Assembly (NCBI GenBank): GCA_028684815.1
Contig: JAQUFE010000010.1
Location: 1-62,112, forward strand
Source: Sulfurimonas sp.
GTDB taxonomy: Bacteria > Campylobacterota > Campylobacteria > Campylobacterales > Sulfurimonadaceae
Length of the DNA: 62,112 bases
Reading direction: 5' to 3'
In this document: piece after piece, positions 1 to 62,112 of the stretch
How the letters are laid out: every line of letters begins with the position of its first letter
Position numbering within the stretch: position 1 is the first letter of the stretch
Notes under the pieces: model-generated
What the model saw: only the letters and a program-made list of their open reading frames with translations
Database searches by the model: none
Told to the model about the DNA's origin: nothing
Translations under genes and position numbers: made by a program

Positions 1-766
1 AGTCATGTACATCTTGTAGTGAACTCTCTCGAAGCAATATAACAAATCTATCTGACTCTACCTTGTAGAGTTTTGCTTTTTTATTGATATGATGTTTTAA
101 TATTTTGGCTGTTTTTGATAAAACTTGATTAGAGAAAGCTTTGCCATACTCTTTGTTGATGGTTGAGAAATTAGAGATATCCAAAAGAAGAAGATAGTCA
201 TAATCCCTCTCAAGCATATCAACTTGTAACTTTTGAGCATTTGGTAACTCTGTATGATACTCTTGGTAACACATACGCCTTAACTCCAGCGTTTTTTCTT
301 CTACTTTTTGCTCAAGATTGTTTTTATACTCTTGTAAAGATTTCTCTAACATAATCTTCTTTACTACTTTAGATATGATGTTATAAAACTGCTCAAGCTC
401 AACAGGCTTGAGGATATATCCATCCACTCCATACTTTATACTCTGTATAAAGTAATCTTTATCATCATAGGCAGAAAGTATTAAGATAGGAATATATGAA
501 TCAATAAGCCTTATCTTTTGAATAAGTTCTAAGCCATTTAACCTTGGCATATTTATATCTGTGATGATTAAATCATACCCTTTTAGCTCTATTTTTGCAT
601 AAGCTTGTTCGCCATCTACTGCAGTATCGATCTTTAGAAAAAAAGTCTCTAAGAAGTTCAAAGTAGCTTCTCTAGCTGTTTTATCATCCTCAACATAGAG
701 TAAATTTAGCTTCTTTGTGCTCTTTATCAACTGGGCAAACTGCTCTTTATCCATAAAACTATCCAT
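1..766 (-). CDS. Response regulator with degenerate GGDEF domain, partial
   Basis: The gene runs off the left edge of the window; the first 255 codons are visible. Residues about 18-135 form a CheY-like receiver domain: LLYVEDD near the N-terminus, the phosphoacceptor aspartate in DLIITDINMP, and the conserved lysine in ILKPVE. A coiled-coil linker follows, ending in EQKVEEKTLELR. The start of a GGDEF-fold domain is then visible (LLLLDISNFSTINKEYG, later RFVILL), but the metal-binding aspartates are only partly kept, so it may be a degenerate cyclase serving a downstream EAL domain outside the window. The start at 766 (MDSFMDKEQF) is the first ATG; a second ATG lies four codons in. Role inferred: two-component control of cyclic-di-GMP. 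Confidence 0.8.
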   Translation of the reverse strand, partial: MDSFMDKEQFAQLIKSTKKLNLLYVEDDKTAREATLNFLETFFLKIDTAVDGEQAYAKIELKGYDLIITDINMPRLNGLELIQKIRLIDSYIPILILSAYDDKDYFIQSIKYGVDGYILKPVELEQFYNIISKVVKKIMLEKSLQEYKNNLEQKVEEKTLELRRMCYQEYHTELPNAQKLQVDMLERDYDYLLLLDISNFSTINKEYGKAFSNQVLSKTAKILKHHINKKAKLYKVESDRFVILLRESSLQDVHD

Positions 767-909
767 TAGTTAATTTTAGTTCTTGTGCATTCTAACTTAT
801 AAAAACAAAATTATGATTTAAACGAAAGTTGAAACTCTTTTTAGATAAACTTAGCTTGTAATTTAACACTTTGTAACTTCAACAAAAACCAATTATAAAA
901 GAGACAATA

Positions 910-2373
910 ATGCGATATTATCTTGAGAGAAAAAATATTTTTACAGCCTTAGCTCTCTCTTTTACTTATATATTTCTTGGTTATTTAAGCATAAACTATG
1001 TAACGATGCCATCAGGAATCGCTATTGCGTGGCTTCCAAACTCCATACTCTTGGCATTTTTTCTTATAAAAGATAAAAAGGAGTGGAAGTATTTCATACC
1101 ATTTTTTTTACTAGCTGAGATTGTGGCAGACTATGGAGTCTTTACTACAATTGAAGCATTAGAGTTTGGAATTATAAATGTTTTAGAGACTTCTATCTCC
1201 GCATTTATAATCAAAAAGTTTTCTAAAAATAAAGAGCAAAACTTTACAGATACAAAATACTTTTTAGCCTTTTTTCTAGTAGGGCTAAATATCATGCCAA
1301 TGATAAGTGCTATCTTTGGAGCCTTAGTTTACTATACACAAATAGGCACAGATGCTAGTTTTATCGAGTTTTGGAGGATTTGGTACTTTGGAGATTCTAT
1401 AGGCATTTTACTTCTAACTCCTATCATGGTTATCTTCAAAGAGAACTATAGATCACTAAAAACCTACAAGTTTGACATCCAAAACATAAGCATCGTAGGC
1501 TTTAGCATCTATCTTGCTATTATGCTCTTCTCTTTTAGCGATAGCGATCTTCTTCCGCCAACAACTCCACTTATATTTATATTGCTCCTTTTGTGGGTAG
1601 TTTATAAGCAAGGCATGCTTCCAGCGCTTTTACTGGCTTTTTTTATCTCTCTTATATCCATCTACTACACCTCAGATCTTATAGGTCCATTCTCTATATT
1701 TGGGGCAAAAGAGACTACCATCTACCTTCAAGAGTTTGTAGCTTTACTTTTTATCATCACACTATTTTTTGGAGTTCTTCACAAAGAGCTTAATGACTCA
1801 AAAAAAGAACTAGAAGAGTTAAACAACACCTTAGAGATGAAGATTGAGCAAAAAACAAAATCTCTAGTCCTAGCAAATGAAAAACTAAACCACTTAGCAT
1901 CTAAAGACTCACTAACGAACATCTTTAATAGACGGATGGTGGACGAGTACCTTTTGCAAGAAGTAGCAAGGTCAAAAAGGCATAAAGACCCTCTCTCTTT
2001 AATCATGATAGATATTGACCATTTTAAAGAAGTAAATGATATCTACGGTCATCAAGTTGGGGATGAAGTCATAGTAAAGACGACTGAAATTATCTCTAGT
2101 AGCATTAGAGTATCAGATATTTTTGGGAGATGGGGCGGCGAGGAGTTTATAATTTTACTACCAAAGAGTGACCTAACGAGTGCGACTACGCTTGCCCAAA
2201 ACCTCAGAGAAAAGGTTCAAAATCACGAGTTTAGCAGAGTTGGTAAAAAAACTATAAGTTTGGGAGTGACACAACTTACAGAAGATGATGATATATTATC
2301 TTTTGTAAGAAGAAGTGATGACGCTCTTTATAAAGCCAAAAAAAGTGGAAGAAACAGAGTCGTTAGTATCTAA
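910..2373 (+). CDS. MASE1-GGDEF membrane diguanylate cyclase
   Basis: Makes cyclic-di-GMP from two GTP at the inner membrane. Residues 1 to about 290 contain 8 or so hydrophobic segments of MASE1 type (early motif INYVTMPSGIAIAWLPNS, later FGDSIGILLLTPI). A coiled coil (about 293-330) leads into a GGDEF domain (about 335-487). The active site GGEEF is at residues 409-413 and an inhibitory RxxD site (RVSD, 400-403) lies five residues before it, so both catalysis and product inhibition look intact. The 487 aa length is normal for the family. The ATG at 910 follows a weak purine stretch (AAAAGAGAC). It stands alone between two intergenic regions. Confidence 0.92.
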   Translation: MRYYLERKNIFTALALSFTYIFLGYLSINYVTMPSGIAIAWLPNSILLAFFLIKDKKEWKYFIPFFLLAEIVADYGVFTTIEALEFGIINVLETSISAFIIKKFSKNKEQNFTDTKYFLAFFLVGLNIMPMISAIFGALVYYTQIGTDASFIEFWRIWYFGDSIGILLLTPIMVIFKENYRSLKTYKFDIQNISIVGFSIYLAIMLFSFSDSDLLPPTTPLIFILLLLWVVYKQGMLPALLLAFFISLISIYYTSDLIGPFSIFGAKETTIYLQEFVALLFIITLFFGVLHKELNDSKKELEELNNTLEMKIEQKTKSLVLANEKLNHLASKDSLTNIFNRRMVDEYLLQEVARSKRHKDPLSLIMIDIDHFKEVNDIYGHQVGDEVIVKTTEIISSSIRVSDIFGRWGGEEFIILLPKSDLTSATTLAQNLREKVQNHEFSRVGKKTISLGVTQLTEDDDILSFVRRSDDALYKAKKSGRNRVVSI

Positions 2374-2444
2374 ATTTTTTACTTAGACTTAAAGCTATTT
2401 GACTACAATTAGACAAAAATTAACCTAAAAGATATTAACACAAC

Positions 2445-2597
2445 ATGCAACCAAAAGGTTTTGGAAGATACTACTTCTCATTAGCAGCCATACAAGCACA
2501 CGCTTCAGAGCAAAAACTCTTAGCATCCTTTGCATCTGCATCCACACTAGATGGTAAACCACTAACTATAAAAATAACCTCTCCACCCTCTTCTTAA
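2445..2597 (+). CDS. Possible 50-aa ORF, uncertain
   Basis: A short ATG-to-TAA reading frame (starts MQPKGFGRYYFSLAAIQAHA, ends ITSPPSS) sits between the cyclase gene and a repeat block. No clear ribosome binding site or family match is seen. It could be a decayed 5' end of a gene interrupted by the repeats that begin about 15 bases later, or chance. Confidence 0.2.
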   Translation: MQPKGFGRYYFSLAAIQAHASEQKLLASFASASTLDGKPLTIKITSPPSS

Positions 2598-2610
2598 TTT
2601 TTTAAATAAC

Positions 2611-3071
2611 TGTGCGCTCTGAACAATCAGATAAGTTAGATCCTGAATCAAGTTCAGGATGACAGGTTGTTGTTCTGAATGACAGTTTGTTTGTTCAAGA
2701 CGACAGTTCGGGACGACAGCCTATTTGTTCAGAATGACAGCTTATTTGTTCCAAAATGACTCGTGTCCCGTCATTCCGTGCTTGACACGGAATCTAGTTT
2801 ATAGGTCAATCAGTAAGTTGGATCCTGAATCAAGTTCAGGATGACAGGTTGTTATTCAAGACGACAGTTCAGGATGACAGCTTATTTGTTCCAAAATGAC
2901 TCGTGTCCCGTCATTCCGTGCTTGACACGGAATCTAGTTTATAGGTCAATCAGTAAGTTGGATCCTGAATCAAGTTCAGGATGACAGCTTATTTGTTCCA
3001 AAATGACTCGTGTTTCGTCATTCCGTGCTTGACACGGAATCTAGTTTATAGACCAATCAGAGTGTCCAACT
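2611..3071. repeat. Family-1 palindromic repeat, tandem composite
   Basis: About 460 bases made almost only of family-1 units. The left hairpin GATCCTGAATCAAGTTCAGG and the right hairpin TTCCGTGCTTGACACGGAA each occur three times in alternation, linked by ATGACAG/TTTGTTC filler. The outer edges carry the family ends (CTCTGA... and ...AATCAGAG). The block separates the cyclase gene from the TonB receptor and fills the space where a receptor regulatory region would be expected; no cobalamin riboswitch was recognised in it. Confidence 0.9.
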
Positions 3072-3117
3072 ATAAACAAATCTAAAACAATTATTGAAAT
3101 TAAGGAAACTATCTCAC

Positions 3118-5046
3118 ATGAAAAAAGATATAAAATTATCATTAATCCTTGTCGCTCTTATGAGTTCACTCCAAGCCGAGACTTCAGATGCTATAGTCTT
3201 AAGTCCCCTTAGTGTTACTTCAACTGCCATAAAAACAGATGAGCTAAAATCTACAGATGCAGTAGAAATCTACACACAAGAAGATATACAAAAGGCTCAC
3301 TCTCAAAATATTTATGAGTTTTTAAACTCTCAAACATCTGTCACAGCAACTCCGAGTTATGGAAATCCTTTTACTCAAAAACTAGATATGAGAGGTTTTG
3401 GTAACAGTGGCTATCAAAATATAGTAGTAACTATAAATGGTCGGAAGTTAAACAACATAGATAGCGTACCTCAGCTGCTCTCCTCTATCTCGCCATCATC
3501 TGTTAGCCGTATAGAGATTATAAAATCTAGCGGAATAGTTTTAGGTGGAGATGGTGCAAATGCAGGCGTTATAAATATCATTACAAAACAAAACAACGAT
3601 AAAGAGGTCTCTTTTTATCTAGGTACTTACGGCGTGGCAGATGCTTCCTTTTATGTTGGTCATAAAGATGAGAAACTATCCGTCTCAGCAAGTGGTGAAG
3701 CACAAAAAAGCAATGGCATAAGAGAGATAGACAGCGATGGAAATAGAGATAAAAATAAATTCTCAACAGGTAGTCTAAGCCTTGCTTATCAGGTAACCGA
3801 CGAGCTAGAGTTAAGCCTTGGTGCTGCATTTACAAGAACAGATGTTCTCTACGCTGGGGCAATGACAAAAGATGAGTATAAAGATAGTCCTAGGCAAAGA
3901 GGTTTTGGAAGTGTATCTCACCAACAATATGATAGTAACGCTATAAACGCTGGCATAAAGTACTTTATAAATGACAAATTTTCACTAAATGCAAGTGTTT
4001 CACAGGAGAAAAAGAAGTCCATTTATCTGCCTCCTTCTTGGCCTTATGAAGCCAACTATGAGTATAACTCGCTCTTGGCATCTATGGATTACGCTAGTGA
4101 TAATTTATCTCTTAAAGTAGGTGTTGATGGGTTTGATGGAGATAGAAAAGGCTCAGATAACACAACTAGTAAAAATAACAAAGCTGCTTTTATTATGGCT
4201 AACTATAGAGTAGGAAACTCAAGTTTTAAAGCAGGTTATAGACTTGAAAATGCAGCTTATATATATGATAGCTATATGACTCATTTAAAACAAGATGACA
4301 ATCTTTATGGTGCTGAGCTTGGATATAACTATCTCATTAACAAAGAGAGCTCACTCTTTGTAAGCTACGCTCACTCTTTTCAATCACCAGATATAGATAG
4401 TTTTTTTGCAGCAACACCCCCTTCATGGGCGATAAATTTTAATGGCTTTATAAAACCCTCAAAGGTTGATACTTACTCTCTTGGTTATAACAATATAATT
4501 AAGCACAATAAATTTAAAATCTCGCTCTACTACGCTGATTTAAAAGATGAGATTTATATGCAACCGATTACTTTTAAAAACACAAATATAGATAAGTCGT
4601 ATAAATATGGAGTTGATTTGTATGACAAGTATATTATTAGCCCAAAGTTTAGCATAGCACTAAACTACAACTATGTTCAAGCCATCATTGACAAAGAAAG
4701 AGAGGGTATGAGTGATTATTCAGGAAACAAACTCCCTGGTGTATCAAACCACAACATAAAAGCTACGCTAGGCTACACTCCAAACAAGGCTACAACTATC
4801 TACTTAACTCAGAGTTACCGCTCAAAAGCTTACGCCGCAGATGATTTTAACAACAACTTCTCTCAAAAGCAAGATGCCTACATGAGTACAGATATCTCTA
4901 TCACTTATGCCAAAGAGTCTTGGGAAGTTTTTGCTAAAATAAACAATCTCTTTAACCAGAAAAATGGTTTGTGGATATATGATAATGCCATCTACCCTGT
5001 AGATTTTACAACAACAGCTTTGGCTGGATTTAAGTTAAAATATTAG
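3118..5046 (+). CDS. TonB-dependent outer-membrane receptor
   Basis: Outer-membrane active-transport receptor for a metal chelate or corrinoid. The start used here (MKKDIKLSLILVALMSSLQA) gives a proper signal peptide cleaved near residue 20 and has an AAGGAA ribosome site; a TTG 24 bases upstream (3094) would only add eight residues. An N-terminal plug domain follows (about 35-150: LSPLSVTSTAIKTDEL, DMRGFGNSGYQNIVVTINGR, RIEIIKSSG). The remainder is an aromatic-rich beta barrel whose last strand ends in a TonB-receptor-like AGFKLKY. Length 642 aa is typical. It heads a binding protein-ATPase-permease series, so it is very likely the outer gate of that importer. Confidence 0.92.
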   Translation: MKKDIKLSLILVALMSSLQAETSDAIVLSPLSVTSTAIKTDELKSTDAVEIYTQEDIQKAHSQNIYEFLNSQTSVTATPSYGNPFTQKLDMRGFGNSGYQNIVVTINGRKLNNIDSVPQLLSSISPSSVSRIEIIKSSGIVLGGDGANAGVINIITKQNNDKEVSFYLGTYGVADASFYVGHKDEKLSVSASGEAQKSNGIREIDSDGNRDKNKFSTGSLSLAYQVTDELELSLGAAFTRTDVLYAGAMTKDEYKDSPRQRGFGSVSHQQYDSNAINAGIKYFINDKFSLNASVSQEKKKSIYLPPSWPYEANYEYNSLLASMDYASDNLSLKVGVDGFDGDRKGSDNTTSKNNKAAFIMANYRVGNSSFKAGYRLENAAYIYDSYMTHLKQDDNLYGAELGYNYLINKESSLFVSYAHSFQSPDIDSFFAATPPSWAINFNGFIKPSKVDTYSLGYNNIIKHNKFKISLYYADLKDEIYMQPITFKNTNIDKSYKYGVDLYDKYIISPKFSIALNYNYVQAIIDKEREGMSDYSGNKLPGVSNHNIKATLGYTPNKATTIYLTQSYRSKAYAADDFNNNFSQKQDAYMSTDISITYAKESWEVFAKINNLFNQKNGLWIYDNAIYPVDFTTTALAGFKLKY

Positions 5047-5067
5047 ACATTTTAAAAGGAGAGACTC

Positions 5068-5895
5068 ATCAAAGTTTTTATATTAATCTTACTTTTTATC
5101 TTTAGCCTTGATGCAAAAGAGAGACTTGTCTCTCTTAGTCCTTCCATCACAGAGATAATCTATGCACTTCAAAAAGGCGATGAGCTTGTTGGAACTTCTA
5201 GCTACTCACTTTATCCAAAAGAGGCACAAAAACTCCATATTATTGGAGACTACTCAAGCCCGCATATAGAGAAGATTTTAGAATTAAATCCTAGCCTCGT
5301 CATAGGAGAAGATTTCAACCAGGAGACACAAGAGAAGCTAAAACACTTTGGTATAACAACACTAACATTAAGATTAAAAACTATAACAGATATAAAAAAC
5401 TCCATAGAAAAATTAGCTAAAGCCATAGGCTCGAAAGAGGCCAAAAAACTCATACAAAGTATAGATGATGCCATAAAAGATGCCCATAAAAACTCCCATT
5501 CACACAGTGTTATGATAGTTTACGGACTAAAAGAGGATTTAAGTTCAGCCACTTATGTAGCAGGAAGAGATATCTTTTTTGATGATATTATAAAGCTATG
5601 TGCTAACACTAACGCTTACACAGCTAACTCAAACAAACAGCCAGTTCTTAGTTATGAAAATATCATAGCACTTAATCCAGATCAGATTATCATCCTACAC
5701 TCTCATGCGACAGAATCAGGAGTAGATGCAAAAAAAGCTCTACAAGCGTGGTATAGACTCCCAACAAATGCATCAAGAAACAAAAATATTAGCATTGTAG
5801 ATGAGGACTATCTCCATATCCCATCGCATCGTATTGCGCTTACTATTAAAAAACTCTCAGATGAGATGCGAAGCTATAAGATGAGCCACAGATGA
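5068..5895 (+). CDS. Periplasmic binding protein (BtuF/FhuD-like), apparent ATC start
   Basis: Substrate-binding subunit of the importer. Translation from 5068 gives 275 aa: a short signal peptide (KVFILILLFIFSLDA), then the cobalamin/siderophore binding-protein opening RLVSLSPSITEIIYALQKG, a middle helix region, and a C-terminal lobe (YENIIALNPDQIIIL). There is no ATG, GTG or TTG between an in-frame TAA (5053-5055) and the mature protein. The only position correctly spaced from a strong AAAAGGAG site is ATC at 5068, followed by AAAGTT. Either ATC is the initiator or an ATG has mutated; the first internal ATG (5512) would delete half of the protein. The stop overlaps the ATPase start (ATGA). 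Confidence 0.85.
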   Translation: MKVFILILLFIFSLDAKERLVSLSPSITEIIYALQKGDELVGTSSYSLYPKEAQKLHIIGDYSSPHIEKILELNPSLVIGEDFNQETQEKLKHFGITTLTLRLKTITDIKNSIEKLAKAIGSKEAKKLIQSIDDAIKDAHKNSHSHSVMIVYGLKEDLSSATYVAGRDIFFDDIIKLCANTNAYTANSNKQPVLSYENIIALNPDQIIILHSHATESGVDAKKALQAWYRLPTNASRNKNISIVDEDYLHIPSHRIALTIKKLSDEMRSYKMSHR

Positions 5896-6623
5896 TAAAA
5901 CTAGACTCGCTTAAGATAAGTTACCAAGATAGAGTCATACTAGAAGATATCTCACTATCTATCACTGGGCATCTAAATATCTTAGGAGCAAATGGTAGTG
6001 GAAAAAGTACACTTGCAAAGGCTATTTGTGGGCTTATCCAGTATGATGGAGCCATCAGCATTGATGGAAAAAACATTAAAGAACTTCCTCTCAAACAAAG
6101 AGCGAAACTACTCACTTATATACCTACCAAACTAGAAGTTTATGATGAGTTTATTAGTGTAGAAGAGTTTGTGCTTCTGGGTAGATTTGCCTATAAAGAT
6201 AGTTTTTTTGACTACTCTAGCAATGATAAAAAGATAGCCAAAAACACCCTAGAGTTTTTAAATATCTCACACCTCGCATCTCACACTCTAAGCTCACTTA
6301 GTTCTGGCGAAGCACAGCTTATCTCTTTGGCATCTGCACTTGTTGCGCAGAGCAAAATCATTATCCTTGATGAGCCAACTGCAAACCTCGACCCACACAA
6401 CGCAAAAGTGATAGCAAAGCATATAAAAGGCTTAAAAGAGTATCATCAAATCATCTTAATCACGCATGATTTAGAACTTGCTTCTTTCATTAACTCGCCA
6501 ACGCTCTTTTTAAAAAACGAAGCTGCCTCTTACTATGAAAAATATGATGAGTTTTATAATGAGGCGAAACTAGAAGAGCTTTACGGTGCCACTTTTGATG
6601 GCTTGGCGGTACGATATGATTAG
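5892..6623 (+). CDS. ABC transporter ATPase (BtuD/FecE/FhuC-like)
   Basis: Cytoplasmic ATPase driving the importer. Visible motifs are Walker A GANGSGKST (32-40), signature LSSGEAQ (about 135-141), Walker B IIILDEPT with D160/E161, and the H-loop ITHD. Length 243 aa is normal. Its ATG overlaps the binding-protein stop by four bases and its 3' end overlaps the permease start by eight, so the three are translationally coupled. Confidence 0.93.
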   Translation: MIKLDSLKISYQDRVILEDISLSITGHLNILGANGSGKSTLAKAICGLIQYDGAISIDGKNIKELPLKQRAKLLTYIPTKLEVYDEFISVEEFVLLGRFAYKDSFFDYSSNDKKIAKNTLEFLNISHLASHTLSSLSSGEAQLISLASALVAQSKIIILDEPTANLDPHNAKVIAKHIKGLKEYHQIILITHDLELASFINSPTLFLKNEAASYYEKYDEFYNEAKLEELYGATFDGLAVRYD

Positions 6624-7581
6624 GTTTTTAATCTGGATTTTTTTGCTTTTTATACTTCTAGCATCTGGATTTATCGGCGCTATCTATCTTGATGTTGGGG
6701 AGGTCTTTACAAACGGTACTCTCGCACACTCTATCTTTTTTGAGCTAAGACTTCCACGTGTTATCTTTGCTTTTACAGCTGGAGCCATACTCGCTCTTTG
6801 TGGACTTTTATACCAATCTCTCTTTAGAAACGCTCTTATGACACCCTACACTCTTGGAGTCTCAAGTGGTGCAATTTTAGGAGCTGGAATTGCGATTAAG
6901 CTTGGTCTTGGAAGTTTAGCTTTTGGCATAGCTTCCATCAGTCTCTTTGGTTTTTTCGGAGCCATGCTCAGTGTGCTTCTGCTTCTCTACTTAACACGAT
7001 TTTTAAAGCACTCTCACTTTGAGTCACTTCTACTCCTTGGTATCGCCCTATCGCTCTTTTACACATCTGCACTCATGATAATCTTCTACCTTGGAAGTGC
7101 AATGCAAAACGATATGCTTCTTCGCTTTAGCATGGGTTCTCTCTCTATCATAGGCTGGACTCATCCCATAACTCTTAGCATCATAGCTCTACTTCTCTTT
7201 ATCACTATCTTTCTTTACAGACATGAGTTGCAACTCTTTAGCATCTCAGATGAGGGCGCAAAACTTAGAGGAGTTGATACCAAAAAGGTTACACTTTTAC
7301 TTCTTTTAGTCTCATCTTTTGCTATTGGTGTTCTTGTGAGTGTGAGTGGGCCTATAGGCTTTGTGGGGCTTATAGTTCCTCATATAGTTGCAAAACTACA
7401 CCGTGAACCTGTAAATAAACGCATAACAAAAACAGCCCTCTTTGGAGGTTTTTTCTTAGTTTTTTGTGACACTATAACAAGAGCCATCCCCACTCAAAGC
7501 GAGCTACCTATTGGCATCATTACAGCACTAATTGGCGGACCATTTTTTATATATCTCATTATTAGTAGAAGTAAGAGTTAG
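6616..7581 (+). CDS. FecCD/BtuC-family ABC permease
   Basis: Inner-membrane channel subunit of the FecCD family with about nine to ten hydrophobic helices. Family marks are RLPRVIFAFTAGAILALCGL near the N-terminus and SGPIGFVGLIVPHIVAKL in the ATPase-contact region. The start chosen is ATG 6616 (MIRFLIWIF), which opens directly on the first helix; a GTG at 6586 would add ten residues. The gene overlaps the ATPase by 8 nt and converges on the next gene with a 4-bp overlap. Substrate (cobalamin, heme or ferric siderophore) cannot be fixed from sequence; the binding protein looks most like corrinoid binders. Confidence 0.92.
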   Translation: MIRFLIWIFLLFILLASGFIGAIYLDVGEVFTNGTLAHSIFFELRLPRVIFAFTAGAILALCGLLYQSLFRNALMTPYTLGVSSGAILGAGIAIKLGLGSLAFGIASISLFGFFGAMLSVLLLLYLTRFLKHSHFESLLLLGIALSLFYTSALMIIFYLGSAMQNDMLLRFSMGSLSIIGWTHPITLSIIALLLFITIFLYRHELQLFSISDEGAKLRGVDTKKVTLLLLLVSSFAIGVLVSVSGPIGFVGLIVPHIVAKLHREPVNKRITKTALFGGFFLVFCDTITRAIPTQSELPIGIITALIGGPFFIYLIISRSKS

Positions 7582-8234
7582 GGCTTAATCTCTATACTTA
7601 GGGTTGTTGTATGGATTATCTCATCACATTTTATTCCATCGCCCTTTTGAGAGTAGGATGCTGTAATCTTTTGAAGCCCAAGCTTTTTTAACTCAACACT
7701 CGCATATCCAAATCTATCACTCTTAGTGACAACTTTTTTATTATAAAGAATGTCAACACCTGCCTTTGGCCTACCAAAAGCAGTAACTATGAGCTTCACT
7801 CTATCTCCCACTTCTACTTTTTTAAGCACCTCTCTTGGAGATAACTCAAAAGGAGCATTGAAGAGTTTAATAGCATCACTTTTGTAGATTTCTTTGATGG
7901 ATTCAACACTCTCAAAACTCTTAAGTGGAATTTTTGTTTTATCTTTTGAGAGTTTTTTCGTTCCAAATGGCGTTTTAGTATAGTAAACTCGCTTTAGCTC
8001 TACAAACAACGCTTCGCAGTCCTCCCTCTGCATCTTATCCTCTAACTCAAAAATCTTGTTTTCCTTCAAGCAAGAGAGTTTTGCTATCTCTTCTTCTGTG
8101 ATTTTTTTACCCTTTATTGTGGCTGCTTGCATCATTTTTTGCCCATAATATAAAGCTGCTATATCATCTACCCAAATTTCATTAGCTACAAGTGTGCTAC
8201 AAAGAGCTAAAATCATTAATATTCTTTTATTCAT
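7578..8234 (-). CDS. DUF4198-like periplasmic protein
   Basis: A 218-aa secreted protein with signal peptide MNKRILMILALCSTLVANE. The C-terminal part (about 130-218) reads like the carboxypeptidase-like/DUF4198 fold often found beside metal and cobalamin transporters: GDRVKLIVTAFGRPKAGVDI, SDRFGYASVELKKLG, then a closing beta strand TTTLSIEIKP. The first 120 residues are charged and unrecognised. It converges on the permease gene with a 4-bp overlap. Function unknown; a role in metal or cofactor uptake is suggested only by the neighbours. Confidence 0.6.
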   Translation of the reverse strand: MNKRILMILALCSTLVANEIWVDDIAALYYGQKMMQAATIKGKKITEEEIAKLSCLKENKIFELEDKMQREDCEALFVELKRVYYTKTPFGTKKLSKDKTKIPLKSFESVESIKEIYKSDAIKLFNAPFELSPREVLKKVEVGDRVKLIVTAFGRPKAGVDILYNKKVVTKSDRFGYASVELKKLGLQKITASYSQKGDGIKCDEIIHTTTLSIEIKP

Positions 8235-8269
8235 AGTGCTATTATCCCCTCTTTGTTATAAATTTACAT

Positions 8270-8430
8270 GAGTGCTCTGAAGAATTATTAAGCTAGATCC
8301 TGAATCAAGTTCAGGATGACGCATATTCCGTCATTCCATGCTTAACACGGAATCTAGTTTGATGACTCGTGTCCCGTCATTCCGTGCTTGACACGGAATC
8401 TAGTTTATAGATTAATCAGAGGGTTTAAAT
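8270..8430. repeat. Family-1 palindromic repeat
   Basis: Left end GAGTGCTCTGAAGAATTATT with the hairpin GATCCTGAATCAAGTTCAGG, then two copies of the right hairpin (one with a CCATGCTTAACACGG variant), closing with TTTATAGATTAATCAGAGGG. It lies between divergently transcribed genes. Confidence 0.88.
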
Positions 8431-8573
8431 ATAAAAGAGTCATTATAGCAATTTTAAGGCTAAAGAGCTTTACTGCACTACATGAGAAGATACAAATGGG
8501 TTACAATTAGAACTAATCGCAAATATGGGGATTTTCTAGCGACTAGTAAAGATTCTTTAAGTACTTTTTCTGC

Positions 8574-8579
8574 TATAAT
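8574..8579 (+). promoter_or_regulatory. Promoter -10 box for the heme chemoreceptor
   Basis: A perfect TATAAT preceded by TGC, 32 bases before the start codon. A T-rich upstream stretch is present without a clear -35 box, as usual for sigma-70 promoters of Campylobacterota. AGGA lies 8-11 nt before the ATG at 8611. Confidence 0.6.
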
Positions 8580-8610
8580 TTAAAAAATCAACAATTCCTA
8601 GGACGTCATA

Positions 8611-10200
8611 ATGCTAAAAACAGTTAAATCAAAAGTCATTACTTCTATCATCGGTCTAAGTATTCTTGGACTATTTGGCATAACTTACTACTTATCTTCA
8701 ACCCTTCAGCAATTATCAGAAAAAACTGCAAAAGAATCACTTGCAATGTTAAGTGAATCAATACTGCAAACTATGACTACTAGCATGATGATGGGAGATC
8801 CAAAGATTGTTGAAGATGCTATCGATGATGCAAGAAACATAGAGGGCATAGAGAGTCTCATAGTATCCAAATCGCAAGCGGTAATAGACATCTACTCTCC
8901 AGGTGAAGAGTTTACCAAAGATGCGACTATTAGAGAAGTTATCAGCAGCAAGAACAACAAAGTTATAGAAAAAAATGAAAATGGTCATCACACTATTCGT
9001 CTTATAAAACCTGTAATAGCTGAGCAAAAGTGCCTATCTTGTCACTATAATATTGAGGAGGGCTATGTCCTTGGTGCAGTTGACCTAGTTGTCTCACTTG
9101 ATAAAAATGATGCACAAAATGCTGCTACTGAGACTACTCTTTTGGTTGCGCTTATCATTGGAGCTATTTTATTTACAATTGCAGCGAGTATATTTTTCAA
9201 AAGAGAGATTTTTGGACCACTCTCAAACTTAAAAGACCGCATCTCTGAGCTTGTTGGTGGAGATAAGGATCTGACAAAAAGACTGATTCATAGAAATGAA
9301 GATGAGTTTGGAGAGACAGCAGACGAGGTTAATAAGTTTATAGAGATGGTCCAAACTACCATTAATGAGATAAAATCTCTTGGTGAGAAAAACACTTCTA
9401 TCGCTTCTGAAATTGAGCAGTCTAGCCATGTAATCCGAGAGAGTACAGCTCAAGAGAGAGCTATTGTTGCTAACACAAATACAAAGAGTTTATCTATTAA
9501 AGATCTTCTTATTGAAAATATGAGAGCCTCTGAAGAGACTCAAAAAAATGTTAAAGAGGCGCATGATGAGCTTGGAACAGCAAGAGATTCTTTAGCAATC
9601 CTTGGTAAAGAAGTAAGTGCTTTTGTTGAGACAGAAAATGAACTCTCTGGTGAACTTGTAGGTCTACGTAACGATGCTGACCAAGTAAAAAATGTACTAA
9701 ATGTTATAAAAGATATAGCTGAACAAACAAACTTACTAGCGCTTAACGCTGCTATTGAAGCTGCTCGTGCAGGCGAGCATGGACGTGGTTTTGCCGTAGT
9801 TGCAGATGAAGTCCGTAAGCTTGCTGAGAGAACTCAAAAGTCTTTAACAGAGATAGATATTAGCGTTGGAACTATCGTTCAGTCCATCAATGATGTAAGT
9901 GATAAGATGAATGTAAATGCAAAGAGTATAGAGTCTCTTCTTAGCATCTCTAATGAAGTTGAGCAAAAAATCTCAACAACATCTGAGACGATTGACACCT
10001 CAACTAAAGTTGCAGATAAATCGGCTCGTGACACTATAATAATTTCAAAGAGTGTTGAAGAGATTATAGAAGAGATTCATAAGATAGATGTTCTCTCAAC
10101 TGCAAATAACACTAGCATCCTAAGCATAGAAAACGACTTAGAAAAACTAGTAAAAATAGCTCACTCTCTACAATCTACAATAGACCAATTCAAGAGTTAA
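8611..10200 (+). CDS. Methyl-accepting chemotaxis protein with c-type heme sensor
   Basis: Transmembrane chemoreceptor, 529 aa. TM1 is about residues 9-28 and TM2 about 176-196. The periplasmic domain between them carries a CxxCH heme-attachment motif, CLSCH at 141-145, followed by [14 protein letters not shown], the arrangement of heme-containing PAS-like sensor domains (DUF3365/DcrA type). A HAMP domain (about 197-250) and a signalling domain follow; the hairpin tip, with motif [18 protein letters not shown], lies around residues 371-410. Inferred role: periplasmic redox, oxygen or NO sensing feeding CheA. It has its own promoter and a downstream hairpin, so it is monocistronic. Confidence 0.88.
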
Positions 10201-10208
10201 ATAGTACA

Positions 10209-10233
10209 AAGCCCTAATTTATTGGGGCTTATG
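10209..10233 (+). terminator. Hairpin after the heme chemoreceptor
   Basis: Inverted repeat AAGCCC-taatttatt-GGGGCTT just after the stop codon. Only a short T run follows (GGTTTT a few bases on), so it is a modest intrinsic terminator. Confidence 0.5.
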
Positions 10234-10326
10234 AGGTTTTAATATCACATCAAACGAGTTCAAGGTTCCACAAAAGGAGTCCAAAACTTGTTCTAGTTTC
10301 TAAGAGAGTAAGATAGTCAAAAAAAC

Positions 10327-13119
10327 CTAGCCTCTCCTTTTTCCTCTATATGACTTTCCTGTATAGTTCTTCTTAAAACATGTTTGGCAAATATTGTACT
10401 TAGAGTTTTTAGGTAGTGTGGCTGAGCACATTCTACAGTTTTGTACAAAGTGAGTCTGTTGCAACGACTCCTCTATATATCTGTTTAATATGCCTCTTGT
10501 TTTGCGGGCTAACTCTGCATCTATAAAATACTCCTCAAAACGGTAACTAAGCCACAAATAGAGTGATATCTCTTTTACCATATCTTCTGCTATTAAAAGC
10601 TCTTGAGCGGTAGTCGCGTATGAGTCATTTAGTTGTGGAGGTGTGTATATGACTGGGAGCTTTTTCTCTAATGCTAAGATATAGTTCTCAAAAGCTGAGA
10701 TAATATAGGGAGACTTAAGTGTAAGAGGCGCGCATGAGAGGTGATACTTTGTAGCAATATCTAAGTTGTAGGCATCTACTATAAAAGCAGCTTCGAGCAT
10801 ATCATCTAAGTTATAAGCTCGAAATGGGCCATTAAACTCCATATTTTTTACAAAAAACTTTAAAATCTCACTAAGTGAACTCTCTTCTAAGATGTGTGAA
10901 ACTAGTTTTATATGCTCTAGATTTGCCATCACATTAAAAGGTATGCTTATCTCTTTTGCTTTTTTGTGAAAGTTTTTACTTACTATATTTAGAGCTTCAA
11001 TGTTTAGCGCTCCCACAAAACCCTCTTCATTTAAGCCGTAGCGACCAGCTCTTCCTGAGATTTGCTGTACCTCTGATGCTACAAGATTTCTATCATTTAC
11101 TCCATCAAACTTAGTCGCTTTTGAGAAGAGGATAGTTTTTATGGGAAGATTCATACCCATAGCTATGGCATCTGTGGCGATGAGAAGCTGTGTCTCTTTG
11201 GCTCTAAAGCGCCTCGCCTCCTCCCTTCTTACTTCTGGAGAGAGATTTCCATAGACTACACTTACACTAAAGGTGTTTGAAAACTCTTGCTTTAGTCTTA
11301 GTACATCTCTTCTACTAAAAGCGATAATGGCAGTTGCGGCTTCTACATCTTTTGGGTGCGTTGGGCTCTCAAGAAGTGTTAGAGGATTTTTTCTCTCAAA
11401 CTCAACAATCTCAAGCTCTTCGCCCAAATACTCAGCTAATGCGACAATAGCAGCTCTAGCGTTTGATGAGCCTGTCATAATAATCTCTTTTGCAGGCGCT
11501 CCAATGATTGCATTTGCCCACGCCCAACCACGGTCACGATCACCTATCATCTGCACTTCATCTATCACACAAACATCTACATCTACATCAAAGTTTAGCA
11601 TCTCAATAGTAGAGCTTATATGAGTTGCCTCTGCATCTAAAATCTGCTCCTCTCCTGTTATAAGAGAAGCACTAATACCATCAGCCCTTAAGCCCTCATA
11701 ACCCTCTAATGCTAGCAGTCTTAGAGGGGCTAGATAGTATCCAGTATCTGCAACTTCGAGCTTTTTCATAGCGGTATATGTTTTTCCACTGTTTGTTGGC
11801 CCTATGTGAAGAGTTAGTTTTCTTCTCATGCCCCTTGCCATTGGAAAAAGATTTTTAAAATCGCGGATAGTTTGTGCTAGCAGTGCTTGCCTTTGCATCT
11901 TAACTATCTCATCATGAGTAGAACTTATAAAGGCTCTAAGTGTTTTTCTCGTCGTTTTTGGGTTGAGATTTAGCGAGCCATCAAGCCTCTCAAGCAGATC
12001 TTCATAGACTCTACTATGAAGCTCTTCATCGGATAGATTTAACAGAGCTGCATAATCTTTGCACTCTTGGATTAAGGATTTTAGTGAGTTTAGAAAATCA
12101 TCCTCTTGATGAGTTGAGGCATCTTTTATTATCTGGCTAAAGTCAAGTTTTTTACCCTGCCAAATATCCCTTAGAAGTGAGCCTAGCTCTATGTGAAGCT
12201 CAAGATTATAGTTATGTTTTACATCTCTATATGGAAGTAGAAAACTTTGTTCTACTCTAACTAAAAGCTCCTCGCTGAGCAGTTCTAAACTTATAAGATT
12301 TAGCTCTTTTTCTATGATGCTCTCAAGAACTCTCTCTTTTAGCGGAGGGAATGTTGTTTTATACTTTGGTGGGGATGCTCTAAGTGCCGTTGTAATATCT
12401 TTTTGGCTCAGATAGAGATGCTCTTTTGGTAGGTTTTTTATAAAAAGATTTACCTCTTTTTGCTTCGCCTCTACGAGGCTCTCTTTATCTTCTTCTATCT
12501 TACTTATAATTTCTTCATCATCACTATTTTGTATATACTCATCGCTATAAGCTTTTGTATTTAGTGTCATGATTTTATGAAAACTTTGAGCATAAAGGAT
12601 AAAATGAAGTGAAGCGTTAAACTCTAATGAGTTGTTTGTATCAAAGATGCCATCTAGTTTTTTCTGAAGCTTTGCCCTTTTTACCTCAAAGCGAATATGC
12701 TTTAGCTTCGACTCCATCTTCTCTATGCTTATCTTTTTACTTCTTATCTCTTTAAAGGCATCTCTTAAGTAAGCGGCTTCATCAGGCGAAGCATCTAGCT
12801 CATCTATAAGCGAGTCGATTTTATCCTCTCTTTCTAAGTATTGCTCTTTTGGTCTAGATGATTTGTAGATTTTGTTATCTCTTGCAAAAAAGTTTAGTAT
12901 GTCTGAGCGAAAGCCAGAATCAGCCTCACTCCAAATCATCCGAATAGCTTTTAGTAGTGTCTCTTTTGAGTGTTCTATATCATAGATGCCAAGAGTGTTA
13001 AAAAGGTCACTCAAAGTCTCACCACTAACTCTCTCGACCCCTACATCAAAGGGATCTCCATCAAAATAATCTTTGATTCTCTGGTTTATTTTACTGTTTT
13101 TTTTATTTTTTTTAGCCAT
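10327..13119 (-). CDS. SUV3-like DEAD/DEAH RNA helicase with C-terminal zinc ribbon
   Basis: A 930-aa superfamily-2 helicase. The N-terminal 420 residues are helical and charged and not assigned. The helicase core has Walker A GPTNSGKT (440-447), a motif Ia stretch GYYLAPLRLLALEGYEGL, a DEVQ box (about 522: CVIDEVQMIGDRDRGWAW) and motif VI QISGRAGRYG. Those variants are hallmarks of the SUV3/mitochondrial RNA-degradosome helicase family rather than standard DEAD proteins. The extreme C-terminus carries CRMCSATLP...CQTC, a probable zinc ribbon, and a basic tail. Likely role: RNA unwinding in RNA decay. It starts 14 nt after the next gene upstream ends, in the same orientation. Confidence 0.85.
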   Translation of the reverse strand: MAKKNKKNSKINQRIKDYFDGDPFDVGVERVSGETLSDLFNTLGIYDIEHSKETLLKAIRMIWSEADSGFRSDILNFFARDNKIYKSSRPKEQYLEREDKIDSLIDELDASPDEAAYLRDAFKEIRSKKISIEKMESKLKHIRFEVKRAKLQKKLDGIFDTNNSLEFNASLHFILYAQSFHKIMTLNTKAYSDEYIQNSDDEEIISKIEEDKESLVEAKQKEVNLFIKNLPKEHLYLSQKDITTALRASPPKYKTTFPPLKERVLESIIEKELNLISLELLSEELLVRVEQSFLLPYRDVKHNYNLELHIELGSLLRDIWQGKKLDFSQIIKDASTHQEDDFLNSLKSLIQECKDYAALLNLSDEELHSRVYEDLLERLDGSLNLNPKTTRKTLRAFISSTHDEIVKMQRQALLAQTIRDFKNLFPMARGMRRKLTLHIGPTNSGKTYTAMKKLEVADTGYYLAPLRLLALEGYEGLRADGISASLITGEEQILDAEATHISSTIEMLNFDVDVDVCVIDEVQMIGDRDRGWAWANAIIGAPAKEIIMTGSSNARAAIVALAEYLGEELEIVEFERKNPLTLLESPTHPKDVEAATAIIAFSRRDVLRLKQEFSNTFSVSVVYGNLSPEVRREEARRFRAKETQLLIATDAIAMGMNLPIKTILFSKATKFDGVNDRNLVASEVQQISGRAGRYGLNEEGFVGALNIEALNIVSKNFHKKAKEISIPFNVMANLEHIKLVSHILEESSLSEILKFFVKNMEFNGPFRAYNLDDMLEAAFIVDAYNLDIATKYHLSCAPLTLKSPYIISAFENYILALEKKLPVIYTPPQLNDSYATTAQELLIAEDMVKEISLYLWLSYRFEEYFIDAELARKTRGILNRYIEESLQQTHFVQNCRMCSATLPKNSKYNICQTCFKKNYTGKSYRGKRRG

Positions 13120-13133
13120 GTGTGATTGTAGCT

Positions 13134-14231
13134 TTAAATGAGTAAATACAAAAGAGTTACATCATCTTGAAATTTCATCTCTTTTAGCATCTCTTTTGTG
13201 GTATCAATTAACTCTGGTTTTGCTATTAACTCAAATGGTGAAAAGCCGTCAATTGCACTCTCTTCATCTTCTACAAAGCCATCACTATAGATTAAAATAG
13301 ATTTATACTCTTTAATATCAATCTCACTTATAACAACATCTTCAAAAAAATTCATAAAGGGAAGATTGTTTGCCTTAGCTTTAACTGTCTTTTTGTTTCT
13401 GCTTCTTAGCAAAAAAGGGTACATCCCACCAGATGCAAAGCTAAGTTTTGTTGAGTCTTTATCTATCATAAGCATAGTGTATGACAACTGCTCTTCATCA
13501 GCCAAAAAGGTTCTAATAGCAGGAAAAAGCTCATCTCTTAACTCTTCTAAGTTTTTGATTTTTTTTATAAGTTGGTTGATAGTAGAAGATACTGCAAAAA
13601 CACTTAGTGCTGGAGAGATGCCATGACCTTGCCCATCTATGATGTAAAGAAATCTTGAGCCATCTTCTAGTTTGTAGAGTGAGTAAAAATCGCCACTTAG
13701 TATGTCTGAGGGTTGATAAATAACATTGTGAGTCTTTGCATCAAGAGTGTTTACTATCCCCATCTCTAGCTTTTTTCTCGCAATATTTTGTTGAGCTGTA
13801 TCATAAGCGTATAGAGCATTTACCTTGTCATTTAACTCTTGGAGTCTCGTTATGTCGTATCTTATAGCCATGTACTCAACTATATTGCCATTGGCATCTA
13901 AGAGAGGGAAGATATGAACATCAACTGTGTAACGATGTCCACTTTTATGTATATTTGTCACAACTCCGTGCCATATTTTTTTGGACTCTATTGTCTGCCA
14001 AAGCTCTTTAAAAAATGATTTTGGTGTATCTGGATTTCTAAGGATATTGTGATGACGCCCTAGCAGCTCTTCTTGTGAGTACCCAGATATCTCTACAAAC
14101 TTTTTATTAGCATAAGTTATAACACCGCGAGGATCCGTCTTTGACACAATGTTGGTTGCATCTACTATATGGCGGTACTGTTTTAAGAGCAAATGCTCAG
14201 AAATATTTTCACTACTATTTTTTGTAATCAT
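13134..14231 (-). CDS. PAS domain-SpoIIE-type PP2C phosphatase
   Basis: Soluble 365-aa regulator. Residues about 20-135 form an Aer-type PAS domain (ITYANKKFVEISGYSQEELL, then HNILRNPDTP, resembling the flavin-binding PAS of Aer) with a PAC stretch. A short coiled linker leads to a SpoIIE/RsbU phosphatase domain (about 165-365) with DILSGDFYSLY, IIDGQGHGISPALSVFAV and a final aspartate in DDVTLLYLL, all metal-site positions. Inferred role: a partner-switching or anti-sigma regulator phosphatase gated by redox or energy state. The gene lies 14 nt upstream of the helicase gene, so they may be co-transcribed. Confidence 0.85.
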   Translation of the reverse strand: MITKNSSENISEHLLLKQYRHIVDATNIVSKTDPRGVITYANKKFVEISGYSQEELLGRHHNILRNPDTPKSFFKELWQTIESKKIWHGVVTNIHKSGHRYTVDVHIFPLLDANGNIVEYMAIRYDITRLQELNDKVNALYAYDTAQQNIARKKLEMGIVNTLDAKTHNVIYQPSDILSGDFYSLYKLEDGSRFLYIIDGQGHGISPALSVFAVSSTINQLIKKIKNLEELRDELFPAIRTFLADEEQLSYTMLMIDKDSTKLSFASGGMYPFLLRSRNKKTVKAKANNLPFMNFFEDVVISEIDIKEYKSILIYSDGFVEDEESAIDGFSPFELIAKPELIDTTKEMLKEMKFQDDVTLLYLLI

Positions 14232-14349
14232 AAGACTATCCTAAAATCGCTTCTTTGTTATTATGACATAAAGAGGATAAGATAAGTTACATTATAAAGG
14301 TTTAAGATAAATTGCTAGTTGGGCAAAGCGTTATGTAGTAAAAAGCCGA

Positions 14350-14355
14350 TATAAT
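14350..14355 (+). promoter_or_regulatory. Promoter -10 box
   Basis: TATAAT 32 bases upstream of the ATG at 14388, with AAGCAAGG in between. It drives the small gene that carries the attachment site. Confidence 0.5.
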
Positions 14356-14387
14356 ACGCTTATAAAAAATAAGCAAGGTCATAATTT

Positions 14388-14831
14388 ATGGAGATAACAC
14401 CACTTCTACAATCTATTTTTGGCTTAGTTGCCATCTTAGCAATCTTAATCTTTCTACTTTTTTTACCATCTGGCAAAAAGAAAAAAGAAAAAAGTGCTAA
14501 AAATCCGACTACACCACAAAGAGAAGCTCAAAAAACGGACTTACCGCACCTAAGAGCAATAGTTAAAAATAAAAAGTCAACGACAAAAGAACTTGAACAA
14601 GCTTTAGAGCTAGTTATCAGACATCATGGAAATATTCACCCAAAATTAGGGGCTAGACCACATCCTGATTTCGATATTTATATGGATCTGTTATTTACGA
14701 TATGTAGGCATCCTAACTCAAGTAAAGATATCATCATAAACTTTGATAAGGATCTATGCAGACTAAACCCTGAGTACAAAAAAGAGATAAACGAAGCTAT
14801 CACAAAGGGACTAAACTCACGAAGGGTTTAA
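14388..14831 (+). CDS. Small membrane-anchored protein; att site host gene
   Basis: 147 aa with one N-terminal helix (about 9-27), a lysine-rich juxtamembrane stretch, and a soluble domain (about 45-147: TTKELEQALELVIRHHGNIH, DFDIYMDLLFTICRHPNSS). I do not recognise the family beyond noting it is a typical small Campylobacterota conserved protein. Its last codons (GLNSRRV-stop) are duplicated at 18801-18824, where the same seven residues and a stop could be read. An integrated element has therefore landed in its 3' end and restored the reading frame with its own copy. Confidence 0.75.
   Translation: MEITPLLQSIFGLVAILAILIFLLFLPSGKKKKEKSAKNPTTPQREAQKTDLPHLRAIVKNKKSTTKELEQALELVIRHHGNIHPKLGARPHPDFDIYMDLLFTICRHPNSSKDIIINFDKDLCRLNPEYKKEINEAITKGLNSRRV
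14808..14830 (+). repeat. attL of the integrative element
   Basis: Direct repeat copy 1: GGACTAAACTCACGAAG followed by G then GTTTA. It lies inside the last codons of the host gene 14388-14831. Copy 2 differs only at the one base after the 17-bp identical core. Confidence 0.85.
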
Positions 14832-15437
14832 CAAAGCCCTAAAATAGCCCATTTAAGGCCTATTTGTAACAACTTTACTATGATATAAAGCTTCTACTGT
14901 TACAAATCGGTTACAATTTTATTAGTAATAGTGCGAGGGCTGATTAGACCCTCTTTTTATTAATAAATACGAACTGTACAACAGAACATCAAAATTAATA
15001 GCACTATTACTATTTTGGAAAGCAAAACATTGTCCTTTATAGAGAACTCCTCACCCACCCCAACCTTGCCAAAAAAATTGGCAAAAAAAAAGGCTAAGAC
15101 CGAAGTCTTAACCTATTCGCTCTCTATATGTCTGAGTAATCAATTCAGACGGGAGTATCTTGCTTTCACAAGAGAATTATAACACAAATTGTAAATATAT
15201 GTACAAATATCTATGATATCAAGTTTCTGTTCTTACAATTTTCATCTCTCAACAAGCAAAATCCCGTCATAGTGAGGCACGAACGATAGGGATAACAACG
15301 AGCTTTAAAGTTCTGATTTTTTAACAATTATTCGAGGCGTTAGTTCACCAACACACAATAAATAATTTATTGCATTATTGACATTAATATTCTTATTGTG
15401 TTAATATACCGTTATATTTGCAGTAAAAAGGAGATTT
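14832..15437. other. Non-coding, hairpin-rich left end of the element
   Basis: No gene seen. It holds a terminator-like hairpin (GAGGG at 14935-14939, CCCTC at 14949-14953, then TTTTT), a TTGCCAA-aaaaa-TTGGCAA stem near 15065-15085, an AAGAC-cgaa-GTCTT stem near 15087-15101, a GTCTGA...TCAGAC stem near 15129-15150, and an ATCCC...GGGAT dyad near 15264-15295. Such a density of dyads suggests replication or regulatory sites. The end of the region (TGTGTTAATATACCGTTATATTTGC) is a likely promoter for the RHH gene. Confidence 0.5.
14935..14960 (+). terminator. Intrinsic terminator after attL
   Basis: GAGGG-ctgattaga-CCCTC followed by TTTTTATT. It would end transcription entering the element from the host gene. 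Confidence 0.6.
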
Positions 15438-15794
15438 ATGAAAAATAGAGTCATTGCAAAAGCAAAACGAGGCGAAGAAACAAAGGTTTCAATTACATTT
15501 CAAAGTAAGCAATCACTTAAGGAACAGTTTGAACAAGAATGTAAGAAGGAAAGTATATCTATGACATCAGCATTGAATGCTCTAATGGAGACATTTTTAG
15601 AAGACCAAGGTGTAGAATATTCTAATAATTCTATTGTGGAACTAATTAAATTGCAAGACAAAGTGCAAGAAGATGTTGATTGGTATAAAGAAAATTTTCA
15701 TAAATTAACTTCTGACCAGTTATCTGAAATGAGTATGAAAGAAGCTTCATTATTAGCTATTCATAGAGAGCTACAAAAAAAAGGAATGAAATAA
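15438..15794 (+). CDS. Ribbon-helix-helix type regulator of the element
   Basis: 118 aa. Residues about 15-52 (TKVSITFQSKQSLKEQFEQE then MTSALNALMETFLE) match an RHH DNA-binding fold like plasmid CopG/Arc proteins; the rest is a helical, acidic-basic tail. AAAAGGAG precedes the ATG. Its stop shares one base with the next start (TAATG), so the two are translationally coupled. Inferred role: copy-number or integration control. Confidence 0.7.
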   Translation: MKNRVIAKAKRGEETKVSITFQSKQSLKEQFEQECKKESISMTSALNALMETFLEDQGVEYSNNSIVELIKLQDKVQEDVDWYKENFHKLTSDQLSEMSMKEASLLAIHRELQKKGMK

Positions 15795-16063
15795 TGAAAG
15801 TATCAATTAGTGGAAAATTAATGTCATTGTACAAGTCGCCTGATTTTAAGGATAAAACTTCAGGTGAGATTGTAAGCACTGGTAAGCATAAGCTTTCGAT
15901 TTTAGTAGAATCAATATTGTCTAACGGTTCAAAAAAGCATGATATTCAAGATATCAGTATTCCAGATTCACAAGTTAAAGATTACGAGGCTCAAATAGGT
16001 AAGGAAGTAAATGTTAATTGTAGTTTTATTTCTAAATCACAAGTAAGTTTTTATGTGTCTTAA
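15794..16063 (+). CDS. Small beta-rich protein, possibly ssDNA-binding
   Basis: 89 aa, predicted mostly beta (MKVSISGKLMSLYKSPDF at the start, VNVNCSFISKSQVSFYVS at the end), the size and pattern of gpV-like single-stranded DNA-binding proteins from rolling-circle phages. Its place directly before the Rep gene supports this, but no diagnostic residue is visible, so the assignment is inferential. Confidence 0.5.
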   Translation: MKVSISGKLMSLYKSPDFKDKTSGEIVSTGKHKLSILVESILSNGSKKHDIQDISIPDSQVKDYEAQIGKEVNVNCSFISKSQVSFYVS

Positions 16064-16139
16064 AATAATAGTTAGATGATAGAAGTTGAGCATATACTAT
16101 TTGCAATAATAGTGTTTATATTTGAAGTCTTAAACATTA

Positions 16140-16190
16140 AGAACACATAGAGAGCCAATCCGACAAGATAAAAACTCCCTATGCTGTTCT
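16140..16190 (+). promoter_or_regulatory. Long imperfect stem-loop before the Rep operon
   Basis: AGAACA-c-ATAG-AGAG at the left pairs with CTC-CTAT-gc-TGTTCT at the right across a 20-base loop containing CCGACAAG. It sits in the 148-base gap before the 60-aa gene and may be an RNA control element or an origin structure. Confidence 0.5.
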
Positions 16191-16211
16191 AACCTCACAA
16201 GGAAAGAAACA

Positions 16212-16394
16212 ATGAATGATACACAAAAAGAAGTTAATTCTTCAAATGAAGATTTAGAGTTAAAGTTAAAAAACTTTATAAAGCTTTTAAATGGTTTAAA
16301 TGCTCACGGCTCATTAGACCTAGATGATTATCAGATTATAACTGATTATCTAAAAGGTACATTTCCAGAAATACAAGCACTTAAAGAAGTTTAA
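16212..16394 (+). CDS. Small acidic protein of the element
   Basis: 60 aa (MNDTQKEVNSSNEDLELKLK at the start), acidic and helical, with an AAGGAAAG ribosome site. It ends one base before the Rep start. Unrecognised; the position suggests a Rep regulator or partner. Confidence 0.6.
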   Translation: MNDTQKEVNSSNEDLELKLKNFIKLLNGLNAHGSLDLDDYQIITDYLKGTFPEIQALKEV

Positions 16395-16395
16395 A

Positions 16396-17535
16396 ATGAC
16401 TGCTTCTTTAGAATATGCATTAAAACAAAGAGGCTTTAGACAACGCAATATCTTTGTCAAAGATACTGCGTTGTCGGAGACTCTTTGTAATAAATCAAAA
16501 AATGTATTAAACACTACAAGCACTAAGCGTAGCCTATCTCACAGTGACGAGTGCCTTAACGAGGAACGAGAAAGTAGGCGAAGCAAAGGGAGCTTAGCGA
16601 CCGCCTTGACTAATTATAAAAAAGTTGTGGACATTCCGAGAATATACGGTCTGACAAATGATGACTTAAAGTCAACCAAAACCAAAATAAAAAGACAAAG
16701 TGATTTTTTAGATTATAGTTATATACAGGACAATAATACAGGTCAACAATTTAGTTTTAAAGATTGCATTGTCTCATCTAATCATAGTCCAAAAAGATAT
16801 TACGGAGAAATTCAAAACCGTATCAATACATTAGAGCAGGAAGCAACTAATGCAAAACTTACACCAGTATTTCTCACTATTACACTTCCTAGTGAGTTTC
16901 ACAAAATGAAAACCAGTAGAAATGGTAAACTAATAAGAAACCCTAAATATAACGGAGTTGAGCCTAAAGAATCGGTTAAAATATTGACTAAAATGTTTGC
17001 TAAATTAAGACAAGACCGTTCATTAAAAGACCTTTCAAAAATGCAACGCATGTACTACCGCGTGAATGAGCCACACAAAGGCGGAACACCACACACTCAC
17101 ATACTTTTATTTATCCCTAAAGAACATATAGAGCGAGTTGAAAAAGCTTTCTGTCGTTTGTACAATCAAAAGTCCAATAAGTTTGAGAAAAACATTAGAA
17201 GTGCAACGAGCTATATAATGAAGTATATAAATAAAACACTTCCTATGTCTAAAAAAGAGATTACCAAAAAAGATGAGTATCTAAATGCTTGGTATATTAA
17301 ACATCGTATAAATAGATTTTGTGCGAGTAGATCTACTGCTCCAATGTATCTTTACAGAATGCTAAATCATCGTTTTTCTCTCTATGGACTTACACAAGTG
17401 AGGAAAGGAAGTAGTTTAAAGATATTTGCACGTATTGAAGATGACAAGATAATAGAAATTTGGGATGATACGGAGCTACTTTTTATGAGGCAAGATAATT
17501 TTACAGTAACTCTTATGGGTAACGCTGCAGCGTAA
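16396..17535 (+). CDS. HUH replication initiator (phage GPA-like Rep)
   Basis: 379-aa rolling-circle initiation endonuclease. Motif I is FLTITLPSEFH. The metal-binding HUH motif is HTH at 233-235 (PHTHILLFIP). The nicking motif is YxxxY, Y273 and Y277 in SYIMKYINKTL, as in the P2 gpA/phage GPA family. The first 90 residues are low complexity, encoded by a patch with unusually high GC (about 16515-16612), which may double as the nicking origin. Inferred role: nicks the element's double-strand origin and starts replication after excision. Confidence 0.82.
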   Translation: MTASLEYALKQRGFRQRNIFVKDTALSETLCNKSKNVLNTTSTKRSLSHSDECLNEERESRRSKGSLATALTNYKKVVDIPRIYGLTNDDLKSTKTKIKRQSDFLDYSYIQDNNTGQQFSFKDCIVSSNHSPKRYYGEIQNRINTLEQEATNAKLTPVFLTITLPSEFHKMKTSRNGKLIRNPKYNGVEPKESVKILTKMFAKLRQDRSLKDLSKMQRMYYRVNEPHKGGTPHTHILLFIPKEHIERVEKAFCRLYNQKSNKFEKNIRSATSYIMKYINKTLPMSKKEITKKDEYLNAWYIKHRINRFCASRSTAPMYLYRMLNHRFSLYGLTQVRKGSSLKIFARIEDDKIIEIWDDTELLFMRQDNFTVTLMGNAAA

Positions 17536-17540
17536 GCGAG

Positions 17541-17750
17541 ATGATTAAATATCTAACTATTCAAAAATTAGCAGAACTTATAGGAGTTGATACTTCGTAT
17601 ATTAGAAAGATGATAAAAAATAAAGATTTAACTGCATATAAAAAAGATGGATATAAACGCATTTATATAAACATAGATGAGTTTAACGCTACTCTCAAGC
17701 CTATTGATAATATAGACAAAAATATCAATTTAGATAATTATTTGGTTTAA
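17541..17750 (+). CDS. Excisionase-like HTH protein
   Basis: 69 aa with a MerR/HTH_17-type winged helix: MIKYLTIQKLAELIGVDTSY, then IRKMIKNKDLTAYKKDG. This family includes recombination directionality factors. It sits between Rep and integrase, spaced by 5 and 6 nt. Confidence 0.75.
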   Translation: MIKYLTIQKLAELIGVDTSYIRKMIKNKDLTAYKKDGYKRIYINIDEFNATLKPIDNIDKNINLDNYLV

Positions 17751-17756
17751 AAAGAT

Positions 17757-18794
17757 ATGATTTTAACTCATAGTAAGGTTGTTGCCACTAAAAAAGGTAA
17801 CAAAAGAATGACAACATACTATATAAGAGGCTCTACAATTTGGCTTAATTACCATGTTGATGGAAAGCGTATTCAAAAATCTACCAAATTAAAAGATACG
17901 CCTAAAAATATCAATATCGTGATTAGTAAAATTATACCAGCTTTGGATATAAAAATTGCTACAGGAGAAATATACAAGAAAAAACCTAAAACTTTCGAGT
18001 ATTATGGTCGTATATTTTTACAACAAAAAGATAGTAATCGTAGCTTTTTAGTTAAACGAGAATACTATCTAAGAGTGATTGAGTTTTTTAAAGCTCGTAA
18101 CATTGATACAATAACAAGACTTGACATAAAAAGATATCTTACTTCTTTGAATATAAAGTCTGTCTCTTTAAAAGTTTATAAGAGTTGTATTAATGAGATT
18201 TTTGAATTAGCTATTGACGATGGAGTTATAGCCAATAATCCAGCACTCAATATAAAGCTTAGAGCTGGTACAAAAGAAGAAATACAGTATTACACTAAAG
18301 AAGAAGTAAAAAAACTTTTAAGTGTAGCTACTGGTGTAATGAAAGTATATTTAGAGATAGCTTTTAATACAGGCATGAGGGTTGGCGAAATACTAGGTTT
18401 GCAAATTGGAGATTTCAAAAATGGATATATTCATATAAAAAGAACTAGAACTAAAGGTATTGTTGGAACTGGAAAAACTAATAATGCAAAAAGGATAGTC
18501 CCTTATCCTGAATATATTTTGTCTGAAATTAAAAAGATACAAACAAATAATATTTTTATCTTTGGAGATATTGATGATGCTGATAAATTAAAAAAACGAT
18601 GGGCAAAAGTTCTTAAAGATAGTGGTGTGATAAGACATAAATTATCTTCAACTAGACATACATTTGCGACATTAATGCTAAAAGAAAATATTGTAAGCAT
18701 TAATGAATTATCTGGACTACTTGGACATCATAAAGCTAGTACAACGCTAGAGTATTATGCAAGTGTAATAGAGTCCAAAAATAAGGCGATGTAG
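17757..18794 (+). CDS. Tyrosine recombinase (integrase) of the element
   Basis: 345 aa. An N-terminal Arm-like and SAM-like binding domain (to about 165) is followed by the catalytic domain with R in NTGMRVGEILG, second R in STRHTFATLML, the LLGHHK box and the nucleophile tyrosine in STTLEYYA. In the usual HxxR motif the first histidine is replaced by serine (SSTR), which is tolerated in some family members. The gene ends seven bases before attR, the normal arrangement for an integrase next to its att site. Confidence 0.9.
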   Translation: MILTHSKVVATKKGNKRMTTYYIRGSTIWLNYHVDGKRIQKSTKLKDTPKNINIVISKIIPALDIKIATGEIYKKKPKTFEYYGRIFLQQKDSNRSFLVKREYYLRVIEFFKARNIDTITRLDIKRYLTSLNIKSVSLKVYKSCINEIFELAIDDGVIANNPALNIKLRAGTKEEIQYYTKEEVKKLLSVATGVMKVYLEIAFNTGMRVGEILGLQIGDFKNGYIHIKRTRTKGIVGTGKTNNAKRIVPYPEYILSEIKKIQTNNIFIFGDIDDADKLKKRWAKVLKDSGVIRHKLSSTRHTFATLMLKENIVSINELSGLLGHHKASTTLEYYASVIESKNKAM

Positions 18795-18800
18795 AGGTTT

Positions 18801-18823
18801 GGACTAAACTCACGAAGAGTTTA
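18801..18823 (+). repeat. attR of the integrative element
   Basis: Copy 2 of the att repeat: GGACTAAACTCACGAAG, then A, then GTTTA. It overlaps the stop codon of the minus-strand chemoreceptor (18821-18823). Before insertion the host gene and this chemoreceptor were probably convergent with overlapping stop codons. Confidence 0.85.
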
Positions 18824-19942
18824 GCTTTTACCGACTCTATAAGTTTTTTCTTCGTTTAGTAAATCATCTAAGATTTTCATAACTGCTTTTGAGGCTTTTT
18901 GAGCATCTTGAAAGTATGTCTTAACATTCTCTGCTTCTTGCGTACAGGTGCCATCTTTTACACACGCTATAGCTTTTCGGATATTATCGTGTACTTCTTT
19001 ATGAGGGTGAGCTAGCTTAGAGTAACTCGCTGCTTTTCCAAATTTCTCTTTTCCAATACCATTTAAGTACCATTGTCCAAGTCTGCAATCCACATCGCTT
19101 ACAAACTCAACATTTGTTTTTCCATCAAAAACTGTTTTGTATCCATTTGCCTTAAAGAGTAGATGATCTAACTTAGTTAAAATCACAAAAATCTCATATG
19201 TGATATTGATAGTCTCTTGCTCTATCTTTCTTGAAGCCAAAGTTAGAGCATCTGTTTTTTCATGAAATATCACCATCTGGTTATTTGCATTTTGACTTAG
19301 CTCTTCCATGGACTTAGAGTGTTCATGAACCTCTTGCGTATTTTGCTTTAGGCTTTGAACTGTAATCTCTACTTCGCTTGTGGCTTTTTGTGTTCTCTCT
19401 GCAAGTTTACGAACTTCATCAGCTACAACTGCAAAACCTCTTCCATGCTCACCAGCTCTTGCTGCTTCAATAGCGGCATTTAGTGCTAGAAGATTTGTTT
19501 GATCTGAGATATCTTTGATAAGACTTATGACATCTGAAATATTTTCAACATTTGAGTTAAGTGTGCTCACTTGATCAAAAGTGCTACTAATGTGCTCTAA
19601 AAGTGAGTTCATCGTGCCTGTCATCTCAACCATATCTACAGAACACTCACTCATACTAACTTCACTAAAACCAATCTCTTTTTCTATACTTTGCAAACTT
19701 GAAAGGTTGTCTGTAAGATTTGACTGTAACTCTTTTAAGTCTTCTTCACATGAGTGCGTCAAGCCTGTTGTTAGTGATTTTACGAGGTCATTCATAATCT
19801 CGCCTTCGCTATTGTCTCTCTTCGCTCTCTCTAGCTCCAGCACTCTATCATCAGCTTTTTGTAGCGCCTCTTTTAAGCTCTCTACTTCTAGCTCTCTAGC
19901 TCTTAAGTCTGATTCTAGCTTTTTTGTATTTTTAAAAAACAT
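18821..19942 (-). CDS. Soluble chemoreceptor with CZB zinc-binding domain
   Basis: Cytoplasmic chemoreceptor without membrane segments. A coiled-coil N-terminus (about 1-55) is followed by an MCP signalling domain with the invariant tip [18 protein letters not shown], then a C-terminal CZB domain: [31 protein letters not shown], i.e. the H-C-H-H zinc ligands. The start [10 protein letters not shown] (19942) is chosen because it aligns with the paralogue at 20358; in-frame starts at 19957 and 19990 exist. CZB receptors respond to zinc or hypochlorite-type oxidation in other bacteria; the ligand here is inferred. Confidence 0.85.
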
Positions 19943-20264
19943 TGACAATTGCCCCATTTTTAGTTTTCTTTTGTATGAGGCATAGTACACTCGGTAACAT
20001 TAAAAAGACATAAAATAATAATATTTATTTATAATAGCTCTATCAATTTAACAGCACAATTCATACTGATTTTACATCTTTCTCTATATGAATCCTTCTA
20101 TTAAAGTTATAAATCTTAGTTAAGTCTACAACACTCTAAATCAGACGTATCTCAAGATATCAAACATCACAATGGCTTAAGCTTATGTTTATTATAATAT
20201 AAAATGTGATTATTTTAATAGTTATCGGCATTTGTTAACACTACTAAGATATCACTAAATGAAT

Positions 20265-20270
20265 TATAAT
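20265..20270 (+). promoter_or_regulatory. Promoter -10 box for the CZB chemoreceptor
   Basis: TATAAT in the roughly 415-base divergent intergenic region, 87 bases before the ATG; AAGGAT precedes the start. The rest of the gap (19943-20357) is AT-rich with no gene or repeat seen. Confidence 0.4.
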
Positions 20271-20357
20271 CTTTATAAGTATTATTAATAAACGACAAAT
20301 TTACGATTATTTATAGGTATTATTATGACTTGAAACTAAAACTACTAAGGATACAAT

Positions 20358-21482
20358 ATGTTTTTTAATAACAGTAAAGAGTTACACTCAACTATACACC
20401 TCAGGCAAAAAGAACTAGAAGTTTCAAATGAAGAAAACGCAAGATTACAACAAATCATAGAAAAGCTTGAAAAAGAGAACTTGGCACTTAAGGAAGTTGC
20501 TCTTATGAGCAAGCTGGGCAACTCACTAACTAATGGACTTATAGATGGCTGCAATGAAGACTTAGCAGAGCTTAGAAGAAACCTTGAGGATAACTTAACT
20601 ACCCTTGATTTACTTGACTCAAATGAAGATAAAAATAGAGAGTTTACACAAAAGGTTAATAAAGAACTAGAAAAACTCCATAAAACCTCAGATGAACTTC
20701 TTGGACACATTACAAGCACATTTGACCAAGTAAATATACTAAATGAAAATGTTGCTAGCATCTCAGATGTTATAACCCTTATAAAAGATATCTCAGATCA
20801 GACAAATCTTCTTGCCCTAAATGCGGCTATTGAAGCTGCTCGTGCTGGTGAGCATGGACGTGGTTTTGCAGTTGTCGCAGATGAAGTCCGTAAGCTTGCA
20901 GAGAGAACTCAAAAAGCTACAAGCGAAGTAGAAATTACAGTTCAAAGTCTAAAACAAAATACCCAAGAGGTTCATGAGCACTCTAAGTCTATGGAAGAGC
21001 TTAGTCACGAATCATTAAGTTCTATGGGTACTTTTAGCACAGAGATGCACTCACTCGCTGACAACGCATCTGCGATAGAACAGGAGAGTAAAGATATCGC
21101 AAGTTCTATCTTTATCATCCTTAGTAAGCTAGACCATCTCTTGTTTAAAACAAACGGCTATAAGGCTGTTTTTAGGGGTAAAACAGATGATGAGTTTAAA
21201 AGCGATACTGAGTGCAGACTTGGAAAGTGGTACTTTGATGGAAAAGGCAAAGAGGACTTTGGAAAATGCTCAAGCTATCAGGCACTAGCATCTCCACATA
21301 AAGAAGTTCATGATAATATTAAAAAAGCTATTGAGTGCGTAAAAGAGGGAACTTGTGCCAAAGAGGGTGAAAATGTAATGACCTTCTTTAAAAAAGCAGA
21401 AGATGCTTCAAAGCTAGTTATCAAGCATCTTAGCTCACTTCTTGTAGAAGAAAAACTTCTAAGAAATAAAAAAGCAAAATAG
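20358..21482 (+). CDS. Soluble chemoreceptor with CZB domain, paralogue
   Basis: 374 aa, close paralogue of the divergent gene at 18821-19942 (same coiled-coil start [10 protein letters not shown], identical signalling tip, [20 protein letters not shown] shared). The CZB domain has [21 protein letters not shown] and HKEVHDNI. Start ATG 20358 has AAGGAT upstream. The divergent arrangement and high identity point to an inverted duplication. Confidence 0.87.
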
Positions 21483-21487
21483 TAACT

Positions 21488-21515
21488 CTTAACACCCCTT
21501 TAGGGAAGTGTTAAG
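21488..21515. terminator. Bidirectional terminator between convergent chemoreceptors
   Basis: CTTAACAC-CCC-ttta-GGG-aa-GTGTTAAG. Its right arm includes the stop codon of the minus-strand gene. Confidence 0.65.
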
Positions 21516-23505
21516 ATCTAAAGATCTCAAGTTTATTATTGAGCTCTTCTGTCATGTTGTTAAGATGCTCAGCTGATGCTGCTATCTCTTCAACATTTCT
21601 AGCATTTGTGATGGATATCTCATTAATGGTAGATACTTTATGTGCTATATCTTCAACATTTTTACCAGTTGTCTCAAAATCATTCACTGTTTTATCGTTA
21701 GCAACCACTGCAAGATTTACTATGGAGACACTCTCATTTATCTTCATCTCAACTTCAGATGCAGAGCTAGCTAAGGCTTGAATATCTTCTGAGTTATCAC
21801 TTATCTGTGTGCTTGCTTCGAGGATTGATTGTACTATTACGCTTATGCTTGCATTGATTTCTACTAATGACTTTTGAGTCCTCTCTGCAAGTTTACGTAC
21901 TTCATCTGCAACAACGGCAAAACCGCGTCCATGCTCACCTGCGCGAGCAGCTTCGATAGCAGCATTTAGAGCAAGAAGATTTGTCTGATCTGCAATATCG
22001 CCGATAACTTCTAAAATGTTTTTTACCTCATTTGCATCGTTTGAGAGTGTAGTCATCTTATATGAGAGCTCAACTTCTGTTTGTGCAGTCTCTTGAACCT
22101 TTGCGTTCATCGCTTTCATCTCATTTCGCGCCGCATTTAGGTTTTCATTCGCTCTAATTATCTCTTTTTTACTCTTTTGAGCATCCGCTATAGAAGTTTG
22201 TATCTCCTCTTTAATCTGCGACGCTCTTTGGTTTGCCTCTTGAGTAACAACAACTGACTTCTCAACATTTCCACCAACACCAAGAGCTGTTGTAGAGAGT
22301 TCATGTGCAATAGATGCATTTTCATTTGAGGAGCGCTTAGTGTTATCAATGAGATCATGGAGCTGAAATGTAAACGTGTTAAAACTAACCGCTATATCGC
22401 GTATCTCTGTTGGTGCATCTGTATCGACTTGAATAGTTAAGTTATGCTCATTTGCAATTTTTAACATTGTGTTTTTAAATTTACTAAGAGGTCTGTTGAT
22501 GCCTAGCGTAATGATATAGAGTGCAACACTTAAACCAATCAATATAGCAAGAACCAAGATAACAATCATCGTTGTCTTAGAGCTAGTTAAACCCTCTATA
22601 GACTCTTGTGACATTCTTTTTGTAGCGTTAAATCCTGCACGACTTACTTCTTCTATCAGAGGAAGAGTTTTAAGAGCAGACTGCACTGTTTTATCTTTAA
22701 TAGACTCAATTTGAAGGTTGATTGTCACAATCTCCTCAAGATTGTTTTTATAAGCGATAGTAGCTTCTTCAAATATTCTAAATGATTCTATGTTTTTTGC
22801 ATTTCTTGCACCCTGACGAAGTTTTTGAATCGGTTCTAAAACTTTATCAAAATCTTTAAGGGCTCTTTCTAGAATGGTTGTATCGCCAGTAGCACTTGAT
22901 TTAAAATTGTCCAAACGAAACTCTAAACCACGGATAAGTGCATCATAAGACATAAAAAGCCTCTCTGCGCGTAGCGGCATATCTTCTTTCGTTTTGGCAG
23001 ATTTTCGCATCTGCTCTTGTTGGTTTTTTAGTACTGCTTGTGCATGCTCTGTAAAAGTTATTGCTTTTTCATCTAGCTCCTTTTGAAGCTCTTTTTTCTT
23101 TACAATAAGAGCTTCAACCTCTTGTGCATATACTTTATACTCATTAATTCCTGCTTCAACAATTGGAAGGTCTTTAGCTAAAACTTTTAGATTTGGGTAT
23201 TTTGCAGAAAATTCTTTGAGCTCATTTAATCTCTCATATACAGCTACAACATGCTTTTGTGCACCTCTTATAAACTCTATATCTTCAGAAAAAAGAAATT
23301 TAACTATATCTATACGACCTTTTGCATAGTTTCTCTCTAATGAAGTAACGATAGTTACTTCCTCTATATACTCAGCATCAAGTGTTTTTGAATTTGAGGT
23401 TGCTTTTGACATGCCACCAATAGCAATTACACCCATAACTATCATCGCTGCTAGTATAATTGCAAATCCTATGCTTATCTGTTTACTTAAACTCAGTGTG
23501 GACAT
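21511..23505 (-). CDS. Transmembrane chemoreceptor with large helical (HBM-like) sensor
   Basis: 664 aa. TM1 about 10-30; an all-helical periplasmic domain of about 280 residues, long enough for a helical bimodular (HBM) or double four-helix sensor; TM2 about 312-333 ([20 protein letters not shown]); HAMP about 335-390; signalling domain with tip [21 protein letters not shown] receptors often bind organic acids; the ligand here is unknown. Convergent with the CZB receptor at 20358. Confidence 0.87.
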
Positions 23506-23538
23506 AAATCTACCTTTTTTTATTTTAAATTAGTTAAC

Positions 23539-23684
23539 TATTGAATGTTCTGAAGAATTATTAAGTTGGATCCTGAATCAAGTTCAGGATGACGCGCATT
23601 TCGTCATTCCGTGCTTGACGCATATTCCGTCATTCTGTGCTTGACACAGAATCTAGTTTATAGATTAATCAGAAGGTCCAATTA
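23539..23684. repeat. Family-1 palindromic repeat
   Basis: Left end ATTGAATGTTCTGAAGAATT and hairpin GATCCTGAATCAAGTTCAGG; right part duplicated in degenerate form (CGTCATTCCGTGCTTGACGC, then CGTCATTCTGTGCTTGACAC); right end ATTAATCAGAAGGTCCAATT. The two ends form an imperfect terminal inverted repeat. Confidence 0.88.
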
Positions 23685-23704
23685 TACAAATATCCAACTT
23701 AATA

Positions 23705-25207
23705 CTAAGACGTATGTTGTCTCTTGTTAAATCCAGCACTTCCCTCTTTTGCATCTACGATATATTCTTTTGCGTATGGTTTTAAGTAAGTTGGCATCGC
23801 TCTGCCTTTTAGCTTCATCATATCTTTTATCATACTAGATGCTATAAGTTCCTCACTTAGTTTTTTCTCATCTTTAAGATATGAAAAGAGTAATTCACCC
23901 TGTCTTTGGAGTGAGATTTTGTAAGTAGAGTCTGTTTGAGTATATATCCATAGACTAAAATCATAGAAGTTTTTAAAGACCTCGTTTGAGTCCATCCAGA
24001 GAAGTTTTACACTCTCATTAAAGTTTGAGCTATTATAGAGTAAGTCCCAAAACCTAGCAAATCTCTTCATGATTTGGATATCAAAAAAAGTAAGATTATT
24101 GTTTTTTAGTATGTCATATGGCGGGATGTCACTATAGACCATTCCATGCTCTATATCGTGTCTATTTATAAAGGTTCCAGAGAGTTTTTTTAGTATGCCT
24201 ATCTGTATCTCACAACTACTAAGTGAGACTAACTCATCAAGATTTGCACCAAAACTCTCTAAACTCTCACCAGGAAGCCCAACTATCAAATCAAGATGGA
24301 TGTGAGCATCTGTCTCGTGTTCTAAAAATGAGATATTCTCTTTTATCTTATCTAGTTTGAGTTGTCTTGAGATATTTTTAGCCACCTCAAGGTTTAGTGT
24401 TTGGATGCCAATTTCGAGCTGCAAAGCACCTTTATTAAAGAGCTTTATTTTCTCTTTTATAGATGCAGGGAAATGGTCAGGGATAACTTCAAAGTGTGCA
24501 AAGTAAGGCTCATCCTTTGCTAAAAAGAAGTCTAGGATTCTATTTGCACTCTTCATGTTCAGGTTAAAAGTTCTATCTACAAACTTAAAAGCCCTAGCAC
24601 CTCTTTGCCAAAGTTTCTCAAACTCTAACATCACAGCTTCAAGGTCAAAAGCACGAACACGTTCATCCATAGAAGAGAGACAAAACTCACACTCGAAAGG
24701 GCAACCTCTTGAGATCTCTACATATAGATAACGGTTTTTTATATCATCATCTGTGTAGTACTCATAAGGAAGACAAAGCTCTTTTAATGATGGTAGCGCC
24801 ATCTTTATAACTCTTTGTGATGGTTTGTTATCCACTATATCCCTGCAAAGTTTATAAAAGGCAATATCTCCCTCGCCTTGAATGATAAAATCCGCTGCAT
24901 CAAAGTTAACACGAAAAGGCTCATGTGTGACTTCTGGACCGCCGAGGATTATCTTTATATCAGGAGAGACTTTTTTTATAATATTTACTAATTCATGAAC
25001 CTCTTTAGCATTCCAGATATAGACACCTATACCTATAATTTTTGGAGAGTGCAAAAGTAGTTTTTCGGCTATAGTTTGAACAGCGTCATTGATGCTAAAT
25101 TCGATTATCTTTGCATCGTCACGAAGTTCTTTTAAGTTTGCGTAGAGGTATCTTAGACCAATTGAGCTATGCGTATATCTTGAGTTAAGTGTTGTTAGGA
25201 TTATCAT
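23705..25207 (-). CDS. B12-binding-domain radical SAM protein (DUF4080 type)
   Basis: 500 aa. An N-terminal cobalamin-binding Rossmann fold (MIILTTLNSRYTHSSIGLRY, IIGIGVYIWN, IILGGPEVTHEP) precedes a radical SAM core with the 4Fe-4S motif CPFECEFC, and a C-terminal helical DUF4080-like domain. The product is unknown. It is flanked by chemoreceptors but shares no spacing that suggests an operon with them. Confidence 0.85.
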   Translation of the reverse strand: MIILTTLNSRYTHSSIGLRYLYANLKELRDDAKIIEFSINDAVQTIAEKLLLHSPKIIGIGVYIWNAKEVHELVNIIKKVSPDIKIILGGPEVTHEPFRVNFDAADFIIQGEGDIAFYKLCRDIVDNKPSQRVIKMALPSLKELCLPYEYYTDDDIKNRYLYVEISRGCPFECEFCLSSMDERVRAFDLEAVMLEFEKLWQRGARAFKFVDRTFNLNMKSANRILDFFLAKDEPYFAHFEVIPDHFPASIKEKIKLFNKGALQLEIGIQTLNLEVAKNISRQLKLDKIKENISFLEHETDAHIHLDLIVGLPGESLESFGANLDELVSLSSCEIQIGILKKLSGTFINRHDIEHGMVYSDIPPYDILKNNNLTFFDIQIMKRFARFWDLLYNSSNFNESVKLLWMDSNEVFKNFYDFSLWIYTQTDSTYKISLQRQGELLFSYLKDEKKLSEELIASSMIKDMMKLKGRAMPTYLKPYAKEYIVDAKEGSAGFNKRQHTS

Positions 25208-25369
25208 TTTAGAAGTTTATCATAAACAAAACAGACTAAGGGAAAAAAGGGGAAGTAACCTTAATCTGTTTAAAAAATTTATAGGAGTTTATCTGTCTCG
25301 ATTATGAAAGGGGGAAACACAATTGAGATTTGAGATTATATTAATTATAAGTTAACATAAAGTAAATAT

Positions 25370-26812
25370 TTACCTTTTCTCTCTTTCATAAAACTCTTCT
25401 ATCATGTTATTCAGCTTAGTATAGAGTTTTTCAGACGCTTCTTCCATATTTTCAAAGTTCTTTAAAATAATTTTAGGATTATCAAACTTTAATGTTGTGT
25501 TATTTTTAACAAATTCTAAGTTTTTAAAGACGGAATCATGAACCATGGCGTGAGGCGCTTCCATATCTTTAAATGCTTTAGTGTGTCCAAATCTCTCCTC
25601 TCCTATTCCTGCATACCATTTGCCCATACGGCAGCTTTTGTGATCTGCAAAAACCCTTGTTTTATCTGATTCGAGTACAGTTGAGTAAGCATTTGATTTA
25701 AAGATAATATGGTCAACCTTAACGAGCGTTGTAAAGAGACGGTTTTGAATCTTAATCGCAGATGCAGATGAGTTCTTAGCTAGAGAGTTTAGCACACTAA
25801 ATGTTGCCTCAAACTCATGTATAACATTATTTGAATCTTGTGCAATCTGCGAGATATTGTCAGAATTTACTCGCATATCGTTGGCATCTTGCTGCAGGGT
25901 TGAGATGTTTATCTCTATCTCATTAGTAGCTTTTTGAGTTCTCTCTGCTAGTTTTCTTACCTCATCTGCAACAACAGCAAAGCCACGTCCGTGCTCACCT
26001 GCGCGGGCAGCTTCGATAGCGGCATTAAGAGCTAAAAGATTTGTCTGATCCGCTATATCTTTTATAAGGCGAACAACCTCTGAAATCTCTTTTGAGCGAC
26101 CCTCAAGACTAACTATCCCCTCATGACTAGAGCTGATGAATTCTAAAAGAGAGCCAAGTCTTTGACCAATATCCTCAACACTTGTAAGGCTTTTTGATGA
26201 CTCTTCTGCAGTCTTATGTGCTACTTCAGCTATCTCATTTGCATCTATTTGAGAGGTATTTATATCCTCTTGTATAACATTAAGTCCAGCACTAATTCCA
26301 CCACCTAGTGTGCTTAATTTTTGTGCTAACTCCCCTCTTATCTTTGTCTCATAACCATTTGCTATTGAAGTTATCGCGACATTTAGACTATTGGAGGTGG
26401 AGCGAAATATTCCATGTAAACCTGTTGAATAGGTCTTTCTATAAGTCTTTCCAACAGAAGCGTTCTCTATAGTTGTTTTAGTATCTCTCATAAAGGCTTC
26501 GAGTTGATCTAGGACATCGTTTAAAGCCCAAGCTCTTGCTGAAACTAAAGAGTTATCATCTGGGATATTTGTTACTCTATCTTCGAGATTACCAAGAGCT
26601 GCATTTTTTAAAACCCTTTGGATACTTCCTACAATCACATCATAAGAGTTATTAGATTTGCTCGAAGGAATAAAAATCCCTATCACTAGAGTAGCTATGA
26701 TAATGCCAGCTAAAGCGTACTCAGATATAAAGAGGGCGTAAATAGCTACACAAATTAGTGCAGCAAATAGTAGTATGGTTCTATTATCCTTGAAGAGAGA
26801 TGATGTATTCAT
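25370..26812 (-). CDS. CetA-like energy-taxis chemoreceptor with CZB domain
   Basis: 480 aa. Two close N-terminal helices (about 13-48) with almost no periplasmic loop, a HAMP-like segment (about 60-110), the signalling tip [18 protein letters not shown], and a C-terminal CZB domain ([32 protein letters not shown]). A receptor without a periplasmic sensor directly after a stand-alone Aer-type PAS gene matches the CetA/CetB energy-taxis pair of Campylobacter; the CZB addition is a further input. Its start overlaps the PAS gene by 29 nt. Confidence 0.8.
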
Positions 26813-27269
26813 CGTAACTTACCCCTTTTTCTTTTAAAATATCAGTTAAAATTTTAAACGAAGCATCAACTCCACTGCCTTTCTCAACGTCTATCATCTT
26901 TTTATATAATGGAATGATGACCTCAAGCGCTTTTGGATTTGGCTTTCTTCTGACTGAGTAGTAACCTATAATGTTACCTTTTTCATCAAGAGATGCCGTA
27001 ACATTAGCATATACCCAGTAGGCATTGCTCTCTTTTGTTTTATTTACAATAAAAGCAAAAAGCTCTTTTTTTTGAGTAATTGTCTCCCAGAGATGTTTAA
27101 AAATAGCCTTTGGCATATCAGGATGCCTTAAAATATTGTGAGGTTTGCCCAATAGCTCTGATTCACGGTACTCAGACATCTCTATAAATATTTTATTTGT
27201 ATATGTTATGCGACCTTTTAGGTCGGTCTTGGAGACAATAAAATCATCCTCTTTTAACTCTCTTAGCAT
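26784..27269 (-). CDS. CetB-like PAS energy sensor
   Basis: 161 aa, mostly one Aer-type PAS domain: [20 protein letters not shown], then [10 protein letters not shown] and the W-rich stretch following; these match the FAD-binding PAS of Aer. C. jejuni CetB is of similar size. It precedes and overlaps the CetA-like receptor, so the two are made together. Inferred role: senses redox state by FAD and signals through the receptor. Confidence 0.82.
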
Positions 27270-27378
27270 AAAATGTCTCTCCAGTTTGTGTTATATTGTT
27301 AGCTAATTTGTATCGCAAATATTATAGCATACATCTTGGATATAATGTTTAATCTCAATCAAGGAACAACTCTAAAAA

Positions 27379-28518
27379 ATGCAATTTATACTATCACTTT
27401 TTTACTTTTTTTACTTTGCAATCATTGGAGTATATATAATTTTTTTACCTAAAGTTCTCTCTATGCTAGGTTATAGCCCGAGCGAGATAGGGATCATCTT
27501 TGCAGCTGGACCTCTTGTTAGATTTCTACTCCCTTTTGCTTTTGTTAAAGGCTTGAAATTAAACAACACAACATTCAATCTTGCCACTTTAATCATGCTA
27601 ACGAGCAGCATCTCTTTTTACTTTTGTATAGATAGTTTTTATGGTCTTTTACTCTCAAATATCGGTCTTGGGATGGGGCTTAGTGTGATTTTACCCTTTG
27701 TTGAAGTTATCTCGCTTGAGACTATGAAAAAAGAGAGATATGGAAAGATTAGACTCTTTGGTTCTATTGGTTTTATTTTTGTTGCACTTATATTGGTTAA
27801 ATACTTAAGCTCTGCGCAAATTGCTCTAAATTATCTACTAGCTTTTGCATCTTTGACTGCTGTTATGGCCTTTGCCATAGCTAGAATTACCTCTGCTAAT
27901 CCAAAAGGATTTGAGCAACAAACAAACGATATAAGTCTCTTAAGTGATTGGCAGTTATGGTTAGGCTTAACGCTTATGCAAGTAGGTTTTGGCCCTTTTT
28001 ACAACTTCTTTACTATCTACGAAACAGATCATGGCATCTCACTTGATATGACTATATATCTTTGGACTTTTGGAGTAGTAGCAGAGATAATCATGCTCTT
28101 TTATCAAGCTAGATTCTTGCGAAAAAATCTACTTTTGATTTTAAAAATCACTACCTTAGCAACTGCCATAAGATGGTTTTTACTCTTTTTATTCCCCCAA
28201 AATCTTGTGATGCTCTTTTTATCCCAACTACTTCACGCTCTTAGCTTTGCACTCTTTCACTCTGCTGCTATTAGCTACTTGTTTTATCTCTACAAGCACA
28301 AAGCTCTAGCACAACAATTTTTCTCTGGCATCACTTATGGTTTAGGCGGGTTTGTGGGAGCTTTGTATGCTGGATATATTTATGAGTTGTTCCCAAGATA
28401 CCTATTTTTAAGTTCGACTTTTATCGCTCTTTTGGCATCTTGGTTTATCTATTTGTGGAGTAGAAAAACTGCAACTAATTGTAAAACTAAAAGAGATCCT
28501 GAATCAAGTTCAGGATGA
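27379..28518 (+). CDS. MFS transporter (MFS_1-like/HcaT-like)
   Basis: 379 aa with about 12 hydrophobic helices. The family region YSPSEIGIIFAAGPLVRFLL and GKIRLFGSIGFI resemble the phenylpropionate/nucleoside-type MFS_1-like group. Substrate unknown. The last nine residues (KRDPESSSG) are encoded inside a family-1 repeat; without it the protein would presumably have ended near NCKTK. The repeat supplied a new stop codon. Confidence 0.82.
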   Translation: MQFILSLFYFFYFAIIGVYIIFLPKVLSMLGYSPSEIGIIFAAGPLVRFLLPFAFVKGLKLNNTTFNLATLIMLTSSISFYFCIDSFYGLLLSNIGLGMGLSVILPFVEVISLETMKKERYGKIRLFGSIGFIFVALILVKYLSSAQIALNYLLAFASLTAVMAFAIARITSANPKGFEQQTNDISLLSDWQLWLGLTLMQVGFGPFYNFFTIYETDHGISLDMTIYLWTFGVVAEIIMLFYQARFLRKNLLLILKITTLATAIRWFLLFLFPQNLVMLFLSQLLHALSFALFHSAAISYLFYLYKHKALAQQFFSGITYGLGGFVGALYAGYIYELFPRYLFLSSTFIALLASWFIYLWSRKTATNCKTKRDPESSSG

Positions 28519-28634
28519 CGATGAGTCTAGCTCAGGATGGCGGTAAATCAAGTTCAAGATGACGATGGGTCTAGTTCAGGATGACGCCATCCCCACCGTC
28601 ATTCCGTGCTCGACATGGAATCTCTTGTTAGAGC
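28493..28634. repeat. Family-1 palindromic repeat, internally amplified
   Basis: Hairpin GATCCTGAATCAAGTTCAGG followed by three degenerate half-copies (GTCTAGCTCAGGATGG, ATCAAGTTCAAGATGA, GTCTAGTTCAGGATGA) and one right half (CGTCATTCCGTGCTCGACAT). Its outer ends AAGAGAT/ATCTCTT are inverted. The 5' edge lies within the MFS coding sequence. Confidence 0.85.
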
Positions 28635-28663
28635 TATAAAAAAGTCAGGAGTAAAAAACCTTA

Positions 28664-29551
28664 CTAATAATCTATAATCAAGTTGGCAGTCAAAGTTTTA
28701 TCTGTGTGCTTTTTACCTTGCGGAGGAGTATTTACATAGTCAACTTTGTAGCTTATACCAGCTGAAAAAGTAGAGTTGATTTTGCTAGTTAGAGCACTCT
28801 TTGAGGCAATAAAGATAACACTAGAGTCATTAAATTCTGATCTATATGAAACGTCTTGATCAAACTTAAGATTTGAGAAAATTTGCCAACCATAGATACC
28901 TTTGATTCGGTATGAAGCATATCTATCTACCTCCCCTTTTTGAATCCTTACTGCTATGAGATTGTCAGGATTTGGATAAGGAATAGAGCTACCAGTTGCA
29001 TCGTACTTAGAATCTTCTATGCTATCTTGTGAAAAGAGCGCACTCCCCTCAAATGTAAGCTTATGATCTTGTGTCTTTATAAAAGCATATTTAAGACCTG
29101 GACCTGTATAAAATTGGTAGTCATAACCTGAAAACTTATCTTCTTTATAGCCAAGCAGATATGTCGCAGAGAGCCTATCTGTTAATGAATAGCCATAGCC
29201 TAGCTCTGCTAAGTATTTGTTTTTAGTCTCAACTTTATCATCTGTTGCATATTGAGCATCAAAAGAAAACTCTACTAGATGAACTTTATTCCACCCTTTT
29301 TTTACATTTAGGTCTAAGTTAAATGTATCAGTATTTGTGTTTCCTTGAGTCTTCATAAAACCTAACTCTGCATGTGCTATAAGTTTTGCATGTGGAAGCT
29401 TTGATTGTAAGTTTTTTATCTTATCATCAAGAGCCGACTTTTGCGCTTTACTCTCCGCTATCTCTGCCCTTAGAGCCTCTTCATTTAATATCTCTTCACT
29501 AGCTACTACTAACGCGCTAGCTAGCACTAAACTTAATATTATTTTCTTCAA
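28664..29551 (-). CDS. DUF481-type outer-membrane barrel protein
   Basis: 295 aa. A TTG at 29551 is chosen as start because AAAGGAAAG lies just upstream and it opens a proper signal peptide (KKIILSLVLASALVVASEE); an ATG at 29584 would overlap the MscS gene and add 11 charged residues. A short coiled coil (about 22-50) precedes a beta barrel with DUF481 features: HAELGFMKTQGNTNTDTFNL, ELGYGYSLTDRLSATYLLGY, ending in LTANLIIDY. Function unknown; members are salt-stress or envelope proteins. It follows the MscS gene by 13 nt. Confidence 0.8.
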   Translation of the reverse strand: MKKIILSLVLASALVVASEEILNEEALRAEIAESKAQKSALDDKIKNLQSKLPHAKLIAHAELGFMKTQGNTNTDTFNLDLNVKKGWNKVHLVEFSFDAQYATDDKVETKNKYLAELGYGYSLTDRLSATYLLGYKEDKFSGYDYQFYTGPGLKYAFIKTQDHKLTFEGSALFSQDSIEDSKYDATGSSIPYPNPDNLIAVRIQKGEVDRYASYRIKGIYGWQIFSNLKFDQDVSYRSEFNDSSVIFIASKSALTSKINSTFSAGISYKVDYVNTPPQGKKHTDKTLTANLIIDY

Positions 29552-29564
29552 AATCTTTCCTTTT

Positions 29565-30374
29565 TTATTTTTGAGTATGAACATCTAGTTGAGGGTATGG
29601 TATAGAGATACCCTTCTCATCAAATGTTAATTTTACTATCTCTAGCGTATCAAAATGTACTCCCCAGTAATCCTCTGTTTTTGTCCATGCACGAAAAACG
29701 AGATTTACACTTGACTCTGCTAACTCACTCACTGCTACAAATGGTGCAGGCTCTCTTAAAATTCTCTCATCATCCAACATAATCTGCATTAAAACCTCTT
29801 TTGCAAGCTTTAAATCATCTCCATAACCGATACCAAAGGTATGACTAAGTCTGCGAGTAGTCTTCTTCGAGTAGTTAGTTATGTTTGATTTTGTAATAGC
29901 TGAGTTTGGAACTGTGATGGTTCTATTATCAGCAGGAGAGATGGTTGTTGAGAAGAGATTTATACCCTCTACTGTTCCACTAGCTCCTCCAGCTTCTATA
30001 AAGTCTCCAACCTTAAATGGGCGAAAAACTATGATAAGAACTGCAGAACCTATGTTTGAGAGTGAATCTTTAAGTGCTAAACCAACAGCTAAAGATGCAG
30101 CACCTATTACTGCAAGAAAAGAGGTTGTGTTCACACCTAGCGTATTTAAGGAGCTAAGAATTACAACTACAAGTAGTGAGAAGTACATAACACTCTCTAC
30201 AAACTCCACTAAGGTAGAGTCAATCTTTGCTTTTATCATAGCTTTTTTTGTAAGTGTTGTAAGTTTTTTAACAGCCCACTTTCCAATGAAAAAAATGAGT
30301 ATGGCTGCAACAACTTTTAAGCCATATTGGCTCACATATACAAGCATCATATCAAGGTATTTTGATATTTCCAT
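29565..30374 (-). CDS. mscS: Small-conductance mechanosensitive channel
   Basis: 269 aa. Three N-terminal helices with the pore-lining TM3 (FLAVIGAASLAVGLALKDSL), then the beta domain (FRPFKVGDFIEAGGASGTVE) and C-terminal alpha-beta domain ending in ISIPYPQLDV. It opens under membrane tension to release solutes in hypo-osmotic shock. It is followed closely by the DUF481 barrel, likely one transcript. Confidence 0.92.
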   Translation of the reverse strand: MEISKYLDMMLVYVSQYGLKVVAAILIFFIGKWAVKKLTTLTKKAMIKAKIDSTLVEFVESVMYFSLLVVVILSSLNTLGVNTTSFLAVIGAASLAVGLALKDSLSNIGSAVLIIVFRPFKVGDFIEAGGASGTVEGINLFSTTISPADNRTITVPNSAITKSNITNYSKKTTRRLSHTFGIGYGDDLKLAKEVLMQIMLDDERILREPAPFVAVSELAESSVNLVFRAWTKTEDYWGVHFDTLEIVKLTFDEKGISIPYPQLDVHTQK

Positions 30375-30513
30375 TTTATACCCTTTTAAAAAAATTTTGG
30401 AATTATAACAAAACTATAATGAGGAAGTAATGAGTTTTCTTTTTTTAGAGACAATTATACGAAATCAAACTTTTCTTAAAGTACTTTTATGATAATAAAA
30501 TGTACAATAGAGT

Positions 30514-31539
30514 ATGAGAGAATATAATTATATTTATAAAATTAGCTTACTATTTTTAACACTTTCTCCTCTCTATGCGAGTGGGGAGAAGAGTGGTTCT
30601 TCGCTTATTTATTGGCTAATCTTGGGTTTTATCGTTCTGATGCTAGTGTTTGTTTTATACAGATATAGCATCATAGAAGAGTACTCAAAGAACCTCCAAC
30701 AAAACATTGACATCATAGACAAACATGTACTTATCTCATATAGTGATAAAAAGGGTAATATCACCTATGCTAGTGAAGCTCTTTGTAGATTAACTGGATA
30801 TACAAAAGAGGAACTCATAGGAAAAAATCACAGGATTTTTAAACACCCCGACACACCAAGAGAGACATTTAAGAGGCTTTGGAAAACTATAACTGAGGGC
30901 GAAGTTTTTAAAGGTGAGATTAAAAATATGAACAAATCAGGTGGAGCTTACTGGGTGGAAGCGACCATCACTCCTATCATAAACAAATATGGGGAGATAG
31001 AGGGATATAGTGCAATTCGCCAAGATATTACAGATAAAAAATATGCTCAAAAACTCTCTGTTACAGATAAACTTACACAGATATATAACAGACTCCACCT
31101 AGAAAACATCTTAGCAAAAGAGACGCAAAGGGCTAACAGATATGGAGAGATTTACTCAGTAATCATCATAGATATAGACTATTTCAAGTCTGTTAACGAC
31201 AATTACGGACACGATGCTGGAGATAAAATCCTCATAAGCGTTGTGGAGATTTTAAAGTCAAAGATAAGGCAAACAGATGTTTTAGGTCGCTGGGGTGGAG
31301 AAGAATTTCTCATAATTTGCCCTAAGTCAGATATGGATCAAGCCTATATAGTGGCTCAAAAATTAAGAGCTGCCATACAAGAGCATGACTTTCCTATAGT
31401 TAAAAAACTAACCTGTAGTTTTGGAGTTTCTCAGTATAGGTCAAAAGATAAAAACTCAGATGCGGTTATAAAAAAAGCGGATGAAGCGCTCTATGATTCA
31501 AAAGCAAATGGAAGAAATATGGTGAGCGTAAAGTACTAA
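30514..31539 (+). CDS. PAS-GGDEF diguanylate cyclase
   Basis: 341 aa. One membrane helix (about 24-46) preceded by a possible signal-like hydrophobic start, an Aer-type PAS (about 60-170) with NHRIFKHPDTP at about 106-116, and a GGDEF domain (about 178-341). GGEEF is at 261-265 and the inhibitory RxxD site (RQTD) at 252-255, so it should be active and product-inhibited. It converges on the rhodanese-like gene with a 4-bp overlap. Confidence 0.9.
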   Translation: MREYNYIYKISLLFLTLSPLYASGEKSGSSLIYWLILGFIVLMLVFVLYRYSIIEEYSKNLQQNIDIIDKHVLISYSDKKGNITYASEALCRLTGYTKEELIGKNHRIFKHPDTPRETFKRLWKTITEGEVFKGEIKNMNKSGGAYWVEATITPIINKYGEIEGYSAIRQDITDKKYAQKLSVTDKLTQIYNRLHLENILAKETQRANRYGEIYSVIIIDIDYFKSVNDNYGHDAGDKILISVVEILKSKIRQTDVLGRWGGEEFLIICPKSDMDQAYIVAQKLRAAIQEHDFPIVKKLTCSFGVSQYRSKDKNSDAVIKKADEALYDSKANGRNMVSVKY

Positions 31540-31844
31540 AGTATAGTCATGTTTTTTCGCCAATAACCACGACCGCCTTTTAGCGAGATGCAGCGCTGTT
31601 TAGGAAACTTGGCTCTGTACTCATCGAGTCTATCGAGTGTAGCTTTTCCCGTGTCGCAGTAAAAGACAAAAACACTCCCCTCAGGCTCTTCTTTTAACAA
31701 AAATGGGTTATAAACTACCGTCTCTGCCTTATCTATGGGAGAGAGTATAGTGTCAATTAGTAAGACTTTTATGCCCTGCTCTTCAAGAAGCTTTTTATTT
31801 TCTAAAAACTCTTTTTGTGTCCACTCATCATTAAACTTCATCAC
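31536..31844 (-). CDS. Rhodanese-like domain protein
   Basis: 102 aa. The second half carries a rhodanese-type loop and helix: VFVFYCDTGKATLDRLDEY then ISLKGGRGYW, with the candidate catalytic cysteine in YCDTGK. The first half is shorter than a full rhodanese fold. It overlaps the end of the ZnuB-like permease gene by 14 nt, so it belongs to the metal-uptake operon. Confidence 0.72.
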   Translation of the reverse strand: MMKFNDEWTQKEFLENKKLLEEQGIKVLLIDTILSPIDKAETVVYNPFLLKEEPEGSVFVFYCDTGKATLDRLDEYRAKFPKQRCISLKGGRGYWRKNMTIL

Positions 31845-32586
31845 TACTCACTTTTTTTGAACTAAAGAGGATTATAACGCAACTTAGTAGTGCACCCAAA
31901 AACACGATGCTATATCCAGTTGGTAAGTCATAGTAGTAAGAGATGAGAATTGCGCTTATGCTAAAGAACCATCCAAAGATAAAACTACCAAGATAGACTC
32001 TTTTTAGTTGTAGTGACAAAGATACCAAAGCAGGTGCGATGAGTAGAACAAAGACCACTAAAACACCAGCAAGGGCGACTGAAGAGGTAACGGTAAGAGC
32101 CAAAAGCGAGAAGAACATCAGCTCTTTTAAAAAGCCACTTGTTTTAGGATAGACTTTCCATAAAACAAGAGCGATAAGAGCATAAATGAGTGTACTCTTT
32201 AGAACCTCTGATGGTGGAGTAAATAAAATATCACTAGCAAGCAGTGACTTAAAATGCTCCATCCCTTCAGCAGAGTGAGACAGAACCATCATAATCCCAC
32301 TAGCTCCAAGCACATAAAGAAGCCCTATAAAAGCTTCAAGTTGGATTTTTCTTTGAGATGCTATGGCTATAAGAAACGCACTAAAGAGTGCAAAGCTTAG
32401 AGTTAGCAGGTAAAAATACTCCTCATGAAAATAGCCAAGGCTAACAGAAGAGCCAAGAGCTGCAAATTGTGCAATGGCTAAATCTGTAAAGATGATGCCT
32501 CGTTTTAGAATGCCCATGCCAAACCAAGAGTGCATCATAACAAGGACTATAACAAGAGCTATGGGAACTAGTAGGATATCACTCAT
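31831..32586 (-). CDS. Metal ABC transporter permease (ZnuB/MntB-like)
   Basis: 251 aa ABC-3 family inner-membrane protein with seven to eight helices (IIFTDLAIAQFAALGSSVSL near the N-terminus, VALAGVLVVFVLLIAPAL). Overlaps the binding-protein stop (ATGA). No ATPase gene is present in the operon, so the energising subunit must be elsewhere. Confidence 0.88.
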   Translation of the reverse strand: MSDILLVPIALVIVLVMMHSWFGMGILKRGIIFTDLAIAQFAALGSSVSLGYFHEEYFYLLTLSFALFSAFLIAIASQRKIQLEAFIGLLYVLGASGIMMVLSHSAEGMEHFKSLLASDILFTPPSEVLKSTLIYALIALVLWKVYPKTSGFLKELMFFSLLALTVTSSVALAGVLVVFVLLIAPALVSLSLQLKRVYLGSFIFGWFFSISAILISYYYDLPTGYSIVFLGALLSCVIILFSSKKVSSDEV

Positions 32587-33458
32587 TTTATAGCGCCTGT
32601 GAGATAGTCAAAGAGTGAGCTTAAATCTTGTATGCTCTCTAATGCTTCAATATCATGAGGCATCAAAACTACCTCGATGCCACTCTTTGATGAGATAAAA
32701 TTAGCAGTTTTTGTTGAGTGATAGACATCGTGCAAGATGCAACAAGGCTTCTCTTTTTTTATAAGTTCTATAAGCTCAATAGTGTGTCTTGAAGATGGTG
32801 GGATGCCAGGAAGCGGCTCAATTGTCCCAATATTAACAAGCCCATAAGCGTCGTTAAAATAGGCTAGATTATCATGAAACTGTATAACTTTTTTGCCTTT
32901 TTTATCAGCCATCTTAAGCTTCCACTCCTCTATTTTAACGCTCCACATTTTTTCAAACTCTTCATAGTTTTTCTCATAAATAGTGCTATGTTCTCTATCT
33001 ATTGAGATTAAAAACTGCTCTATTGTTTTTGCAAGTGTGAGTATGTTTTTTGGATTTAGATGAAAGTGAGGATTTCCATCAGGATGCACATCTCCACCTG
33101 AGCGGTCAACTGTAGCTGGCTTATGCAGAAGCTCTACATGATGAGAGAGGTTTAAAAATGTGCTAGCCCCTACCCTTGCTTTAGGATTTGCAGCTCTATC
33201 AAGAAGAGGTGGAAGCCAACCAATCTCTAGCTGAGCACCATTCATAATAAGTGCATCTGCGGAGCGTACTTTTGAGATAAGCGAAGGACGAGGAACCACA
33301 AAGTGCGGATCCCAGTTACCTTTTGCTAAGACTACGCTATTTATATGCTCACCACCTATCACCTTTGTTAGCGCTCCAATATAAGGGTAACTAACAGCGA
33401 TATTTAGGTGAGCAAAAAGCGACAATGGTAAGAGTAATAGTAATAAAAATTTATTCAT
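32583..33458 (-). CDS. Zinc/manganese periplasmic binding protein (ZnuA-like)
   Basis: 291 aa with signal peptide MNKFLLLLLLPLSLFAHLN. Metal-ligand histidines are visible in NWDPHFVVPRPS, in the histidine-rich loop HPDGNPHFHLNP and in QFHDNLAYF; a final acid/His pair is near LHDVYHSTK. The short His/Asp loop fits zinc. First of the three-gene ZnuA-ZnuB-rhodanese set; the outer-membrane barrel gene is just upstream in the same direction. Confidence 0.88.
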   Translation of the reverse strand: MNKFLLLLLLPLSLFAHLNIAVSYPYIGALTKVIGGEHINSVVLAKGNWDPHFVVPRPSLISKVRSADALIMNGAQLEIGWLPPLLDRAANPKARVGASTFLNLSHHVELLHKPATVDRSGGDVHPDGNPHFHLNPKNILTLAKTIEQFLISIDREHSTIYEKNYEEFEKMWSVKIEEWKLKMADKKGKKVIQFHDNLAYFNDAYGLVNIGTIEPLPGIPPSSRHTIELIELIKKEKPCCILHDVYHSTKTANFISSKSGIEVVLMPHDIEALESIQDLSSLFDYLTGAIK

Positions 33459-33481
33459 AACTAATAAACCTTTTTAATTTT

Positions 33482-33660
33482 GCCTTGCGCTGCAAGGCTA
33501 GCTTTAGAGATCTTAGCGATCCCAAGCGAATGAACTGTAAAATAACTATAGTTTTATCCAGGAAGAGGGACTTCATTCTCGTAAAAAAGGTGAGGCTAAA
33601 GCCTCACTTCCGAGTTATTTCACAGTCTCGAAGAAAAGAGACTTTGTTCCTTTTACGAAC
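33482..33660. other. Structured non-coding element with nested hairpins
   Basis: No convincing gene. A perfect stem GCCTTGC-gct-GCAAGGC (33482-33498) is followed by a nested set: GTGAGGC-taaa-GCCTCAC (33591-33608) and AGTCTC-gaagaaaa-GAGACT (33625-33644), both enclosed by TTCTCGTAAAAAAGG (about 33577) pairing with CCTTTTACGAA (to about 33660). It could be an RNA, a leader of the ZnuA gene read on the minus strand, or a palindromic mobile remnant. Confidence 0.5.
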
Positions 33661-33662
33661 TA

Positions 33663-33820
33663 TAATTAAGTACTCTAAACAACTATTAAGTTAGATCCTG
33701 AATCAAGTTCAGGATGACGCGTCTTCCGTCATTTTGAGCGTATCCACCATTCCGAGTGTATCCCGTCATTCCGTGCTTGACACGGAATCTAGTTTATAGC
33801 TTAATCAGAGAGTACAATTA
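33663..33820. repeat. Family-1 palindromic repeat
   Basis: Ends TAATTAAGTACTCT and AGAGAGTACAATTA are inverted. Left hairpin GATCCTGAATCAAGTTCAGG, two degenerate inserts, right hairpin CGTCATTCCGTGCTTGACAC. The right end supplies the stop codon (33818-33820) of the barrel gene. Confidence 0.88.
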
Positions 33821-35098
33821 AAAACTATGCGCTCCGTGAGCACCGATGGAGATGTTTACTTGAAAGATAAGAGTATCTATCTTTTGTCTTACATCATTTT
33901 CATTAAAAAGAGCATTACTACGGTCATACTGAAGTCTAAATCTTGCAAACTCGCTTGTTGAGTACTCAAGCATTGCAGAGTACTTATCCATATCAGTTGG
34001 CATATTTCTATCTTGTCCATTTACTTTAACATCGTTTTGATAAACCGTATCATATCTAGCACCAATTTTCCAGTTTTGATCATAAGCATAAACGAGTTGA
34101 GTATATAGTCCTGCTTGTTTTTTAGTCAAATCAGAAGCCTTAAACACTCCACCTGGATTTGCATACTGAGTTCCATCCATATCGCGCATCATCCACTCAC
34201 TCTGCCACTTTAGCGAGCTGTAAGAGTCGAAGTAGTGTTTGATAACCAAATCAGCACCATATATCTTAGAGTTAGCGCTAATTGCGTGAGGGCTATCCAT
34301 ATCTTCTGAATGGTCTATTCTCGATTTCCCTTGCGCGTAAGAGAGTCCTGCTAGGATTGTAGTATTATCTATATCATAAGATGTTTTAGCATAAGCGATA
34401 AAGAGTGATGGAGCATCTGCTGCACTTGTTTTTTGTGGAGATGCTGCCGCATTTATTCTAGTTAACTCTATCGCTTCATTTCCAAACATCTGCTCATTTT
34501 CACCTTGGAGAACTTCAAGTCCTAGCATTAGGTAAGTCGATGTTGGAGCTGTCCATTGGAACTGGACTCCCTTTTCATTGATGCCGTGCATCCCTAAAAA
34601 AGACTCATAAACTAGGGGCATATCTGCAAAATCCCAGTAGTGGTGATGTTGCTCATTTAGATAACCAAAGTTTGAGTTAAACTTTCCACCTTTTACTCTT
34701 GAGCCGAAACCTAGAGCAGTAGTTGTAAAGTAAAGTTCTTCTATCTCAACCCCATTTTCGCTAAAGTGAAAAACTCCATCCATAGTAAAAAATGGATCAA
34801 CAGAGCTTGAGAGCACTAACTCTGCATAGTTTAGGTTAAAGCCATTGCTCGCATTGTAAGTTGCATGATTATCTGAACCGTGCGAGTGAGAACCTAAGAG
34901 TCCATGAGCAACTCCCGGCATCTCAAGATGCTCGGCCTCGTCGTCTTTTACACTTCTGTTAACATAAGACATATCCATAATTAAAGAGATATCTGGCATA
35001 AACTTTGACTGAGCAAAAGTCCTTAGCTCTTCTGGGAGCACATCTGCACCAAAAGCCATAGATGCACAAAGTGCACTTGATAATAATATTTTTTTCAT
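33818..35098 (-). CDS. Zinc-uptake-associated outer-membrane barrel protein
   Basis: 426 aa with signal peptide MKKILLSSALCASMAFGAD. A histidine-rich patch (HGLLGSHSHGSDNHA, about 67-81, and NEQHHHYWDF) precedes a porin-like beta barrel with alternating aromatic strands and a C-terminal strand. The location upstream of ZnuA/ZnuB-like genes and the histidine loops suggest an outer-membrane channel or receptor for zinc; it lacks a TonB plug. Inference from context. Confidence 0.78.
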   Translation of the reverse strand: MKKILLSSALCASMAFGADVLPEELRTFAQSKFMPDISLIMDMSYVNRSVKDDEAEHLEMPGVAHGLLGSHSHGSDNHATYNASNGFNLNYAELVLSSSVDPFFTMDGVFHFSENGVEIEELYFTTTALGFGSRVKGGKFNSNFGYLNEQHHHYWDFADMPLVYESFLGMHGINEKGVQFQWTAPTSTYLMLGLEVLQGENEQMFGNEAIELTRINAAASPQKTSAADAPSLFIAYAKTSYDIDNTTILAGLSYAQGKSRIDHSEDMDSPHAISANSKIYGADLVIKHYFDSYSSLKWQSEWMMRDMDGTQYANPGGVFKASDLTKKQAGLYTQLVYAYDQNWKIGARYDTVYQNDVKVNGQDRNMPTDMDKYSAMLEYSTSEFARFRLQYDRSNALFNENDVRQKIDTLIFQVNISIGAHGAHSF

Positions 35099-35132
35099 AA
35101 CTGTCCTAAATAGTATATTTTTTATATTTGTA

Positions 35133-35255
35133 ATGATTGAACCCTCTGTTTAGTCTATAAACTAGATTCCGTGTCAAGCATGGAATGACGATGTGTCTGT
35201 CATCCTGAACTTGATTCAGGATCTAATTTATTAACTCTTCAGAGCACTCGATTGT
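35133..35255. repeat. Family-1 palindromic repeat, reverse orientation
   Basis: Compact single copy: ATTGAACCCTCTG end, TTCCGTGTCAAGCATGGAA hairpin, CCTGAACTTGATTCAGG hairpin, CTCTTCAGAGCACTCGATTG end. It shows the minimal unit of about 120 bp with both hairpins and inverted ends. Confidence 0.9.
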
Positions 35256-35270
35256 AAAGATTTTTTTATG

Positions 35271-35540
35271 TTAGGAGTTAAGTGGTGGTGCGCGGGTCTG
35301 GTATGAGTGATCTTTTATATGTGAGAATTTTTCTAAAACTATTGAGTTAATTTCGCTAAATTTTACAATCTCTTCTTGAGCAAAATCGACTACGATATCT
35401 GCTGAGACGGAGTGGTTATCAACTACACATATTTGACAAGTAGAATTATCGTGACCATGACTAATATGCTCTATCTCATGTATAGCTGTAACAGTTGTAG
35501 CGATGATAAATAGGGCTGATATGAGTAGTCTTAGTTTCAT
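35271..35540 (-). CDS. Small secreted His/Cys protein (DUF2946-like)
   Basis: 89 aa with signal peptide MKLRLLISALFIIATTVTA, then HEIEHISHGHDNSTCQICVV, rich in possible metal ligands, and a terminal RAPP motif as in DUF2946 proteins. It precedes the histidine-rich barrel and zinc-uptake genes, suggesting a periplasmic metal handling role, possibly zinc-regulated with them. Separated from the barrel gene by a family-1 repeat. Confidence 0.65.
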   Translation of the reverse strand: MKLRLLISALFIIATTVTAIHEIEHISHGHDNSTCQICVVDNHSVSADIVVDFAQEEIVKFSEINSIVLEKFSHIKDHSYQTRAPPLNS

Positions 35541-35609
35541 GGGTGAAATTATAGCAGATTCTGATATTTACTATCATCATTTTATAATATTAATGAATTT
35601 TATTAAGTT

Positions 35610-36485
35610 TTATACTCTCTCTCTAAGTAGAATAATAGTAGCAAAAAGCGAGATTACAATCCCTACAAAAACACTCCAACTAATAGATACATCTTTGTAA
35701 AAATAAGACATAACAGCAACTATAGCTGGGCTAAGATAGAGATATGCCATAAGCTTTTTAGAACCAAGCAGTGCTGCACTTTTTTGGTACAAAAAGAGCG
35801 TTAAGATAGTACTTGCGAGCGCTAAGTAAAGTACATAGTAAAAGAGTTCGCCCTCTATTTTATGCCACTCAAGAGGGATATTTAAAACTTGCATCGATAA
35901 AAACATCGCAAGAGATCCGCCTAAAAGTGTACTAAAGACAAAGACTAAAGGTTTGTCACCTTTTCTATAAAGAACCTTTAAAAATATAGAGTAGAGCGAC
36001 ATAGCGACTGAAGCTATTAAAAATATTGCATCTCCATAGTTAAGTGAAAAACTCAAAAGTAGATTTATGTCTGCCCTAAAGACGACAATGGTAGTACCGA
36101 GCATTGCAACAAGATAGACTAAGAGTTGCTTTTTGCTTATCCTCTCTTTAAAGAAAAATATACATAAGATTGCAGTAATAAAGGGAATCAAAGTGTAGAG
36201 AGTACTTGTGTTTAAAACAGTAGTACTCTCAAGCGCTTTAAACATTCCAATGAAGTATAGGGCGTAAAAAATACCAACAACAGAGCCTCGCCAAAAGGTA
36301 GAAGGAAATTTTTGACGATACTCTTTTTTTACAAAAATCGCAGATAAAACAATAAGTGCAATAAAAAATCTATACAAGGTGATAGAGATAGAGTCTATAA
36401 CTCCAGTGAGTTCAGCTGATACTAAAAAAGAACTAGCGATTATAATCGTGGCGATAGAGAGATAGATGTGAGCGCGTAAAATGAT
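35610..36485 (-). CDS. EamA/DMT-family transporter, apparent ATC start
   Basis: Ten-helix drug/metabolite transporter with two EamA repeats. Reading from ATC at 36485 gives 291 aa, the normal family length, opening with ILRAHIYLSIATIIIASSFL, the expected first helix. An in-frame TAA lies four codons upstream and no ATG/GTG/TTG occurs before a TTG at 36377, which would delete the first helix. AAAAAGG sits 4 bases before the ATC; the adjacent ATT could also be the initiator. Substrate unknown. Confidence 0.78.
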   Translation of the reverse strand: MILRAHIYLSIATIIIASSFLVSAELTGVIDSISITLYRFFIALIVLSAIFVKKEYRQKFPSTFWRGSVVGIFYALYFIGMFKALESTTVLNTSTLYTLIPFITAILCIFFFKERISKKQLLVYLVAMLGTTIVVFRADINLLLSFSLNYGDAIFLIASVAMSLYSIFLKVLYRKGDKPLVFVFSTLLGGSLAMFLSMQVLNIPLEWHKIEGELFYYVLYLALASTILTLFLYQKSAALLGSKKLMAYLYLSPAIVAVMSYFYKDVSISWSVFVGIVISLFATIILLRERV

Positions 36486-36532
36486 GAAACCTTTTTAAAA
36501 AAAGAGATTGTATCATATCTCTTTGATAAAGT

Positions 36533-36665
36533 TTGAGTGCTCTGATTAATCTATAAATTAAATTCCGTGTGGAAGTGTAATAAACTCCGTGTCAAACAGC
36601 AAATGACGGTGTCTCTGTCATCCTGAACTTGATTCAGGATCCAACTTAATAATTCTTCAGTAGAT
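36533..36665. repeat. Family-1 palindromic repeat, reverse, degenerate
   Basis: GAGTGCTCTGATTAATCTAT end, decayed right hairpin (TTCCGTGTGGAAGTG, TCCGTGTCAAACAGC), intact CCTGAACTTGATTCAGG hairpin, AATTCTTCAGTAG end. Confidence 0.82.
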
Positions 36666-36706
36666 AGCGAAGATTTAACATCAGCTCTCTCTATGATTTT
36701 TATAAT

Positions 36707-36831
36707 TAGATGCCAAAAAGCCCTTTATAAGGAGCCAAGAACTTCTATAATTATTGACTCCTTTATAGATAAATGTTTAAATCAAAAAGCCCAGCATCTA
36801 CTTACGCATGAGTAAGTAGATGCCAAAAAGC
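36707..36831. repeat. Direct repeat pair and 12-bp perfect palindrome
   Basis: TAGATGCCAAAAAGC occurs at 36707-36721 and 36817-36831. Between them lie an imperfect GGAGCCAA...TTGACTCC hairpin and a perfect stem GCATCTACTTAC-gcatga-GTAAGTAGATGC (36794-36823). The right repeat overlaps the palindrome arm. It sits just outside the first integrase locus and could be an attachment or terminator structure. Confidence 0.6.
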
Positions 36832-36849
36832 TTCTATCTACACAAAATA

Positions 36850-37305
36850 TTAAGAAATAAATTTCTCTGGATATTTTAAAATCAAGTAAGCCTCTATATC
36901 AGCAAACTTATCTATATCTTCTATCATCTCTTCTTTTTTACTACGCAAAAACTTCAAAAGATGTACAGAAGATAAAAAATCTATAAATTTTTCTTTTGCA
37001 TTTGCAACCGTCAAATTATCCAAACTATACTTTTGAAATTGTTTTAAATTTTGTGCAATAAAGCTCTCAAGATTATTGTCTCTCTTTAATTTTGTAAGAA
37101 CATAGTTTTCAAAAACAGGATCAATCTTATAATCTTCAAACTTTTCAAACTTTGCAATAAAGCCTTTTTCTACAAACTCTTCTAACTCTTCTTTTGCAAA
37201 GTATTTAGCCAAGAGCTGCATAACTGGGATTTTTTCTCTCTTCCATTTAAAAAAAGTTGGTCTTGAGTATTGAAAAAGCTTCATATAGACTTCTTCTTCT
37301 TTCAT
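36850..37305 (-). CDS. Putative DNA-binding regulator beside integrase
   Basis: 151 aa, charged and helical. The N-terminus (YSRPTFFKWKREKIPVMQLL) looks like a small helix-turn-helix. GAGGAG precedes the ATG. Divergent from the integrase at 37420 across 114 bases that contain the dyad AATACTTTGTATT (37338-37350). No family recognised; inferred to regulate the integrase. Confidence 0.55.
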   Translation of the reverse strand: MKEEEVYMKLFQYSRPTFFKWKREKIPVMQLLAKYFAKEELEEFVEKGFIAKFEKFEDYKIDPVFENYVLTKLKRDNNLESFIAQNLKQFQKYSLDNLTVANAKEKFIDFLSSVHLLKFLRSKKEEMIEDIDKFADIEAYLILKYPEKFIS

Positions 37306-37337
37306 TTTTCACTCCTCTAATACTTATGTCAAATCAT

Positions 37338-37350
37338 AATACTTTGTATT
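37338..37350. promoter_or_regulatory. Dyad in divergent regulator/integrase intergenic
   Basis: AATAC-ttt-GTATT, a perfect 5-bp dyad, with a second AATACTT 20 bases away and a TTGACA box starting at its edge. A candidate operator for the regulator at 36850-37305. Confidence 0.35.
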
Positions 37351-37419
37351 GACATTCAAATCAATATTATATAGTACTTAATCTCACATATAATACCAAG
37401 TATCTAAAAAGGAATAATC

Positions 37420-38559
37420 ATGCCAAAAGTCAATATCACCAACAGGTTCATCACAAAAGTACAACCTCCCCAAACAAAGTCTAAAGAGGTCTATTACGAC
37501 ATAAAGTTAAGCGGTTTTAGCTTAGAAGTAAGAGAAACAGGTAGAAAAACTTTTTACTTTAGTTACTCCAAAAATGCAAAAAGAATCTCACGCAAGATAG
37601 GTTGTGCAGATATACTCACAGCAAATGAGGCTAGAGAGATTATAGTTTTGCTAAAAAAAGAGCATATACAAGACAATGTAACTTCTATAATGGTAGAGAA
37701 GTCAGACTCTCTTACTATAGTAAAATTTTTCCATGACTTCTACCTTCCATACATACAAAAGCACATCAAAAGCTATGCGGCGAATGAGAGCATCTTTAGA
37801 AACCATATTTTGCCAACTCTAGGCTCAACAACCATGCAAAATGTCAAAAAGATAGACCTTATGAAGCTTCATTCAGAGATGCTTAGCAAAAAAAAGCTCC
37901 AGCCCGCAACCGCAAACAAGCTCCTTGTTTTTCTCTCTCAAGCATATACTCTTGCCTATGAGTATGAACTCATACAAGCTCCCTACAACCCAGTCACAGG
38001 GATAAAACACTTCCAAGAGAACAATGAAAGAGAAAGATTTTTAACAAAAGCAGAAACAAAAAGGCTTATAGCCGCAGTAAATGTAAGTGAAAATCTACAC
38101 CTAAAATACATCATCCCCATGCTTCTACTTAGTGGAGCAAGAAGAGGAGAGGTTTTAAAAGCCCAGTGGAGTCACTTCAACGAGACCCAGATGCTATGGA
38201 CAATCCCCGTCACAAAAAACGGTAAAAAGAGAGTACTACCCATAACGCAAGAACTACACTCCCTACTAAAGCAAATTCCCAAAGAGTCCAAATATCTCTT
38301 TACCTCTAAAGCAACCAACAAACCCTACGTTACCATCTACAATAGTTGGAACACTGCAAGAAAAAAAGCAGGGTTGCCAGAGGTTAGAATGCACGATCTA
38401 AGACACACCTACGCCTCTGCACTTGTCAATGCCAAGAGAAGTCTCTATGAAGTACAAGTTCTTTTAGGTCATAAAACAGCAAAGATGACGCAAAGATATG
38501 CTCATCTCTCAAACGAGTCTCTACACTCTGCCGCTTCTTGTGCGGCAAGACTTTTTTAA
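37420..38559 (+). CDS. Tyrosine recombinase, paralogue 1
   Basis: 379-aa phage-type integrase with an N-terminal Arm/DUF4102-like domain (KSKEVYYDIKLSGFSLEVRE), a core-binding domain and the catalytic domain: R in GARRGEVL, HxxR in HDLRHTYA, LLGHKT, nucleophile in MTQRYAHLS. All catalytic residues are present. Strongly similar over its length to the integrase at 42366-43517. AAAGGA precedes the ATG. The target site is not identified; no tRNA is adjacent. Confidence 0.9.
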   Translation: MPKVNITNRFITKVQPPQTKSKEVYYDIKLSGFSLEVRETGRKTFYFSYSKNAKRISRKIGCADILTANEAREIIVLLKKEHIQDNVTSIMVEKSDSLTIVKFFHDFYLPYIQKHIKSYAANESIFRNHILPTLGSTTMQNVKKIDLMKLHSEMLSKKKLQPATANKLLVFLSQAYTLAYEYELIQAPYNPVTGIKHFQENNERERFLTKAETKRLIAAVNVSENLHLKYIIPMLLLSGARRGEVLKAQWSHFNETQMLWTIPVTKNGKKRVLPITQELHSLLKQIPKESKYLFTSKATNKPYVTIYNSWNTARKKAGLPEVRMHDLRHTYASALVNAKRSLYEVQVLLGHKTAKMTQRYAHLSNESLHSAASCAARLF

Positions 38560-38589
38560 AGTTTTCTTAGTTTTTTATTAAACTGCCAA

Positions 38590-38613
38590 ATACCTGCTTA
38601 CAGATAGCAGGTA
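38590..38613. repeat. Hairpin after integrase 1
   Basis: TACCTGCT-tacagat-AGCAGGTA about 30 bases after the stop codon. Either a terminator without a T run or part of a recombination site; weakly resembles the palindrome at 36794-36823. Confidence 0.4.
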
Positions 38614-38793
38614 GAAAAAACTATAAAACTTCAAAACCAAACTAGCCATCAAACCTCCGTCTATAGGTGCTTTTACAGATTTTATAGATTTTTATATCTA
38701 TCTCAAAAGGCATAAAAAAAAGTCCCCAAGCTTTTAAGTCTGCTGGTGGACTGCAGGTGGGAAAAAAAAGCAAAGAGTAAGAGGCGAAAATAT

Positions 38794-38819
38794 GGGGGTG
38801 AGATGGGAGGTGGGGTGGG
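38794..38819 (+). promoter_or_regulatory. G-quadruplex motif abutting the S-layer-like ORF
   Basis: Four G tracts: GGGGG (38794-38798), GGG (38805-38807), GGGG (38812-38815), GGG (38817-38819) with loops of 6, 4 and 1 bases. This meets the canonical G3+N1-7 pattern, is one base from the ATG at 38821, and is exceptional in this AT-rich sequence. It also contains the only ribosome-site-like GGAGG. Confidence 0.75.
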
Positions 38820-38820
38820 T

Positions 38821-41529
38821 ATGTTGACTACAAGTGCTGATACTTTCGTAGGTACAGCAAAGAATGATTTATTTGATGCATCTGTAAAAGGTACATTACA
38901 AAAAGCTGATGTAATCTTAGATTCTTCATCAACAGACCACGATACACTAAATGCAACAGTAAGCTCAACTGGCATAGATGCAAGAATCCAAAATGTTGAG
39001 ACACTTAACATTAATGGTGAGTATGTATCTACAGGATTAGCACTTACAAATGTAACAGGTTCAAAAGACTTAAACCTAAATACAGGTCTTGCAGGTGGAA
39101 CAGCTAAAGTAACAGATGCAAACACTATTGCAGTACAAAACATTACTGCTAAAGCTAATATTACTAAATTAGAAGTAAGTTCTTTATCTTCAGGAACAAG
39201 AGATACAGTAAATATTAATGCAGGAAATGCAGATGTACTTTTAACGGGTAGTTCTGCTGCAGATAAATACTTAGTATCATTAGCTGCTGATAAAACATTA
39301 ACAGTAACAAAAGACTCTATGATCAGTGCAGCTGATGCATTAGAAGTAAACATAGCTGGTGACGCAACATATGAATTAACAGCAGATGATACAGCTGCAA
39401 ATGATGAATTAGCATTATCTTTTGTAAATAATGCAGCAACTGAAAGTACAGTAACTGCAATAGCAGGTAAAGCAATCGCAAAAACACTAAAACTATCAGG
39501 AAACGACATAGTTATAGATGCAGGTGATGGTTTATCATTAGGTGGTACTTCAGTAACTGCTGGTGGTACAAAAGTAACTTCAGACGCTGCTAAATCAACA
39601 ATCGAGCTAAGTAATACTCTTGGAGCTAGTAAATTCTTCAACAAAGCAGTTGTAGATAACATAAAAGCTACAAAAGACTTAAATACAGTAACATTAACAG
39701 TAAATGAAGCTACAAAAGTAATACTTGACGAAAAGCAAACTGCATTAACTATGAACATCGATAATGCAACTGGTGATATCGCTTCTACAGGAACTCTATT
39801 ATTAGATGCAAACGCAGATCAAACTAAACTTATCACAGGTGCTCAAATTGATACAGTACTACTTACAGCTGGTAAACTAGAAAATGATGCAAACGGTGTA
39901 GCTCAAACAGTTACAATCGATGAATTAGATACAGCTACAACAGGTGTTAATGCAAATGTAGTTCTTACAGGTGCAAATGACCTTGTTCTCACAAAATGGA
40001 CAAATGATGCTGACACTATCCTAAACGCTGCAGGTATGACAGGTAATCTAACTCTTGGAACTGCAACTGGACCTGCTTCTGGTACAGCAGCTGCTTCTAT
40101 CATTATCTTAGGAAAAGGCACAAACACAGTTTTCGCTGGAGTAACAGGAGTAAACACTAAAATCACTGGTAACACAGGAGTTGATAATATAACTCTTGTT
40201 GCGACTGCTGCTGGAATAAACACAGTTGACACTGGAGCTGGTGATGATGTTATCACTACAGGAGCTACTGGTACAAACAACATAACTGTTGGTGCAGGTA
40301 ATGACACAGTTAATATTACTAATGCTGCTACAGTAGATACAATTACTTTAGGTTCAGGTAACAACACAATCAATATGGTAGTTGAATCTGAAACAGTAAT
40401 TAAAAACATCAACACAGCTAATGATACAATCGTATTAACAGGTGCTGCAACTACAGCTGTAAACCTAAAAGAAGTTACACCTGCAACAGGTGCTTATAAA
40501 GTATCAGGTGCAGCTGCTGCTGACTTTACATTAACAGGTTCAACTATAACTGACCTAACTTCATTTGTACAACTAGGTAATGCAACTACAGCATTCACAG
40601 CTAAAACTAATTTAGCAGTAATAGCTGGAGCAAAAGACGACTTCATCGCTGTTGATGGTACAAGTGCAATCACAACAGGTGCTGGTTCAGATACAGTTAT
40701 CGTAGCTACAACTCAAAAAACTGCAACAGTAACAGACTTCACAACAGGTTCAGATAAAGTTGTATTAACAGGTGCTGCTGCTAATGGCGATAGTATAGAT
40801 TTAACTAAAGTAGTAGTTTCTTCTGGTAAACTTACATTAAGTACAAATCATGAAATTACACTAAACAATGGTACAAACGCTGTTCTAGCTGATGGTACAG
40901 GTGCTACAGCTAAAGACGCTTCTGCAATAGTACAATTAGGTACTTCTACAACAACAACATTCGAGGTATATGGTACACGTGCTGCTATCAGTGTAACTGG
41001 TGGAAAATTTGATGACTTTATTGAAGTAGCAAATTCAACTAGTCTTGTAACAATCAACTTCACAGATAACGGTGGAATGGATACAATCACTGGATTTACA
41101 ACTGCTGAAGTTGCATTGACATTTGGTAATATTACTGGTATTACAGCTGCTTCAACAGGATTTGACCTTACAGCTAAAACTGCAGCTACTGTAGCAACAA
41201 GTGGTGAAGTTTATGTTCTAGCATCAGATACAAGCATTGCTGGAGACACAATTGACTTCTCAATCTTAAATGATGATGCAACTACTGGTCCAGTAGTTAA
41301 AATCACAGATGCAGTAATTATGGAAGATGTAGTAGCATACTTAAACAATGCACTTTCAGGTGTAAAAGCTAACCATACTTATGTAGCAGTTATTCAAGAT
41401 AATGATAATACAGAGTCATATTCTTACTTAATTAATGCTACTTCAGATGCTATAACAACTGATGACATTACATTAATTGGTCATGTTGATGCTGCAGTTG
41501 CTGCAACTGATGTTACTGCAATCGCATAA
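38821..41529 (+). CDS. S-layer/RTX-like surface protein, N-terminus apparently missing
   Basis: About 902 aa from ATG 38821 (MLTTSADTFVGTAKNDLFDA); an upstream GTG at 38746 would add only a basic, G-tract-encoded stretch. Composition is dominated by Thr, Ala, Asp, Gly, Val and Asn with almost no Cys. Beta-strand repeats with calcium-type turns occur (TGAGDDVITTGATGTNNITV, GAGNDTVNI, GSGNNTINMV). The C-terminus (DDITLIGHVDAAVAATDV) resembles a type I secretion signal region. Related S-layer proteins normally have an N-terminal anchoring region before the DTFxGTxxND element; here it is absent, so this may be a silent or recombination cassette. Flanked by paralogous integrases. Confidence 0.75.
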   Translation: MLTTSADTFVGTAKNDLFDASVKGTLQKADVILDSSSTDHDTLNATVSSTGIDARIQNVETLNINGEYVSTGLALTNVTGSKDLNLNTGLAGGTAKVTDANTIAVQNITAKANITKLEVSSLSSGTRDTVNINAGNADVLLTGSSAADKYLVSLAADKTLTVTKDSMISAADALEVNIAGDATYELTADDTAANDELALSFVNNAATESTVTAIAGKAIAKTLKLSGNDIVIDAGDGLSLGGTSVTAGGTKVTSDAAKSTIELSNTLGASKFFNKAVVDNIKATKDLNTVTLTVNEATKVILDEKQTALTMNIDNATGDIASTGTLLLDANADQTKLITGAQIDTVLLTAGKLENDANGVAQTVTIDELDTATTGVNANVVLTGANDLVLTKWTNDADTILNAAGMTGNLTLGTATGPASGTAAASIIILGKGTNTVFAGVTGVNTKITGNTGVDNITLVATAAGINTVDTGAGDDVITTGATGTNNITVGAGNDTVNITNAATVDTITLGSGNNTINMVVESETVIKNINTANDTIVLTGAATTAVNLKEVTPATGAYKVSGAAAADFTLTGSTITDLTSFVQLGNATTAFTAKTNLAVIAGAKDDFIAVDGTSAITTGAGSDTVIVATTQKTATVTDFTTGSDKVVLTGAAANGDSIDLTKVVVSSGKLTLSTNHEITLNNGTNAVLADGTGATAKDASAIVQLGTSTTTTFEVYGTRAAISVTGGKFDDFIEVANSTSLVTINFTDNGGMDTITGFTTAEVALTFGNITGITAASTGFDLTAKTAATVATSGEVYVLASDTSIAGDTIDFSILNDDATTGPVVKITDAVIMEDVVAYLNNALSGVKANHTYVAVIQDNDNTESYSYLINATSDAITTDDITLIGHVDAAVAATDVTAIA

Positions 41530-41541
41530 CAACAAAACATA

Positions 41542-41646
41542 ACAAAGGGTGTCAGGCACCAAAACAGGAACAAAACTTAGTTTTACCTTAACTAAGTTTG
41601 ACACACTTTGACACACTTTTAGTCCTACTTTCCATAAGTAGGACTT
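41542..41646 (+). repeat. Family-2 repeat with hairpin, after the S-layer-like gene
   Basis: GGTGTCAGGCACC core, then the perfect stem AAACTTAGTT-ttacctt-AACTAAGTTT, then GACACACTTTGACACAC, then AGTCCTACTT-tccat-AAGTAGGACT. The last hairpin is the same as the terminator of the small-protein cassettes but lacks the T run here. Confidence 0.9.
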
Positions 41647-41689
41647 ACCCAGCCTCACTACTCATAAGAGTTAGTGAGGCTAATCTTAA

Positions 41690-42000
41690 AACAGCAAATC
41701 CCTTTTTTTACAATAACCCCTAAAATACCACCAAGCCGATAAAAAAAGTACAACAACCCACATAACACCACAACCACCCATACAACACCCAATCCTCCAC
41801 CACACACCACAAACACTTTATCCCAACCTATGACATCACCCAGAGTACAATAACCCCTCCTAGAGCCTCCCACAGCTTAACTAAACCTTAACACCAATCC
41901 AACCAACAAAAGCCATCTCAACCACCACTCACCACTCCCACAGCACAACTCACCACCATTCCATCAACCAAGCTCTCCACCCCAAACCACACATTTGCTA
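41690..42000. other. Strand-asymmetric, G-depleted tract
   Basis: About 300 bases made nearly only of A and C with occasional T on the plus strand (ACAACCCACATAACACCACA and similar). No gene is supported; the minus-strand ORF across it is Gly/Val filler. Its left part, TTTTTTTACAATAACCCC through CCGATAAA (about 41700-41745), is shared with 45240-45283. Confidence 0.55.
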
Positions 42001-42059
42001 CCAAAGGTAACATCAGTGCAAATTCGTAATTTCTTTTTAAGCTTAAAGCGACCTAAAAT

Positions 42060-42241
42060 GGTCGGCGATTGGTCGGCTAAAAAAGCTCAAGTGTCCCATA
42101 ATACTTTAGAGACAGCTACAACACCCTCTACACCAAACTTCTGTAAAAAGTAAATGCCTAAAAAGTGTCTCAAAAGCCCCTAAGCATTATGAGACACCTA
42201 AAATCACTCAAATATGCCTATTTGGTCGGCAAACGGTCGGC
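42060..42241 (+). promoter_or_regulatory. Paired GGTCGGC direct repeats upstream of integrase 2
   Basis: GGTCGGC occurs at 42060-42066 and 42071-42077 and again at 42224-42230 and 42235-42241. Both pairs have exactly 11-bp spacing. Between the pairs lies the stem GTGTCTCA...TGAGACAC (42165-42197). The arrangement resembles integrase arm-type or operator sites, or a plasmid-iteron-like pattern. Confidence 0.55.
42165..42197. repeat. Inverted repeat upstream of integrase 2
   Basis: GTGTCTCA and TGAGACAC, a perfect 8-bp dyad across a 17-base loop. A related GTGTCCCATAA...GAGACA lies near 42092-42116. Confidence 0.55.
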
Positions 42242-42365
42242 TAACTGCCCTTGACAAGGTTTTTAGCCTTAAACTATACTCCCATTTAAGGTTGGAGCGA
42301 AAATCAAGCCCTAAACCACATAAAACATACCAATAAATCAAACACAAAAATAAGGAAAATACAAT

Positions 42366-43517
42366 ATGCCAAAAGCTACAATCAACCAAGAGTTTTTAGA
42401 TAAATTAGAATTACCAACAAGCAAAGCCAAAGAGCAATATTTCGATATAATCCAAATAGGCTTTATGCTTGAAGTAAAAAGTACAGGAAGTAAAACCTAT
42501 TACTTCAGATACAGAAAAAATAATAAACAAACTATGAAACGATTAGGAACAACAGAAGAACTAACTCTTGAAGCAGCAAAAGATATATATCTAAAACTAA
42601 AACAAGATATGATAGATATTAAAATAGAAAACATCACCAACAACAATGACACACAGCACCCAATCCCAACCCTACAAGAGTTCTACGATAACTTCTACAA
42701 CCCTTACATCCAAAAGCACATAAAAAGCCACACAACCAACCAAAGCCTCTTCATAAACCACATACTCCCAGCACTAGGTGCAACTGTAATGACAGAAGTA
42801 AAAAAGATAGATATAATAAAACACCACTCTCAAATGGTAAGCCTAAAAAAACTAGCCCCTGCAACAGCTAACAAGTTTTTAGTATTCCTCTCCAACGCCT
42901 ATCATTTAGCAATAGAGTTCGAGATACTTCAAACCCCATACAACCCAGTAGATAAAATAAAACACTTTGAAGAGAATAATGCAAGAGAGAGATACCTAAC
43001 AACCAAAGAGAGTAAAAGATTAGTTCAAGCCGTACAAGAAAGCCCAAACCTACATCTCAAGTACATCATCCCAATGCTACTACTAAGTGGAGCAAGAAGA
43101 GGAGAAGTATTAAAAGCCGAGTGGAGTAACTTCGATGAGACTCAAATGCTTTGGACTATCCCTACAAGCAAGAACGGTAAGAAAAGAATCCTACCCCTAA
43201 CCCCACAACTTCACGACCTACTAAAACAGATACCAAAAGAGTCTAAATACCTTTTTACATCACCAGTAACAGGTAAACCCTACATCACCATCTTCAACAG
43301 CTGGAACACCGCTAGAACCAAGGCAGGTTTACCAGAAGTCCGTATTCACGATTTACGACATACATACGCATCAGCCCTTGTAAACTCTAAATGTAGCCTC
43401 TATGAAGTTCAAAAACTCTTAGGACATAAAACAGCCTCTATGACACAAAGATATGCTCATTTATCAAACGATGCACTTATGAACGCTGCAAGTAAGGCTG
43501 GGAAGTTTTTGGAGTAA
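42366..43517 (+). CDS. Tyrosine recombinase, paralogue 2
   Basis: 383 aa, full-length paralogue of the integrase at 37420: same PATANK, LLLSGARRGEVLKA, HDLRHTYASALVN, LLGHKTASMTQRYAHLS landmarks with all catalytic residues kept. AAGGAAAA precedes the ATG. It heads a short run of accessory genes ending in the truncated defence gene. Confidence 0.9.
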   Translation: MPKATINQEFLDKLELPTSKAKEQYFDIIQIGFMLEVKSTGSKTYYFRYRKNNKQTMKRLGTTEELTLEAAKDIYLKLKQDMIDIKIENITNNNDTQHPIPTLQEFYDNFYNPYIQKHIKSHTTNQSLFINHILPALGATVMTEVKKIDIIKHHSQMVSLKKLAPATANKFLVFLSNAYHLAIEFEILQTPYNPVDKIKHFEENNARERYLTTKESKRLVQAVQESPNLHLKYIIPMLLLSGARRGEVLKAEWSNFDETQMLWTIPTSKNGKKRILPLTPQLHDLLKQIPKESKYLFTSPVTGKPYITIFNSWNTARTKAGLPEVRIHDLRHTYASALVNSKCSLYEVQKLLGHKTASMTQRYAHLSNDALMNAASKAGKFLE

Positions 43518-43570
43518 GGAATTTAATAGATTCTATGCAGTAGAATATAGGAAATTATAAAGGAAGCGAT

Positions 43571-43930
43571 ATGAGCTTAAAAGACCTTGATTGCGGCAAA
43601 GTAAAAAAATTAAAAGATATCCAAAAAGAGGGTAAATATATAGACCCAAGTGGTGCAAACAATCCAAGAGATAGAAAACTTGTTAGTTGTCTACAAACAC
43701 ACTATAAAAGCAAGCTAGGGATTGAAGAAAAATATAACGAACTAGAATATATTATAAATACACATTTTCCAGAGTATAAAGAAGATGAATTATTGTATAA
43801 AGCTCTATGTGAATGCTGTAAAGAAAAAGAACTATACAAAAAATCTACAAATGATTTTCGTGAAATATTGACTACACAAAGAGCTAGATTTTTAGAGTGT
43901 GTACAAAAAAGAATAAATATAGGAGTCTAA
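43571..43930 (+). CDS. Hypothetical protein downstream of integrase 2
   Basis: 119 aa, charged, with five cysteines (CGK, SCLQ, CECC, LECV). AAGGAAGCG precedes the ATG. No family recognised. Its position between an integrase and an Mrr-type defence gene suggests accessory cargo. Confidence 0.6.
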   Translation: MSLKDLDCGKVKKLKDIQKEGKYIDPSGANNPRDRKLVSCLQTHYKSKLGIEEKYNELEYIINTHFPEYKEDELLYKALCECCKEKELYKKSTNDFREILTTQRARFLECVQKRINIGV

Positions 43931-43981
43931 AAATATGTGTAAATTATTGAAAAAGCTAGGAAATAACAAAAGATTTTTTAG

Positions 43982-44596
43982 ATGACACTGTCATTTGGCA
44001 ACCTTTCTCCTTCAGAGTTTGAGATATTAGCAGCAGATATTGTTGGAGCTGTAGAAGGTGTTTTTTTTGAGAGATTTGGTGAGGGAACTGATGGTGGAAT
44101 AGATGGTCGTGTATATAAAGATAACTCTTCTATGTGGATTATTCAAGCTAAAAGATATAAAAATAGTTCTTCTTTATTATCCCAGATGACGGAAGAAAAG
44201 CCAAAGATGGATAAGCTCAAACCTCAAAGATACTTTTTAGTTACTTCATCTTCTTTAAGCCCTCAAATGAAAGATAAACTAAAAGATGAGATGGATCCAT
44301 ATATTTTATCTACAGCAGATATTTACGGAGCTGAGGATATAACTGCTTTGCTAGAAGAAAGTCCAAATATTTATAGAAAACATTATAAGCTTTGGCTTGG
44401 TAGTGCTCGTGAGCTAAGTTTTATTCAACACAATGAATTTTATAATCGTTCTTCAACTATCATAGATAGATTGGCAGAAGATTTAAAATATTTTGTTTCA
44501 TATGATAAATTGGAAATTATAAGCGATAAGCTTAAAATAAGCAACTACCTACTTATCACTGGAGACCCAAACAAAGGGTGTCAGGCACCAAAATAG
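43982..44596 (+). pseudogene. Truncated Mrr-nuclease/STAND-type defence gene
   Basis: The first about 160 residues form an Mrr-like restriction-nuclease domain: LSPSEFEILAADIVGA, GEGTDGGIDGRVY and IIQAKRYK (D...QxK catalytic set). A linker leads to ISNYLLITGDP, where a Walker A loop (usually GxxGxGKT) should follow. Instead the frame enters a family-2 repeat (NKGCQAPK, stop). The ATPase and sensor parts of this nuclease-STAND anti-phage type protein are missing downstream. The nuclease domain may still be made. Confidence 0.8.
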
Positions 44597-44645
44597 GAAC
44601 AAAACTTAGTTTTATCTTAACTGAGTTTGACACTCTCTGACACTC
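44572..44645 (+). repeat. Family-2 repeat interrupting the defence gene
   Basis: GGGTGTCAGGCACC core, AACTTAGTTttatcttAACTGAGTT stem with one mismatch, GACACTCTCTGACACTC tail. It starts inside the codons following LLITGDP of the Mrr-STAND gene and forms the 5' edge of the dispersed small-protein cassette. Confidence 0.88.
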
Positions 44646-44647
44646 AA

Positions 44648-44677
44648 AGCCCTACTGAAGAAGTAGGGCTTTTTTTT
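44648..44677 (+). terminator. Cassette A upstream terminator
   Basis: AGCCCTACT-gaaga-AGTAGGGCT followed by TTTTTTT. It insulates the cassette promoter from upstream transcription. Confidence 0.85.
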
Positions 44678-44754
44678 ACTCTTCTTTTCTACTTAACATA
44701 GTGCAGATTATCTTGAAATAAATTTCTTCTTTCTATTCTTTTTCCTATTTTTGG

Positions 44755-44760
44755 TATAAT
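44755..44760 (+). promoter_or_regulatory. Cassette A promoter, predicted leaderless
   Basis: Extended -10 TTGGTATAAT; the ATG begins seven bases after the last T, at the expected transcription start. No ribosome binding site is present. Confidence 0.75.
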
Positions 44761-44766
44761 CTAGTT

Positions 44767-45009
44767 ATGACATTACAAGAGAGAAAAGACAAAGCCGATA
44801 TAATTGCCAAAGAAGCAGATATAGTATATAAGAAATCATTTTTACTTCTTGTTGCAAGTGGAGGAGTTGGTGGTTATGCCATAGGTCAATCTGGTCTATT
44901 CTCCTTCATGCTGTTTGGAGTATTTGGATTCTTTTTACTTGGAATAGTTATTAACTATTTTGAGTTAAATAAATTAAAAAATGAAGTTAAGGAGTGTAAA
45001 AATGGATAA
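44767..45009 (+). CDS. Cassette A: two-helix small membrane protein
   Basis: 80 aa. The first 15 residues, MTLQERKDKADIIAK, form an amphipathic cytoplasmic helix that is nearly invariant among the five copies in the window. Two hydrophobic helices follow (about 24-42 and 46-65) and a charged tail (LNKLKNEVKECKNG). Its last codons overlap the next ATG by 8 nt. Unknown function; the size and topology would fit a holin, toxin, immunity or sensor protein, none proven. Confidence 0.78.
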   Translation: MTLQERKDKADIIAKEADIVYKKSFLLLVASGGVGGYAIGQSGLFSFMLFGVFGFFLLGIVINYFELNKLKNEVKECKNG

Positions 45010-45100
45010 TGTAACTATTTTTGTATTAACTGTTGTAACAGCAGTTATCATAGGATACTTTGCTCATAAGAATCACTGGAAGATAGCAGACTACTTCTAA
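45002..45100 (+). CDS. Cassette A: single-helix peptide with HWK tail
   Basis: 32 aa (MDNVTIFVLTVVTAVIIGYF, then AHKNHWKIADYF): one membrane helix followed by a conserved amphipathic tail. It overlaps the two-helix gene by 8 nt, so translation is likely coupled. Tail KNHWKIADYF is identical in copies B and E. Confidence 0.75.
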   Translation: MDNVTIFVLTVVTAVIIGYFAHKNHWKIADYF

Positions 45101-45111
45101 AACAATGCTAA

Positions 45112-45165
45112 CAATGGGTGTCAGGCACCATTATGGGAATAAAACTTAATTTAAAATTAATAAAC
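45112..45165 (+). repeat. Family-2 repeat, degenerate, after cassette A
   Basis: AACAATGGGTGTCAGGCACC (AACAATGGG as after cassette C), then a decayed AAAACTTAATTTAAAATTAA stem. It marks the 3' boundary of cassette A. Confidence 0.75.
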
Positions 45166-45281
45166 TAGTAAAAAACAAATCTAACCTCTATCTTACACTC
45201 CACCCAACCCCAACAACCAAGACACCAAACAACCCATCCCTTTTTTTACAATAACCCCTCAAATACCAAACAAACCGATAA
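45166..45281. other. G-depleted tract, second copy
   Basis: A/C-rich plus strand like 41690-42000. Shares CCCTTTTTTTACAATAACCC, then AAATACCA and CCGATAAA, with that region, so the two are copies of a third, unnamed repeat. No gene seen. Confidence 0.55.
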
Positions 45282-45355
45282 ACAAAGGGTGTCAGGCACC
45301 AAAACAAAAACAAGGCACCAAAACAGGAACAAAACTTAGTTTTTTCTTAATTTAT
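45282..45355 (+). repeat. Family-2 repeat with internal duplication
   Basis: GGGTGTCAGGCACC, then a second partial start (CAAGGCACCAAAACAGGAAC), then AACTTAGTTTTTTCTTAA. Followed by an intrinsic terminator at 45370. Confidence 0.8.
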
Positions 45356-45369
45356 CTAACACCCTTTTA

Positions 45370-45418
45370 GCCTCACAAGACTCCCAAAGGAGTAAGAGGG
45401 GCTTTTTTTTGCTTTCCT
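45370..45418 (+). terminator. Intrinsic terminator
   Basis: CCTC-acaag-ACTCC-caaa-GGAGT-aa-GAGG followed by GGCTTTTTTTT. Confidence 0.7.
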
Positions 45419-45738
45419 CACAATAAAATAATATCAACAACCGCCTTAGGCACAAAACGATATGTCTCCCTGCTAATATCTCTAACAGTATTAGAGTGTA
45501 TCTTACAATTATCTGCTTGCTGCAATGATACTAGCCACCGTTTTGCAAAAGAGATTGTTTATGGGAAATTGGTCTGCTCTGGACCACAAACTCAACTGCG
45601 GCTAATGCCAAGATAGCAAAAACCAAATTCAAATATGTGATGTAACCATCTATAACGATAATAGAATCGTAAACTGTACTTTTGTCTATTTTAACTCTAA
45701 AATAGTACATAGAAGCCGTATCAGACTTGGTTTTAGAT

Positions 45739-45903
45739 ATGTATAAAAAAAGAAAAGAAGACTCTAAATATACTCTTGACAATGAAACTGACAACTATGC
45801 TTACTTCCAACAAAAAGATTATATGAGCTATGAAGCTCACCATGTTAAATCACCAGTTGGTATGGTAATATATGAAAGTTCATACGTCTTTGATATAAAG
45901 TAA
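45739..45903 (+). pseudogene. 3' remnant of an unidentified gene
   Basis: A 54-codon frame (MYKKRKEDSKYTLDNETDNY ... VIYESSYVFDIK) with normal codon use, open a further 11 codons upstream to a TAG. The preceding 45430-45705 contains only broken frames, so this looks like the C-terminus of a decayed gene. Family not recognised; it is not obviously the missing part of the Mrr-STAND gene. Confidence 0.4.
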
Positions 45904-45939
45904 CTAGAACTTCTTTAGATTCGCATGAGACACAGATGA

Positions 45940-46117
45940 TAATTGAATACTCTGAAGAATTATTAGGTTGGATCCTGAATCAAGTTCAGGATGACAGTTT
46001 GTTTGTTAATGACAGTTTGTTTGTTAATGATAGTTTGTTTGTTCAGGATGACGTGTGTCCCGTCATTCCGTGCTTGACACGAATCTAGTTTATAGATTAA
46101 TCAGATGGTTCAATTTA
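45940..46117. repeat. Family-1 palindromic repeat
   Basis: AATTGAATACTCTGAAGAAT end, GATCCTGAATCAAGTTCAGG hairpin, three GACAGTTTGTTTGTT filler repeats, right hairpin with a one-base loss (GTGCTTGACACGAATC), TTAATCAGATGGTTCAATTT end. Lies just upstream of the cytochrome gene. Confidence 0.88.
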
Positions 46118-46132
46118 GAAAAAAGGATTTCC

Positions 46133-46765
46133 ATGAAAATAGTACTATCTACATTAGCGGTTTTTTTACTTATAGGTTGCAGCAATGACGCTTCAACACA
46201 AAACAAAGTTGTTGAGCAAAAGTCTCAGGTCAAGGCAGAGACTAAAGCAGAAGTAAAAGCAGAGGCTGCAAAAAAAGCGATAACTGAGGCTGTAGAAGAA
46301 GTAAAAGATACAGCTAAAGAAGTGAGCAAAGAGGTAGCACAAAAAGCTCAAGAGGCAACGAAAGAGGTAAAAGAGAAGGCTCAAAAAGTTACAAATGAAG
46401 TAAAAGAAAAAGCTCAAGAAGCTACAAAAGAAGTGAAAGAAAAAGCTCAAACGGTAACAAAAGAAGTAATAGAAAAAGTTACAGAAGTAACAAATGTACT
46501 TAAGCAAGAAATGGCTGTCTCTACAAAAGATGGAGCTGCACTTTACAAATCCTGCGCGGCATGTCACGGAGTAGATGCTTCAAAAGTAGCACTTGGTAAA
46601 TCTGCCGTTATAAAAGGCTGGTCAGCACAAAAATTGGCTGATGCACTAAATGGTTATAAAGCTGGAACTTATGGTGGAGCTATGAAAGGGTTGATGGCTG
46701 GACAAGTTAAAAATCTTAGCGCTGAAGATATAAAAGTATTATCTGAGCATATAGCTAAGTTTTAA
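46133..46765 (+). CDS. Lipoprotein cytochrome c with repeated helical stalk
   Basis: 210 aa. Start ATG 46133 (AAAAAGGA upstream) gives MKIVLSTLAVFLLIGCSNDA, a lipoprotein signal with C at residue 16; a frame open to 46055 only reads the family-1 repeat. Residues about 30-125 are a charged helix built of about 11-residue repeats (KEVKEKAQ, ATKEVKEKAQ, VTNEVKEKAQ) like LEA/apolipoprotein stalks. The C-terminal about 80 residues are a class I cytochrome c with CAACH at about 140-144 and a Met-rich end (GAMKGLMAG). Inferred: envelope-tethered electron carrier reaching across the periplasm. Confidence 0.85.
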   Translation: MKIVLSTLAVFLLIGCSNDASTQNKVVEQKSQVKAETKAEVKAEAAKKAITEAVEEVKDTAKEVSKEVAQKAQEATKEVKEKAQKVTNEVKEKAQEATKEVKEKAQTVTKEVIEKVTEVTNVLKQEMAVSTKDGAALYKSCAACHGVDASKVALGKSAVIKGWSAQKLADALNGYKAGTYGGAMKGLMAGQVKNLSAEDIKVLSEHIAKF

Positions 46766-46813
46766 TATTTTCTGTGAATTTATTTCTAAGTAGGCTTAAG
46801 CAGTAGTACTAGT

Positions 46814-46848
46814 AAGAGCCAAGAATTTTTTATGTTTCTTGACTCTTT
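46814..46848. terminator. Bidirectional terminator
   Basis: AAGAGcCAAGAA pairs with TTCTTGaCTCTT between the convergent cytochrome and peroxiredoxin genes. A similar GAGCCAAG/TTGACTC hairpin lies near 36735. Confidence 0.65.
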
Positions 46849-46861
46849 ATATATAAAGTTA

Positions 46862-47566
46862 CTAAGACATAATCTCTTCGATAGTTATATAATCCCCAAC
46901 TCTACCTGTCATCTGCTCTACATCAGTGTTTACTGGGAGTGTTTTTTTACCAGGAACCCAACCAGCTGGGCATACTTCACCTGTCGCTTCTGCATGTTGC
47001 CATGCTCTTACTTGTCTTAAAAACTCATGTACATTTCTTCCAACCATTGGAGCTTGGACTTCTTGAGCTACTACAGTTCCCTTTGGATTGATTAGAAATC
47101 TTCCACGAAGAGCTACACCCTCTTCTTCGATCATCACGCCAAATGCGCGTGAAACAGCTCCTGTTGTATCAGCGCCTATTGTAAGCTTTAGACCTTTTAA
47201 AAGTGGCTCAGTCTCTACAAATCTTTTGTGAGAGAACTTTGTATCAGTTGAGATGGCAAGTATCTCTACGCCTAGCTCTTCAAACTCATCATATTTTGCG
47301 TTCATTGCAGCTATCTCAGTAGGACAAACAAAGGTAAAGTCCGCAGGATAAAAACAAACTACACTCCACTTTCCTTTATAATCCTCACTTGAAACCTCTG
47401 TGTAATGACCTGTTTTAGAGTCATACGCTTCCATTTTAAACTCTGGTGCTTTTCTTAATACTAAACTTGAACTCATATTTTTTTCCTTTTTTATTATTTC
47501 GTTATCGTTGCTAGAAACTACTGTTTGAACTTCTTTTATTGGTTTTGAACCTGAATCACAAGCCAT
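46862..47566 (-). CDS. Typical 2-Cys peroxiredoxin (AhpC/Prx type)
   Basis: Reduces peroxides with a thiol donor in the cytoplasm. Peroxidatic cysteine in FYPADFTFVCPTEI and resolving cysteine in GEVCPAGWVPGKK. Two in-frame starts each have a strong site: 47566 (AAAGGAAAG; MACDSGSKPIKEVQ, 234 aa) and 47476 (AAAAAAGGAAAAAAAT; MSSSLVLRKAPEF, 204 aa). The shorter product has the usual family length; the extra 30 residues are not part of the fold. Confidence 0.9.
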   Translation of the reverse strand: MACDSGSKPIKEVQTVVSSNDNEIIKKEKNMSSSLVLRKAPEFKMEAYDSKTGHYTEVSSEDYKGKWSVVCFYPADFTFVCPTEIAAMNAKYDEFEELGVEILAISTDTKFSHKRFVETEPLLKGLKLTIGADTTGAVSRAFGVMIEEEGVALRGRFLINPKGTVVAQEVQAPMVGRNVHEFLRQVRAWQHAEATGEVCPAGWVPGKKTLPVNTDVEQMTGRVGDYITIEEIMS

Positions 47567-47772
47567 AAACTTTCCTTTATTTTAAAGTGATGTAAGTATA
47601 TCTAAAGGATAATTATTTTCTTTTAGATATTAATATTATTACTTTTAGTTAAGATTATTATAAGCAATTACCTATAACTCTAAAACTAGCAAGACAATAG
47701 TAATCAAAAAAGCTTTGTGCCTATATCTATTTTGCAAAAGAGTATTTGAGTGAAAAGGAGTTCCCTTTGTTG

Positions 47773-48228
47773 CTACACTTTATAATGTTTTATCAAAAAA
47801 CTGTTGAGTTGGTTTGCAAAGAGTTCGGCATCTTTTTGTGAGAATGGTTTTGGTCCACTTGTGATTTCGCCGCTATCACGGATACTTTCCATCAGGTTGC
47901 GCATTGCTAGGTATTGTTTTATATTGTCCACACTGTAGAGTTCTCCACGATGGTCTATGGCGTGGGCATTTTTGCTAATGACTCTATCTGCGAGCGGTAT
48001 ATCTGCAGTAATGACCAAATCACCCTTTTGAAGCATCTCTACTATCTTGTTATCAGCTTCATCTGCAAGGGTATCAACTATGATGTACTCTATATGATGG
48101 GATTTTCCTAAACTTATTTTTTTGTTTGCCAAAACATAGGTTTTTATACTTAGTCTCTCTATAGAGCGCAGTAAAATAGGTTTTAAAAGATTAGGAAAAG
48201 CATCTCCATCTACATATAGGTTAAACAT
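47773..48228 (-). CDS. YaiI/YqxD family protein (DUF188)
   Basis: 151 aa from ATG 48228 (MFNLYVDGDAFPN; GGAG upstream), the normal length; a frame open to 48285 adds an unlikely leader. Family motifs VDGDAFPN, NKIVEMLQKGDLVITADIPL, DHRGELY are present. Predicted PIN-like nuclease fold; the cellular role is unknown. Confidence 0.87.
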   Translation of the reverse strand: MFNLYVDGDAFPNLLKPILLRSIERLSIKTYVLANKKISLGKSHHIEYIIVDTLADEADNKIVEMLQKGDLVITADIPLADRVISKNAHAIDHRGELYSVDNIKQYLAMRNLMESIRDSGEITSGPKPFSQKDAELFANQLNSFLIKHYKV

Positions 48229-48456
48229 AGCAAAGCTCCATTTTTGATAGTAGTTTAGTCTATAGTTACTATGAAAAAGCTTCATATTGAGTTTAATTTG
48301 TTTTAGTATTACTATTTTTTATAAGTACATTACATACTACTTAAACTTATGATATATAGATGAAAATAGTTGCGAATAAGAACCCCAATTAAGACTATTT
48401 AATATCTATAGAAGAAAGAATTTAATACAATTCAATAATTGAACGAAAGAGAGACT

Positions 48457-48840
48457 ATGAACCAAAAAACTTTACCAAACACTCAAGAGAGTGAAGCTCT
48501 TAATGTACTAAGACACATAGAGTCGCACTCATCTCAAAAATCATTGGCTGCTGAGATAGGCTGTAGTGTAGGTAAAGTAAACTATATCCTCAAAGCCTTA
48601 GTGCAAAAAGGTTTTGTCAAGTATGAAAGCTTCTCGAACTCTACCGATAAAAAAAAGTATGCTTATCTACTTACTAAACAAGGATTAGAAGAGAAACTTC
48701 AGCTTACAGAAAAGTTTATAGCAAGAAAGAAAAAAGAGTATGAAGAGTTACAACTAGAACTAGAGATGATGAAAAAAGATAATTTTAACGCCAAGATGCA
48801 TAGCTCTACTAAACAAACAACTAAAAAGCTAGAGAACTAA
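48457..48840 (+). CDS. MarR-type EPS-associated regulator
   Basis: 127 aa winged-helix protein: LNVLRHIESHSSQKSLAAEI, GCSVGKVNYILKALVQKGFV, then a wing and a C-terminal coiled coil. This is the small regulator type placed at the head of exopolysaccharide/glycan clusters. ATG 48457 is preferred over the TTG at 48439. It ends two bases before the flippase gene. Confidence 0.8.
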   Translation: MNQKTLPNTQESEALNVLRHIESHSSQKSLAAEIGCSVGKVNYILKALVQKGFVKYESFSNSTDKKKYAYLLTKQGLEEKLQLTEKFIARKKKEYEELQLELEMMKKDNFNAKMHSSTKQTTKKLEN

Positions 48841-48842
48841 AC

Positions 48843-50180
48843 TTGCTAAAAAAACTAAAATCCCTACAAAATAATCAAGGCTTTATGAAGTACTTCAAAA
48901 ACACTTCATGGCTTTTTGGTGAGAAGATTCTTCGTATGGCTGTAGGGCTTTTTGTTGGCATCTGGGTGGCTAGATATTTGGGGCCTGAGCAGTTTGGGCT
49001 TTTCTCTTATGCTCAGAGTTTTGTAGGGCTATTTGCTGCCATCGCTACACTTGGGCTCGACGGCATAGTGGTGCGAGAACTTGTAAAACATGAGGGCAGA
49101 AGGGATGAACTCATAGGCACAGCTTTTTGGCTCAAAATCATGGGTGCATTTGGTGTCTTGCTCGTCCTAGCCATCGCAGTAAACTTCACTTCAAACGACA
49201 GTTACACAAACATGCTAGTCTTTATCATCGCATCTGCTACGATATTTCAGTCTTTTAATGTCATAGATTTTTACTTCCAAAGCAAAGTATTGAGCCGTTA
49301 TGTAGTCTATGCAAATATCATTTCACTTTTTTTAAGCAGTATAGTAAAAGTTTTTCTTATCCTAAATGAAGCCCCGCTTATAGCCTTCGCATGGGTAGTT
49401 TTGTTTGATAGTTTTGTACTGGCTTGTGGGTTTATATATTTTTACATAAAAAATGGATTAATACTAAATAGTAAACATTTGCTCTTAAATAAAAAAATGG
49501 CAGGATATCTGCTCAAAGAATCTTCTCCATTAATAATCAGTACTTTTGTTGCATCTATATATTTGCAAATAGACCAAATTATGTTGAAAGAACTTATAGA
49601 TGTAAACGCCGTAGGACTCTATGCTGCAGCGACCAAAATAAGTGAACTTTTTTATATTTTCCCTGCAATCGTAACAGCTTCTTTATTTCCAGCTATAGTT
49701 AATGCAAAAAAACTATCTACAGAGTTATATAACATGAGACTACAGAAGCTCTATGATTTAATGGTTTGGGTTTCTATATCCATAGCGATATTTATGACAT
49801 TTGTATTTAGCGAAGGAGTTACACTGCTTTATGGCAAAGAGTTTAATGGTGCGAACAATATATTAGTTGTTCATATTTGGGCTGGGATTATTATCTTTTA
49901 TGGGCATGTAAAACATAAATGGGCGATCAATGAAAATTTAAATAAAGAAGAAGCCTTTATGCTAACCGTTGGGGCTATTTCAAATATTATTTTAAACTAT
50001 ATATTGATTCCAAAATATGGGGCAGTTGGCGCTGCTTATTCCACAATAATAAGTTATTTAATTGGGTATGTAATAATGTCTAGTTTTTTTTCTAAATTCC
50101 ATATTACTTTAACTATGCTTTTGAGAGCCCTTATTTTGCCATATAGATTATTATTAAAAATACAAAACACGAGGAATTAA
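48843..50180 (+). CDS. Polysaccharide flippase (Wzx/PST-like)
   Basis: 445 aa, about 12 to 14 helices, TTG start directly after the regulator stop. N-terminal signature SWLFGEKILRMAVGLFVGIW, YLGPEQFGLFSYAQSF typifies the polysaccharide transport (PST) family. Moves lipid-linked glycans across the inner membrane. Start of a seven-gene collinear block. Confidence 0.88.
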   Translation: MLKKLKSLQNNQGFMKYFKNTSWLFGEKILRMAVGLFVGIWVARYLGPEQFGLFSYAQSFVGLFAAIATLGLDGIVVRELVKHEGRRDELIGTAFWLKIMGAFGVLLVLAIAVNFTSNDSYTNMLVFIIASATIFQSFNVIDFYFQSKVLSRYVVYANIISLFLSSIVKVFLILNEAPLIAFAWVVLFDSFVLACGFIYFYIKNGLILNSKHLLLNKKMAGYLLKESSPLIISTFVASIYLQIDQIMLKELIDVNAVGLYAAATKISELFYIFPAIVTASLFPAIVNAKKLSTELYNMRLQKLYDLMVWVSISIAIFMTFVFSEGVTLLYGKEFNGANNILVVHIWAGIIIFYGHVKHKWAINENLNKEEAFMLTVGAISNIILNYILIPKYGAVGAAYSTIISYLIGYVIMSSFFSKFHITLTMLLRALILPYRLLLKIQNTRN

Positions 50181-50182
50181 CG

Positions 50183-50911
50183 ATGCTTGATTTTTTAAGA
50201 AAAAACCTTTCGCTTAAACAAAAGCAAAAAATATCTTTTGTTTTTTCTAAACTTAAGCTCTTTCTCTATAAAAAGAAAATAGGCAAAAATAGTTATATAG
50301 ATAAAACAGTAAATACATTTGGCTGGGGAAATATAGCAATAGGTTCAAATACACTTGTAGGTGAACAAACATGGTTAAATGTAAATGGTCGTGTTAAAGA
50401 CTTTGACCATATAAAGATTGGAAATTACTGTTACATAGGAAGACGCAACCTGTTAAGTTCAAGTAAAGAGCTTATAATAGGTGATTATGTTATGACAAAC
50501 AATGAGTGTAAGTTTTTAGGTAGTAATCACATATATACAAATCCATTAAAGCCATATATAGCAACTGGAACTATGAATGATGATGTTTTAAAAATTGGTG
50601 TAAATGTTTGGATAGGTGCTAGTGTAATTGTGCTTGGAGCTGTAACTGTTGGACATGGCTCGATAATAGGTGCTGGAAGTGTTGTAACAAAAGATATTCC
50701 ACCTTTTAGCATAGCGGTTGGAAATCCTTGTAGGGTTGTGAAAAGGTTTAATTTTAAAACAAATTTTTGGGAGAGAATTTCCGAGTTTGATGAAAAATTA
50801 GAAAGCTTGATGCCAAATGAAGATAAGTATCTTAAAATTTTAAAAAATAATCAAGAAAATATAAATATGCCAAAGATGGCTGCTACTTCTAAATATGGAG
50901 ATCTATTTTGA
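50183..50911 (+). CDS. Left-handed beta-helix acyltransferase
   Basis: 242 aa with hexapeptide repeats (IGNYCYIGRRN, IGVNVWIGASVIVLGAVTVG, GSIIGAGSVVTKDIPPFSIA) and the terminal AVGNPCRVVKRF, i.e. a WcaF/maa-type O-acetyltransferase. Probably acetylates a sugar of the glycan. Confidence 0.88.
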   Translation: MLDFLRKNLSLKQKQKISFVFSKLKLFLYKKKIGKNSYIDKTVNTFGWGNIAIGSNTLVGEQTWLNVNGRVKDFDHIKIGNYCYIGRRNLLSSSKELIIGDYVMTNNECKFLGSNHIYTNPLKPYIATGTMNDDVLKIGVNVWIGASVIVLGAVTVGHGSIIGAGSVVTKDIPPFSIAVGNPCRVVKRFNFKTNFWERISEFDEKLESLMPNEDKYLKILKNNQENINMPKMAATSKYGDLF

Positions 50912-51687
50912 AATGTAAAATATGTGAAGAAAAAAGTAACTATGTTTTTAAAGCAAAAATATTAAACAGTCATGAGATAGAGTATTTTAAATGTTCTTCT
51001 TGTGGTTTTGTGCAAACCCAAACACCTTATTGGCTAGAAGAAGCCTATAGTGAAGCTATAAGTGTTTCAGATACAGGGGTGATGGCAAGAAATAATAATT
51101 TTGCGAAATCAACTAGTATCATTTTTTCGTTACTCTCCATAAAAAATGGAATTTTTTTAGATTATGGTGGTGGGTATGGAATATTTACTAGACTTATGAG
51201 AGATAAAGGATTTGACTTTTTTTGGTATGACAAATATGCAACAAACTTAGTTGCTAGAGGATTTGAAGGAGACGTTATAAATAATAGATATGAAGCTATA
51301 ACATCTTTTGAAAACTTTGAACATTTTGAAAATCCTATGCAAGAGATAGAAAAAATATTTTCATTAACTGATACTATTTTGTTTTCTACAGAGTTAGTAC
51401 CAGATGCAACTCCAAAACCAGATGAATGGTGGTACTATTGCCTTGAACACGGACAGCATATATCTCTTTTTTCAAAAAAAAGTTTAGAGTATATAGCTAG
51501 TAAATATGGCTACAATCTAATCTCAAACAACAGGAATCTTCATATCTTCTCAAAAAAGAAAATTTCAAATAAGATATTTTTATTAGAAAAAATAATAAAA
51601 AAATTGCAACTAGATAAATTTTTCGAGCAAACTCCAAAAACAAATGATGATATGTATAAGATGATAGAAAAAATGAGCAAGATATGA
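50908..51687 (+). CDS. SAM-dependent methyltransferase with zinc-binding N-terminus
   Basis: 259 aa, TTG start overlapping the previous stop (TTGA). CKIC...CSSC at the N-terminus is a zinc-binding pair, followed by a class I methyltransferase core (FLDYGGGYGIFTRLM). Likely a sugar methyltransferase of the glycan pathway. Confidence 0.82.
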   Translation: MKCKICEEKSNYVFKAKILNSHEIEYFKCSSCGFVQTQTPYWLEEAYSEAISVSDTGVMARNNNFAKSTSIIFSLLSIKNGIFLDYGGGYGIFTRLMRDKGFDFFWYDKYATNLVARGFEGDVINNRYEAITSFENFEHFENPMQEIEKIFSLTDTILFSTELVPDATPKPDEWWYYCLEHGQHISLFSKKSLEYIASKYGYNLISNNRNLHIFSKKKISNKIFLLEKIIKKLQLDKFFEQTPKTNDDMYKMIEKMSKI

Positions 51688-52601
51688 AAAAAATACTTAT
51701 AACAGGTGCAAAAGGGTTTTTAGGCTCAAATACATCAAGATACTTTAAAAACTTAGGATACCAAACTTACGGTATTGGTCATGGAGGATTATCAGTAGAA
51801 GAATCTCAAAAAATTGGTTTGGATTATTGGAAAAAAGATGATGTTTCTATAGAGTCTATTTTGGAATTTGAGCAAAAATTTGATTTGATTGTGCATTGTG
51901 GAGGGAGTGGTTCTGTTGGATTTTCTATTGAGTATCCTTATGATGACTTTAAAAAAACAGTCGATGGAACACTTGAAGTTTTAGAGTATATGAGACTTTA
52001 TAACAAAGATGCGCATCTTATATATCCATCAAGCCCAGCAGTTCAAGGAGAACATCCAAATAGCCCAATAAAAGAGTGCTATGTTGGTAAACCTGCATCG
52101 CCTTATGGATATCATAAAAAAATATCAGAAGATTTATGCCAAAGTTATTCAGAGAAGTATGGTTTAAAAGTATCTGTTATCCGCCTTTTTTCAGTATATG
52201 GTGAAGGACTTAAAAAACAACTCTTGTGGGATGCATATAAAAAAATACAAAATGCCGATAGCGAAGTACTCTTTTGGGGTACAGGGGAAGAGACAAGAGA
52301 TTTTATACATGTAAATGATGTGTTGTCTATAATCACAAAGCTTTTAAAAACGGATAGTAAATTTGTTATACTAAATGGTGGAACAGGATTAAAATATACA
52401 ATAAAAGACGTAGTAGAGATGATTCGGGACTTAGTAAATCCAGATGTAAATATAGGTTTTAACAAACAAGTAAATATAGGAAATCCTATATATTATTGGG
52501 CAGATTTAGAAAAGCTTGAAAAGTATAATTTTAAAGCGGATATAAAGTTAGAGTATGGAATAAAAAGTTTTATAGCATGGGCAAAGGGCGAAAATGATTA
52601 G
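51684..52601 (+). CDS. NAD-dependent sugar epimerase/dehydratase
   Basis: 305 aa extended SDR. The nucleotide-binding motif KKILITGAKGFLGSNTS has the GxxGxxG pattern. The active-site motif is YGYHKK (YxxxK) with the serine in YPSSPAVQGE. Overlaps its neighbours by 4 and 8 nt. Confidence 0.88.
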   Translation: MKKILITGAKGFLGSNTSRYFKNLGYQTYGIGHGGLSVEESQKIGLDYWKKDDVSIESILEFEQKFDLIVHCGGSGSVGFSIEYPYDDFKKTVDGTLEVLEYMRLYNKDAHLIYPSSPAVQGEHPNSPIKECYVGKPASPYGYHKKISEDLCQSYSEKYGLKVSVIRLFSVYGEGLKKQLLWDAYKKIQNADSEVLFWGTGEETRDFIHVNDVLSIITKLLKTDSKFVILNGGTGLKYTIKDVVEMIRDLVNPDVNIGFNKQVNIGNPIYYWADLEKLEKYNFKADIKLEYGIKSFIAWAKGEND

Positions 52602-53757
52602 AGTTGCTTTTATAGGAGCTGTTTCAAAAGAGTGGATGGGCGGATTAAATTATTTTAAAAACCTTTTATATGCACTTTCTACTATTGAAAAAAGGGAGCT
52701 TGAAGTTTTTGTGTTTGTTGGTAAAAATACCGATGAAGATATAAAAACTATGTTTAGGCAATATGCAGTGGTAATAGAAGATAGTATATTTGATAGAAAA
52801 AGTATAAAGTGGTTTTTGCACAAAATAGAAAACAAATTTTTCAAAACAAATTTTATACTAGAAAGTGTTCTAAAAAAATATGATATAAAAGTACTCTCAC
52901 ACTCAAGCATTGTGCGATTAAACGGTATAAAGACTATCAACTGGATACCAGACTTTCAACATTTGCATCTTATGGATATGTTTTCACAAAATGAGATAAA
53001 AAATCGAGATGCTAACTTTATAAATCTGATTAAAAATAGTCATAAAATAGTTTTAAGCAGCTATGACGCTCTAAATGACCTTAAAGTATTTGCACCTGAG
53101 CACATAGCAAAAGCGGATGTTTTGCAGTTCGTTTCTCAACCAGATGTAAAGTACTTTAGTTTAACTCAAAAAAATGAAGAGAAATTACGAGAAAAATATA
53201 ATCTTAAAGATGAGTTTTTCTATATACCAAACCAATTTTGGAAACATAAAAACCATATGCTAGTTCTTCAAGCAGTAAAGATGTTGGTTGATGATGGGAT
53301 TCGCATCTGTGTAGTTTGTACGGGCTATTTAAAAGACTACAGAAATAAAAATCATATAGATGAGATTGAGGATTTTATTAAAATCAACAAACTAGAAGAC
53401 AATATGAAACTGCTAGGACTTGTTGAGTATGAAGATGTATTTGGGTTGATAAAGTTTTCAAAAGCGGTGATAAATCCATCTTTATTTGAGGGCTGGAGTT
53501 CTACTGTAGAGGAGTGTAAAAGTGTAGCAAAAGAGATGATACTCTCAGACTTAGATGTGCATAAAGAGCAATATCCTACAGCTACATTTTTCCAAAGGAA
53601 GAGTGCAGAGTCTCTAAAATCTATTCTAAAAGACTATGAAAGTTTAGAGCATGACAAAGAGATAGAAACCTTAGAAATAAGAACAAAACTATTTGCAAAT
53701 AGATATGTTGAAATAGTTAAAGAGGTTGTGAATGACAACGAAATACAGAAGAAGTGA
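52594..53757 (+). CDS. Glycosyltransferase family 4-like
   Basis: 387 aa GT-B enzyme. C-terminal GT4 features FYIPNQFWKHKNHMLVLQAV and the EX7E-like INPSLFEGWSSTVEECKS are present. Transfers a sugar onto the lipid-linked glycan; acceptor unknown. Confidence 0.85.
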   Translation: MIRVAFIGAVSKEWMGGLNYFKNLLYALSTIEKRELEVFVFVGKNTDEDIKTMFRQYAVVIEDSIFDRKSIKWFLHKIENKFFKTNFILESVLKKYDIKVLSHSSIVRLNGIKTINWIPDFQHLHLMDMFSQNEIKNRDANFINLIKNSHKIVLSSYDALNDLKVFAPEHIAKADVLQFVSQPDVKYFSLTQKNEEKLREKYNLKDEFFYIPNQFWKHKNHMLVLQAVKMLVDDGIRICVVCTGYLKDYRNKNHIDEIEDFIKINKLEDNMKLLGLVEYEDVFGLIKFSKAVINPSLFEGWSSTVEECKSVAKEMILSDLDVHKEQYPTATFFQRKSAESLKSILKDYESLEHDKEIETLEIRTKLFANRYVEIVKEVVNDNEIQKK

Positions 53758-53760
53758 TAA

Positions 53761-54693
53761 ATGACAAATACAATATGCCAAGATGCTAGATATAGCACGA
53801 CTAGACTAATAACAAAAGATAAAGCTGGGAACCTGCCATTTTTAAATGAGGGTGAGGGTATAAGAAGTGAGGGTGGTCTAAGGACAAAAGGGCATTTCAA
53901 AAAATCTTACAAAGATAAACCTCTTATAAGCATAATCACAGTTGTTTACAATGGCGAAGAACACCTAGAAAAAACTGTGCAAAGTGTGATAAACCAAACT
54001 TATGACAATGTAGAGTATATCATCGTAGATGGTGGCTCAAACGATGGTACTTTGGAGATTATTAAGAAGTATGAAGATAGGATTGATTATTGGTTAAGCG
54101 AGAAAGATGCTGGGATTTATGATGCCATGAACAAGGGTGTAAAACTCTGTAGTGGTGAAGTGATTGGGCTTATAAATGCGGATGATTGGTATGAGCTAGA
54201 TGGTGTGAGGGAAATCTCTAAAGCATATACTCTTTCTGATAAAAAAACTATCTTTTATGCCCATCTAAATACTATACTAGATGATAAAAAATCTTATATA
54301 GCTTACCCATCTCAAGATCTTTTCATGCTAAAAAAAGGCATGATATTAAGTCATCCAACTGTATTTGTACCTAAAGAAATCTACAATAGACATGGCCTGT
54401 TTTCAACTAAGTATAAAATAGCATCTGATTGGGATTTGATGCTAAGGCTCTATTTAGCAGGGGTAAATTTTCATGAAATCAAATCAGTAGTAGCAAACTT
54501 CAGAATAGGTGGAGCAAGTTTTGTCATTGATAAAAACTCAGTAAAAGAAAAACATGAAATTAGAAAAGATCATAAAGTATATAACTTTATAGATAAGTAT
54601 TATGTTTTGGATTTGCTAAAGTTGGCTATTTTTGGAAAATATGTTGCAAAAATATCCTTGTTAAAACAATCTTTTTTTAGTAAACTAAAATAA
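53761..54693 (+). CDS. Glycosyltransferase family 2
   Basis: 310 aa GT-A enzyme: LISIITVVYNGEEHLEKTVQ, IIVDGGSNDGTLEII, and the DxD region INADDWYELDGV. A 50-residue N-terminal extension (ends GGLRTKGHFKKSYKDK) is common in this subfamily. ATG follows TGATAA of the previous gene. Confidence 0.86.
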   Translation: MTNTICQDARYSTTRLITKDKAGNLPFLNEGEGIRSEGGLRTKGHFKKSYKDKPLISIITVVYNGEEHLEKTVQSVINQTYDNVEYIIVDGGSNDGTLEIIKKYEDRIDYWLSEKDAGIYDAMNKGVKLCSGEVIGLINADDWYELDGVREISKAYTLSDKKTIFYAHLNTILDDKKSYIAYPSQDLFMLKKGMILSHPTVFVPKEIYNRHGLFSTKYKIASDWDLMLRLYLAGVNFHEIKSVVANFRIGGASFVIDKNSVKEKHEIRKDHKVYNFIDKYYVLDLLKLAIFGKYVAKISLLKQSFFSKLK

Positions 54694-54711
54694 TCTCTCA
54701 AGGACTAAAGT

Positions 54712-55506
54712 ATGGAAATCTCAACCATTATTCCTCTATATAACGCAAAAGAAACGATAAAAAGCACTATAGAATCGGTACTAAATCAAACATATCCTAA
54801 ACCAATAGAGATTATAGTGATAAATGATGGCTCTACTGATGGGTGTGAAAAAATTGTGCAGGAGATGATTTTAAATAACCAAACCAATAGAGTCCTAAAG
54901 CTTATAAACAAGCCAAATGGAGGCGTCTCTAGCGCTAGAAACAGGGGCATAAATGAGGCGAGCGGAGAGTGGATTGCATTGCTTGATTCTGATGATATTT
55001 GGTTGCCTATGAAGCTTCAAAAACAGATAGATGCAATAGATAAAAATCCAGAGATAGAGTTTTTAGGTACAAATAGAAATAATGAGGTTTATCCATTTTT
55101 TAGCAAATCTAAACAAAAAATCTATACGCTAAATGCTAAAGAGATCTTACTCAAATGGTGGCCCTCAACACCAACGGTGCTAGTTAAAAAAAGTATCTTA
55201 TTAAAAATCAATTCGTATGATGAAACAAAAGCACACACAGAAGATGGTGATTTATGGCTAAGGTTAGAGCAGTATTGCAAAATACATGTTTTAAATGAGA
55301 GCCTTGTATTGACAGGTCATGGTAAACGAAGTTTTGGAGAGTCAGGATTATCAGCAAACATGCCAAGGATGTATGAGGGCGAAATCTTAGCACTAAAGGG
55401 TGCAAAAAAGAGAAAACAGATTAACACTTTTGAGTATCTTGGGTTTTATCTTTGGCTCACTCTTAAATACTATAGAAGAATTTTAATAGTTAGGGCTTCA
55501 AAATAA
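54712..55506 (+). CDS. Glycosyltransferase family 2
   Basis: 264 aa. STIIPLYNAKETIKSTIESV, IVINDGSTDGCE, VSSARNRGI, LLDSDDIW, and EDGDLWLRL are the GT2 nucleotide-sugar and metal motifs. AAGGAC is nearby upstream. Confidence 0.87.
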   Translation: MEISTIIPLYNAKETIKSTIESVLNQTYPKPIEIIVINDGSTDGCEKIVQEMILNNQTNRVLKLINKPNGGVSSARNRGINEASGEWIALLDSDDIWLPMKLQKQIDAIDKNPEIEFLGTNRNNEVYPFFSKSKQKIYTLNAKEILLKWWPSTPTVLVKKSILLKINSYDETKAHTEDGDLWLRLEQYCKIHVLNESLVLTGHGKRSFGESGLSANMPRMYEGEILALKGAKKRKQINTFEYLGFYLWLTLKYYRRILIVRASK

Positions 55507-55529
55507 TATGGACTATCTGAGGTATATAT

Positions 55530-56429
55530 ATGGTTAAGAAAATAGCAGTTTTACTGGCATCTTACAATGGGACTAGATATATAAAAGAGCAAATAGACTC
55601 CATTCTAGAGCAAAAAGATGTGGCTGTGACTATATTTATAAGTGATGACTTGTCAACAGATAAGACTTTAGAGTATTTGCAAAATGTCTATGTGCAAAAT
55701 AAAAACTTAGTATATTTAAAAAGTGATGAAAAATTTGGTGGGGCTGCTAAAAACTTTTTTAGACTCATTAGAGATGTTGATTTTTCAAGTTTTGACTTTA
55801 TCTCTTTTGCTGATCAAGATGATATTTGGTATGAAGATAAACTGATAAATGCCATAAGAACGATAGATGCACATAACTTAGATGGCTATTCTAGTAATGT
55901 TTTAGCTTTTTGGGAAGATGGTAAAGAGATGCTGTTGGACAAGGCGCAAAAGCAAGCTAAGTATGATTATTTGTTTGAAGCGGCTGGGCCTGGATGCACT
56001 TATGTTTTAACTATAAATCTAGCAAATGATATAAAAAGATTTATAAATCTAAAGTGGGAAAAGGTAAATGAGCTAGATTTGCATGACTGGTTTATCTACG
56101 CTTTTAGTAGAGAAAATGGGTACAGATGGTTTATAGATGCTAGACCTAGTATGAGATACAGGCAACATAGCTCCAATCAAGTGGGTGCAAATGATGGAGT
56201 GAGTGCAAAAATAAAAAGGCTTTTACTGGTGTTTTCATCATGGTATAGGGATGAAACAAGAAAAATGATAGAAGTTTTAGAAATAAAAAACAGGTATCCT
56301 TTTTCAAAGTTAATACTAAATAAAAGTTATATAAATAATTTGTTATTGGTAAAAGATGCATTTAATTTTAGAAGAAGGATGAAAGAAAAATTCTTTTTAC
56401 TGATACTTTTTATGACAGGGATATATTGA
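55530..56429 (+). CDS. Glycosyltransferase family 2 (rhamnosyltransferase-like)
   Basis: 299 aa. IAVLLASYNGTRYIKEQIDS, ISDDLSTDKT, FADQDDIWYEDK and LHDWFIYAF match rhamnosyltransferase-like GT2 proteins. Last gene of the collinear block before a family-1 repeat and pglB. Confidence 0.85.
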   Translation: MVKKIAVLLASYNGTRYIKEQIDSILEQKDVAVTIFISDDLSTDKTLEYLQNVYVQNKNLVYLKSDEKFGGAAKNFFRLIRDVDFSSFDFISFADQDDIWYEDKLINAIRTIDAHNLDGYSSNVLAFWEDGKEMLLDKAQKQAKYDYLFEAAGPGCTYVLTINLANDIKRFINLKWEKVNELDLHDWFIYAFSRENGYRWFIDARPSMRYRQHSSNQVGANDGVSAKIKRLLLVFSSWYRDETRKMIEVLEIKNRYPFSKLILNKSYINNLLLVKDAFNFRRRMKEKFFLLILFMTGIY

Positions 56430-56460
56430 TACTATAAGCATAGCTAGAATTAGGCATTGA

Positions 56461-56669
56461 TAATTGAATGCTCTGAAGAATTATTAAATTGGATCCTGAA
56501 TCAAGTTCAGGATGACGATTTGTTTGTTCAGGATGACAGTGAGCTAAGCTCGAGATGACAACGAGTCAAGTTCAGGATAATGATGAGTCAAGCTCAAGAT
56601 GACGTGTGTTCCGTCATTCCGTGCTTGACACGGAATCTAGTTTATAGACTAATCAGAAGGTTCAATTTT
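56461..56669. repeat. Family-1 palindromic repeat, amplified
   Basis: TAATTGAATGCTCTGAAGAA end, GATCCTGAATCAAGTTCAGG hairpin, then four degenerate half-units (AGCTAAGCTCGAGATGAC, AGTCAAGTTCAGGATAAT and similar), right hairpin TTCCGTGCTTGACACGGAA, ACTAATCAGAAGGTTCAATT end. It occupies the promoter region of pglB. Confidence 0.9.
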
Positions 56670-56687
56670 AAATAAAACGAGATATAT

Positions 56688-58883
56688 ATGGCATTAACAA
56701 CAGATAAAAAAACTTTTTTATTGATACTTTTAGCATTTACTTTTAGTGTAGTAGTGCGGCTTATTTGGGTTGAACAATTTAGCCATGAAGAGCAGTTTAA
56801 GTTCAATGGTGAGTTTATGATAAACACCAATGATGGCTACTACTACGCAGAAGGGGCTAGAGACATCCTAGCTGGAGTGACCGAAAACACAAATGATTTG
56901 TCTCCATTTAAGAGTGCTCCAAGCGTTTTGACAGCTTTTATAGCTAGTCTTTTGCCCTTCTCCTTTGAGACTATTATCTTTTATATGCCTGTCTTTTTTG
57001 CATCACTTATAGTCATTCCCATAATCTTAATAGCAAGAGAGTTTGATAGGCTTGAAGTTGGCTTTATTGCAGCACTTATGGCTAGCATCGCATGGAGTTA
57101 CTACAACCGCACTATGGTCGGCTACTATGATACTGACTTTTTAACCATAGTTTTTCCTACCGTTTTGCTTTGGTCGCTCATCTGGGCAGTAGATAGCGCT
57201 AAAGATAAGTACCTCCTCATAGCAGCTCTTGATGCGATAGCTTATAGATGGTGGTATCCACAAAGTTATGCGCTTGAGTTTGCTTTTATAGCTCTTATAG
57301 GCATCTATATAGTCTATCAAATAATCAAAAAACAAGATTTTAAAACAAATGTACTACTCATCTCTTTTATGCTTTTTGCTATGGTAAATCTTGATGGATT
57401 TATAAGATTTGCAATGGTAATTGTTTTTTATCTTTTACTAAAAACTCAAAGAGAGTTAGTCTTTAAATATCTCTACTATATCTTTGCTTTTGCAGTTATC
57501 CTTTTCTTTGCAACTGGTGGTTTTGACCCTATCTGGAGCCAACTAAAAGGTTATGTATTTAGAGATGCGCTACATAGTGACGCTAAAGGATTAGGTCTTC
57601 ACTTTTTTACAGTTATGCAAACTATAAGAGAGGCTGGAGAGATTCCTTTTGAGATGTTTGCAAATCGCGTTAGCGGACATACTCTAACTCTCTTGGCATC
57701 TATGGTAGGTTATATCTGGTTTGTTTACAAACACCCTGTAATGCTTCTAGGGCTTCCGATGTTAGGACTCGGATTTTTAGCTTATGGCATACCTAATCTT
57801 GTAAGTGGTGGTGGACTAAGGTTTACTATCTACGCTGTACCTGTGATGGCTCTGGGTCTAGGTTATATCATCTATGAGCTATCTAAATGGTTCTCAACTA
57901 AGTTTATCAACCATAAAACAAGTCTTATTGCAAAGTATGCTTTTATGACTCTTCTTAGTCTCGCGGCACTCTATCCAAACATAGCTCATGTTATAGAGTA
58001 CAGAGTACCTACAGTCTTTACTCAGGATGAAGTAAAACTCTTAGACAGACTGCAAAAAATAGCTGATAGAGAGGACTACGTTGTTGCGTGGTGGGACTAT
58101 GGTTATCCTATTCGCTACTATAGCGATGTAAAGACTCTTATAGATGGAGGAAAACATAACGGAGCTGAAAACTTTCCAGTTAGTTTTATACTAACTTCAG
58201 CACAAGATGCAGCGGCTAAGATGTCTCGACTCGATGTTGAGTACGCTGAGAAAAGATTTAGAGTTAGTGGAGCAAATATAGGCTTAGATGAAAATCATAC
58301 TAGCTATGTAAAGCTCTCAAGTAGCAACATAGAGCAGATGACGCTAGATTATGGCTACAACAACACAAATGACTTTTTAAACTCTCTAAAGCAAGAGATA
58401 AATCTACCTACTAAAACTAGAGATGTCTACCTCTACTTACCAAGTAGAATGATGGGCATTATTCCAACTATAGCTCTTTTTTCAAGCCTAGACCTTATGA
58501 GTGGAGAAAAAAAAGCTTCGCCATTTTTTTACAATTCAAGCTATATACAAGATACGGATGAGAGTATTAAACTTGGTAATGGCATTCATATTATCAAAAA
58601 AACTGGGCAAATTATGATTGGCAATAAGGCCTTCGCTATAAATAATTTTGTTGTCACTGAGTATGATAGTGAAGGGGTGTTAAGAAAAAACATCCAAGTC
58701 ATAGATAAAAATAGCCCTATAAATGTTATCTTTATGAGAGATTACAATCAGTTTTTAGTCTTAGACAAAAATATGTTTAACTCAACATATATACAACTTT
58801 TTGTGTTAGAAAACTATGACGAGGCTCTCTATGAACCAGTTATACTAGACCCAATGGCTAAGATTTTTAAACTAAAGATCTAG
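56688..58883 (+). CDS. pglB: Oligosaccharyltransferase PglB (STT3 family)
   Basis: 731 aa. An N-terminal region with about 13 helices carries the metal-binding motifs (NDGYYYAEGARD; GYYDTDF). The periplasmic domain carries the acceptor-binding WWDYG (in VVAWWDYGYPIRYY) and an MxxIxxxI helix (MMGIIPTI). Ending FNSTYIQLFVLENYD ... IFKLKI resembles Campylobacter PglB. It moves lipid-linked glycan to asparagine in D/E-x-N-x-S/T sequons in the periplasm. The preceding glycan genes likely build its donor. Converges on the RAYT gene with a 4-bp overlap. Confidence 0.93.
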   Translation: MALTTDKKTFLLILLAFTFSVVVRLIWVEQFSHEEQFKFNGEFMINTNDGYYYAEGARDILAGVTENTNDLSPFKSAPSVLTAFIASLLPFSFETIIFYMPVFFASLIVIPIILIAREFDRLEVGFIAALMASIAWSYYNRTMVGYYDTDFLTIVFPTVLLWSLIWAVDSAKDKYLLIAALDAIAYRWWYPQSYALEFAFIALIGIYIVYQIIKKQDFKTNVLLISFMLFAMVNLDGFIRFAMVIVFYLLLKTQRELVFKYLYYIFAFAVILFFATGGFDPIWSQLKGYVFRDALHSDAKGLGLHFFTVMQTIREAGEIPFEMFANRVSGHTLTLLASMVGYIWFVYKHPVMLLGLPMLGLGFLAYGIPNLVSGGGLRFTIYAVPVMALGLGYIIYELSKWFSTKFINHKTSLIAKYAFMTLLSLAALYPNIAHVIEYRVPTVFTQDEVKLLDRLQKIADREDYVVAWWDYGYPIRYYSDVKTLIDGGKHNGAENFPVSFILTSAQDAAAKMSRLDVEYAEKRFRVSGANIGLDENHTSYVKLSSSNIEQMTLDYGYNNTNDFLNSLKQEINLPTKTRDVYLYLPSRMMGIIPTIALFSSLDLMSGEKKASPFFYNSSYIQDTDESIKLGNGIHIIKKTGQIMIGNKAFAINNFVVTEYDSEGVLRKNIQVIDKNSPINVIFMRDYNQFLVLDKNMFNSTYIQLFVLENYDEALYEPVILDPMAKIFKLKI

Positions 58884-59659
58884 GTAGTTTTTAAAAAGGG
58901 AGCTTGGTTTTTTGAGTCCAGAGGCAATGCTTTAGCAATAGTTTTTGCACTCAAGTTTAAAAACTCGGCTATCTCAGTTTTTTTGTAGCCATATTCAAAA
59001 GCTTTTTGTATATTTTCATCTCTATTTATATCTATGTCACTTTCAAAAAAAGTCTCTAGTCTCTTCTTTAGAACTTTAAGCTTGCCATCTTTTGTTATAA
59101 GTTTTGGAGAATTATAGACAATGTCTATCGCATCAATTTCTACTCCACTAAGATACTTTTCATACTCAACAAAGGTCATCTCAAAAATCATGGAATTATT
59201 TAAAAGTTCATAATAGTTATGCTTATATTTCCACTGAAAAAATGATTGGTATTTATAAAGCGCGACATCCTGCACCATCTTTGCTTTTATGGGATTTCGC
59301 TCTATATATTTTGCAACAATCCAAAAATGGGCATCGTCAAAGAGAAGATAGGATTTATACCTGCCCTGCCAGAGGTGACCACTTCTTGTGTATTTTTTGT
59401 TAAAATATTTAGCGTATCTTTCATTTACAAACTGTATGGCTTTTGAAATATTTGAGGTTTTGGTTTCTAAAAGAAGGTGATAGTGGTTTGTCATAAGACA
59501 AAATGTATGTACGATAATTTCATGGTCTTTGGTAAGGTCGAGCAAGAGATCTAAAAAAAATTCATAGTCTTCTGGTTCAAGATAAATATCTCTCTGTTCT
59601 ACCCCGCGGTTGATAATATGATAAAGCCCAGGCTCTTGATATCGTTCTTTTCTTGCCAT
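58880..59659 (-). CDS. REP-associated tyrosine transposase (RAYT, Y1 HUH)
   Basis: 259 aa. N-terminal LYHIINRGVEQRDIYL, HUH motif HYH in MTNHYHLLLE, and the Tyr-containing helix RYAKYFNKKYTRSGHLWQGRYKS is replaced here in part: FVNERYAKYF then SGHLWQGRYKS. A C-terminal HTH-like tail (YKKTEIAEFLNLSAKTIAKA) is present. RAYTs mobilise palindromic REP sequences. This one lies at the 3' end of, and in the same direction as, an array of family-2 repeats with small-protein cassettes; a degenerate family-2 repeat sits directly upstream. Confidence 0.87.
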   Translation of the reverse strand: MARKERYQEPGLYHIINRGVEQRDIYLEPEDYEFFLDLLLDLTKDHEIIVHTFCLMTNHYHLLLETKTSNISKAIQFVNERYAKYFNKKYTRSGHLWQGRYKSYLLFDDAHFWIVAKYIERNPIKAKMVQDVALYKYQSFFQWKYKHNYYELLNNSMIFEMTFVEYEKYLSGVEIDAIDIVYNSPKLITKDGKLKVLKKRLETFFESDIDINRDENIQKAFEYGYKKTEIAEFLNLSAKTIAKALPLDSKNQAPFLKTT

Positions 59660-59679
59660 AATAATAGATTTTATAAAAT

Positions 59680-59775
59680 CTTAGCTTAATTTAAGTTTTA
59701 TTCCTGTTTTGGAGCCTGCTATCTTTCCTTAAGGTGGCAACTGACACCCCTTTTTCTACTTTTTGACACCTTTTT
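59680..59775 (-). repeat. Family-2 repeat, degenerate, upstream of the RAYT
   Basis: Contains TTTTATTCCTGTTTTGGAGC and CAACTGACACCCC, recognisable relatives of the family-2 GTTCCTGTTTTGGTGCC and CTGACACCC, plus a second TTTTTGACACC. Links the transposase gene to cassette B. Confidence 0.7.
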
Positions 59776-59874
59776 TTAGAAGTAATCTGCTATTTTCCAG
59801 TGGTTTTTATATGCAACATAGGCTATCATTGTTGCTATAATAATTGTAACACCTAATAATATTCCACTACTCAT
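59776..59874 (-). CDS. Cassette B: single-helix peptide with HWK tail
   Basis: 32 aa (MSSGILLGVTIIIATMIAYV then AYKNHWKIADYF). Overlaps the two-helix gene by 8 nt (ATGAGTAG), same organisation as cassette A. Confidence 0.75.
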   Translation of the reverse strand: MSSGILLGVTIIIATMIAYVAYKNHWKIADYF

Positions 59875-60109
59875 TTTCTAACTCCTCAATCTGTCTTTTT
59901 GCTTTATTAATGGAAAAATAGTTGAACATTAAACCTACTACTAATATTCCAAATAAAAACATTAGAAAGTACTTCTCAAATCCTATCTGATTTAAGCCAT
60001 AACTACCAATAGCTCCAGCAGAAGCTAACAGTACAACCATTTTCTTATAGATGATGTCACTCTTCTTAGCAATCATATCGGCTTTGTCTTTTCTCTCTTG
60101 TAATGTCAT
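59867..60109 (-). CDS. Cassette B: two-helix small membrane protein
   Basis: 80 aa: MTLQERKDKADMIAKKSDII, two divergent hydrophobic helices, tail INKAKRQIEELENE. About the same layout as cassette A but little identity after residue 23. Confidence 0.78.
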   Translation of the reverse strand: MTLQERKDKADMIAKKSDIIYKKMVVLLASAGAIGSYGLNQIGFEKYFLMFLFGILVVGLMFNYFSINKAKRQIEELENE

Positions 60110-60115
60110 GTAGAG

Positions 60116-60121
60116 ATTATA
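60116..60121 (-). promoter_or_regulatory. Cassette B promoter, predicted leaderless
   Basis: TTGGTATAAT on the minus strand with CTCTAC and then ATG; six bases separate the -10 box from the start codon. Confidence 0.75.
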
Positions 60122-60199
60122 CCAAAAATAGGAAAAAGAATAGAAAGAAGAAATAGATTCAAGATAAAACTTGCATTATGTTAAGTAGAAAAGAAGAGT

Positions 60200-60231
60200 A
60201 AAAAAAAGCCCTACTTATGGAAAGTAGGACT
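60200..60231 (-). terminator. Terminator upstream of cassette B
   Basis: Minus strand: AGTCCTACTT-tccat-AAGTAGGGCT with TTTTTTT after it; it ends transcription from cassette C and isolates promoter B. Confidence 0.85.
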
Positions 60232-60407
60232 GAAAGAGTGTCAAAGTGTGTCAAACTTAGCTAAGGTAAAACTAAGTTTTGTTCCTGTTTTGGTGCCTGA
60301 CACCCTTTGTTGAAAAGAGTGTCAAAGTGTGTCAGACTTAGTTAAGGTAAAACTAAGTTTTGTTCCTATTTTGGTGCCTGACACCCATTGTTCTGACACC
60401 CATTGTT
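60232..60407 (-). repeat. Family-2 repeats, two copies plus a half
   Basis: Two near-identical 75-bp units (GGTGCCTGACACC at about 60292 and 60373 on the plus strand), each with the AACTTAG/CTAAGTT stem, and a trailing CTGACACCCATTG. All in the same orientation relative to the cassettes. Confidence 0.9.
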
Positions 60408-60409
60408 TA

Positions 60410-60514
60410 TTAAAAAATACCACCTATTTTCCAATGATTTTTATTTGCTATATAGCCAATAATCCATGCTGCTACAAAGCCTATAGCTAATAATAAAAGT
60501 CCAACATCTTCCAT
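60410..60514 (-). CDS. Cassette C: single-helix peptide with HWK tail
   Basis: 34 aa (MEDVGLLLLAIGFVAAWIIG, then NKNHWKIGGIF). Starts one base after the two-helix stop. The ADYF tail is changed to GGIF. Confidence 0.72.
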   Translation of the reverse strand: MEDVGLLLLAIGFVAAWIIGYIANKNHWKIGGIF

Positions 60515-60515
60515 T

Positions 60516-60758
60516 TTAAAACTCCTCCATATTTTTTTTTAGTCTGTTTAGCTCATTGTAATTATATGCAACACCTACAGACACAATAATAAAAATTATT
60601 CCAAGTGCATAACCAAATATATTATTTTGCTCTATAAACTTTACTGCATATGCACCTATACCACCATCAATAGCTAAAAGAGCTATTAATTTTTTATTGA
60701 CAATATCTGCAATTTTAGAAAGTTTATCTATAGTATCTTTTCGTTCTTGTAATGTCAT
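60516..60758 (-). CDS. Cassette C: two-helix small membrane protein
   Basis: 80 aa: MTLQERKDTIDKLSKIADIV then two helices; LLAIDGGIGAYAV is shared in pattern with cassette D. The most divergent N-terminus of the set. Confidence 0.76.
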   Translation of the reverse strand: MTLQERKDTIDKLSKIADIVNKKLIALLAIDGGIGAYAVKFIEQNNIFGYALGIIFIIVSVGVAYNYNELNRLKKNMEEF

Positions 60759-60764
60759 GTAGAG

Positions 60765-60770
60765 ATTATA
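60765..60770 (-). promoter_or_regulatory. Cassette C promoter, predicted leaderless
   Basis: TATAAT-CTCTAC-ATG on the minus strand, as in cassette B. Confidence 0.75.
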
Positions 60771-60840
60771 CCAAAAATAGAAAGAAGAAATAGATTCAAG
60801 ATAATCTGCATTAGGTTAGGTTAAGTAGAAAAGAAGAGTA

Positions 60841-60871
60841 AAAAAAAGCCCTACTTATGGAAAGTAGGACT
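60841..60871 (-). terminator. Terminator upstream of cassette C
   Basis: Same hairpin as before cassette B, AGTCCTACTT/AAGTAGGGCT, followed by T7 on the minus strand. Confidence 0.85.
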
Positions 60872-61130
60872 AAAAGAGTGTCAAAGTGTGTCAGACTTAG
60901 TTAAGGTAAAACTAAGTTTTGTTCCTGTTTTGGTGCCTGACACCCTTTGTATGGAGAGTAGTGAGGCTGGGTTGGAGAGTGTCAGAGAGTGTCAGGTCTT
61001 AGTTAAGGTAAAACTAAGTTTTATTCCCACTTTGGTGCCTGACACCCATTGTTGACACCCCTTTTTCACCCCTTTTCACCAGTTAAGGTGAAACTAAGTT
61101 TTTGCACAAAACGGTGCCTGACACCCTTTT
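60872..61130 (-). repeat. Family-2 repeats, three copies
   Basis: Units ending in GGTGCCTGACACC at about 60932, 61034 and 61114. Between the first two lies GTAGTGAGGCTGGGTT, the reverse complement of a stretch at about 41647-41662 after the S-layer-like gene, so the shared unit is larger than the palindromes. The third copy is diverged (GTTTTTGCACAAAACGGTGC). Confidence 0.88.
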
Positions 61131-61132
61131 TT

Positions 61133-61237
61133 TTAAATCCAGTCAGCAAGCTTCCAATGTCTGTTAACAGCTAAAAAACCTACAATTGCAGCAAACACAA
61201 ATCCTAATGGTATTATTAAAATTCCTAGTTCATTCAT
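61133..61237 (-). CDS. Cassette D: single-helix peptide with HWK tail
   Basis: 34 aa (MNELGILIIPLGFVFAAIVG, then VNRHWKLADWI). Overlaps the two-helix gene by 8 nt (ATGAATGA). Confidence 0.74.
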   Translation of the reverse strand: MNELGILIIPLGFVFAAIVGFLAVNRHWKLADWI

Positions 61238-61481
61238 TAGATATCCTTTCTAAGTTTTTTGTCCATTGATTCATTTTTACATAAGTAACGAAAATTGCTA
61301 TCGAGACAAATATAAAAATGATAGCAAATACATATCCAACAATATTGGAGTCTGCTATATACTTCAACGCATATGTACCAAATGCTCCATCAATTGCTAA
61401 TAATATAATTAATTTTTTATAAAGCGAATCAATCAGTTTAGCAATTATATCGGCTTTGTCTTTTCTCTCTTGTAATGTCAT
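61230..61481 (-). CDS. Cassette D: two-helix small membrane protein
   Basis: 83 aa: MTLQERKDKADIIAKLIDSL, helices about 24-42 and 50-70, tail KMNQWTKNLERISNE. Confidence 0.78.
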   Translation of the reverse strand: MTLQERKDKADIIAKLIDSLYKKLIILLAIDGAFGTYALKYIADSNIVGYVFAIIFIFVSIAIFVTYVKMNQWTKNLERISNE

Positions 61482-61487
61482 AACTAG

Positions 61488-61493
61488 ATTATA
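61488..61493 (-). promoter_or_regulatory. Cassette D promoter, predicted leaderless
   Basis: TATAAT-CTAGTT-ATG on the minus strand, identical to cassette A. Confidence 0.75.
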
Positions 61494-61574
61494 CCAAAAA
61501 TAGGAAAAAGAATAGAAAGAAGAAATAGATTCAAGATAATCTGCATTAGGTTAGGTTAAGTAGATAAGAAGAGT

Positions 61575-61605
61575 AAAAAAAAGCCCTACTTATGAAAGTA
61601 GGACT
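61575..61605 (-). terminator. Terminator upstream of cassette D
   Basis: Same hairpin with one base fewer in the loop, followed by T7 on the minus strand. Confidence 0.83.
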
Positions 61606-61790
61606 AAAAGTGTGTCAGAGAGTGTCAAACTCAGTTAAGGTAAAACTAAGTTTTGTTGCTGTTTTGGTGCCTGACACCCTTTGTTTGACACCCTTTGTTA
61701 AAAGAGTGTCAAAGTGTGTCAAACTTAGTTAAGGTAAAACTAAGTTTTGTTCCTATTTTGGTGCCTGACACCCTTTGTTCACCCTTTGTT
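61606..61790 (-). repeat. Family-2 repeats, two copies
   Basis: Two units ending in GGTGCCTGACACC at about 61667 and 61760, plus extra half sites TTTGACACCCTTTG and TTCACCCTTTG. Confidence 0.88.
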
Positions 61791-61791
61791 T

Positions 61792-61896
61792 TTAGAAGTA
61801 GTCTGCTATTTTCCAGTGGTTTTTAACTGCTAAAATACCTATAATAGCTGCAACAATTGCACCAAGTGGAAATAACAATGGAATAATATCATTCAT
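61792..61896 (-). CDS. Cassette E: single-helix peptide with HWK tail
   Basis: 34 aa (MNDIIPLLFPLGAIVAAIIG, then VKNHWKIADYF). Starts one base after the two-helix stop codon. Confidence 0.74.
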   Translation of the reverse strand: MNDIIPLLFPLGAIVAAIIGILAVKNHWKIADYF

Positions 61897-61897
61897 T

Positions 61898-62112
61898 TTA
61901 TTTAAGCTCCTCTATTTCATTTTCAATTTTACTAAGTTTCAGTAAGTTAACAAAAACACCCATTGAAACAATCATAAAGAGGACAAAGGCAAAAAGACCA
62001 ATAAGTCCACTTTCTTTTGTGCCATATATCCAGCTTCCACCAGCAATAGCAAGATAAACAAATAACTTTTTATTTACGACTTCACTCTGTTTAGCAATTA
62101 TATCGGCTTTGT
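61898..62112 (-). CDS. Cassette E: two-helix small membrane protein, partial
   Basis: Cut by the window end: 70 codons visible, starting KADIIAKQSEVVNKK, so only the first eight or so residues are missing. Tail SKIENEIEELK. Shows the array continues beyond 62112. Confidence 0.75.
   Translation of the reverse strand, partial: KADIIAKQSEVVNKKLFVYLAIAGGSWIYGTKESGLIGLFAFVLFMIVSMGVFVNLLKLSKIENEIEELK

Follow-up and report, generated by a model that had tools for sequence, protein, structure and literature searches.

Does a gene whose coding frame is intact, and which carries ATC where its start codon should be, begin at that codon, or has it lost its start? The question is raised by a btuF-like gene in a 62,112-nucleotide stretch of a Sulfurimonas contig (the window), which belongs to a 2.27 Mb draft genome of 101 contigs and 96% completeness (G000). 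The initial annotation had described an intact gene behind a strong ribosome-binding site and had considered weak translation, a recent start-loss mutation or a sequencing error as the reason for the unusual codon.

An Intact btuF-Like Gene with ATC at the Start Position

The features of the locus, all on the + strand, were as follows:

3118-7581, +, operon of TonB-dependent receptor, BtuF-like protein, ABC ATPase and FecCD permease (profile matches)
3118..5046, +, TonB-dependent receptor (BtuB-like), 5' neighbour of btuF (profile matches)
5053..5055, +, in-frame TAA, 15 bases before the ATC, excluding starts further upstream
5054..5061, +, Shine-Dalgarno (SD) sequence AAAAGGAG, duplex with ACCUCCUUU of -8.9 kcal/mol
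5068..5070, +, ATC, putative initiation codon (from the sequence and an upstream copy in the sister species G010)
5068..5115, +, region coding for the signal peptide IKVFILILLFIFSLDA (Sec-type by eye, from the translation)
5068..5895, +, BtuF-like vitamin B12 (corrinoid) ABC importer binding protein (domain, structure match and gene company)
5892..6623, +, ABC ATPase (BtuD-like), its ATG overlapping the btuF stop (ATGA)
6616..7581, +, FecCD-type permease (BtuC-like; profile matches)

Direct reading of positions 5068-5070 bore out the ATC, and the frame that begins there was open for 275 codons up to the TGA at 5893-5895, as the initial annotation had it. The spacer between AAAAGGAG and the ATC comprised six bases, AGACTC, in agreement with the good spacing claimed. 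The first in-frame ATG/GTG/TTG occurred at position 5512, codon 149, so that the earlier statement that no other start follows the in-frame TAA also held; initiation at codon 149 would cost the signal peptide and over half of the protein. Counted from the upstream stop, the first standard start of btuF had codon index 152, by far the latest among the window's 56 ORFs of 120 aa or more, followed by indices 40, 39 and 26. An AUH gene was defined by an ATH codon at SD spacing with no in-frame ATG/GTG/TTG alternative, and btuF showed this combination. The absence of a normal start codon was confirmed, and the gene most likely begins at the ATC, judging from the arrangement of these signals.

The start of the BtuB-like gene was placed at the methionine of MKKDIKL, where its G010 orthologue has ATG, whereas the mechanical ORF ran from 3094 (TTG). 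The TAG that ends this gene, at 5044-5046, precedes the ATC by 21 bases. Two ideas about the ATC were rejected. Masking of the start by mRNA structure found no support, since in the predicted fold of a 90-base mRNA segment the ATC was unpaired (0.97) and the SD sequence about half so (0.52). Avoidance or miscalling of TCATGA had been considered because both start-less genes of the window would read TCATGA if they had ATG; 18 occurrences were observed in the window versus 19.6 expected.

The protein matched PF01497 (Peripla_BP_2) with 93.5 bits, above the gathering score of 27.5, and its best solved-structure match was the vitamin B12-binding protein 5ysc (E 5.3e-21). Orthologues aligned right to the N-terminus. 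These three observations indicate that the frame is not a chance one. The best NCBIfam match was the BtuF equivalog NF002894, although its 98.8 bits remained under the cut-off of 234, and the label "BtuF-like" was chosen for this reason. The protein resembles BtuF and other PF01497 binding proteins (5ysc, 1n2z) in sequence family, signal peptide and gene company, and differs from them in that its gene lacks a canonical start codon and its score falls below the NCBIfam BtuF cut-off. A distant paralogue with 26% identity was seen elsewhere in the same genome.

The ATPase and permease frames were both intact, and in the window the ATPase follows btuF directly with no cob genes between them. In G010 the order is btuB-btuF-cobT-cobU-cobS-cobC-btuD-btuC, and because of these cob neighbours B12 was taken as the predicted ligand; a role of the BtuF-like protein in B12/corrinoid uptake is likely on the grounds of sequence and gene order. 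The cobT, cobU and cobS genes of the window genome were located outside the btu operon, on contig C42. No match to a B12 riboswitch or another Rfam family was obtained in the window at gathering scores.

Start Codons of btuF Orthologues in the Genus

A search of 135 genomes of the genus gave btuF matches in 72, of which 68 distinct loci from 67 genomes were examined; G007, G014, G016, G086 and G121 were left out, with three duplicate records and one paralogue among the omitted loci. A standard start was present in 66 of the 68 orthologues, either at the column of the window start or up to four codons upstream. The two exceptions were the window, with ATC, and locus L008 of the single-contig genome G133, which has ATA in the same column and an ATG seven codons downstream as a possible alternative start. 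Two main designs were recognized among the orthologues, one starting at the ATC column and the other two codons upstream, typically with M-S-I-K, where the ATC column corresponds to codon 3.

The initial annotation had named an alternative start in relatives, with a conserved upstream frame, as evidence that would speak against ATC. Such a start does exist in many of them (ATG, GTG or TTG two codons upstream), but it is unavailable in the window because the codons there are AGA-CTC, directly after the SD sequence.

In the btuF tree the window was placed beside G010 (support 100/99); both fall in a group of nine members (98/95), to which G133 also belongs. The losses of a standard start in the window and in G133 are, as read from the tree, separate events. 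For the ATPase gene, a standard start was found in 54 of the 68 loci by a scan for standard starts only, which is uninformative on exceptions; among the other 14 loci, eight have cobT next.

An Upstream Copy of the ATC Block in the Sister Species

In G010, AAAAGGAGAGGCTCATCAAAGCTCTTATATTAA lies after the TonB gene and before the ATG of btuF; it corresponds to the SD-CTC-ATC block of the window. The SD-CTC-ATC-AAAG block AAAAGGAGAGGCTCATCAAAG is common to both, with an identity of 20/21 and 30/33 bases that fades to 35/47. A pattern search allowing up to three mismatches gave matches in at least 120 of the 135 genomes, and among the matches listed, which run up to G066, G010 alone had zero mismatches. 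Two REP-like palindromes come after the block in G010, and beyond them lies another 5' end, which has ATG; the AUH start is thus present there as an upstream copy only, with the second, ATG start behind it. The signal peptide region at this ATG resembled that of locus L007 (37/48 bases) more than that of the window (26/48), and L007 also has REP-like units at the corresponding place. The G010 block opens a 33-codon frame that runs through the insert and ends in ATGA at the new start, to which it could be translationally coupled, as this overlap suggests. The distance from the TonB stop to the ATC in G010 is 14 bases, and the two are not in one frame.

The REP-like palindromic unit GGAAGTGRGRCTTYAGYCYC was matched 36 times in G010, 38 times in G106 and six times in the window genome, and the reversed control gave no match. 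In three species a unit was located between btuB and btuF (L006 2321-2371, L007 1432-1461 and L008 near 2428). The strict unit occurred once in the window, at 33592-33611 on the minus strand (about 33.6 kb), and none was present at the btuB-btuF joint.

Along the mature protein, codons 1-105 were 85% identical between the window (L001) and G010 (L006), and the rest 72-74%. Due to this shift the btuF genes are regarded as mosaics, a pattern that suggests recombination within the gene. From these data we infer as the simplest history that the ATC block served as the btuF start in the common ancestor, and that G010 gained an insert which brought in a foreign 5' end and its ATG.

Selection on the Protein and on the Block

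In the shared segment (mature codons 1-105), dN/dS between the window and G010 was 0.12. With two outgroups, the changes assigned to the window branch were eight synonymous and no nonsynonymous ones in this segment, and 17.5 and 10.5, respectively, in the remaining codons; with one outgroup the corresponding counts were 13 and 3, and 28.2 and 17.8. The btuF protein is under purifying selection in the window.

Whether the block is conserved beyond neutrality depends, on these alignments, on the yardstick. The dS of the shared segment (0.588) gave a neutral identity of 0.59, against which the P values were 2.6e-4 for 20/21, 6.3e-5 for 30/33 and 0.0019 for 22/25 (without the SD sequence), for a stretch that was chosen after being seen. 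At fourfold sites of the same segment, 27/35 were identical (0.77); measured by this, the P values were 0.031, 0.038 and 0.14, respectively, and the 47-base stretch (35/47) showed no excess. The fourfold-site yardstick weakens the conservation argument for the block, and selection on the protein is the better evidence. If the ATC is ancestral, btuF has been kept as a protein while having no standard start.

A Second Start-Less Gene of the Window and Genome Surveys

Another gene of the window showed the same peculiarity:

35610-36494 (35610..36482 from the ATT), -, EamA-like transporter, second start-less window gene, with ATT 36482-36480 (or ATC 36485-36483) after AAAAAGG

Its 5' end reads AAAAAGG-TTC-ATC-ATT-TTA. 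At E 1e-40 the gene was found in three of the 135 genomes, and in none of them does the N-terminus begin with a standard start. The codons there are ATC-ATT, ATT-ATT and GTC-ATT, of which the second, ATT, lies at six-base spacing and is shared by all three. Among the 36 window ORFs with matches in a 147-kb contig of G010, btuF and the EamA-like gene were the clear start-less cases. Four other flagged window ORFs comprised one gene overlap and three small paralogous ORFs. At 59867-61550 on the minus strand, three paralogous ORFs of about 100 aa were observed in which conserved sequence precedes the first standard start (codons 19-23).

A survey of 564 kb of the window genome covered 479 ORFs of at least 110 aa, of which 25 were flagged for a first standard start at least 24 codons in. 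The domain or the orthologue begins before the first standard start in six of the 25, namely btuF (ATC), the EamA-like gene (ATT or ATC), the gene of an Lnb_N-domain protein (ATA or ATC), and three with ATA, which are cobT and the genes of an outer-membrane efflux protein and an S24-like protein; the other 19 were judged by eye to be non-coding upstream. The same late-start filter gave two domain-backed cases among six flagged ORFs on the G010 contig. Applied to 400 kb of G008, it gave one of nine (tex), besides a broken-looking transporter fragment. For E. coli K-12 (300 kb), checking positions against the annotation revealed upstream coding sequence in 2 of the 36 ORFs flagged; one is prfB, which is joined across a frameshift, and the other is the pseudogene arpB. 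Fisher's test of 6/25 against E. coli gave 0.003 (with 0/36) or 0.044 (with 2/36). The filter undercounts, since infC and pcnB of E. coli escaped it although they lie within the 300 kb.

The cobT gene (L104:6465-7523, minus strand, on contig C42 of the window genome) has ATA where G010 has ATG. Around 28433-30652 of contig C74 of this genome, ORFs of repeated NCRIGSLE, LPIRQFT and FLSYLFGSL peptides were noticed, such as a repeat array (CRISPR-like) would give.

Recurrent Putative AUH Starts in tex and the Lnb_N-Domain Gene

Matches to tex were obtained in 84 of the 135 genomes; 30 loci were fetched and 27 parsed (L142:4-1425; L186-L215). The start column held ATT in 16 loci, ATG in 11 and nothing else. 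Nine of the 16 ATT loci, G008 among them, have no upstream in-frame ATG/GTG/TTG, in most of the nine because the stop TAG overlaps the SD sequence (e.g., TAGGA-AAAAAT-ATT). In the remaining seven, a GTG in the same frame precedes the start column by 5 or 12 codons.

For the Lnb_N-domain gene (PF13387), 40 loci were parsed (L156-L185, L220, L222-L229 and L233). Thirty came from the genus search, which matched 77 of the 135 genomes, and ten from the 30 of a class search, picked so that no locus was repeated and distant genera stayed out. In 37 of the 40, no standard start was present at the signal peptide, at least 32 codons before a conserved W motif. In 29 loci an AT-codon followed an SD-like sequence exactly 36 codons before the W motif. 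This SD-like sequence was mostly TAGGA with 6-7 bases after it, and the stop TAG often overlapped it. The AT-codon column contained 25 ATT, 10 ATC, 4 ATA and 1 ATG; its purity arises by construction, as the script took the first AT-codon after the SD-like sequence, which does not apply to the fixed position.

Beyond the genus, 18 of 30 loci of the Lnb_N-domain gene were parsed; nine have a standard start at 30-45 codons and nine lack one. Within the family, two other genera (G246 and G143) resembled Sulfurimonas and a third (G317 and G407) has TTG or ATG at this place. A standard start was present in each of the six loci parsed from other families. On this comparative evidence, tex and the Lnb_N-domain gene appear to settle the general point about AUH starts better than btuF does.

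Alternative Explanations

The origin of the ATC could also be sought in a deletion. In this account the ancestor of the window and G010 had copy A (the block, as a remnant), the REP-like insert and copy B with its ATG, and the window lineage recombined the two copies and lost the insert together with the ATG, leaving a start-less or badly started gene. Such an arrangement is what G010 shows today; REP-like units are numerous in G010 (36) and G106 (38), the btuF genes are mosaics, and with the fourfold yardstick copy A is marginally above neutral. The block could then be a remnant in both lineages. However, copy A is clearly above neutral with the dS yardstick, copies A and B look by eye too unlike for in-register recombination, and the window joint has no REP-like unit, so that we consider this course of events unlikely, though it is the strongest competitor. 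A dead or dying btuF, its binding function taken over by another protein, seems improbable: the missing standard start and the distant paralogue would fit, but 275 codons have stayed open, dN/dS to the sister is 0.12 with eight synonymous and no nonsynonymous changes on the window branch in the shared segment, and the ATPase and permease frames are intact. The idea of a recent start-loss mutation in the initial annotation did not hold up either, as G010 has the block, G133 has ATA and other genes start alike.

The same three observations count against an assembly or base-call error at a true ATG, which the initial annotation had left open and a draft of 101 contigs might invite; the ATC block recurs in G010, the ATA of G133 stands in a single-contig genome, and tex, the Lnb_N-domain gene and the EamA-like gene have similar starts across many genomes, so the chance of an error is very small. 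Readthrough from the TonB receptor gene into the btuF frame with no initiation at ATC deserves even less credit. In the window the TonB gene is in the btuF frame with just TAG 5044-5046 and TAA 5053-5055 between them, yet two stops would have to be passed in a stretch of twelve bases, a fusion product would have its signal peptide hidden behind a beta-barrel, the strong SD sequence would serve no purpose, and the frames of the TonB stop and the ATC differ in G010.

Proposed Initiation at AUC and Known Systems

The account favoured here is that btuF is a working gene with a weak, IF3-sensitive AUC start that predates the split from G010 and belongs to a wider AUH set; we regard it as probable on the whole. 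The initiation at AUC, the weak expression, the control by IF3 and the order of events are deduced, and the steps would be the following. The strong SD sequence AAAAGGAG and its six-base spacer would put AUC in the ribosomal P site, where fMet-tRNA (anticodon CAU) would pair with A and U and tolerate the third-position mismatch, as it does at the AUU/AUC/AUA starts of infC and pcnB; the first residue of BtuF would be formyl-methionine. Initiation would be inefficient and IF3-sensitive, giving a low, IF3-tunable level of BtuF and, through the ATGA overlap, an ATPase level that is partly low and tunable too. The AUC state would be older than the split from G010, where the new ATG would have come with a REP-like insertion and the foreign 5' end that it carried, and btuF would be one of a genus set with AUH starts.

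fMet-tRNA can initiate at AUH codons, though less efficiently, and IF3 acts against the complexes so formed; bacterial AUH starts are known from a handful of genes. Weak translation of btuF, which the initial annotation had proposed and tentatively linked to a need for little binding protein, is likely in view of the reporter values from S. aureus given below.

The infC gene starts with ATT in E. coli and ATC in Streptomyces, where infC (ATC) and sigR (GTC) use the non-canonical start for regulation (PMC5472188), pcnB starts with AUU, and AUU was also proposed for lepA of Bacillus licheniformis (PMC1780047). Like btuF, infC and pcnB have a third-position near-cognate start after an SD sequence, for which IF3 discrimination is expected, but they serve translation or RNA metabolism and not a nutrient importer. 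For S. aureus, AUU was reported for cvfC1 and AUA for ccpN, citZ and infC; AUU/AUA reporters reached about 10% of AUG in poor medium, and one gene came to as much as 30% when the medium was rich (PMC13009471). The non-canonical starts of cvfC1 and ccpN are described there as conserved and preceded by a strong SD sequence (PMC13009471); the S. aureus set involves a different phylum and different genes, and several Sulfurimonas cases have a short SD sequence only (TAGGA). The Streptomyces sigR gene has a non-canonical start, is the first gene of a coupled pair, is repressed by IF3 and sets the product ratio (PMC5472188). It differs from btuF in having GTC and in encoding part of a regulator pair, whereas btuF has ATC and encodes a transporter component whose coupling is deduced from the ATGA overlap only. 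Initiation profiling of C. jejuni listed ATG, TTG and GTG as annotated starts (PMC11955535).

The infC gene of the window genome seemingly starts with TTG: a TTG after an upstream stop was present in it and in all 12 parsed infC genes and was taken as the start. These 12, from other families of the class, were parsed by motif out of 30 fetched. IF3 of the window genome, considered as a possible cause of the AUH starts, showed 17 differences at positions where the 12 mostly agree, with no obvious loss, and nothing in the comparison with these 12 pointed to an altered fidelity.

AUH initiation as a phenomenon is already known. Among the matches listed in the open-licence literature, no title concerned AUH starts in Sulfurimonas or Campylobacterota, and neither an importer gene with AUC nor recurrent AUH starts in one genus, with two families that keep them, were among them.

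Implications for Sulfurimonas and Its Family

A broader reading is that AUU, AUC and AUA form a regular minor class of starts in Sulfurimonas and its family, used by about 1% of genes or more, some of them fixed for most of the genus, and making up a set that answers to IF3 or to growth. The Lnb_N-domain gene and, in the group around G008, tex would be the examples of fixed AUH starts. We hold this reading tentatively, its chances being somewhat short of even. If it is true, annotation limited to ATG, GTG and TTG would truncate or miss AUH genes, and the question is opened of how many N-termini have been misannotated by three-codon gene finders. An AUH-rich genus, in which two gene families keep such a start across many species, would be a natural system for finding out what purpose AUH starts serve, and would open the question of whether IF3 regulates a gene set through them.

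Follow-up and report, generated by a model that had tools for sequence, protein, structure and literature searches.

A candidate S-layer body cassette beside a tyrosine recombinase gene in Sulfurimonas

The locus described here raises the question of what a surface-protein gene without a normal N-terminus might be, and whether the G-quadruplex (G4) at its 5′ edge marks a place where recombination begins. It lies in a 62,112-nucleotide stretch of a Sulfurimonas genome (hereafter the window, meaning the whole stretch analysed), which belongs to an assembly of 2.27 Mb in 101 contigs that is 96% complete. The original prediction had taken the open reading frame (ORF) for an S-layer-like cassette and the G4 for its recombination start site. 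The relatives used for comparison were likewise assemblies, mostly fragmented, and six anchorless bodies were compared in five Sulfurimonas genomes: one each in the window genome (G000), G010, G022 and G112, and two in G032 (a and b). The G112 body is known for about 140 codons only, since its contig ends there. The features and their coordinates are collected in Table 1.

Table 1. Features of the locus, with positions in the window unless another contig is named
Feature	Position	Strand	Basis or remark
Int1, tyrosine recombinase, 379 aa; arm-binding, SAM-like and catalytic domains	37420..38559	+	Pfam PF00589 (E 4e-29), PF14659, PF13356
Leader, upstream paired repeat CTGCTTACAGATAGCAGGTAG, degenerate	38594..38614	+	aligned with CTGCTGACAATCCGCAGGT of G032; read from sequence
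Leader, downstream paired repeat GCTGGTG / GCAGGTG, 11 bp apart; candidate integrase arm site	38740..38759	+	period-11 pair
Canonical G-quadruplex motif GGGGG-TGAGAT-GGG-AGGT-GGGG-T-GGG	38794..38819	+	read from sequence
Right half of candidate core TATGTTGACTACAAGT, codons M-L-T-T-S, at anchor/body boundary	38820..38835	+	boundary table
S-layer-like body without anchor domain, 902 aa, RTX-like repeats, frame open throughout	38821..41529	+	aligned with complete protein L021
74-bp REP-like repeat, 3′ end of body unit	41541..41614	+	14 copies in genome, of which 13 are on this contig
C-rich, G-poor stretch (125 C, 13 G per 301 nt) between body and Int2 upstream region	41700..42000	+	base composition
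Two paired repeats GGTCGGC(N4)GGTCGGC, 164 bp apart, upstream of Int2	42060..42241	+	repeat search
Promoter-like TTGACA-18-TATACT of Int2	42251..42280	+	sequence
Int2, second tyrosine recombinase, 383 aa	42366..43517	+	PF00589, PF14659, PF13356
IS200-like (RAYT-type) transposase gene, adjoins repeat array	58880-59659		
Anchorless bodies outside window	G010 contig C10; G032 contig C10 (two); G112 contig C14; G022 contig C64		

The nature of the ORF becomes apparent from its complete relative in G010 (L021), a protein of 1196 aa that opens with a DUF4214-containing N-terminal domain some 180 residues long, followed by a part homologous to the window ORF. The window ORF begins where this N-terminal domain ends (M-LTTSADTF versus V-LTKSVSDE), so that the suspected lack of a normal N-terminus is confirmed: it is a body only, while complete relatives carry the DUF4214 anchor, and no anchor domain is joined to its RTX-like sequence in the manner of SapA or RsaA. 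The layout of the complete proteins resembles that of Caulobacter RsaA, with an N-terminal anchor domain and then a lattice domain; a similar LTTGTDTLTGTANNDTF motif follows the RsaA anchor domain as well, and no cassettes are known for RsaA, which is encoded by a single gene. The RsaA N-terminal domain (residues 1–249) binds LPS and precedes the lattice domain, and it is critical for anchoring in Caulobacter (PMC6978808). By analogy with RsaA, the window ORF would be the lattice-forming part without its anchor. A profile search of solved structures gave no direct S-layer match, only distant RTX beta-roll proteins, and the bodies had no sequence-level match to RsaA among them; the AlphaFold model of the body (pLDDT 51) was too weak for use.

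Within its own genome the ORF is a single copy, and neither a second copy nor an acceptor gene was found elsewhere in the window assembly. Neither that assembly nor G112, both fragmented, contains a DUF4214 N-terminal domain, which is why no acceptor gene is seen in either. The original prediction had named a single-copy gene, arranged identically in all strains and without related cassettes, as the outcome that would speak against it; the gene is indeed single in the window genome, but its arrangement and body vary among genomes, and related cassettes exist elsewhere.

It is this wider comparison that upholds the idea of a cassette, as four further Sulfurimonas genomes contain anchorless bodies with this boundary, and the window ORF has a tyrosine recombinase as its neighbour. 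All six anchorless bodies start at or within a few codons of one joint, before or within ETFxLT. Five of them open with ATG-[TTG/CTT]-ACT and the sixth, in G022, with GTGGAGACTTTTAGTTTGACT; the G022 start reads GTG-GAG-ACT-TTT-AGT-TTG-ACT (V-ETFSLT) and that of G032a GTG-GAT-GAG-ACT-TTT-ATG-TTG-ACT, and in the complete G010 protein the residues ETF also stand ahead of LT. Complete genes have the same boundary after their DUF4214-type N-terminal domain, and G010, G022 and G032 each hold a complete gene together with an anchorless body or bodies. Considering that the G022 body is of a type unlike the others and yet starts at the same joint, one joint serves unrelated bodies. Conservation of the boundary could be due in part to a conserved protein motif; that different bodies are cut at one point in relatives suggests a store of exchangeable surface coats.

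Four long bodies (902–1131 aa) have intact frames, and an in-frame stop interrupts the second copy of G032. The G112 body shares 86% amino acid identity over 140 residues with the body of the complete G010 gene, at a dN/dS of about 0.12; one body type therefore occurs in both states, under purifying selection. Judged by the intact frames and the low dN/dS, the stored bodies appear to have gone through a phase of expression in the past.

The G4 is present as originally described, with loops of 6, 4 and 1 bases and a single base between it and the ATG at 38821. It is the only four-tract motif in the 62 kb with loops of up to either 7 or 12 bases, and its occurrence exceeds chance, dinucleotide shuffles giving 0.01 and 0.035 motifs per window, respectively; a looser three-tract motif occurs at three places in the 2.27-Mb assembly, this one among them. 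The leader as a whole is rich in G and poor in C, with 37 G and 5 C in the last 80 nt before the ATG, and the G4 is thus the most pronounced part of a wider bias. Inside the G-tract, at 38805–38812 and about 10 nt before the ATG, lies GGGAGGTG, a good Shine-Dalgarno (SD) match that may act as a ribosome-binding site, and the G4 also overlaps the position of the candidate core's left half. Hairpin folding of the leader was no better than that of shuffles (z 0.14). The proposed role of the G4 in starting recombination is not supported, because no canonical G4 occurs at any of the five comparable genes of relatives (G010, G022, two in G032, G112), though they have the boundary, paired repeats and a recombinase in common with the window. 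Since these G4-less leaders retain the other features, the G4 is most likely an incidental by-product of a G-rich, C-poor leader.

A candidate recombination core can instead be placed on the joint itself. When the G022 anchorless region is compared with the complete gene, the longest exact match, ACTTTTAGTTTGACTACGGGTA of 22 nt, falls exactly on the joint, and the next longest is 15 nt. Exact copies of the 17-bp core ACTTTYANKTTGACTAC number two in G022 and two in G032, in each case one at the anchorless body and one at the complete gene's anchor/body joint; the pattern was derived from these very sites, and the informative part is therefore the absence of any other exact site. Its left half is less constant: it differs in G010, where 16 nt (TGCTTACTAAAAGTGT) are common with that genome's complete gene, it is missing in G032b, and it is not preserved in the window, where G-tracts take its place. 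The right half in the window has no other exact copy there.

Int1 and Int2 both combine an R-HxxR-Y catalytic domain with an N-terminal arm-binding/SAM-like domain, as is typical of tyrosine recombinases, and are 64% identical to each other; in Int1 the residues R...HxxR...GH...Y can be read from the translation. Against the integron-integrase model TIGR02249, Int1 scores 44 bits, far below the cut-off of 265. Orthologues of Int1 precede anchorless S-layer bodies in G010 (96%), G022 (75%) and G032, and in these genomes and G000 the Int1-type gene lies immediately, or at most about 1.3 kb, upstream of the body. The G032b and G112 bodies lie some 1.5–2.5 kb downstream of another tyrosine recombinase and a resolvase-like gene, and a recombinase is thus upstream of all six. 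Family-wide and order-wide searches confined this anchorless-body type and the close Int1 relatives to the genus Sulfurimonas; the viral contigs searched contained no relatives, and Rfam and tRNA scans of the window returned no match.

Among the leaders, those of the Int1 group are mutually homologous (z 11 to 27) and have a weaker likeness to the upstream regions of Int2-type genes (z up to 9, against at most 2.2 for Int1-upstream controls). The G022 and G032 leaders are 73% identical over 313 bp (z 27) despite their different body types, and an independent BLAST search matches the leader of G032 with sequence upstream of Int in G068. Those of G032b and G112 resemble one another closely (z 52) and are unlike the Int1-group leaders. 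In both Int1-group leaders and Int2-type upstream regions, 7-mers recur with a period of 11 bp, and two such pairs often stand about 90–165 bp apart; period-11 pairs are present in the leader of the window, in the majority of the others and ahead of Int2-type genes, and the G032a pair is degenerate and visible by alignment only. Judged from sequence, this layout fits candidate integrase arm-type sites. The repeat layout upstream of Int2 recurs in G032 with GCAGGT, and one such pair occurs in G068. Between Int1 and the body in the window, no promoter-like site was seen on the + strand. The C-rich noncoding stretch before Int2 mirrors the body's G-rich leader, and a similar stretch precedes Int2-type genes in G032 and G112.

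Two orthologous loci differ by a block. The window and G010 loci have the same transporter gene and HTH remnant upstream, and their Int1 genes are 92–98% identical in DNA over nearly the whole length to the stop codon, after which identity drops to 63–69% for the leader and to about 60% for the body. This drop at the Int1 stop implies that leader and body were replaced as a block beside a conserved integrase or that Int1 itself was exchanged, the latter being considered because the neighbouring transporter gene is about 85% identical. In G068, two S-layer genes with unrelated bodies have a 955-bp 3′ flank and integrase start that are 96% identical, and a third tail bears the same 3′ flank. The two genes share a 25-nt stretch about 35 nt upstream of the joint. 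One G068 contig starts within 25 nt common to the anchor end of the other S-layer gene, which could reflect repeated or alternative joins.

We put it at about an even chance that ORF 38821–41529 is a stored, probably silent S-layer body cassette, exchanged at the anchor/body joint by the linked recombinase. Leader and body would be carried as a block beside Int1, and the 5′ edge of the body would be a recombination junction at the codons that join anchor to lattice domain in complete S-layer proteins. At a complete S-layer gene with the matching core inside it, the recombinase (RecA being the less likely agent) would connect the body to that core. The body would thereby acquire the promoter and anchor domain and would replace or displace the resident one, so that the coat changes; expression would be limited to the body that stands behind the anchor. 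We infer that Int1 would be the catalyst, that it would be active at present and that the window copy would be silent. The fuller proposal, a coat-changing system in which the linked tyrosine recombinase acts on an in-frame core, swaps bodies into the expressed gene and stores displaced bodies behind itself, is tentative and on the doubtful side.

Much of the same layout might also be left behind by an integrase element that inserted at the anchor/body joint of a complete gene, the anchor half being later lost or moved so that an inert right-hand junction stayed in place. The succession of integrase, arm-like repeats, core and body is that expected of a right junction, the window genome and G112 are without any anchor domain, and the stop in the second G032 copy would be decay. 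Such a relic is somewhat unlikely, however, as the anchor half is found at the other end of the integrase module in none of the six cases, the four long bodies keep their frames, related bodies have a low dN/dS, and homologous leaders front unrelated bodies, which a relic does not explain. It is unlikely, too, that the ORF is a stand-alone gene, translated from the ATG at 38821 by way of the SD-like sequence into a secreted, anchorless RTX/S-layer-like protein with C-terminal export. SapA and RsaA are exported via C-terminal signals, the SD-like sequence lies about 10 nt before the ATG, the ATG stands at the same place in five of the six bodies, and the window genome has no other S-layer anchor; but the leader is without a promoter-like site, no SD occurs in the G032b and G112 leaders, and G022 has no ATG. 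Moreover, since anchoring in Caulobacter depends critically on the N-terminal domain (PMC6978808), such a product would not be held on the cell.

RecA might conceivably swap bodies by homologous exchange at conserved boundary stretches, much as at the sap genes of Campylobacter fetus, with the integrases as mere bystanders at an island hot spot. The joint is conserved at the protein level, G068 has its shared stretch just upstream of it, and mobile genes are abundant at these loci; shared stretches of 16–22 nt are nonetheless short for RecA, and neither the recombinase upstream of every body nor the resemblance of the Int1-type leader to recombinase upstream regions sits well with bystanders, and we give homologous exchange little probability. 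The placing of a rare motif at the junction would suit gene conversion started by the G4, as at gonococcal pilE. This we hold to be very improbable, given that the G4 is missing at all five comparable genes, that the pilE G4 is upstream of the expressed locus (PMC4412290) and the one here at a storage copy, and that the window genome has no second copy to act as donor or recipient.

The reading of the ORF as a stored body cassette can also be set beside known systems of surface variation, among them that of C. fetus. There, sap proteins combine an N-terminal anchor with a variable body, and silent promoterless copies are exchanged with one expression site; the homologues keep a conserved 5′ coding region, and the exchange involves inversion of a promoter segment and depends on RecA. 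The likeness lies in the phylum, Campylobacterota, in an S-layer protein of anchor plus body, in stored copies that are probably silent here as well and in a similar purpose. The stored bodies of Sulfurimonas differ, however, in lacking the anchor-coding region, and with it the conserved 5′ coding region of sap homologues, and in lying beside a tyrosine recombinase. As for copy number, the window genome has a single copy and no anchor domain, while G010, G022 and G032 have both gene forms; no two bodies inverted around a promoter were seen. Shufflons, which swap C-terminal parts of a surface protein, and integrons resemble the locus in outline, with a recombinase gene, a recombination site and a promoterless protein part; no attC-type folded site was recognised here, the 74-bp repeat after the body being REP-like, an inverted segment array was not found, and Int1 falls below the integron-integrase cut-off. 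Variation of the sap S-layer is the subject of Dworkin & Blaser 1996 (doi 10.1111/j.1365-2958.1996.tb02469.x), as cited in PMC4902306. In Neisseria, a G4 is associated with the pilE/pilS system (PMC4412290, PMC3547852), and a partial copy of a surface-protein gene, silent in Neisseria and probably so here, with a G4 near the coding sequence is common to both cases. In Sulfurimonas, by contrast, the G4 lies at the stored copy and a site-specific recombinase is linked; a pilE-type role failed because the G4 is not conserved among the comparable genes of relatives.

Recombinational variation of S-layers is known in pathogens, where it is usually explained by immune escape. If the cassette reading is true, a form linked to a recombinase among free-living sulfur oxidisers would suggest selection of a different kind, for example by coat-recognising phages or grazers, and an in-frame crossover at a domain joint would keep the anchor fixed while the displayed lattice changes. 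A search of the literature available to us found nothing on S-layer cassettes in Sulfurimonas.

Several repeats and small elements also occur around these loci. Copies of the 74-bp REP-like repeat (AACAAAGGGTGTCAGGCACC...) lie at 41541, 44570, 45110 and 45281 and, on the minus strand, at 59692–62112. This right-hand cluster consists of tandem units with an 80–83 aa ORF (MTLQERKDKADIIAK...) and a 32–34 aa ORF (...KNHWKIADYF), and the contig ends inside the array. The repeats were considered as cassette attachment sites and rejected, as their distribution with small-ORF units and the IS200-like transposase fits REP elements better. One copy cuts off, near the expected Walker A motif, a part at 43982–44596 that resembles the Mrr_cat restriction-endonuclease-like N-terminal portion of the PADLOC candidate defence protein PDC-S73 (about 200 of 752 residues). 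REP-like palindromes CTGTCATCCTGAACTTGATTCAGGATC at 35136–35253, 36541–36660 and 45941–46114 flank the locus in inverted orientation, about 9–11 kb apart.

Several Sulfurimonas genomes carry the same 80-aa membrane-like ORF (MTLQERKD...), with no Pfam match, close to their S-layer genes or bodies, frequently accompanied by an IS200-like transposase gene (window 44767–45009; L121 5333–5584; L020 2276–3047; L077 15747–15989). Upstream of the bodies in L025 and L023, paired repeats of TGCCAGC/TACCAGC alternate with toxin-antitoxin-like genes and resolvase ends, which looks as though units had been added at one type of site. Both G032 loci (L022 13035–13215, L023 13910–14100) contain an insertion of about 190 bp (GAGCTTTCGCACCTAATTTT...) that is palindromic, includes a run of N and looks like a MITE. 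Finally, a tmRNA-like gene, recognised by eye, lies about 0.85 kb upstream of Int1 in G032 (L022 6040–6420); tmRNA genes are a common integration target.
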